From IMG/VR virus record IMGVR_UViG_3300035698_001696, positions 1 through 30,589 of that record: a stretch of 30,589 nucleotides of DNA, one strand, 5' to 3'. Below, one piece after another: positions 1-30,589 of the stretch. The notes under the pieces are model-generated. The model did not search any database. It was given only the letters and a program-made list of their open reading frames with translations, and had not been told where the DNA came from. Each line of letters begins with the position of its first letter. Within the stretch, counting starts at the first letter, position 1. Made by a program: the position numbers and the translations under genes. The DNA comes from a virus.

Positions 1-13
1 AATGGAGGCATAG

Positions 14-142
14 ATGAGATCAGATAAAAGAAAAACAGGTAAGCCAAGAACAGAAGCAGAACGTAAGACTAGGCATGCCAAGCTGCACCCTGGTACTAAG
101 CTACCCAAGAGAGGAACAGGGTTGAAACGTAAGAAAAACTAA
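14..142 (+). CDS. Small basic protein, 42 aa, function unknown
   Basis: A 42-codon ORF opens at ATG 14, five bases after a GGAGG Shine-Dalgarno sequence at 4..8, and stops with TAA at 140..142. About a third of the residues are Lys or Arg, spread along the whole chain (start MRSDKRKTGKPRTEAERKTR), with no hydrophobic segment, so a nucleic-acid-binding role is possible but unproven. The TAA runs straight into the AAGGAGG of the next gene, so the two are probably co-transcribed and translationally linked. It is the first complete gene of a plus-strand cluster that enters from the left edge. I do not recognise a family. The support is start context and operon position. Confidence 0.6.
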   Translation: MRSDKRKTGKPRTEAERKTRHAKLHPGTKLPKRGTGLKRKKN

Positions 143-151
143 GGAGGGAAT

Positions 152-460
152 ATGGCTAGGGAAACTAGGAAGTACGTGCTGTCAAAGACGCAGCAGCAGG
201 CTGTGGCTGCAAGGAACGCTATGCTTACTCACTACATGGCGTTAATAAATGTAATGCAGAACGAGAAGGGTATGTTAATAAACAACATAGCTGAAGAGCT
301 AGGGCTTGATACTAAGAACAACGACTACGTTTTTAACAGTGATGATATGTCTTTCACAAGAAAGGAAAAGAAAAATGGCAGCGATACTAAGGCACGAGCT
401 AGAGGACGGGGAGGAAATAACCCTAAGAAGAAAAGGAGAAAGGCTAAAGATAGTAGCTAA
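152..460 (+). CDS. Hypothetical protein with basic C-terminal tail, 102 aa
   Basis: ATG 152 follows a strong Shine-Dalgarno site (AAGGAGG at 141..147). The first 70 residues look like an ordinary small alpha-helical protein, with a Gln/Ala-rich start and a helix around residues 15 to 50. The last 30 residues switch to a Lys/Arg/Gly-rich, probably disordered tail. That tail is encoded in the 86 bases shared with the next gene in another frame, so its composition may be forced by overprinting or may follow a sequencing indel. No family is recognised. Its location, next to the structural block but on the opposite strand, says little about function. Confidence 0.6.
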   Translation: MARETRKYVLSKTQQQAVAARNAMLTHYMALINVMQNEKGMLINNIAEELGLDTKNNDYVFNSDDMSFTRKEKKNGSDTKARARGRGGNNPKKKRRKAKDSS

Positions 461-593
461 GGATGTTGAAAACGGGAAGACTGTTTACTTCGATGAGATG
501 GTTAACCTAGAGGTACACGTAATCACTAAGCCAGAGATACCTGTTGTTAGACCTAAAGAACAAAGCTTTATGTCGGAAGGACCTGAAGTCTAA
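375..593 (+). CDS. Hypothetical small protein, 72 aa
   Basis: The frame is open from 306, but the convincing start is ATG 375, eight bases after AAGGA. Residues upstream of it are low-quality coding. The product starts MAAILRHELEDGEEITLRRK and is rich in short beta-prone stretches, consistent with a small beta-barrel or SH3-like fold, though this is only a guess. It overlaps the previous gene by 86 bases in the +1 frame. Its TAA stop (591..593) overlaps the TAG of the convergent minus-strand lysis gene. No family recognised. Confidence 0.55.
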   Translation: MAAILRHELEDGEEITLRRKGERLKIVAKDVENGKTVYFDEMVNLEVHVITKPEIPVVRPKEQSFMSEGPEV

Positions 594-883
594 TCATCTT
601 TAAAACAAGGGTGCTTCTTGTAAGCACGTAGTTGGTATATGCAGCAAGTCTGCAAGTCCATCTCCTCAACAGGGTCCCAGAACCCTATCCTCTCTGTTAC
701 AGATAAGCCCTTCAGACGTTCATCTAATGTCTTATAGACCATACCTGGACACATCTGAGGTACTGGGATATGACTACGACTTGTGCAGTACCTTGCGCAC
801 CCACTTCCTAACTGCGCCCCTAGAAGCAGCACAGTCAGTGGTAAGAACGTCAACATCTTTAAGATATTGGTTGTTCTCTTCAT
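590..883 (-). CDS. Rz1-like outer-membrane spanin lipoprotein (o-spanin)
   Basis: A 97-aa protein with a classical lipoprotein signal: basic start (MKRTTNILK), hydrophobic core at about residues 10 to 24, then Gly-Ser-Gly-Cys with the candidate lipidated Cys29. The lipobox is slightly atypical because Gly replaces Leu at -3. The gene starts inside the Rz-like gene in another frame, after AAGGAG with 7-base spacing, and overlaps it by 110 bases. This is the known nested Rz/Rz1 layout. By family knowledge, such lipoproteins sit in the outer membrane and bridge to the inner-membrane partner to fuse the envelopes in the last step of lysis. Unlike typical Pro-rich Rz1, the mature part is Cys-rich (29, 33, 45, 80, 81, 93) and longer than usual. 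The call rests on position and signal peptide rather than sequence recognition. Confidence 0.65.
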   Translation of the reverse strand: MKRTTNILKMLTFLPLTVLLLGAQLGSGCARYCTSRSHIPVPQMCPGMVYKTLDERLKGLSVTERIGFWDPVEEMDLQTCCIYQLRAYKKHPCFKDD

Positions 884-1019
884 CTTCGCGCTCCTTGTTC
901 TTCAGTATAGACTCTAGCATTTTGGCACGGGTAGACTTCACACCGCTTCTGAATGCAAAGTAGAGTATACCTAAGACTAACAACGCTACGATACCCCAAC
1001 CTATTAACTGCGGTGTCAT
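774..1019 (-). CDS. Rz-like inner-membrane spanin (i-spanin)
   Basis: An 81-aa protein with one N-terminal transmembrane segment (about residues 5 to 22) followed by a charged, helix-prone periplasmic region rich in Lys and Glu (residues 28 to 55). This N-in/C-out topology fits an i-spanin. It is shorter than lambda Rz. The start ATG overlaps the stop of the upstream holin-like gene (ATGA), and the Shine-Dalgarno site is weak, which suggests translational coupling. The next gene, a lipoprotein, begins within its coding sequence, which strongly supports the two-component spanin interpretation. With its partner it would disrupt the outer membrane of a Gram-negative host after peptidoglycan degradation. 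Confidence 0.7.
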   Translation of the reverse strand: MTPQLIGWGIVALLVLGILYFAFRSGVKSTRAKMLESILKNKEREDEENNQYLKDVDVLTTDCAASRGAVRKWVRKVLHKS

Positions 1020-1174
1020 TTAATTCTTTTGGCAAGCCCTACCCAATTAATAATCTTGCCTATCCATTTGTCGTCTACAGTTGTAGGTGTGAGTTTAGCT
1101 ACTAAAGATCCTGTACCTAGAACCATTAGTACTATCTCTATCATATCTTTCCAATGCATAAGAAACCATTCCAT
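1016..1174 (-). CDS. Holin-like small membrane protein, 52 aa
   Basis: ATG 1174 lies one base after the TAG of the endolysin and behind GAGGTGGTAGT, a good Shine-Dalgarno context. Its stop overlaps the next start (ATGA). The translation begins MEWFLMHWKDMIEIVLMVLG. It has a single hydrophobic segment (about residues 11 to 26), then a Leu-Thr-Pro-Thr stretch, Val-Asp-Asp-Lys-Trp-Ile-Gly-Lys, and a basic end. The Pro-Thr then Asp-Asp layout resembles small phage holin-like proteins that I associate with lysis cassettes, but this is from memory. Position between endolysin and spanins supports a holin or accessory lysis role. Confidence 0.6.
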   Translation of the reverse strand: MEWFLMHWKDMIEIVLMVLGTGSLVAKLTPTTVDDKWIGKIINWVGLAKRIK

Positions 1175-1175
1175 A

Positions 1176-1550
1176 CTACCACCTCGCTAAGTTACCACGT
1201 ATATCTATGTGGGTGAATGTTTTGTAAGCATGAAGCCCACCTTTAGGCAACACACCCATTCTCTGGAACCTATCTAATATGGGGAACAGCCTCTTAGGGC
1301 TGATACCTTTAAGTTTAAAATCTGCAGCTATACCGTGCATATGCTTAGAGCCTCTCGCTCCGTTGACCTTCTTGTTATACTCAGGTGTTCTATAACCAGA
1401 TGTGATGGTCATAGTCAAGCCTGTGATAGCTCTTACTATCTCTAGTGCTTCGCATAACGGTTTAAGTTTAAGGTAATACCAGTTAGCAGGGTAAGGGTTG
1501 CCATCCCTGCATCTAAACTCGTCTGACTTTAAGTGTTTGGTTATCTTCAT
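1176..1550 (-). CDS. Endolysin, M15-family zinc peptidase (D-Ala-D-Ala/L-Ala-D-Glu type)
   Basis: A 124-aa single-domain enzyme with the peptidase M15 (M15_3-like) signature. There is a Ser-Gly-Tyr-Arg motif at residues 51 to 54. The SKHMHGIAAD box at 68 to 77 matches SxHxxGxAxD and supplies zinc ligands His70 and Asp77. THIDIRG at 113 to 119 contains the third ligand His114. The chain ends in Arg-Trp, as many members do. Such enzymes cut peptide bonds in the peptidoglycan stem peptide. There is no signal peptide or separate cell-wall-binding domain, so a holin is needed for export. The start overlaps the preceding gene's stop (ATGA) with only an A-rich leader, so translation is probably coupled. 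It opens the lysis cassette. Confidence 0.9.
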   Translation of the reverse strand: MKITKHLKSDEFRCRDGNPYPANWYYLKLKPLCEALEIVRAITGLTMTITSGYRTPEYNKKVNGARGSKHMHGIAADFKLKGISPKRLFPILDRFQRMGVLPKGGLHAYKTFTHIDIRGNLARW

Positions 1551-4500
1551 TTTTTCTTCTTAGCTTCCTTCTTAGTTTTTCTCTTACGTAGTAGTTCTCT
1601 ACCCTTCTTAACACCAGCCGCTGCACCTATAAGACCTATCTCTACAGGTCTCTTTAGTATGGCAGTAGCAGGAGTGTATTGTCCTATAGCTCCTATGAAA
1701 CCTCCAATACCCTTCATCTGAAAAGCACTAAGAGCTTCTACTACAGGCATGAACGGTTGCCCTACCATACCTAAGCTAGACATAGCTGGATGACCTAATA
1801 AAAAGTTTGCCATGAACGATTGCCCCGTAGCTACCTTGGCTGCGCCCCAAGCTGCACTCGTAACCATAGGATACAACAACCTACCTACAAATCTTTTAGC
1901 GTGGGGGTCACCGTTCTTTAACCCTTTTAAAATACCAGCACCTCCACCACCACGTTGCATGTCTTTATAATCTGCCAGCATAAGGTTATAATAATTCCTA
2001 GCCCAAGTATGAAATGGCATGTTCTGGCCTACAGGCCCCTCTAACCACGGAGGTCTATCACCTCTGCCATAATACCAATTACCACGGTACGCTTCAGTAA
2101 TAGCGTACGCGTCTGCTGCGGCTTCAAAGCCTTGCTTCTCCCATGTGTCTAATATCTTGCGCCCCTCAAATCTAGGATCAAGGTGAGGGTTATCTTTAAC
2201 AAACGCTTCTTTGCTTCCGTATTCTTTAAACTTATACCAAGCCCATGCAGCAGCTTCCTGTCTGTTCAGTGTGTCTCCAGATCTATGCAGATCCATGCAG
2301 GCTTGTCCAACACCGGCAAGATCAAGAGCTTTAAATAGTTTCTTCCTCGGTACATCAGGGTTAGCTTTTGCAAACTGATCGTACAGATGTTCCTTCGTAG
2401 GAACCATTCTATCTTTGGTTCTCTCTAACATAGCGTTAAGCTCTGGGTCTTTTTTGCTGTATCTGACATTCTTCCTAGCCTTCATATACAGATCAAATCT
2501 TTTTAGCTCAGGGAATAATGTGTTAAAATTCTGCACGCGCTGGAACACCTGTGGTTTCATTCTACCTGCTACCAATGCGTTGTATGTGAGGTGCATAAGA
2601 TCAGAATACATCTCTGCCTTTACAGAAGGGGTAGTGTCAAAGTTACTTAGGATAGACTGTAACTCTGCATCACCATACTTAAGCTGCTCGTTCACCAGTA
2701 TGCGACGTGTGTCTTTAACATCAGTTATACCTAGTGTCTTACCTACATAAGTTTGAAGGGCATTGGCTGCGCTAGAGTTACCCATCCTCTCATACATATT
2801 TATTATCTCACCATATAAAGGCATGTCAGGTTTCCATGTTTGCTCTGCCGTAACCTCTCTAGCTAAACGCTGAGTGAGCTTCTCTATATCCCATTCGTAA
2901 TCTCTGGATTTTCTAGGTGGCCCTTTTCTTTCTTTAGTATATGGTGAACTAGACTTACCTTTGCTACCGAGGATACCTTCTCTCGTTCTTCTAGGAACAT
3001 ACGCAGGATGATAGTCACCACCACCTACGGAATGCCATGAGTCTAAACACTCACGCATACCAACCAAAGCTGCAAGCTGTGGGCTACCAGCTTCATAGGG
3101 CATTCTGCCTTTATACTCTGGGATGTGATCTTTAACTCTACCATCCGATCTTCTAACAACCAGCTCCGATGGGTCCCAGACTATTCTGTTACCGTCGTTC
3201 CTAACGTACTGTAGTAACTCACCAGCTTCTTGCATTTGTACATTGGCGCGTCTTAAATTAGTGATCGCTTCTATAGTGCCTGTGGTTGCTGTGTTCTTTA
3301 TTAATTTATTGCCATATTCTATAGCTCTGCCCTTTACAGAATCAACAAGATCCCACGCACCACCACCGGCCTTACGTTGGAACTCTTTAGCAGCAGTTGC
3401 CATGGTAGGCTGGCTGAGTATAGCATCCACACCAGCTTTCTTTATAAACCTGGCAGTAGGATCGTAGCCGTTACTATACAGCTCATGCTGTATCATGGTG
3501 TTGGTATCTTTCTCGTAGTTTGCTGCTTCTTTTCTAATCGTGATAGCTATGTTACCAGAGCTTCTACCTTTGGCTTTAAGCTCTTTAGCTCTGGCTTTAA
3601 AATGTGGAACTCTATCAGCGGTTCTCTTCGCTACGATGTCCATGTATATCCCAACAGAAGGATCAAGGCCGCTAACATCTAGCGTGTTAGAAAGTTCCTT
3701 AACTTGATTACCAGCAGTACGTGTCTCACCAGTCTTAGGGTTATACTCTTGCAACACAGTAGGTGGTGCTCTTCTATACCCATGAACCACAGGGTAGTTA
3801 CCACCCTTGCCAAAAGAGGAAGGTAGAGGTGTAACAGTTTCTGAAGTCTTAGCTGTCGATGGTAAGCCTATAACACTAGGCCCAGCTTTTTCACCTAGCT
3901 CAATAGGTCTTCCCTCTGGTGCTCCCAACTCCATGACACCTTCGGACGGTTTCTCTTTAGACCTAATGTTTATGACACCCTTGCCTCTAGGCTCTGGTAG
4001 TTCTATAGCATCGTTCAAAGAAACTACAGTTTGATCTACAGGTCTTGAAGTTCTGCGGCTGTACTCTTTACCAAGTTTAACTAACGGATGAGACTGAGCT
4101 ATCTCGTTAAGAAATGCAGGTGGAGTATTTTTTAAGTATGGGTTTGCTCCAAAGATTTTATTACCATCTATCTGGGTTAACGCAGCTTCAACACGCTGCA
4201 CCTTTAACGCTTGTCTTCTGTAGTATGGGAGTTTCTTCTCGGTCGGTGTTAAAATAGGTTTGCCAATTATGCTTTCGTATTCTCCAGCATAGTAGGTTAT
4301 CTCTGGGTTAGAGAGCTTACGATACGAGGCAGACTCTGCTTGTCTCCCAGCCATAGTAACTTTACCGCCCAACCTAAGCGGTGTCTGAGTAGCGTATGGT
4401 TTGTCACCCTCTGGTATAGAGTTCTTAGTTCCGTACCTTAGAAGAGACGCGGCCATATCTCCATGACCAATAGATTCTAGATCCTTAGCAGTTTGCTTGA

Positions 4501-5755
4501 TAGTATCGAACTTCAACTTAGCTGTCTCACCATTGCCAAGGTTGATGCTCTTCTCGCCATTCATGTTAATAGGACCTTTTACTTTGCGCGGAGAAGGTGT
4601 CCAGTTAAGCTTCGGTGCTTCTTCAGGTAATGGTTCTACAGCTTCGCCCTTCATGTTCATACGGCCCTTGACTTTTTTTGATATAGGTAAATCTTTAAGA
4701 GGTTTACCTGTTATAAGCTCAGGGTACTTACCAGCTAGGCCAGCTTCTTTAACACCAGCTACAAACTCTTTCATGTTAGAAGACCCTTGCTCTATAGCAT
4801 CTAACGTCATCAGGTCTTTAACTATTACATTAGGGTTAACCTTCTTAGCTCCTATGAAATCTTTTACTACCCTAGCTAGCTTGCCAGGGTTAGTGGCTAA
4901 AGGAAGAAAGGACAGAGCTGTAGCCTCAGCTAAAGCATCTTCATGATTAGTGCCAGCTGCTCTGGATGTAAGGTATGTCACCCCAAACAGAGACGGTAGT
5001 TGGGCAGACTGAGGCATAGCCCCTGTACCCTTCATTATACCACCGAAGAGATAACTCTGCGCAGCAGATATTCCCATGGTCGTTAAGTCTTTGTCGAGGT
5101 TCTGTATCATCGAAGAAGCTGCAAGCGTCCGTTCGATACCCATACCTGCAGATCCTATCAACGCAAACTCAGCTGATCTACCACCAAGGTGCGCTACACC
5201 TTCCAAGCTCTTAGAGAATATAGGACGTTCTTTAACTGCGGGATGAGCCATTAATGACTCAGCATATTTCTCGCTAGTAACTTCACCTTTTCTCAATAAG
5301 TTCTTGGCTATGTAACGCCCTGGAGATAGAGAGGTTAGTACTTCCTCTGCACCAGCGGCGTATGCTTCACCTTTGCTATAGCCCACAGTATTGAACAACT
5401 TCTTCATAGTCCAAGGCAATAGAGCTGGTCCTTGTAACGGACCCATAGGTGTTTCAAGTATGTTAGTAGCGGCACGATAGGTAGCAGCACCAGCCTTTGA
5501 CAACCCAGACATTATAGAGTTACCAGCAGCTATGCCCCAACCTGCAGCTTCATTAGCTATGGCAGAAGCAACTGTTTCTTTGTCCTCGGTAGCTGCGATG
5601 GTAGCTTCTTTGGTAGCTAGATCGTTAGCGTCTGGGAAGAACTGTTCACGGATTATATCTTGTGCAGCTTCTATAGGTACAGACACAGGAAACTCAACAC
5701 TGCCATGGTTAGGTACTTCTACACTATAGTAACCGCTATTATCTTTGTTAGGCAT
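1547..5755 (-). CDS. Very large probable internal virion/DNA-ejection protein, 1402 aa
   Basis: The gene follows AGGAGGGC with correct spacing and is by far the longest here. Residues 10 to 40 form a short domain with a Val-Glu-Phe-Pro core followed by a helix, resembling the start of large phage virion proteins that I recall as typical of podoviral ejection proteins. Residues 60 to 300 are Ala/Gly-rich helical segments with weakly hydrophobic patches. Residues 350 to 660 are Pro/Gly-rich, probably disordered, and contain recurring Lys-Gly-x-x-Asn-Met motifs. The rest is helical and rich in aromatic and charged residues. The C-terminus (1290 to 1385) is hydrophobic and ends in a Lys-rich tail. 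I see no lytic transglycosylase motif. It sits last among the structural genes, just before lysis, as T7 gp16-like proteins often do. The function is inferred. Confidence 0.6.
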   Translation of the reverse strand: MPNKDNSGYYSVEVPNHGSVEFPVSVPIEAAQDIIREQFFPDANDLATKEATIAATEDKETVASAIANEAAGWGIAAGNSIMSGLSKAGAATYRAATNILETPMGPLQGPALLPWTMKKLFNTVGYSKGEAYAAGAEEVLTSLSPGRYIAKNLLRKGEVTSEKYAESLMAHPAVKERPIFSKSLEGVAHLGGRSAEFALIGSAGMGIERTLAASSMIQNLDKDLTTMGISAAQSYLFGGIMKGTGAMPQSAQLPSLFGVTYLTSRAAGTNHEDALAEATALSFLPLATNPGKLARVVKDFIGAKKVNPNVIVKDLMTLDAIEQGSSNMKEFVAGVKEAGLAGKYPELITGKPLKDLPISKKVKGRMNMKGEAVEPLPEEAPKLNWTPSPRKVKGPINMNGEKSINLGNGETAKLKFDTIKQTAKDLESIGHGDMAASLLRYGTKNSIPEGDKPYATQTPLRLGGKVTMAGRQAESASYRKLSNPEITYYAGEYESIIGKPILTPTEKKLPYYRRQALKVQRVEAALTQIDGNKIFGANPYLKNTPPAFLNEIAQSHPLVKLGKEYSRRTSRPVDQTVVSLNDAIELPEPRGKGVINIRSKEKPSEGVMELGAPEGRPIELGEKAGPSVIGLPSTAKTSETVTPLPSSFGKGGNYPVVHGYRRAPPTVLQEYNPKTGETRTAGNQVKELSNTLDVSGLDPSVGIYMDIVAKRTADRVPHFKARAKELKAKGRSSGNIAITIRKEAANYEKDTNTMIQHELYSNGYDPTARFIKKAGVDAILSQPTMATAAKEFQRKAGGGAWDLVDSVKGRAIEYGNKLIKNTATTGTIEAITNLRRANVQMQEAGELLQYVRNDGNRIVWDPSELVVRRSDGRVKDHIPEYKGRMPYEAGSPQLAALVGMRECLDSWHSVGGGDYHPAYVPRRTREGILGSKGKSSSPYTKERKGPPRKSRDYEWDIEKLTQRLAREVTAEQTWKPDMPLYGEIINMYERMGNSSAANALQTYVGKTLGITDVKDTRRILVNEQLKYGDAELQSILSNFDTTPSVKAEMYSDLMHLTYNALVAGRMKPQVFQRVQNFNTLFPELKRFDLYMKARKNVRYSKKDPELNAMLERTKDRMVPTKEHLYDQFAKANPDVPRKKLFKALDLAGVGQACMDLHRSGDTLNRQEAAAWAWYKFKEYGSKEAFVKDNPHLDPRFEGRKILDTWEKQGFEAAADAYAITEAYRGNWYYGRGDRPPWLEGPVGQNMPFHTWARNYYNLMLADYKDMQRGGGGAGILKGLKNGDPHAKRFVGRLLYPMVTSAAWGAAKVATGQSFMANFLLGHPAMSSLGMVGQPFMPVVEALSAFQMKGIGGFIGAIGQYTPATAILKRPVEIGLIGAAAGVKKGRELLRKRKTKKEAKKKK

Positions 5756-5763
5756 CTGCCCTC

Positions 5764-6771
5764 CTATTGCGGTATCATCTTACCACTATCCACATCGTAT
5801 CTATAGCCTCCCACACCTTTGACAGACCCAGTGCCTATCTCTTTCTTGTTACTATAGAAGTCTGCTGGCCCTCCGCCGCCTTTAATCCGCATCATACTCT
5901 TAATCAAGTATGCAGCTTGAGAAGATGTTTTGACCTCTATCTTACGTGCTTGTATTCTTCCACCAACAACGTCAAACATCCCACCAGTATTTAAAACAGC
6001 TTGGATCTGGTTAGCAGCGTATTTGTAGTCATCGTGTGAAAACTCTTTTATGTGTGCTAAGGCTTTAGGACCCCAGTCATTGACTATGATAGAATCTATA
6101 TACGCGTCTTGTTTCTCCAACTCTGCTAATCTTGCGTCTTCATCGTTAGCTGCTATAGCAGCCATTAACCTGCCATAAGAATCTTGCCATGGGTCACCCC
6201 CAACCTTTGTAACGGCTACGCCTTTCTCCTCTGGACCTCCAGCTAAATACCCAGCTGAAGGGGAAAGTGCTCTTAGGAAACTCACAGCTGAACTCTCCCC
6301 ACCTTCTTTGCCAGTCACTATCTTTAAACTACTCGTATCAAAAGTTTGCCCTTTATCTAAGAGAACATTCATATTCCCAGCTGTAGCCTGAAAGTTACGG
6401 CTCCTCGATACTGGCACATCTTTAGGCCAGAAGGAACCTACCTGTGCCTTGGTACTTTTAATTAAAGCTGCAACCTCATGGGCTTCTTTGACCTTCCCCT
6501 GTTCGTAGAGACTTGCCATTAGCTGTGAAGGTGTCATCTGTTTCTTCTCAGCTTTTCTTAGATTGACAGACCCAGCCATCTCACCTTGCCTCATCATAGC
6601 GGCTGATTGCTTTTGTCCACCCTCACCACCTACAAATTCACTAGGGTCTTCTTCTAAAATATCAGATGCACCTTTAGCTAAGCGCTTATGAGTGCCTAAA
6701 GCAGTCATACCCTTACCTAAAGTAGCGAACCCTTCCTGTGCTAGTCTCATCCCTTCAGCTGTAGTTACCAT
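5764..6771 (-). CDS. Probable internal virion protein, 335 aa
   Basis: ATG 6771 follows TGGAGGTAAT, a strong ribosome site. The 335-aa product is mostly predicted helix, with Gly-rich interruptions around residues 45 to 52 and 295 to 302, no signal peptide and no membrane span. It lies between a coiled-coil protein and the 1402-aa protein, the place where podoviruses encode sets of two or three proteins ejected ahead of the DNA. No enzymatic motif is visible and I do not recognise a family from sequence. The role as ejection or internal core protein is therefore an inference from operon position, size and company. An assembly chaperone for the large neighbour is an alternative. Confidence 0.5.
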   Translation of the reverse strand: MVTTAEGMRLAQEGFATLGKGMTALGTHKRLAKGASDILEEDPSEFVGGEGGQKQSAAMMRQGEMAGSVNLRKAEKKQMTPSQLMASLYEQGKVKEAHEVAALIKSTKAQVGSFWPKDVPVSRSRNFQATAGNMNVLLDKGQTFDTSSLKIVTGKEGGESSAVSFLRALSPSAGYLAGGPEEKGVAVTKVGGDPWQDSYGRLMAAIAANDEDARLAELEKQDAYIDSIIVNDWGPKALAHIKEFSHDDYKYAANQIQAVLNTGGMFDVVGGRIQARKIEVKTSSQAAYLIKSMMRIKGGGGPADFYSNKKEIGTGSVKGVGGYRYDVDSGKMIPQ

Positions 6772-6790
6772 ATTACCTCCAGATTATGCC

Positions 6791-8416
6791 CTAAGAGTTC
6801 CTAAGGTTTTTAGCCCCGTACCCTGTCAGAGAGCCTATACCCCCTGCCACAGAACCAGCAACACTTGCTACAGTACCTATACCACCCATGATATTCCCAA
6901 ATGTAGAACCATGCTCTGTCACAGTATCAGTAGGCTGCCCCATACGTTCGTGCTGCATAGCCCCTTGTTGCCCAGTACCAATCTGAGAGGCTACAGCATC
7001 ATTAGCTAGACCCTGTTGCCTGATCCCTGACTGGTATCCTGCAACATCCATACCTATACCAATAGAAGCCGCTGGTTGTTTTATAGCGAACTGATCTCGT
7101 AAGTTTGATTTGTACTGTTGAATGCCCTCTTCTACTCCGAACTTGGATTGGGCTACAGATTCTTTCCCAGCACCTGTACGCTCTGCCACTCCAACCTTCT
7201 GACTTTCTATATCCTCTATCCTTCTGCCTTGTCTCTCTGCAAAAGCAGCTTCCTCACCAGCAAGAGCCTCTCTTCTGAGACCAGTAGATTCAGCCAAGGC
7301 TGTGCGCTCTGCGCCTATATCTTCGTAACGTATGCCCTGCTCCTTAGCTTGCTGAGCTTCGTTATACGCTAAAGCCTCTAACTTACCACCTCGCTCTGTT
7401 ATAAGACCAAGCTTAATCATTGACTCTTGTTCGGATAGTTTCAGGTTAGTGAGGCTGATATCTTTCATCAGCTTATCTTGCAACTGCGCCTGGAACTGAG
7501 GATCAAACTGTGAACGCCCCATGGAAGCCGCCATCTGTGCGTTCTTTGAGACGTTCTCGTTGTATCTATCCGTCTTGCCTTGGTCAGCCAGCGTTCTACG
7601 TATAGTGAATAGACGTTCCATCCCTTCTATAGCTTTGTCACCGTTGATGTTGATCTCATCTCTAACACCTTGAAAGGCAGCTGATACGCTACTACCTGTC
7701 TCTGCTAGGCGACGCTCTTCTTCTGAGAACCCTCCGGTAACACCTTCTTCTGTTTGTTTTATCCTATCAGACACTGCGCCTACAGCAGCAGCAAACGATA
7801 GACCTGTCTGTTCGGCTTCTGTTCTAATGTTATCAATGGCCGTAGTCATGTCTCTGCCAGTTTGCTCATACTCTAATTTCAACTTATCTAACAAAGGAGT
7901 TAAAGCATCCCTTATACCGGACGTGCTCTCTTCAATATATTTTTCATGGCTCTCTGTTAAGGACACTTCCCCTTTCATATACGCAATGGCAGTATCATAG
8001 AACAGCGTCTGCATTTCAGATTGCCTGTCTAAAGACTCTAACTGCATAGCTTCAAGCTTTCTACCAACCTCGTTAAGCTCGACGTTAGCTTGCATGGTAG
8101 TGTTGCCGCGTTCTTCTGTTAGCTTGCTTTCTGAATTTTGTCTCCGCCTAGTGAGCTCGTGAATTCGGCTTGCTGTCTCTGGGGTCTGAGGTCCTGCTTT
8201 AAGATCAGCAATCTGGTTGTCCAGGTCTGACGCCTCATCTTCATATTGTTTAATAAGCGCTGGGTTTTCTGGTACATCTTCGTATGTGATGTCTTGACCG
8301 TTCTTCCTCAGATACTCGTCTATCATAGCTATCCCCATAGCTTCAAGCTTGCTCTCGTCGTCGCTCATCTCAGGAAATTCTCTCTTTTTAGTAGTGGTGC
8401 TACTGTACATTCCCAT
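6791..8416 (-). CDS. Coiled-coil internal virion protein, 541 aa
   Basis: The frame opens further upstream at 8431, but GAAGGAGGCGATT directly precedes ATG 8416, which I take as the start. The centre (roughly residues 60 to 430) is long, charged, Gln/Glu/Ala-rich helix with heptad-like spacing. The C-terminal 60 residues turn Gly/Ser/Ile-rich, with repeated Gly-Gly-Ile-Gly and Val-Ala-Gly-Ser patterns that could insert in a membrane. That combination, a rod with a glycine-rich hydrophobic tip, is common in proteins of the internal core or ejection apparatus. No catalytic motif is seen. It is the first of three consecutive large non-fibre genes before lysis. Confidence 0.55.
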   Translation of the reverse strand: MGMYSSTTTKKREFPEMSDDESKLEAMGIAMIDEYLRKNGQDITYEDVPENPALIKQYEDEASDLDNQIADLKAGPQTPETASRIHELTRRRQNSESKLTEERGNTTMQANVELNEVGRKLEAMQLESLDRQSEMQTLFYDTAIAYMKGEVSLTESHEKYIEESTSGIRDALTPLLDKLKLEYEQTGRDMTTAIDNIRTEAEQTGLSFAAAVGAVSDRIKQTEEGVTGGFSEEERRLAETGSSVSAAFQGVRDEININGDKAIEGMERLFTIRRTLADQGKTDRYNENVSKNAQMAASMGRSQFDPQFQAQLQDKLMKDISLTNLKLSEQESMIKLGLITERGGKLEALAYNEAQQAKEQGIRYEDIGAERTALAESTGLRREALAGEEAAFAERQGRRIEDIESQKVGVAERTGAGKESVAQSKFGVEEGIQQYKSNLRDQFAIKQPAASIGIGMDVAGYQSGIRQQGLANDAVASQIGTGQQGAMQHERMGQPTDTVTEHGSTFGNIMGGIGTVASVAGSVAGGIGSLTGYGAKNLRNS

Positions 8417-8855
8417 AATCGCCTCCTTCAACTAGCTCTATAAGATATTCTTTTCTAATCTCTAACGACACACGCCTAGTATGTTTAACGCCACCTACAA
8501 GGTAGGCGCACAACATAACGATCTCGTTACAGTAGTCCCTTATTATCCAAGCGCATACATTCTCGTGCCTGTCTCCAGACTCAATCCATACGTTAGAATC
8601 TTTCCAAGCGTTCCAAGCTATGAAGATCTGCGCTGTTAGTATAGCCCTGTACCTTCTGAAGAACGAGTTGTCGTTCAAGCCAAAGGCTAACTCGGCAAAG
8701 TTGTCGTCTAGGTCTTCCTTGGTGTAAGGTTTGTCACCATCCCACACGTTGTCCCAAGTTCTAAAGACCTTACCTATACGCTGTATGAAATCTATAGCGT
8801 CCCTGTTCTTTAAACAGACCTTATTCAAAAGCTCTAAGTGTCTTTCGGGTGTCAT
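8400..8855 (-). CDS. Conserved-looking phage protein of the tail region, 151 aa
   Basis: GGAGGAGAAG precedes ATG 8855. An in-frame TTG at 8867 would put that ribosome site inside the coding sequence, so I prefer 8855. The protein is helical and rich in Trp and aromatic residues, with a VWDGDKPYTKEDLDDNF stretch at about residues 37 to 53, a Trp-Asn-Ala-Trp segment and a hydrophobic Met-Leu-Cys-Ala-Tyr-Leu-Val-Gly-Gly run near 115 to 125. I recall short phage proteins beside tail fibres with the same order of aromatic, Asp-rich and hydrophobic blocks, but have no name for them. It may be a small structural or assembly factor. It ends by overlapping the following coiled-coil gene. Confidence 0.6.
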   Translation of the reverse strand: MTPERHLELLNKVCLKNRDAIDFIQRIGKVFRTWDNVWDGDKPYTKEDLDDNFAELAFGLNDNSFFRRYRAILTAQIFIAWNAWKDSNVWIESGDRHENVCAWIIRDYCNEIVMLCAYLVGGVKHTRRVSLEIRKEYLIELVEGGDYGNVQ

Positions 8856-8867
8856 CTTCTCCTCCAA

Positions 8868-10583
8868 TTACGTGGCTAGAGTTCCAAATACTATGATATC
8901 GATATCAGCATCATTACCTACACCTGCGTTATATAGCTGAGCCCCATTATCTCCCCATAGTGTAAAATCAAAATGTGTAGTAGCTTTTGTTGCTGTATTA
9001 AATATAATAGTAGCGTCCCCTATAGAGCCAGGGGTTACACTCGATAAACTTCCAACAACAACATAGTCTGTACTAGCCATGTTTGTATCAAGGGTAACTC
9101 TAAAAACGCTTCCACCTGGGAAAGTAAGATCACCGTCTATGTTATAAGAAGCAAGAGTAGATGTCGTAGGATCGCCAGCTCCATCACCGCTAATCCTAAA
9201 CGACCCCCATGCTTTACATAGACTGTGAGAGGTAGCGTGTCTATCTGCAGAGATATCTGTGCCAGCAGTCTCAGTTCCAGTAGCGGGAGGGTCTGCAACA
9301 CCAGTATAGAACTGCGCATTACCATCCGTATAAACTGACCCAGTACCACCATCAACACATAACAGCTCGTTGTTTCGACCATCACCTATTTCGGTATCTC
9401 TGTCCCAGGCTGTGCCGCCATCAAACCCAAGCATGTTAATGCTGAGAAGACCGTTGTGTGCTGCGGTGTCACCTTCATAGAAATTGTTATTAGTTATACG
9501 AAGCTGTGCTATCTCTAAACCATTTTGGAAATCCCAAACTCCTGTGGCATTTTCAGCAACAGTAAGCTCACCATACTGCGGGTGGTCATCATCACCTAGG
9601 CCTGTTAAATTGCCATGGTCAAAGGTTCCGCCATTAGCAGCGTTACTATGATCGTGGCCTGCATCTGTAAAGTCTCCAATAGCTGGAGTACCAGTTAGTG
9701 TAACTATATCTGCAGTTGTTACTGTACCTAAGTCAGCTATTGTAGCACCAGAGAATGTAGCAGTAGTTGTCACTGCTATGTCAGCAAAGTCTGCTGTGGT
9801 GACAGTTCCAAGATCAGCTATGGTAGCACCAGCGAATGTGGCTGTCGTAGTGACCGCCATGTCTGTGAAGTCTGCTGTAGTTACTAAACCTAGGTCAACG
9901 CATGTCTGGCCTATGGCCGTCCACCCACCATCTATAGTTCCGTACCAAGTGCCACCGTTTATATCAGGGGTGGTAAGAGTTTTGCCAGCAAGTATCTGGG
10001 CAGCATTTAAAAATACAAAGGTATCATCACCCAAAGGATCTATAACATCTAACGCTCTAGCTGCAGCAGGGTCTGCCCATGTAACAGTATAGTCAGCTGT
10101 TGCTTGTTCTAAAGTCATTTGGGTTCCCACTATAGGGGAAGTCAAAGTCTTATTGGTAAGCGTAGCTTCATGAGCTTCAAAAACAAATGTATCATCACCA
10201 GTGAGCAACGGTAGTATAACATTCCTATCAGCGGCTAAATCAAATGGTCTGCTGAATACGTAGTAGTTATCAGCTGCAGAGTCAGATAGACTAAGACCAC
10301 CAGTGATAGGAAGAGCACCCGCGAAGCTAACCGTACCTGTAAAGTTCCAGTCTAAAGAAGACACACCCGTATCCCACTGCCTTATAGGACCAGTCTGATT
10401 AGCTAGACCATCGTTATCACAGGAGTATGTAGAACCTAAAACATCTATGCGTATCTGGTTGGTATCGTTAACAAGGCTTTCAGCCCAAGCTAACAACGGG
10501 TCACGTATGTCGTCCCAGTCAACCTGGTCACATAGCGTACCGTTCAACCAGTTACGGCCTATATCTAAAGGAAGTATCGCCAT
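8868..10583 (-). CDS. Tail fibre protein with shaft repeats and C-terminal fibre domain
   Basis: A 571-aa fibre. Residues 1 to 80 form an N-terminal attachment region. Residues 130 to 212 carry two copies of the fibre-shaft pattern Asp-Thr-Phe-Val-Phe then LTNKTLTSP or LAGKTLTTP. Residues 231 to 284 are two 27-residue tandem repeats with part of a third. Then come a His-Asp-His motif at 310 to 312 and a DDDHPQY motif at 331 to 337, both frequent in phage fibres. From about 458 the Lys-Ala-Trp, Ala-Ser-Tyr-Asn and Phe-Arg-Val-Thr pattern matches a C-terminal domain I recognise from many tail fibres, presumably the receptor-facing end. The ribosome site is AAGGAGAAGCT. It probably forms a trimer on the short tail and determines host binding. 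Confidence 0.8.
   Translation of the reverse strand: MAILPLDIGRNWLNGTLCDQVDWDDIRDPLLAWAESLVNDTNQIRIDVLGSTYSCDNDGLANQTGPIRQWDTGVSSLDWNFTGTVSFAGALPITGGLSLSDSAADNYYVFSRPFDLAADRNVILPLLTGDDTFVFEAHEATLTNKTLTSPIVGTQMTLEQATADYTVTWADPAAARALDVIDPLGDDTFVFLNAAQILAGKTLTTPDINGGTWYGTIDGGWTAIGQTCVDLGLVTTADFTDMAVTTTATFAGATIADLGTVTTADFADIAVTTTATFSGATIADLGTVTTADIVTLTGTPAIGDFTDAGHDHSNAANGGTFDHGNLTGLGDDDHPQYGELTVAENATGVWDFQNGLEIAQLRITNNNFYEGDTAAHNGLLSINMLGFDGGTAWDRDTEIGDGRNNELLCVDGGTGSVYTDGNAQFYTGVADPPATGTETAGTDISADRHATSHSLCKAWGSFRISGDGAGDPTTSTLASYNIDGDLTFPGGSVFRVTLDTNMASTDYVVVGSLSSVTPGSIGDATIIFNTATKATTHFDFTLWGDNGAQLYNAGVGNDADIDIIVFGTLAT
9687..9893 (-). repeat. 81-bp tandem repeat inside the tail fibre gene
   Basis: Two 81-bp units, 9813..9893 and 9732..9812, encode 27-residue repeats (start LGLVTTADFT or LGTVTTADFA), and a shortened third unit runs to about 9687. 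The amino-acid copies differ at only a few positions while the DNA copies carry many silent differences, so the repeat is not a recent slippage product. It lies in the shaft between the attachment region and the His-rich motifs and would set shaft length. Confidence 0.75.
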
Positions 10584-10592
10584 AGCTTCTCC

Positions 10593-11276
10593 TTATATCT
10601 TTTCAACTGACATTGCAATTTCACCCGTTGCAGCTTCTGCAGCTACTACGTTAGCAGCAACGTCCGTCATGGTCCTGTTATACTTCTGCAGGTATATCGT
10701 CTTAACAGTAGTGGTAGCCCATGTGAAAATATGGGAGATAGTGACGGGGTTATAAAAAGACCCACTCACACCAACCCCGCAAGCAGGGACAATGCCACCA
10801 GAGTTAACCAACATGGATGTTTCAGTACCATCTGTTATTCTGAATGAAGTATCTGCTGCCATCTCTGTCGCAGCCGTTGAAGCAGTTCTATGACAGAAGA
10901 TAAACGTCACCTTGTACTTGCCAATCATCTCTGGGGTAATGGAGACAGCTGCGTTAACAGCATCTACAGCAGCCCACCCTGCATCAGCAGCAACACCTAG
11001 AGTTATATCTCCAGAGTTGTAGCTATCGTAACCAGTTTGCTTATCGTACAGTGTGTTTGTTTTACTGACTAGACCGTCATCATTGAAGGTATAGTAGTCG
11101 TCACCGAAAGTATCAAACGCTAGCTGTTCAAGGTTGTTCCTCAGCTTCTCTTCGAGGTAGTCCTTGACAGAGTCGTAAGCCCCTATACCAAAGGCAGCGT
11201 CTATCTGGGCTTCGGTTAGTTTAGTACCGTCAGCATAATCTTTATCAATAGTTATATCCGCAATTACTATAGCCAT
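10593..11276 (-). CDS. Probable short tail fibre or tail accessory protein, 227 aa
   Basis: ATG 11276 follows AAGGAGGTAGT. The N-terminal 80 residues are helical and acidic and end in a Phe-Asn-Asp-Asp-Gly-Leu block, which weakly recalls the Cys-Asp-Asn-Asp-Gly-Leu block at a similar place in the adjacent fibre, so both may dock on the same tail component. Residues 90 to 227 are beta-rich, with alternating hydrophobic and Thr/Ser residues suggesting a jelly-roll or similar head. There is no signal peptide or enzymatic motif. It lies between nozzle and fibre genes. The function is inferred from position and composition. Confidence 0.55.
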   Translation of the reverse strand: MAIVIADITIDKDYADGTKLTEAQIDAAFGIGAYDSVKDYLEEKLRNNLEQLAFDTFGDDYYTFNDDGLVSKTNTLYDKQTGYDSYNSGDITLGVAADAGWAAVDAVNAAVSITPEMIGKYKVTFIFCHRTASTAATEMAADTSFRITDGTETSMLVNSGGIVPACGVGVSGSFYNPVTISHIFTWATTTVKTIYLQKYNRTMTDVAANVVAAEAATGEIAMSVEKI

Positions 11277-11285
11277 ACTACCTCC

Positions 11286-13007
11286 TTAAGATACTGTAGG
11301 ATGATCCGAATCTTCAGCAGCTTCGGCCTCTACTATGTACCCATAAATTTCGCAGTCTTCTTCAACACTATCTACGTTAGGCTCATTAAAAAATATAAAC
11401 TGGATACCATTTCCACTACCTTGTAACGGCACTGGGATCTTCTTCAAAGTTCCACCAGATAGAAGAGCGTCTAAGTCTGTAGCTCCGCTAGAACCTGTAG
11501 CTCCTATGATACCAGCTCCTATAGTAAAGAAGCCTATAATAGAAGCCCCTGTAACATCGGTAGACCTAGAGTAAGCTGCCGTAGTATCTGCAGTTGTCAT
11601 AGGCACTGTCTCGATTGTAACACCTTTGCTATCTACCTGGTAAGCAACTTTTATCTCTCCAGTAGATTGCGGCTTGATTATTAACCATAGCTTAACAAAG
11701 TTCCAAGTTAGATCAGGACGAGAGTTCGGGTACACGGTCGGTGTAACAAAGTACATACCTTGTGGAGCTCCGAACATAGAAGTCTTAGCCTCATCTAGCT
11801 TGCCTATGTTAAGGTCAGTCTCTCTGCCTATGAGAGTACCTGTCCTGAACCTAGAGTTGTTGTAGCTGCACATAGCTGCGCAGTCGTAGTCTTTTCTCTG
11901 GAACCACTGACCAGATACTGTGTTCAAGCCTAGCAGCTTAGTGTTAGATGTTCTGCCTCTTCTCGTTAAAGCTAAGAGGTAAGAGTTTAAGTCAGGATCG
12001 TACACAGCCCACATGTTCTTAGTACGGTAGAAATCTGTGTCGTTCATGTACTGCTTATGGATAGGGAAGGACAAGAACGTAGCCGATACATCACCGAACT
12101 TATCGGTAGTGGCTAGGCTATGTATCCCCTTGTCAGAAGCCCAGATAACATCTGTAGCTGTAGCTACAACAGAGTTGTGCTCAACACAGCCTATGCCCCT
12201 GCCTACAGAACCTACACTGTACGTGAGTGTACCCAGATCAGCCGAGTATAAAGACTTTACACGATATAAAGATTTGCGTTTAGATACAAACAGCTCACCA
12301 TAGAACGATGGGAACAAGGCTGTTATGCCTATAGGATCGTTATCTCCAGCATCTAGGTCTATCGACCCAGCGTTACCAGGAGCTAGTATTCTCCAATCCC
12401 TAAGATCATCTACTGAAGAGTAGTACAACCTATGCGGGTATAGAGGATTACCAGCTAGCCACATTCTCCTATCGTGCATTCTGCACAGCGAGAACGTAGG
12501 GTTAGGATTCGTAATAGCGTCGTATGATGGTAAATGCTGAGCGTGTACAGCGAAGCAGACAGCGTCATAGTCCACTACATTACCTGCCATATTCCAGAGC
12601 AGAGGGGTAGACGTACCGAAGCACATAGCGAGATAGCCATAGAAGACTTCAAAGGTTATCTTCTCGTCTCTCAGCAACGTGAAAGCGCCTGTAATGTCAG
12701 CGAACCTACCATCAGCAGAATCTGCCCATAGCTTGGCACCAGCAAAGGCTACCAGTTTATGGTATTGTACCCCACCTTCTTGCCTGTAGTAGTCGTACAG
12801 ACCACGCATATCAGCACTGATATCTGGATGAAAACCATTTTTATAGTAATCGCTTAGACCCCAGAACTTCTTCCTTGAGCTATTAACAGAGAAGACAATG
12901 TTGTCACAGTCGTACATGCTCTTAGGATCTTGAGAGCCAGCCATAGTGGACTGGTCTAGTCCTAGAGTAGAAGGATATGCCAACACCTTCCCTGTTCTTT
13001 TAGTCAT
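11286..13007 (-). CDS. P22 gp10-like tail nozzle / DNA-stabilisation protein
   Basis: A 573-aa beta-rich protein. I take ATG 13007 (behind TAGGTTTGACT) rather than the TTG at 13013. The sequence contains repeated blade-like strands with patterns such as Leu-Tyr-Tyr-Ser-Ser-x-Asp-Asp-Leu, Gly-Glu-Leu-Phe-Val-Ser-Lys and Asp-Val-Ile-Trp-Ala-Ser-Asp-Lys-Gly-Ile, typical of the beta-propeller-like nozzle proteins of podoviruses (P22 gp10, T7 gp12 type). The C-terminal 120 residues form a separate Gly/Ala-rich domain, perhaps the fibre-binding part. The protein would extend the adaptor ring, close the DNA channel and carry fibres. Its start overlaps the adaptor's stop by 8 bases. I am confident in the class, less so in exact homology. 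Confidence 0.7.
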   Translation of the reverse strand: MTKRTGKVLAYPSTLGLDQSTMAGSQDPKSMYDCDNIVFSVNSSRKKFWGLSDYYKNGFHPDISADMRGLYDYYRQEGGVQYHKLVAFAGAKLWADSADGRFADITGAFTLLRDEKITFEVFYGYLAMCFGTSTPLLWNMAGNVVDYDAVCFAVHAQHLPSYDAITNPNPTFSLCRMHDRRMWLAGNPLYPHRLYYSSVDDLRDWRILAPGNAGSIDLDAGDNDPIGITALFPSFYGELFVSKRKSLYRVKSLYSADLGTLTYSVGSVGRGIGCVEHNSVVATATDVIWASDKGIHSLATTDKFGDVSATFLSFPIHKQYMNDTDFYRTKNMWAVYDPDLNSYLLALTRRGRTSNTKLLGLNTVSGQWFQRKDYDCAAMCSYNNSRFRTGTLIGRETDLNIGKLDEAKTSMFGAPQGMYFVTPTVYPNSRPDLTWNFVKLWLIIKPQSTGEIKVAYQVDSKGVTIETVPMTTADTTAAYSRSTDVTGASIIGFFTIGAGIIGATGSSGATDLDALLSGGTLKKIPVPLQGSGNGIQFIFFNEPNVDSVEEDCEIYGYIVEAEAAEDSDHPTVS

Positions 13008-13983
13008 AGTCAAACCTATGGTGTTTGTTATAACGTCCGCTACGGCCAGAGTAATATCTACGAAGGTCAGGTACTAGCTGAGGTCTGTTAGTAGTAGTCT
13101 CTGTATCAGCTTCCATATCGGACATCATCCTGCTGAACTTAGCGTCAAAGTCGTCGCCCATATCTTTGTTACGCTCTCTATAGTACATGTCAGCTAGAGC
13201 ACCGTATAATAGAATGTGTCTCTTCTCTCTTGGAATGAGAGGTTCATCAGTGTCGTTCTCTAGCAGAGTTACTTTCATCAAGTAGTCAAGATGTAAGATA
13301 TAATCTTCGCTAGGAACTAAAGGCCAAAGCATACCCTGCAAGTTATCAACATTACCACCAAGGAAATCGTACCCTAGTAAGAACTCTCCTAACGCTGGGC
13401 CTTCGTAGCCCTTGAAACCTGACACCGTTATAGCCTCAGCCTTGCCCTCGTAGTACGGGTTAGCTACGGCTCTATCTACGAACTCTCTAGGGGTAATCAC
13501 CTCTATGGGGGTACGATGGTAGTCGTGCCAAGCGTAGTCTATCTCTTCACAGTCAGGTGGTAAGCCTATCAAATACTGTGAGATGGTGTAGCTGCTAGCA
13601 GCCACTGTCTCACCTATATAGACACTAGACATCTCTGCTGTCTGAGCCACTGTGTCGATAGCTATGATCTGATAGACATCGTTGGCTCCTGGTACTCTTA
13701 TAAACCAACCCTCGTGTTTCTTAGTCCAAGCTGTAGCAGTGCCAGTGACAGTACGGTTGTCGTTAATGAAATCCACTGTACCTGTGGTGTACTTCTTGCT
13801 GATCTTAATATCGAACCTAGATTTACGCCAACGCCACTTCTTCTGCGAAGCTATAATCTCGTATCTTGTGTTGATAGATTCTTTAAGCGCCTCTAAGAAG
13901 AGAGCGTCAGTAACAGGAATTTTTATCCTACGAGATACGGATTGGATTATATCAAGGTACGTCTTAGTTCTGAATATAGCCAT
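13000..13983 (-). CDS. Head-tail adaptor / head-completion protein (P22 gp4-like position)
   Basis: The frame is open from 14010, but ATG 13983 overlaps the preceding stop as TAATG and has AAGGATGG upstream, so 327 aa is preferred. Residues 1 to 50 are helical and end in Lys-Trp-Arg-Trp-Arg, a basic aromatic stretch often seen in adaptor proteins. Residues 60 to 130 form a small beta domain with Gly-Thr-Ala-Thr-Ala-Trp. Then come a Leu-Pro-Pro-Asp-Cys segment and a C-terminal helical region. Position directly before the nozzle gene supports an adaptor that binds the portal ring and accepts the tail. No other gene here fits that role. Confidence 0.65.
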   Translation of the reverse strand: MAIFRTKTYLDIIQSVSRRIKIPVTDALFLEALKESINTRYEIIASQKKWRWRKSRFDIKISKKYTTGTVDFINDNRTVTGTATAWTKKHEGWFIRVPGANDVYQIIAIDTVAQTAEMSSVYIGETVAASSYTISQYLIGLPPDCEEIDYAWHDYHRTPIEVITPREFVDRAVANPYYEGKAEAITVSGFKGYEGPALGEFLLGYDFLGGNVDNLQGMLWPLVPSEDYILHLDYLMKVTLLENDTDEPLIPREKRHILLYGALADMYYRERNKDMGDDFDAKFSRMMSDMEADTETTTNRPQLVPDLRRYYSGRSGRYNKHHRFDYD

Positions 13984-14225
13984 TAGAACCATCCTTTTAT
14001 ACGTTGCCATTGCAGCCTAGCTACTATCCCTATAAAAGCAACAGCACCCAGGAACCCGTAGATTATCCTAGAGTTGAAATCTATTTTCTTCCACATCCTG
14101 TTGTGTTGCCTGGTATTCTCACTACAATACCCATCTAACTTATCTTCGGTATTTTTAGTAGTGGTTTTGATAACGCTCACTTCTTTAACTATATCTAGAA
14201 GCAAGCTCTCTGTATCTATAGGCAT
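13983..14225 (-). CDS. Small membrane protein, holin/XhlA-like topology
   Basis: An 80-aa protein after AAGGAGACACC. Residues 1 to 50 are charged and helix-forming with a coiled-coil pattern (several Lys, Glu and Asp), followed by one hydrophobic segment at about 54 to 68 and a basic aromatic end. A cytoplasmic coiled coil followed by one C-terminal membrane span resembles the hemolysin XhlA/holin-associated group. It sits far from the lysis cassette, next to the adaptor gene, which overlaps its stop. It may be a second holin-like protein, an antiholin, or a membrane-active virion component. Confidence 0.5.
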   Translation of the reverse strand: MPIDTESLLLDIVKEVSVIKTTTKNTEDKLDGYCSENTRQHNRMWKKIDFNSRIIYGFLGAVAFIGIVARLQWQRIKGWF

Positions 14226-14234
14226 GGTGTCTCC

Positions 14235-14555
14235 TTAGAACATAGGTGCTATAGCTTGGTATGTTATAATAACATAGTCTCCTGCCGTGCCTAAGACATA
14301 GTGTTTGCTCAGATCGAACTGAAGATGAGCAGCGTCATACAGCGGAGCACTAGCTATAGTTATACTAGAGTGAGCACCATTTGGGAGATAGTCGTATGTG
14401 GTATCAACGTCTGCATCTCCATAGTAAGTAGCACCACCATTCTGCGCAGGGCATGTCATGGTCCAGAACGCAGACAGAACAGGGTCGTCCATGATCTTCT
14501 GTGGAATACCACTAAGCGTGATCCTCTTAGTTTTTAAGCTTATTGTACTAGCCAT
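14235..14555 (-). CDS. Small beta-rich structural protein, 106 aa
   Basis: ATG 14555 follows AAAGGATAAACT. The 106-aa product has no signal peptide or membrane span and is made of short beta-prone stretches with many Thr, Ser, Tyr and Gly. It ends in a Tyr-Val-Ile-Ile-Thr-Tyr strand. That is the look of a small virion decoration or connector protein, and it lies between the beta-helix genes and the adaptor. I do not recognise a family, and the role is inferred from the surrounding structural genes. Confidence 0.5.
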   Translation of the reverse strand: MASTISLKTKRITLSGIPQKIMDDPVLSAFWTMTCPAQNGGATYYGDADVDTTYDYLPNGAHSSITIASAPLYDAAHLQFDLSKHYVLGTAGDYVIITYQAIAPMF

Positions 14556-14567
14556 AGTTTATCCTTT

Positions 14568-14702
14568 CTACGGTGAGTAGACCAGGTTGCTGGCTACATA
14601 CCTTATGAAATATCCTACACGTGATAAGTACACAGGGTAACACTTGGATATAGAGTGCATATGCTCTTCGGTTCTATGATCGACTTGATTAGGTGGTTGC
14701 AT
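14568..14702 (-). CDS. Small protein, 44 aa, function unknown
   Basis: An ORF with a near-ideal ribosome site, CTAGGAGGTAAG, immediately before ATG 14702. It starts MQPPNQVDHRTEEHMHSISK and ends with an aromatic, Ser/Val-rich stretch. It fills the space between the second beta-helix gene (stop at 14711) and the next gene (start 14555), leaving no gap, which supports it as real. There is no clear membrane span and I recognise no family. Confidence 0.5.
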   Translation of the reverse strand: MQPPNQVDHRTEEHMHSISKCYPVYLSRVGYFIRYVASNLVYSP

Positions 14703-14710
14703 CTTACCTC

Positions 14711-17700
14711 CTAGTTATAAAGCATTCTATATATAACATCTACAGCGGCACCACCAGCAGCACCAGGATCAACAGTGATTCTGAACGCGTCATCTATTGA
14801 ATAAGGTCCAAGGTATACTGCATCCTCGTTAGCTACTGTGAATGCGGCAGAGACTAAATCCTGTAAACCACCACCGCTTACATCGTAGTACACTCTGATA
14901 GTGTAGTTAACTGTAGCGTTCTTCATGTCCAACCAAATGCTCTTGATCTCATACTGTTGTTCTGTGGCATTTGTGAAGTCTATGAGCGTCTGCTCGTTAG
15001 CTGTTTCGTCTATGCTGACAGTATCATTCTCTATCTTGTATTTCTGTACTAAAGCAGGACCACCTGAGTTGGCTATGTTGCCAGACTGCTCACATAAGGG
15101 AGCGTCTATGCTGTATCCATCACTTATCTCTGTGATGAGGTTATCATAAATATATCCAGTTGACGTAGCCCCAAGCGTAATAGCATGAGTAGTAACTACA
15201 ATGGTTTTCAATCTGTTTCTGCCTATCTCAGTACCATCGCAGTTAACACCAGAGTATATAGGCCCGTTGTCCCATGTGTTAGTTTTGTCAATACCATCGA
15301 ACATGTTGTCAAGTATCTGGACGTTGTCAGTGTCTGCACTCTCTAAAACTATCGCTCTATCTGGGCCATCGGCAGAGGTGTACCATAAGTTCTTTTCAAG
15401 CAACGCTCTGTCACCAGCATCTGGTATTGTGATGGATTCCTGATCGTACAAACCCTGTTCAAACACACAGTTTCTTATGATACAACCGTAGGCACCTATG
15501 TTAATCTGAGAGGCTATACCCGCGTTGGTAGTAGCTTCAAATGCTATGTTGTCTATAATGACGTTGGCACCTGTTACAGTGATGGCATCATTAGCACCAA
15601 GCTCTGTGCCATCTACTACGAAGGTAGGTTTATCAGCACCAGAACTTATACCAACGATAGATGTGGAAGGTGCGTCTAGGGTAATAGTATCGTTGATGGT
15701 CTCATAATGCGTAGGCATTATGTAGATAGTGTTACCACCACCAGGAGCTACAATACCAACAGCAGCATCTAGTGTAGCTTTAGCAAGCACTGGGCTTAGG
15801 CCACTGTAGTTGTCATCACCATTATCTCCATCGACAAAAACTGAAAGCGAAGTAGTTCCGTCTTTAAACTCAGTACCATTGCCGATTATGTTGTTATTAA
15901 ATTCTACAACACCTATGCCACCAGCGTTTATATGGTATCCCTGCTGTGAGGCCAAGATGGTGTTACCCATTATCACTGCACCTACACCTGCGTCACCGAC
16001 ATCAATTAGGAACTGAGCAGCGGTTTTATATACGAAGGTGTTGTTCTTAATAGTCATGGAATCTGTTTGATCTGAGTAGATAGCGTTAACATCCCACACC
16101 CAAGCCACTGATGCTCCATCAAATATATTGTCTTCTATAATTAGCCTAGTAGCTGCACCAGATGCGTTGTAGATAACATAGTCAGACCCATCAGCTACAG
16201 CTAAAAACTGGTTGTTTCTGATGGTTACTTCTTCTGTCGCACCTTCAAACTCTATGGCCTGTAAGTCATTAGTACCGAGTTCAAATCTGCACTCCTCGAT
16301 GAGAATATCTTGAACAGCACCTATGGCTATATGCCCTGGAGTAGCAGCTGTATCATTTGGTTGAAATATAATACCCCTGACAGCAATATCGGGAGCAGAG
16401 ATAAGCATGGTCTGATCCGCAGCAGCTAAACTGTTCTTCAGCCTTGGTCTATCTTCGCCAATGCCAAGACCTACAATACTTACTCCTGATGTATTAACAT
16501 CTATCTGTGTCTCAACATCTTCGTTATGTCCTGGCATCAGAATGATAACATCGTTTGCATCTGCAGTTGAATGAACAATACCAGCAGCTAAAGTAGCACA
16601 AGGGTTTTGAAAAGTAGGAACTATAACATCGTCACTGCCAACATTGCTATTAACATATATGTATCTACCTGAAGTTTGTGGAACACCTTCGTGAAGTTTA
16701 TTTATGTCATGTGATGTAGTGTAGTTATCTGTAATAATAAAACGCACAGCATCTGCAAAAGGTTCTCCGTCAAAAAACGAGTTGTTCCTGATAATGCCAA
16801 GAGCCGTAGTATCGGAGTATGTTATAAACTCTATCCCCGCTGGAGTTCCAAAGAACACATTGTCTTCAATTCTAATAGAGGAATCAGCTTGGCTTGAATA
16901 GATAACACCATCATCCCAATTAAAACCACCACCAAAAAATTCGTTTCTCCTTATGGTCAGAATGTCTGTAACGTCTGTATTGGAGTAGATAGCATAATCA
17001 GGACCATTGGCTGAGACTAAGAACTTATTGTCTTCTATTCTTATATCAGAACATCCACCAGTTGCGTTAAGAAATGTTATACCTTGTAAATCATACTGAC
17101 CAGAATAAAAAGCACAGTCATGGATAAAGATACAATCAGACAATCCCTCGAATTCAATATGGCCTATAGTATTAGCTGATGTAGCAGAACCAAATATAAG
17201 ACCTGCCATCTCTACATTGTCTGCATCTATTCTAAGCGTTGCAGCTGTACCAGCACCGTAATTAGAACCAAATCTAGGAGCGTTCTCTCCATGACCAACA
17301 CCTATGATCTTAATACCATCTACATCTATATCTATCTGTACAGTTACAATCTCTATATGCCCAGGCATGACTACGATCATGTCTCCCTGGTCAGCAGTAC
17401 ATAAGTCTATGGCTCCATTCAATGTAGCCATAGCATTTGTTGGTGAGGTTCCTGAGTTAGTAGCGCTACCCAAGGTAGAACTTACAAAGTAGATATCACC
17501 TGTCGTAGATTCTGGAGATTGTGAATGAGAAGTCTTAACTGTGTCAGGTACTATCACATCTCCGGTACCTGGGACTAAGGCTCCGCTACCGCCACCACAT
17601 TCTACTAATTCATAAGCTCCTATAACAAGTGGTGCTCCACCGTAGTTAACAACACATATGCCTGTAGCTGCTGCAGTGAAGTTGATACCCTGACAGAAGT

Positions 17701-18448
17701 TAAATGTATTCCATCCTATAAATCCCTGTGTATGTATTACCGTAGAGTATATAGCCCCGTTATCCCAAGCGTTGGCTGCACTCATGCCATCAAAGTAGTT
17801 GTTGAGAATAATAGGTTCCGTAGTACCAGCAGACTCTATGATTATAGCAGAGTCAGGACCATCTTCCTCAACCCTGAAGACGTTATTCTTTATTACACTT
17901 TCATCTCCACCGTCCTGCATGGTGACTGAGAGCAGAGCGTACTGGTTACAAGCAAAAGAACAACTATCGATAGTAACACCGCCTTGGATATCTACGAACG
18001 ATTCCATGGCACTCTCTGCTTCGAATACGATATCTTTAATCACACAGGATTCGGCTGTTACTTCAACTAAGTCCAACGTAGCATCATCTAAATCAGCCTT
18101 GAGCACTGGTCTGAGATCTCCAGAACCTAGCCCAACTATTATCACGCCAATTTTATCTAAGGTTATAGCCGCCGTTGCTCCAGCGTTAGCAGCCTCAAGA
18201 GTTTCATCATGTCCTGGCATGACATAGATTACATCGCCTCTCTCGTCTTTACATCTTCCAATAGCGTAGTCCAGGGTAGCAAATGGTCTCATAGGGGATA
18301 TGCCATCATTACCATTAGACGCGCTTATAGCCCCGTCCAAGGTGTTGGTCGTTCCATTTCCCACGAACCAAACCTCGCCAGATGTATCTTGCCACTGTGG
18401 ACCTATAAACTGTCTAGCTTTTATGATATCATATTCAGAAGCACTCAT
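14711..18448 (-). CDS. Giant beta-helix virion protein B, 1245 aa
   Basis: The gene begins behind CTAGGAGAATGCT. Residues 1 to 20 are a charged helix. Four tandem modules of about 275 residues follow (approximately 24-285, 315-585, 594-860, 867-1125), each reading like a pectate-lyase-type right-handed parallel beta-helix with repeated Ile-x-x-Asn-x-Phe ladders. All four carry the same signature: Met-Pro-Gly/Thr-His (His at 80, 364, 641, 914), a Gly-Pro-Asp-like box (from 195, 480, 752, 1026) and Trp-Asp about 31 to 33 residues later (Trp 228, 511, 785, 1059). Residues 1130 to 1245 are a separate beta domain unlike that of its paralogue. No signal peptide and no obvious catalytic set are seen. 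It is probably a fibre or decoration protein binding glycans, though a polysaccharide lyase activity cannot be excluded. Confidence 0.7.
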   Translation of the reverse strand: MSASEYDIIKARQFIGPQWQDTSGEVWFVGNGTTNTLDGAISASNGNDGISPMRPFATLDYAIGRCKDERGDVIYVMPGHDETLEAANAGATAAITLDKIGVIIVGLGSGDLRPVLKADLDDATLDLVEVTAESCVIKDIVFEAESAMESFVDIQGGVTIDSCSFACNQYALLSVTMQDGGDESVIKNNVFRVEEDGPDSAIIIESAGTTEPIILNNYFDGMSAANAWDNGAIYSTVIHTQGFIGWNTFNFCQGINFTAAATGICVVNYGGAPLVIGAYELVECGGGSGALVPGTGDVIVPDTVKTSHSQSPESTTGDIYFVSSTLGSATNSGTSPTNAMATLNGAIDLCTADQGDMIVVMPGHIEIVTVQIDIDVDGIKIIGVGHGENAPRFGSNYGAGTAATLRIDADNVEMAGLIFGSATSANTIGHIEFEGLSDCIFIHDCAFYSGQYDLQGITFLNATGGCSDIRIEDNKFLVSANGPDYAIYSNTDVTDILTIRRNEFFGGGFNWDDGVIYSSQADSSIRIEDNVFFGTPAGIEFITYSDTTALGIIRNNSFFDGEPFADAVRFIITDNYTTSHDINKLHEGVPQTSGRYIYVNSNVGSDDVIVPTFQNPCATLAAGIVHSTADANDVIILMPGHNEDVETQIDVNTSGVSIVGLGIGEDRPRLKNSLAAADQTMLISAPDIAVRGIIFQPNDTAATPGHIAIGAVQDILIEECRFELGTNDLQAIEFEGATEEVTIRNNQFLAVADGSDYVIYNASGAATRLIIEDNIFDGASVAWVWDVNAIYSDQTDSMTIKNNTFVYKTAAQFLIDVGDAGVGAVIMGNTILASQQGYHINAGGIGVVEFNNNIIGNGTEFKDGTTSLSVFVDGDNGDDNYSGLSPVLAKATLDAAVGIVAPGGGNTIYIMPTHYETINDTITLDAPSTSIVGISSGADKPTFVVDGTELGANDAITVTGANVIIDNIAFEATTNAGIASQINIGAYGCIIRNCVFEQGLYDQESITIPDAGDRALLEKNLWYTSADGPDRAIVLESADTDNVQILDNMFDGIDKTNTWDNGPIYSGVNCDGTEIGRNRLKTIVVTTHAITLGATSTGYIYDNLITEISDGYSIDAPLCEQSGNIANSGGPALVQKYKIENDTVSIDETANEQTLIDFTNATEQQYEIKSIWLDMKNATVNYTIRVYYDVSGGGLQDLVSAAFTVANEDAVYLGPYSIDDAFRITVDPGAAGGAAVDVIYRMLYN

Positions 18449-18499
18449 AGCATTCTCCTAGAGATTAGAATAAAATGAGACATGAGGAGAAAGCGAGAT

Positions 18500-18518
18500 A
18501 GGGAGAACGTAGCTCCCT
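18500..18518 (-). terminator. Hairpin between the two beta-helix genes
   Basis: In the 89-bp spacer there is a perfect 6-bp inverted repeat (AGGGAG and CTCCCT) with a 7-base loop. On the minus strand it follows the stop of the first gene by about 20 bases and is followed by a pyrimidine-rich but not purely T tract. It could be a weak terminator, an attenuator or an mRNA-stabilising hairpin that lets the upstream gene be expressed more strongly than the downstream one. Confidence 0.3.
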
Positions 18519-18537
18519 CCCCAAGCTCATCAAGTTA

Positions 18538-21500
18538 TTAAGTAGCTACAACTGTTGCACCCTCATCAAGAGGAATGTACCATAACTCAGCAGCCACAGT
18601 ATGACCACCGGCAGTAGCGTCAACAGTTCCAAGTCTATCTATGGTTCCTACACCAACAATCATCGGACTAATCATAGCCGATGCTGCGCCAGCAACCCCA
18701 CCACCAGTCAAAGCAGTTCCTACTTCGCCAGTAATTGAGAAAATCGAAAGCTGCTCAGCGGCAGTTACGTTGAACGTGCCACACATTGCAGAACCAGTTC
18801 CAACCGTCGGGTTCATAACAACGCTTGCCAAACAAGCTGCTGCTGCAACTGCTGCACCATTAACTTCCAAGCTAACCTGAGTAATAAGCACTCGTCCACC
18901 AGCTACCGTGAACATTGTAACTTGGTTGTTATCGAAAGCTAAATCGACATTAGCAGCTCTCTGTACTCTATACCCTAGCTTATCATTCTTAAACGAACTA
19001 GAGAAGTTCGCTTCCATCAGAGGTGTAAACTCTGCACCAGTACCAAATGGAAAATGAGATGTCGTACCTAAGAAGTAGTTGCCCTTCACTGCGAACTGCG
19101 CAGGTGCCGTAGTATCGAACAGACACATAGAAGCGTTATCTCCACCATCACCCTGTATCACGTTGTCGAGATACATGGCTCCACCATTTGCAAGTCCATC
19201 ATTGTCGATGAAGTACGAATCAGCAGTAAGCTGATCTGCATAGTTACCCTTAACTATGGTTCTTACACCAAGGTCATGAATCATAGCAATTGTAACTGGT
19301 TGTCTGATGAAGTAATTCTTCTCGATACGAGTATCGGAAGATGTAGCTGCTACATCAATAGAGATGAGGCTGGCTACATTCTGTGCATCGAAGTAACAGT
19401 CATGGATATAGTTAAAATCACCAGTATCCAAATCTATCAGCATCGGTGTGGTTGTCTGAGAAGCGTTACCGTATAATCTTAGACCGTATATCTCACAGTT
19501 ACTACCAGTGAGAGTAATAAGATCAATGTCAGCAACCGTAGTTAATGTGACATTAAACGTACCATCATCGACATACGGACCTAAGATAACATCATCTTCC
19601 GTTATAGCGATAGCCGCAGCCAAGGAATAATCACCTGGTTGCATTAAGATCCTATCACCGATACCAGTCCTTAACTTAGCAACAGCGTCTACGATTGTTG
19701 TAGGAGCTGTAGGAGTTAAGCCGTTTCCTGCAGTTGCTCCACCAGCTACATATAACGTAACAGGAGTTGCATCGTTAGGAATTACACCTGCACCATAAGC
19801 TTCACCCTTACCAATGTAAGTAGAACCAGACGTATCAAGATCATATGCTGTACACCATTCATAGTAGTTATTATCTAACAACATGCTGGTATGATTAACA
19901 CTGGAATTAATAGCAGCGTCATCCCATGTATTTGTAGAATCTCCACCATAGAACCTATTACCTTTGAATAAACCAAGGTCACAGGTAGCAACTTCAATCT
20001 CTATAGCGGAATCAGGACCATCTGCCATAACTCTAAACTTATTATCAATAACATACAGTCCACCGTTATCTTCCCAAGTAATACACTCAAGATCATTCAC
20101 TCCGAGGAAGAACCAGCAGTTCTGAATCTTAACATTCACAGCGTTGACATTAATCATAGATGTCGCAGCTGCTGTAGATTCAACAAAGACTATGTTATCA
20201 ACGACAGTATCTGCACCTGTAATATTAAAACCATCTACGACACCATTGATCGTGAAGATTGGTCTACTTACGCCCCAACCGATACCTAAGACTTTAACGC
20301 CCTGTACATCCATTGCGACAGGAGCAGTGAGAGTCTCTGCATGTGAGAATACTACGATAGTATCACCAGCAGCTGCGTCATTAAACGCAGAATCAAGGGT
20401 GATCGCTGGTGTCTCTATAGTGCCACCTTCAGAATCAGCGCTACCATAAACAGAGCTAACATATATAAACTTACCAGTAGATTGCTCGTCACCTTTAGCA
20501 AACTGTTTACCATCTGGCCCTGAATACGTGTTACCTTTTATACCAACTACACAAGTGGGAGCATTGATACCATAGCCAGCATCATGGTCTAAAATCTTAT
20601 TCGTATCTATAATCATAAAAGCACTTGTACTAGAATATACAATCGCGTCTGTTGCAGCAGTTACAAATAAGAAATCATTGTCTTCTACGTATCCATCAAC
20701 ATCGTCTTGGTCTGAGTAGATAATACCATCATCCCAAGTGTTAGTATCACTACCACCGAAGAAATAGTTTCCTCTGATGTTAAGTTCCGAAGAAGCAGAT
20801 GCTACTGAATAGATAGCGTAGTTAGGACCGTCAGCCCCAACCTCAAACATATTGTTCTCTATACGCATCCCTGTGTATCCACCGCCACCTAACAGGGTTA
20901 AACCTTGTAGATCATTAGCACCCTGAGAGAATTTACAGTCATGGATAAAGAGATCATCCACAAGACCTGCGACCGATACGTTACCAATAGTAAACGCAGA
21001 AACTGCTGCTGTGAAGTTGATGCCTGCAATCTCCACATCGTCAGCATCGATAATAATTGCTGCTAATGCACCACCAGTGAAGTTAGATCCAATGGCTGGC
21101 ATCTGGCTTCCATTGCCTATACCAACAATCTTGATACCATCTATATCTACATCAACCTGTACTGTGACCTGCTCAGCATGGTTAGGCATAACAACTACCA
21201 TGTCACCATGGTCTGCTACACAAGCACTAACACCAGCATCTAATGTTGCGAATGCCGTAGTTGGTGAAGCACCTGTGTTTGTATCAGCACCAGTTGCGCT
21301 ATCAACGAAGAAGATATCCCCAGTTGTAGACTCAGGAGCCTGTGTGCTTGAGTCCTTAACTGAATCAGGAATAACTATCGTCGGTGAAGAACCACCTATA
21401 CTTCCACCACCGCCTGCTTCAATAAGTTCACATGCACCAACTGTATAAGGTGCTCCACCATAATTCCAAACTACCATACCAGTTGCAGCTGCTGTGAAGT

Positions 21501-22266
21501 TAACACCTGTACATTCTGCAAATACATTAAATCCTACGAAACATCTTGTATGGATTACAGCAGAGTTAATAGCTGCAGAGTCCCATGTGTTTGTAGAATC
21601 TTCGCCTTCAAACCTGTTACCCATGATGACGAGGTTCGTGGCCCCTGCATCTTCGATCTCAATAGCAGCGTCTGGTCCATCAGCAACTACAAAGAACGAG
21701 TTGTTCTTAATAGTACAGTCGTCAACGTCGCCTATAGTAACAGCTTCAAGAACATAAACTCCACAATAGAACTTACATGCTTCTATAAGAGTAGAGTCTT
21801 CAGCAACAGCAACGAGCGATTCCATGGCAGAAATTCCTACTAACTGGACATTTCTAATAACACAGTTCTCAGATGTAACCTCGAACATATCCAAGGTAGC
21901 GTCATCCATGTTAGCACCAAAAACAGGTCGGTTATTACCATATCCTAATCCGATAATTTTTACAGCCTCGATATCAAGAGTAACTGCTGCAGTACCACCA
22001 GCGTTAGCTTCTGTATAAATTTCTTGATGACCAGGCATAACGTAGATAATGTCACAACGCCCAGCCTTACAGCGACTAATTGCGTAGTCAACAGTTGCGA
22101 ATGGACGAAGAGGTGAGATACCATCGTTGCCATTTGAAGCACTGATAGCTCCATCTAGCGTGTTAGTAGTTCCGTTACCTACAAAATATACTTCGCCTGA
22201 AGTGTCCTCCCACTGAGGACCGACGAAGTGTTTTGCTTTTACAATATCTAAGTCTGTCATACTCAT
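18538..22266 (-). CDS. Giant beta-helix virion protein A, 1242 aa
   Basis: ATG 22266 follows AAAGGAGATTGTT. The architecture parallels the downstream paralogue: a short charged N-terminus, three canonical modules (about 24-285, 315-580, 597-825) and a fourth, diverged one (836-1080). The signature residues are His80, His363 and His642, the Gly-Pro box from 195, 478 and 748, and Trp228, Trp511 and Trp781. The spacing from box to Trp is exactly 33 in all three. Module four keeps the beta-helix look but replaces the His motif with Gln-Pro-Gly-Asp-Tyr. Residues 1090 to 1242 are an Ala/Gly/Val-rich beta domain. Codons such as CGT, GGT, GAC, TAC and ATT are favoured compared with its paralogue, suggesting high expression. 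Its place two genes after the capsid gene suggests an abundant head or neck appendage. Confidence 0.7.
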   Translation of the reverse strand: MSMTDLDIVKAKHFVGPQWEDTSGEVYFVGNGTTNTLDGAISASNGNDGISPLRPFATVDYAISRCKAGRCDIIYVMPGHQEIYTEANAGGTAAVTLDIEAVKIIGLGYGNNRPVFGANMDDATLDMFEVTSENCVIRNVQLVGISAMESLVAVAEDSTLIEACKFYCGVYVLEAVTIGDVDDCTIKNNSFFVVADGPDAAIEIEDAGATNLVIMGNRFEGEDSTNTWDSAAINSAVIHTRCFVGFNVFAECTGVNFTAAATGMVVWNYGGAPYTVGACELIEAGGGGSIGGSSPTIVIPDSVKDSSTQAPESTTGDIFFVDSATGADTNTGASPTTAFATLDAGVSACVADHGDMVVVMPNHAEQVTVQVDVDIDGIKIVGIGNGSQMPAIGSNFTGGALAAIIIDADDVEIAGINFTAAVSAFTIGNVSVAGLVDDLFIHDCKFSQGANDLQGLTLLGGGGYTGMRIENNMFEVGADGPNYAIYSVASASSELNIRGNYFFGGSDTNTWDDGIIYSDQDDVDGYVEDNDFLFVTAATDAIVYSSTSAFMIIDTNKILDHDAGYGINAPTCVVGIKGNTYSGPDGKQFAKGDEQSTGKFIYVSSVYGSADSEGGTIETPAITLDSAFNDAAAGDTIVVFSHAETLTAPVAMDVQGVKVLGIGWGVSRPIFTINGVVDGFNITGADTVVDNIVFVESTAAATSMINVNAVNVKIQNCWFFLGVNDLECITWEDNGGLYVIDNKFRVMADGPDSAIEIEVATCDLGLFKGNRFYGGDSTNTWDDAAINSSVNHTSMLLDNNYYEWCTAYDLDTSGSTYIGKGEAYGAGVIPNDATPVTLYVAGGATAGNGLTPTAPTTIVDAVAKLRTGIGDRILMQPGDYSLAAAIAITEDDVILGPYVDDGTFNVTLTTVADIDLITLTGSNCEIYGLRLYGNASQTTTPMLIDLDTGDFNYIHDCYFDAQNVASLISIDVAATSSDTRIEKNYFIRQPVTIAMIHDLGVRTIVKGNYADQLTADSYFIDNDGLANGGAMYLDNVIQGDGGDNASMCLFDTTAPAQFAVKGNYFLGTTSHFPFGTGAEFTPLMEANFSSSFKNDKLGYRVQRAANVDLAFDNNQVTMFTVAGGRVLITQVSLEVNGAAVAAAACLASVVMNPTVGTGSAMCGTFNVTAAEQLSIFSITGEVGTALTGGGVAGAASAMISPMIVGVGTIDRLGTVDATAGGHTVAAELWYIPLDEGATVVAT

Positions 22267-22328
22267 AACAATCTCCTTTGGCTCTTAGGACTACACTGTA
22301 ACTGGTCGGACTATTCCGCAGCCATCTA

Positions 22329-22355
22329 CAGCAAGCTGTGAGAATTAAACTCACA
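22329..22355 (-). other. Two adjacent small hairpins in an intergenic spacer
   Basis: The 100-bp spacer before the first beta-helix gene has CAGC/GCTG (22329..22338, 2-base loop) next to TGTGAG/CTCACA (22337..22355, 7-base loop), sharing two bases, so the two cannot form fully at the same time. There is no T tract, so termination is unlikely. An RNA structure affecting stability or translation of the following gene is possible. Chance is also possible. Confidence 0.2.
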
Positions 22356-22366
22356 TTTACCCACCG

Positions 22367-23053
22367 TTACCTAGTTTGTGCTACATAAAAATAATCTACT
22401 GCCATAGTTTTGATTACAGCCTCACCATTCTGTATTGCGAAGCTAAGTGCTAACTCTGTTGTAGGAACCTGAGTCGTAATCTCAGATACCTTAACATCGT
22501 TAATGTATCCTTCTACTAATCCAGTACCTGATACTTTAAAACCTAGCTTAATCCATGTTGCATCAGCAAGGGTACCAACTGCTGTCTCTGTAGAGGCGAC
22601 GCTGGTATTCATACATACAAAGTCTATACCAGTAAGAGTATCATCAGATTTGAAGTAGATACCATCAGAGATGCCGTCTATTAAAGTTGTGTCTGTATCG
22701 CACAGTCCAAATACAAACTCACTCTCTGTCGCATCATTGATCTGTATCCTTGTTTCGAAGTAGATATGATCGCCAGCAGTAGGAATAAATGTCTCGCTCG
22801 TATATTGAGCCTCTTGGCTATCGTCGTTAGCCGCAGCGTTAGTGACAAGCAACACTCCACCCTTAGCATCTGTCAATGCAAGAGACCCTGCACCTGTTGC
22901 TGTGATAGTAAAGTCACCAGCTGTATAAACTTGGAAATCTTCCCAAGCTTCTACGTAGTAAGCTGGCCTACCGAATACATAGTCCTGCCACATACCAGGA
23001 GATGTCTGATTCGCAACTTGAATCGCGTCTCCATCCAGCCTGTGTAGTTTCAT
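22367..23053 (-). CDS. Jelly-roll/lectin-like structural protein, 228 aa
   Basis: An upstream in-frame ATG exists at 23068, but GGGAGGTTTAATT sits between it and ATG 23053, so I choose 23053. After a 40-residue N-terminal part containing Trp-Gln-Asp-Tyr-Val-Phe-Gly, residues 45 to 225 are beta strands in an order that recalls concanavalin-A-like lectin/glucanase sandwiches: Tyr-Phe-Glu-Thr-Arg-Ile-Gln-Ile, Phe-Val-Phe-Gly-Leu-Cys, Trp-Ile-Lys-Leu-Gly-Phe-Lys-Val, then Val-Glu-Gly-Tyr-Ile-Asn. It is the first gene after the capsid gene and its possible terminator. The likely role is a capsid-surface decoration protein, perhaps carbohydrate-binding. No catalytic residues can be assigned. Confidence 0.6.
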   Translation of the reverse strand: MKLHRLDGDAIQVANQTSPGMWQDYVFGRPAYYVEAWEDFQVYTAGDFTITATGAGSLALTDAKGGVLLVTNAAANDDSQEAQYTSETFIPTAGDHIYFETRIQINDATESEFVFGLCDTDTTLIDGISDGIYFKSDDTLTGIDFVCMNTSVASTETAVGTLADATWIKLGFKVSGTGLVEGYINDVKVSEITTQVPTTELALSFAIQNGEAVIKTMAVDYFYVAQTR

Positions 23054-23148
23054 AATTAAACCTCCCATACCTAATTAACCCACGCCCAACCCTCCACACC
23101 TCCGCCTTGAACTACAACCCGCAAGGTCACGAGTAAAAGGGGGAAGAC

Positions 23149-23163
23149 ACCCCACAGAGGGGT
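23149..23163 (-). terminator. Possible terminator/attenuator after the capsid gene
   Basis: A perfect ACCCC/GGGGT stem with a 5-base loop begins at the capsid stop codon and is followed on the minus strand by GTCTTCCCCCTTTTA. The T run is about ten bases from the stem, so it is not a textbook intrinsic terminator. Many phages have a leaky terminator just after the capsid gene, and the 110-bp gap here, in an otherwise packed operon, fits that. Confidence 0.3.
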
Positions 23164-24066
23164 CTATGCTCCAGGCGTTCCAAAAACTCCGCGCCACTCG
23201 TCGTACCCATAACTAAATCTATTAAAGATTTTAGTTTTGGAAGCTCTTGCTTCCCAGTCAACATCAGAATCCGTACCTACAGGTTCCCTTTCGTACCACA
23301 TCAGGTTATGCTCACTCTTATCAGCAAACAGGAACCACGCATCAGGATCTGTCAGGTAATTCCAGACTAAGTAGTCTAGGTTCACCATCTGGAAAGCATT
23401 GATTGCGTTGTTCGCGTTGTCAGGTCTGAGAGATGACTTCGTGAGTTCTTCAGCTGTCCATCTTTCCTCGTTAGGAATAAGCATCCAACGGGGCTGGATA
23501 TTAAGAAGAAGACCTCTGTCATCTACAGTGTCCTGCATCTGGTTAAGAGCTTGCCTTAGTGAAGCAACTGACAAATCAGCAGCTACAGGCAAAGCGTTGC
23601 TTGACGTTCCACCACCAACAAGTGGATGGAGCGTATTGAACAACGACATACCATCAGGACCAACATCAGCGAAACCACCGTTAAGAACGGAAGCTGCAGA
23701 TATCTGACGTGTATTGAACATCGACCTACCCAAAGCTTGCGTAGCCTTTGAGATGATACCCCACTTCTCATCATCGATTAACTCTTTAGAAATTCTAAAA
23801 GCTAATGCATAAGCAGTATGGGTATAGGTCTTGTCATACGCCTGGTAGAAATCATCATACGTTACTGGAGCGTTCTCAGCTTTCTCAGGAACTAGACCGA
23901 AGCCTGTGATCCCAGTAGCTTGCTCACCCCACTTATCCGAAGACATCACATTAAAAACCTGTGCGATCATATCTGGATAAGATTGGTATTTTTCCATTGC
24001 CACTCTCTCCAACACCGGCAGAGCGTCAGCAAAAAACAGATCAGAAAAACCTCCTCGAAGAGCCAT
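23164..24066 (-). CDS. Major capsid protein, HK97 fold, Mu gpT-like
   Basis: A 300-aa protein behind AGGAGGTAATAT. It has the layout of the Mu gpT-like head subunit family. An N-terminal helix (RGGFSDLFFADALPVLERVA) is followed by a Tyr-Pro-Asp-Met segment. Then come a Phe-Arg-Ile-Ser-Lys-Glu-Leu-Ile-Asp-Asp-Glu-Lys helix (about residues 93 to 105), a Leu-Phe-Asn-Thr-Leu-His-Pro-Leu motif near 146, and a C-terminal Trp-Tyr-Glu-Arg-Glu-Pro then Phe-Ser-Tyr-Gly-Tyr. The Asn-Thr-x-His-Pro motif and the late Arg/Tyr-rich strand are hallmarks I recognise. It assembles the icosahedral shell on the scaffold encoded upstream. The size is typical and there is no N-terminal delta domain. Confidence 0.85.
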   Translation of the reverse strand: MALRGGFSDLFFADALPVLERVAMEKYQSYPDMIAQVFNVMSSDKWGEQATGITGFGLVPEKAENAPVTYDDFYQAYDKTYTHTAYALAFRISKELIDDEKWGIISKATQALGRSMFNTRQISAASVLNGGFADVGPDGMSLFNTLHPLVGGGTSSNALPVAADLSVASLRQALNQMQDTVDDRGLLLNIQPRWMLIPNEERWTAEELTKSSLRPDNANNAINAFQMVNLDYLVWNYLTDPDAWFLFADKSEHNLMWYEREPVGTDSDVDWEARASKTKIFNRFSYGYDEWRGVFGTPGA

Positions 24067-24080
24067 ATATTACCTCCTAG

Positions 24081-24608
24081 TTATACACCTAACTTGTCGT
24101 GGCTTCTGGCATGAGCATTAATCATACAAAGAAGTCTGTTAAATTCGCCGAACTCATTATCTACCACAGGGTATAGCCCTATGATCTTGATAGGTAATGT
24201 GTTGGTGTTAAGGAACGAACCCTCATTAAGTTCCATGATAGAAATACCATTCAACGCATCACCAACAACTACATCAGCGTTAAGCTGCATAGCTGCAGCT
24301 ATCGTACCAGTACCAGTTCCATCATCCGTCTGTGCTTCCAAGATCACATATGGATCAGTGCAAACCATGATGGTCGTGTCTGTAGAGTTAGCGCATTTAG
24401 GTTCCATGGCAACGCCAATGACTTGCGTGTCTGCCGCCGTGAATCTATCTACAAACCCTACACTCGCTGTTAGCAAATCACCAATACCTATGATGGCATT
24501 AGCAGCTAACAGAGAAAGACTCTCGCTCCTAACAGGAGAACCCCCTGCCAGAGTTCCAGCAATTCTAAATCCGTGCGGTCTATCTACGTTCTGTCCACCT
24601 GAAAACAT
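24081..24608 (-). CDS. Probable head decoration/stabilisation protein, 175 aa
   Basis: ATG 24608 follows GGAGGTTAAT. The 175-aa protein is beta-rich, with Gly-Asp-Leu-Leu, Gln-Val-Ile-Gly-Val-Ala and Gly-Asp-Ala-Leu motifs that resemble small capsid decoration proteins encoded right before or after the major capsid gene. No signal peptide or membrane segment is seen. It lies 14 bases upstream of the capsid gene, in the same order (scaffold, decoration, capsid) as many tailed phages. The role is inferred from fold-like composition and position. Confidence 0.6.
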   Translation of the reverse strand: MFSGGQNVDRPHGFRIAGTLAGGSPVRSESLSLLAANAIIGIGDLLTASVGFVDRFTAADTQVIGVAMEPKCANSTDTTIMVCTDPYVILEAQTDDGTGTGTIAAAMQLNADVVVGDALNGISIMELNEGSFLNTNTLPIKIIGLYPVVDNEFGEFNRLLCMINAHARSHDKLGV

Positions 24609-24633
24609 ATTAACCTCCTTAGTTTAGAACCTT

Positions 24634-25113
24634 CTACTTCGATTCTGAATCTTCTTTTATCTGGACGTTGTTTCCTTTTCGCTGTTCAACACTATACTCC
24701 AACGGAAGACCATGTTTGGTCTTCTGTTCTTTGCATCTTAACATCTCCATACGAATATCATTTCTTTTCTTCCAATACGCAGTCATAGCCTCCGCCCTTT
24801 TCTTTGGCATCCTAGCTAAGATTAAATCCTCTGAACTTTCACCTCCGATGATGCTTTCACCAGCGAGAGTTGTTTTCTTTCTTCTTGTACCAGGGTCAGT
24901 AGATAGAGAGCTTATCTTCTCCCATCCTCTATGATCCTTATTGCCATTCATAAAACGTTCTTTCCTTACCCACCTATAAGCATAGCGAGGATCTAAGTTC
25001 TCTACCTCTAACGGACGAGGCGGCTTAAAGGTGTAATCGCTCTCCAGAGTTTCATCTGAAGATACTAGGCTATCACTTACCAGACTCTCTTTTGTTTTTT
25101 TGTCTGTGTTCAC
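24634..25113 (-). CDS. Conserved-looking head-region protein, 159 aa
   Basis: It starts with GTG at 25113, sharing one base with the scaffold stop (TAGTG), behind GGGAGGGTATA. The first 30 residues are Ser/Thr/Asp-rich. Then comes an Asp-Pro-Arg-Tyr-Ala-Tyr-Arg-Trp-Val-Arg motif at about 41 to 50, a Gly-Trp-Glu at 63 to 65, and later an Asp-Leu-Ile-Leu-Ala-Arg-Met-Pro-Lys-Lys helix start followed by a charged helix. I recall the same order, a Tyr-x-Tyr-Arg-Trp-Val box then an Arg-Met-Pro-Lys box, in uncharacterised phage proteins near scaffold genes. The function is unknown. A head-assembly factor is the natural guess. Confidence 0.6.
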   Translation of the reverse strand: MNTDKKTKESLVSDSLVSSDETLESDYTFKPPRPLEVENLDPRYAYRWVRKERFMNGNKDHRGWEKISSLSTDPGTRRKKTTLAGESIIGGESSEDLILARMPKKRAEAMTAYWKKRNDIRMEMLRCKEQKTKHGLPLEYSVEQRKGNNVQIKEDSESK

Positions 25114-25856
25114 TATACCCTCCCTGTTGCTTTATTGCGTCTAGCGTCAGAACCAGATGGTCCATGACTTTCTTTGTAGACCTTTTCGCTAACTCCAAGT
25201 TTCTCGGCTATGTACCTTTGGACTTCATTTAGGTCGTCTTTGCCTTTGGCGTTAACTACGTTAGCACTACCAGAGTGTAACATTGCGCCCCTAGCGCCAG
25301 CTTCTCTAACCATATCGTGCTCCTTTGTGTTTTGCTCCATGATATAGATTTTAGCCTGCGCCCTAGTTGCAGCATTATATACAGCGTCTGGAGACTTATT
25401 ATCAAACAACGTAGAGTATTCAGCCTTCAGCATGTTGTTGTATTCTTGTTTATACTTAGGATGCTTAGGGTCGAACAGCCACGGGAAGTCGGTTTCGGCC
25501 TGCCTATCCAGGCTAGACGTCTTTTCTTTCTTACTCATCTCTTCCACTGTTTCATCTTTAGCTTTTTTCACAGCGTTCTGAACTATATGCTGTATATGCT
25601 TTTCAACATCAGGGTCTAGTTCTACATCTGGTGCGTCAACAACTTCTGCTGCTTCCCTAGTCTGTGTCGCCATCTTAGCTGTGCTTTCAGCTATAGTAGA
25701 TACAGAGCTGTTGATCTGTGACATCTCATTTTTAAGTGCATCAAACTCTGCCTTTGATACAGTATCTGGCTTTGGTGTTTCTGTAACATTGTCTTTGTTC
25801 TGTGGTGTGTCTGTGTCGGTGTTATTACCGATGAACTCATTGATTGAGCTACTCAT
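25113..25856 (-). CDS. Probable capsid scaffolding protein, 247 aa
   Basis: The open frame begins at 25880, but GAGGGAGGGC lies between that ATG and ATG 25856, which is therefore chosen. The protein is highly charged and Ser/Asn/Asp-rich at the N-terminus. It is predicted helical with coiled-coil potential at about residues 35 to 65, then very acidic (Asp-Val-Glu-Leu-Asp-Pro-Asp-Val). It has a C-terminal helical region with Lys/Arg near the end, as in many scaffolds that bind capsid protein through a basic helix-turn-helix. Position between portal and capsid genes is the classic one. No protease gene is visible nearby. Its start overlaps the previous stop by 8 bases. Confidence 0.65.
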   Translation of the reverse strand: MSSSINEFIGNNTDTDTPQNKDNVTETPKPDTVSKAEFDALKNEMSQINSSVSTIAESTAKMATQTREAAEVVDAPDVELDPDVEKHIQHIVQNAVKKAKDETVEEMSKKEKTSSLDRQAETDFPWLFDPKHPKYKQEYNNMLKAEYSTLFDNKSPDAVYNAATRAQAKIYIMEQNTKEHDMVREAGARGAMLHSGSANVVNAKGKDDLNEVQRYIAEKLGVSEKVYKESHGPSGSDARRNKATGRV

Positions 25857-26133
25857 GCTTGCCCTCCCTCTTGTTATCATTATGCTGCTTGATTAGGTTC
25901 TCTATTATCTCAAATATTTTATCTATGCCTGCTATCTCCCCATAGCGCTTAGAGATTACCTGAGCACAACAAGGATGCTGGATTAAAGGTTCTTTACTGC
26001 CACGAGGAGAACTGAATAAACCAGTTACAGCTTCTTGTGTGGCTACGCCTTTAACTCTCTGCATTAAATGCCAGAACTTAGAACCCTTGAACTCCAATAA
26101 GTCTTCAGCTAGTATGCGGTCGTCTGCGTTCAT
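25849..26133 (-). CDS. Small protein between portal and scaffold, 94 aa
   Basis: Its ATG overlaps the portal stop (ATGA), behind GGGAGGCGGACA. The 94-aa product has an N-terminal helix, then a Phe-Trp-His-Leu-Met-Gln-Arg-Val stretch (residues 20 to 27), a His-Pro-Cys-Cys (53 to 56) and a final helix ending in Lys/Glu/His. The pattern (a core 'span-and-helix' unit, then a Gly-Ile helix) resembles small uncharacterised proteins that often follow portal genes. I cannot name it. Neighbours suggest a portal- or assembly-associated function. Confidence 0.55.
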   Translation of the reverse strand: MNADDRILAEDLLEFKGSKFWHLMQRVKGVATQEAVTGLFSSPRGSKEPLIQHPCCAQVISKRYGEIAGIDKIFEIIENLIKQHNDNKREGKHE

Positions 26134-28403
26134 TGTCCGCCTCCCTCTTGTGGTCCACCCTTATTGATAGGTGGTTTTCCCTGTGGAACATTCTCTTCTG
26201 GTAACGGTCTACCTGTCTCGCCAGTTTGACCAGACATCCTCGCCCCTAATGACGGTGAAATTTGTAGCCCAGATTGATTCTGCATCTGTGCCTGAGCTTG
26301 TATAGCCTGCATAGCTTTCGTGTGCATACCTACTGCATCATTAAGAACTATCAGAGCATTCACGGCATTAGACCCTATTTGTATTCCTTCTAAGAAACTT
26401 GGGTCTTGAGACAACATAACTAACGCTTGGATCTTTCCTTCGTGGTTGTCGTTAAGCGCAACCTTCGGCATTATTCCCTGACGTATAGAAGCTATCTCTT
26501 CTTCAAGGGATAACGGAACTTCAGCATTTTCAGGAGCAGTTACGAAATCATCTATGTTAGGAACACCTTCTTTTTCCAACACGCTTCTCAACCCGTTATG
26601 AAGATTCCTTGCAGTCACTATCCCAGTCTCAATCATCATAGGGTTAAGCATAAGCTGCAAACGCTGCATAGCGTTCTGCTTATCTAGTTCTCTGTTAAGG
26701 TTAGCAGAGTTAGCTGTTATAATGAAATCAACCCTACCAGCTATATCTACTCTGTTAACTTGTTTAAAGAGAGGAGTACCATCAGACGAAGTCTGTGGCA
26801 TTCCATTAGGGCCAAGTACTCTGACTAGAGTTTCATCTGGCATACGTTCTTGTAGATCAGATAACATCCCAGTAAGAACCCCCGCCCATCCTCTTTTAAG
26901 TCTGCCAAGTATAACATCAATGTTCATGTTCGCTTCGTTGAGCAGAGCCTGCATACCTGTAGCAGTACGTGTGGCTCCTACCTGCTGTGAAGGAATACCC
27001 ATGTTCATAACATTCACAGAGGTTACTCTGTCTGCCCATCTATCTAAAGACGCTTCCTCGGACTGACCAAACGCTGAGCTGCTTGGTAGCTTAGGGAAAA
27101 CTATATCGTTAGGATCATCAACTGGGAACCCAACACCAGGCTGGATGCGTATTGTATCACCCTTGATTCCAGAAGCAGCTCTATAGAAGAAGAATGGTAT
27201 GTTAGAGATAGTTCCAAAATCAAAACGCATATTGTATATAGCATCCAACGCGTTATTAATCGGGTAGAGTATCTCTAGTAATCCAAGAGAATACGCCCTT
27301 CTAGGCCTACGTATAAAATCTATCTTATGTAGTGGACGTTTAGCTGTCTTAGTTATTCTATCGAGATAGGTTAGCCTGACTATCTTCCTTGAATCTAAAT
27401 CTATAGTGGCTATCATCTCTTCGTCCATACCATCACCATCGATGTCGTATCTGAAGAAAGCTTCGGACATACTAAGTTCTTTACGTCTCACGTTACTGTC
27501 TACTGTCTTAACACCCTGGTAATCATCTTGTGATCGTTTGTAATCAGACTTATCTCCTACAGATCCAAGGTCAGCAGTAGCCGGACCAGAGCGTTCGATG
27601 ACACGATCCAACGCTGCTTCACCAGCGTCACGTGCATAGTACTCTTGTTCTATGTAACTCTTCACTCTTGAAGCGCTTATCTTAAAATCATGGAACACGC
27701 CTATAGGCTGATCCAGATCAGATACATCTTGAAAACTACCAGGGAATAGAATATCTTCGTGTGGAATAGTTTCTAGCACAGGACCATCAAAGTATTTGAT
27801 GATTTCTTTTACTTCTCTAGCTACCTTATCCATGTTAGGCCTTGGCTCTTCAGACTCAGCGCTTAACATCTCTATGCGTTCCATATTATCTTTACGCTCT
27901 TCAGGGGTTATCATTTTTGTTATGATAGCGTTACGTTCACATATTTCCCATCTACGTTTAATGACTCCCCAACCAACGCCACAGAAGTCCCAGATCCAAT
28001 CGTCTATTACTGAGTCAACACCCTTGTGATGGTTAGCATAGTTAGTGACAGCCCACTTCATAACTGTATCGATAGTAGAGATTCTCTCCATATCGAGTTT
28101 CTCTACAGGCACCGTCATCCACCACGGCCATACTGAGAAGATACTCTGCTTGAACCTAGCGTGCAGAGCTTTGATTTTCTCCATAGATAAAGGTAGATGG
28201 ATGTTAGAAGCATTATCCCATAGTCCTTTACGGATATAGGTAATGTAATCATCCCACTGAGCCAGGTACTCCTTGTTACGGTTCAACCACGCTTGCCTAT
28301 CTATCATCATGGCATTACGCTGATCGAACAACCAGTTAACAAGTTCCTCGCTTTCGTACTCTATAGCTGGCAATCTATCTATCGGGTCTACTTTTGTAAT
28401 CAT
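26130..28403 (-). CDS. Portal protein, P22-like
   Basis: The 757-aa length is close to P22 gp1 (about 725). Features include an N-terminal helical region with Ala-Ser-Asn-Ile-His-Leu-Pro-Leu-Ser, a GVGWGVIKRRW strand at 143 to 153, a Glu-Thr-Ile-Pro-His-Glu-Asp-Ile-Leu-Phe-Pro segment, and an Arg-Thr-Ala-Thr-Gly-Met helix start typical of portals. A long helical C-terminal part ends in a Gln/Pro/Gly-rich tail. By family knowledge it forms the dodecameric ring at one capsid vertex through which DNA is packed and ejected. It starts one base after the terminase stop with a weak GGGGTAA site, so translation is probably coupled. Confidence 0.85.
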   Translation of the reverse strand: MITKVDPIDRLPAIEYESEELVNWLFDQRNAMMIDRQAWLNRNKEYLAQWDDYITYIRKGLWDNASNIHLPLSMEKIKALHARFKQSIFSVWPWWMTVPVEKLDMERISTIDTVMKWAVTNYANHHKGVDSVIDDWIWDFCGVGWGVIKRRWEICERNAIITKMITPEERKDNMERIEMLSAESEEPRPNMDKVAREVKEIIKYFDGPVLETIPHEDILFPGSFQDVSDLDQPIGVFHDFKISASRVKSYIEQEYYARDAGEAALDRVIERSGPATADLGSVGDKSDYKRSQDDYQGVKTVDSNVRRKELSMSEAFFRYDIDGDGMDEEMIATIDLDSRKIVRLTYLDRITKTAKRPLHKIDFIRRPRRAYSLGLLEILYPINNALDAIYNMRFDFGTISNIPFFFYRAASGIKGDTIRIQPGVGFPVDDPNDIVFPKLPSSSAFGQSEEASLDRWADRVTSVNVMNMGIPSQQVGATRTATGMQALLNEANMNIDVILGRLKRGWAGVLTGMLSDLQERMPDETLVRVLGPNGMPQTSSDGTPLFKQVNRVDIAGRVDFIITANSANLNRELDKQNAMQRLQLMLNPMMIETGIVTARNLHNGLRSVLEKEGVPNIDDFVTAPENAEVPLSLEEEIASIRQGIMPKVALNDNHEGKIQALVMLSQDPSFLEGIQIGSNAVNALIVLNDAVGMHTKAMQAIQAQAQMQNQSGLQISPSLGARMSGQTGETGRPLPEENVPQGKPPINKGGPQEGGGQ

Positions 28404-28404
28404 G

Positions 28405-29862
28405 TTACCCCAAGTATCTATGGCTGCTTAGTGATATATTCTTCGCATCCACGCTAGTCTTCGGATTTAAAACTACAAAATATCTATCTAAATCCATGAA
28501 ATCATCCCATATCTTTCTGGGCTTATCTTTAATAGAGTATTCAGTATCTCTTGTATCGTACACGTAGTTCATAAACTCATTTATATGACGCCTACATTTC
28601 TTCATTATGAAAAACTTCGGCCTAGTAGAACCGTCGTTACATTTCATAGGTTTCAAGAGAGCCTTCATAATATGTATTCCATGGTCTATCATGTTATGTT
28701 TGTACGCTAGCCTAGTCCTTATGCCTTCTCTCTCTAGGATTCTTCTAGGCGTTTCCCTGTACAAAGCATCAGGTGTTTCGGAAGATGGATCTATCAAACG
28801 CCACGCTATCTCTTTACCTTTCTCAAGTTCTTTAATCTTAGCAGCTAACTCTGGGATAGTGACCGTCTCATATATCTCTCCGCAAACTACTATGTCACCA
28901 GAGTACGGGTCTACTGCCCACTGACAATACGCATGTTCTTTCCTAAGATGAGGATCTATCCCCCCGAATACTTTCCAATGCCTAGGTACTTCAAAGTCTT
29001 CTACAACATGAACATCACGATCAAACTCGTTGTACACACGTCCTATAAGATGCTTGAACTCCCCGTGCATCCTGGTGTTCTCTTCATCCTTACTGATATC
29101 TTTACGATACTCCTCGATAGCTAGTGGTGTGAGATAACCACCGTTAGTCGTGCAGTTATCGTAGATATCCATAGTGAAACAATCTATGTCTTCGCGCTCA
29201 CCAGAATTAGCTGGCTGCCACAGATCACTGTATATCCATGGTTCGGATAACGGTGTAAGAGTTATCCACAGCAAACCTTCCTGTCTCATAAGCCCACGAC
29301 GAGTAGCTACGTAGGCATACTGAGGACACGGCTCATCTATCCAACCGATGTCTCCTGTCCAACCTTCGAAGACCTTCCGATCTTGCTCACCTGATAAAAT
29401 ATCAAAGACCGATCCGTTCGTAAGTTCCCAATGTGCCGCTACGCCTGTAGAGTTGTTCCTCCGTGCTTTAATGACTTTCTCTGGTAGCCATTCCATGAGC
29501 TTGGGAATAATAACACCTTTAGCGCCTTCTTCAAAACCAAGAGAGGCGATAACCCTACCTCTAACTGGGACTCTTGTTTTAGAGTATGGGTGCATACCGA
29601 GCAACCGCCAGATAAACTCGATGGCACCTGCAATAGTCTTCCCAGTCTGATTACCTCCAGTGATGATTCTAATTCTCTTATCCGACTTATGGAAAGCTTC
29701 CTGCCCATCGTTAGGCTTTCCTCTCCATGCTCCGTTATGCGGCGTATACGTGCTTAGCTTCTTCTCTTTTACTATACGTTCTTTCTGTAACAACAAACCC
29801 AACACTTCTCTTTTACGAGAAAGGGATAGATCTTTAATATCGTTGTATTCGATATTCTCCAT
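28405..29862 (-). CDS. terL: Terminase large subunit
   Basis: A 485-aa DNA-packaging motor. The ATPase domain has a Walker A motif GGNQTGKT at 69 to 76, a Walker B Ile-Gly-Trp-Ile-Asp-Glu-Pro at 172 to 178 (Asp176, Glu177), and a Thr-Leu-Thr-Pro coupling motif at 201 to 204. The C-terminal RNase-H-like nuclease shows Gly-Gly-Ile-Asp-Pro (Asp303), Arg-Leu-Ile-Asp-Pro (Asp358) and Trp-Asp-Asp (453/454), the expected three acidic sites. It docks on the portal and cuts concatemeric DNA. The start comes 3 bases after the stop of a 59-aa ORF with no good Shine-Dalgarno site, suggesting coupling. Confidence 0.93.
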   Translation of the reverse strand: MENIEYNDIKDLSLSRKREVLGLLLQKERIVKEKKLSTYTPHNGAWRGKPNDGQEAFHKSDKRIRIITGGNQTGKTIAGAIEFIWRLLGMHPYSKTRVPVRGRVIASLGFEEGAKGVIIPKLMEWLPEKVIKARRNNSTGVAAHWELTNGSVFDILSGEQDRKVFEGWTGDIGWIDEPCPQYAYVATRRGLMRQEGLLWITLTPLSEPWIYSDLWQPANSGEREDIDCFTMDIYDNCTTNGGYLTPLAIEEYRKDISKDEENTRMHGEFKHLIGRVYNEFDRDVHVVEDFEVPRHWKVFGGIDPHLRKEHAYCQWAVDPYSGDIVVCGEIYETVTIPELAAKIKELEKGKEIAWRLIDPSSETPDALYRETPRRILEREGIRTRLAYKHNMIDHGIHIMKALLKPMKCNDGSTRPKFFIMKKCRRHINEFMNYVYDTRDTEYSIKDKPRKIWDDFMDLDRYFVVLNPKTSVDAKNISLSSHRYLG

Positions 29863-29865
29863 GTA

Positions 29866-30045
29866 CTAGTCTCTTATCGTCTTAGCAGCTTTAGCATCTC
29901 TTAGGATCTTGATGATACGATCTATAAGATCAGGATCAGTAAGATGGTCGGATAACTTAAAACCTTCATTAACTTGGCCTTGTGTACCGTTCGCTCTCTT
30001 CATATCTTCAAGCTTTATCTGGGCGTGTTTCTTGTATCCTATCAT
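29866..30045 (-). CDS. Small protein between terminase subunits, 59 aa
   Basis: An ORF with a very good ribosome site (AGGGAGGAAGAAC before ATG 30045) overlaps the 3' end of the upstream gene by 38 bases and ends 3 bases before the large terminase start. It begins MIGYKKHAQIKLEDMKRANG and continues with charged helix (Asp-Leu-Ile-Asp-Arg-Ile-Ile-Lys-Ile-Leu). No family is recognised. Placement between the terminase genes suggests a packaging accessory or simply a coupling ORF. Confidence 0.6.
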   Translation of the reverse strand: MIGYKKHAQIKLEDMKRANGTQGQVNEGFKLSDHLTDPDLIDRIIKILRDAKAAKTIRD

Positions 30046-30424
30046 GTTCTTCCTCCCTAGTTTCTGGGTTGAATAAATCTTCTAACTTCGTTCTCAATAA
30101 AGAATCGATCTCTGCTTCCGCCATAACATGAACATCTAAACCCACCGACTTATCCACAGGCTTTAACCCGCCTATATAGGCAAGATCTTTACCACAACTA
30201 GCCCGCACCTTATCCGATTTTGACTTCACAGCCAGCTCCGCCAGCACGCATAAACCTAACTGCCCTAGCTTTCCCGCCATATCGCGGGCATCGCATTGTC
30301 CTGGTAGCCCTAGTCGCTCTATGATCGGAGCCCATGCTCTATATAACCTAATGTTATCAGTAGCTTCCTCTCGCTCGCTCTCTGCTAGTCTCGCTTGCGC
30401 TCTCTTGCTTATCTCTACCCCCAT
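30008..30424 (-). CDS. Probable terminase small subunit, 138 aa
   Basis: The frame is open from a GTG at 30433 directly abutting the GGAGG, so ATG 30424, ten bases after GGAGG, is preferred. Residues 65 to 95 have a Lys-Val-Arg-Ala-Ser-Cys-Gly-Lys-Asp-Leu helix followed by Gly-Gly-Leu-Lys-Pro. This is the pattern (Val-Arg-x-x-Ala-x-x-Leu-Leu-x-x-x-Gly-Leu-Lys-Pro) I associate with phage small terminase proteins and related packaging factors. The N-terminal half is helical and charged and could recognise DNA. It is the first gene of the late block, and the large terminase lies two genes on. The assignment rests on motif memory and position. Confidence 0.6.
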   Translation of the reverse strand: MGVEISKRAQARLAESEREEATDNIRLYRAWAPIIERLGLPGQCDARDMAGKLGQLGLCVLAELAVKSKSDKVRASCGKDLAYIGGLKPVDKSVGLDVHVMAEAEIDSLLRTKLEDLFNPETREEEHDRIQETRPDKA

Positions 30425-30459
30425 CTTATTCACCCCTCCATTCTTATTTAAACTACCCT

Positions 30460-30499
30460 CTATCTACTTCTATCTACTTATCACTTGATAGACTAAGTA
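30460..30499. promoter_or_regulatory. Repeat-rich leader upstream of the late block
   Basis: Upstream of the first minus-strand gene there is a perfect 10-bp direct repeat (CTATCTACTT at 30460..30469 and 30470..30479). It runs into an imperfect nested inverted repeat: TACTTA (30475..30480) with TAAGTA (30494..30499), and inside it TATCA (30479..30483) with TGATA (30486..30490). This could be an operator or activator site for late transcription. No convincing -35/-10 pair was found by eye, so it is a candidate only. Confidence 0.3.
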
Positions 30500-30556
30500 T
30501 TTATGAAAATTAGCAGATGGAGATGCTTTGTCTCTAGCACGGACCTTTGGGCTTGG

Positions 30557-30570
30557 GAGGGTGTACCCTC
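30557..30570. other. Palindrome near the right edge
   Basis: The sequence GAGGGTGTACCCTC forms a 5- to 6-bp GC-rich hairpin followed on the plus strand by TTTGCTTGTG. It might be part of a terminator for genes beyond the window, a packaging-related site or chance. The 165 bases from 30425 to the edge hold no gene I can support. Confidence 0.2.
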
Positions 30571-30589
30571 TTTGCTTGTGTGGTAGAGG

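Follow-up and report, generated by a model that had tools for sequence, protein, structure and literature searches.

T4 Hoc and the giant Hoc of Serratia phage Muldoon are chains of repeated domains that bind the capsid at one end. Relatives of T4 Hoc reach up to 1174 residues with ten Ig-like domains, a single phage can encode both a long and a short paralogue, and a role in adhesion has been proposed (PMC10385173). In atadenoviruses, the protein LH3 forms a beta-helix knob on the capsid, with a capsid-binding element below the knob (PMC8156859). The RcGTA head fibre is a flexible, adhesive fibre anchored by a short N-terminal peptide, and binds capsules in a polyvalent manner (PMC7296036). 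No tailed-phage decoration built as a parallel beta-helix appears in a 2020 review of viral decoration proteins (PMC7602432), and our search of the openly accessible literature found none either.

The window, that is the whole stretch of DNA analysed here, comprises 30,589 bases and represents an entire IMG/VR virus record, linear and possibly a fragment. Its minus strand encodes, in this order, a terminase, an SU10-type portal, three to four small genes, an HK97-type capsid protein, a 233-aa protein, the giant proteins B and A, two small genes, an adaptor-like protein (SU10-like, below the Pfam cut-off), a P22-gp10-like protein and further genes without family. The capsid protein shares 34-40% identity with its counterparts in Pelagibacter phage HTVC023P, Roseobacter phage CRP-901 and Planktothrix phage Pag-Yong1. 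B starts 898 bp past the capsid gene and A comes next. The two proteins are paralogues, 52% identical over residues 1-668, and each consists of four homologous modules of about 275 residues, followed by an unrelated C-terminal piece (Table 1). The N-terminal extension of about 22 residues comes before module 1 only in both proteins. The 233-aa protein is perhaps an alternative head accessory protein. Its homologues occur as two tandem copies past the capsid gene in MW202601, in which no beta-helix match was found, and as one copy directly after the beta-helix gene in the loci L020 and L121. Elsewhere in the window, a 1402-aa protein without PHROG or Pfam match (1547-5755) adjoins a peptidase M15 endolysin-like gene (1176-1550).

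Table 1. Features of the B/A cluster and its neighbours, in positions of the window
Feature	Residues	Position	Strand	Remarks
Protein A	1-1245	14711..18448	-	N-terminal peptide, four beta-helix modules, C-terminal piece
Protein B	1-1242	18538..22266	-	architecture as in A; paralogue of A
A, N-terminal extension	1-22	18383..18448	-	proposed docking peptide (putative role); only before module 1
B, N-terminal extension	1-22	22201..22266	-	proposed docking peptide (putative role)
Module A1	1-314	17507..18448	-	His80, GPD 197-199, WD 228-229
Module A2	315-593	16670..17506	-	His364, G482, W511
Module A3	594-866	15851..16669	-	His641, G754, W785
Module A4	867-1140	15029..15850	-	His914, G1028, W1059
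A, C-terminal piece	1141-1245	14711..15028	-	no family found
Module B1	1-313	21328..22266	-	His80, G197, W228; tree partner A1 (support 100)
Module B2	314-597	20476..21327	-	His363, G480, W511; tree partner A2 (support 96)
Module B3	598-833	19768..20475	-	His642, G750, W781
Module B4	834-1109	18940..19767	-	divergent, signature absent; tree neighbour is module 2 of L115 (long branches)
B, C-terminal piece	1110-1242	18538..18939	-	no family found
Major capsid protein, HK97 type		23164..24066	-	upstream neighbour of B/A cluster
233-aa protein		22367..23068	-	between capsid gene and B; no family; homologues in same neighbourhood elsewhere
SU10-adaptor-like protein		13000..14010	-	weak match, under the Pfam cut-off; first neck gene recognised downstream

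The modular build of A and B, proposed in a preliminary description of this DNA, was borne out by a profile made from 76 single-module proteins, all from other viruses. With this profile, A and B yielded four modules each, no more and no fewer (E 6e-132 and 9e-107 for the whole sequences; per-module E from 7e-40 to 8e-9 across all eight), and 100 shuffled sequences yielded none, which rules out that the regularity arose by chance. Pairwise comparisons between modules gave E-values down to 1e-125. Seven of the eight modules carry the three-part signature that had been noticed before, a His, a Gly-Pro box and a Trp-Asp, at the positions first given, with the names A and B swapped relative to the coordinate order. 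The eighth module, B4, lacks the signature, yet was detected as a true module (E 8.4e-9). From the His to the Gly of the box, the distance is 108-118 residues, and from the Gly to the Trp it is 31 residues, except in A2, where it is 29. The 33 and 31 residues originally reported for the second distance came from a counting offset, which amounts to one or two residues in the first description.

In a tree built with a quick method, the window modules form a group with L114, the first module of L115, and L144 (support 94). A1 pairs with B1, A2 with B2, and A3 joins A2 and B2 (support 98), which indicates that an array of at least the first modules predates the duplication of the gene. The grouping of B4 with the second module of L115 joins long branches and may be false.

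Searches of PHROGs, Pfam and NCBIfam with the modules gave no usable match, and neither did the PDB by sequence. Pfam and PHROGs also assigned no family, Hoc capsid-binding and Ig-like domains included, to A, B or their C-terminal pieces, the latter being modelled at low confidence. PHROGs returned one weak tail-protein match to B (E 0.005). Scanning metagenome viral contigs with whole A and B revealed no relative, and the members in IMG/VR were reached afterwards, with a single-module query. A translated search of GenBank phages matched one of 50,697 records, and four of 84,980 prokaryote genomes matched, all of them metagenome-assembled. The sole GenBank phage member found (MW202647.1, 24458-25357) has the product name 'lacto-N-biosidase', which probably reflects fold similarity only.

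Three scans of IMG/VR yielded 148 genes, of which 142 have a single module and nearly all of these about 300 aa; these numbers are affected by the choice of query patterns and by partial redundancy among the contigs. Two modules are present in L115 and L116, which are probably one virus sampled twice, three in L141, and four in each of A and B. L114, which starts 23 bp after its own capsid gene, has at least three modules before its contig ends. Copy number in the family, for which a profile scan had been suggested at the outset, thus runs from one to four. Two tandem single-module beta-helix genes (L031, L033, L051, L090) are a possible step towards fusion. Other relatives combine a single module with a long C-terminal extension of unknown nature (L021, L075, L091, L140, L142, L143; 469-621 aa in total). 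The earlier statement that no named family has this module is right for the databases, but the module is no orphan. It represents an unnamed virus family, common as a single-module gene in uncultured tailed viruses.

The module was taken from the start to be a defined structural unit, and the prediction agrees. With 67 alignment rows, module A1 is modelled as a right-handed parallel beta-helix (pLDDT 81.5 on average, core about 95). A model of the chain of about 1200 residues repeats the unit four times, as the early reading had anticipated, albeit at low confidence (pLDDT 54). In this low-confidence model, each repeat opens with its own cap helix (residues 14-19, 298-303, 575-580 and 845-854), and the stretches between the repeats are of low confidence too. 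The model suggests that the modules are separate beads.

For 98 of the 106 unique complete genes, a capsid gene lies no more than 6 kb upstream. The capsid type is M371 in 53 cases (median gap 97 bp) and M10 in 36 (median gap 610 bp, usually with one gene of about 160 aa between). The remainder comprises M9953 (n=6), M1357 (n=2) and one candidate unrecognised by PHROGs. M371, M10, M9953 and M1357 match different PHROG major-head families. In the typed loci (L022, L060, L111), head-tail adaptor or head-closure proteins follow downstream. The gene slot between capsid and neck genes is the usual place of head accessory proteins. Podovirus tail genes likewise come after the capsid gene, so that position is no proof of a role in the head.

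In the single-module proteins, the first 22 or so residues lie outside the beta-helix, and two motifs, defined after inspection of the sequences, recur there. All 33 genes with an FPxG N-terminus go with M371 capsids, and of the 24 with LFxPGG, 22 go with M10 capsids and two have no detected capsid gene. Neither motif fits 43 genes, A and B among them. When sought on other genes of the loci, the motifs were found in none of 1200. A tree of the beta-helix bodies only requires no fewer than 12 changes of capsid type, and phylogenetically independent pairs show the N-terminal type following the capsid type by 5.4 to 0 (median p about 0.06, which is borderline). The simplest reading of these sequences would be that beta-helix bodies are exchanged between viruses, with the peptide matched to the capsid.

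These observations also bear on the possibility that the family forms a tailspike or another tail appendage, such as a receptor-binding beta-helix trimer on the neck, and that its gene lies beside the capsid gene by happenstance. The fold class is common to many phage tailspikes, including those of Pam1 and HK620, and neck genes are close downstream. However, the gene precedes the adaptor genes in the typed loci instead of following tail genes, the type of N-terminal peptide varies with the capsid family, and no tailspike family was matched. We therefore regard a tail appendage as unlikely.

The next alternative concerns the chemistry of the module. Solved beta-helices match the A1 model with Z of about 20-22 (for 6kfn, Z 22.3 over 235 residues, rmsd 2.7), among them alginate and rhamnogalacturonan lyases, glycosidases, the tailspikes of Pam1 and HK620, and the adhesin PfbA. 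The Foldseek matches also include LH3, a beta-helix protein with a cementing role in atadenovirus capsids. Polysaccharide lyases and glycosidases rank highest among the structural matches, which would fit a virion-borne polysaccharide-degrading enzyme with the invariant His80 and Glu82 in its active site (found in 75 and 76, respectively, of the 76 outside single modules). Yet the matched enzymes belong to many families that differ in their chemistry, so that the matches show the fold and not the function; furthermore Asn139, invariant in the single modules, is kept in only three of the seven window modules that carry the signature. An enzymatic role appears improbable to us, even more so than a place on the tail.

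An alignment of 92 modules places the signature in a wider context, as it is a selection out of about 30 conserved columns. The Gly-Pro box is present in the window modules, L114, the first module of L115, and L144. Likewise, Trp228-Asp229, inside an insertion loop, occurs in 7/7 window modules and in 4/4 modules of the L114, L115 and L144 relatives, and the other 76 single modules lack it. A signature unique to the window is thereby rejected. In sequence terms, it joins a family-wide mark (His80/Glu82) to a subclade mark (Gly-Pro box and Trp-Asp). A shared binding site was suggested at first; a single site made of all three parts is not supported: in the module model, His80 adjoins strand 81-84, about five coils from the other two parts, as judged from strand order and not from coordinates. 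The Gly-Pro box lies just before strand 200-204 and Trp-Asp just before strand 231-235, on neighbouring coils, and in this model the box and the Trp could possibly form one small surface site.

Signal-peptide-like starts were found in two of the 106 relatives, L073 (5863-6795) and L141 (7743-10664), in one of them followed by an FPNG docking-type motif. Such a start is odd for a virion protein, and our best explanation does not account for it. It would suit a protein outside the virion, either an assembly factor or one exported to the envelope of the infected cell, but with only two cases and a head-cluster position across four capsid families, we consider this very improbable.

We judge it fairly probable that A and B belong to a family of capsid-docked head decorations or adhesins, here expanded to four beads and then duplicated. 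This reading draws on homology, the fold, the position between capsid and neck genes, an N-terminal class that follows the capsid family, the intermediate copy numbers (L115/L116, L141, L114), and LH3 among the Foldseek matches. On the other side, A and B themselves fall outside both N-terminal motif classes, and the fold is common to many enzymes and tailspikes. From the former evidence we infer the presence of A and B in the virion, their docking on the capsid, the binding of a ligand and the bead arrangement. On this reading, A and B are tandem duplicates, each with four modules, of a beta-helix protein that normally has one module and belongs to the head gene cluster in many uncultured tailed viruses. 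The short N-terminal peptide would dock on the capsid, and the beta-helix modules would stand off the shell as beads. Each module of the subclade might offer a surface patch, made of the Gly-Pro box and the Trp-Asp loop, which binds a cell-surface or environmental glycan, a ligand suggested by the fold and by the Trp in an exposed loop. Four chained modules and a doubled gene would then provide greater avidity and reach.

Compared with the known systems, the MW202647 protein and its IMG/VR relatives are nearest to A and B, with homology over the whole module and a gene right after the capsid gene; they differ in having one module, about 300 aa, and no Gly-Pro box or Trp-Asp loop. The Hoc proteins resemble A and B as strings of repeated domains with paralogues and one capsid-binding end, which in A and B is putative. 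In contrast to A and B, they consist of Ig-like domains and usually have the capsid-binding domain at the C-terminus, and no sequence relation is claimed. LH3 is like the proposed form of A and B in its knob on the capsid, but is a trimeric animal-virus cement protein with a single beta-helix, and the likeness is one of fold only. The RcGTA head fibre offers a parallel for the proposed N-terminal anchor, yet it binds a base-protein pentamer, and a base protein is not evident for A and B. The tailspikes of Pam1 and HK620 share the fold and differ in gene position and N-terminal peptide; a tail location is not indicated for A and B. The two proteins are members of an unnamed beta-helix family, and membership among Hoc, LH3 or tailspikes is not claimed.

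More tentatively, and with some doubt, we propose a widespread, undescribed class of head decorations of tailed viruses built on the parallel beta-helix. Exchange of a short N-terminal docking peptide would let its bodies move among four or more unrelated capsid families, and one lineage would have been chained into multivalent adhesins with four beads, or eight per pair. Adhesins displayed on the head determine where a phage stays until it encounters a host. If the proposal is true, tailed phages would have a common yet unnamed parallel beta-helix decoration, and a natural experiment in which the same body, with one to four modules, is carried on different capsids via different short peptides. 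The short capsid-docking tags would then be a testable prediction.
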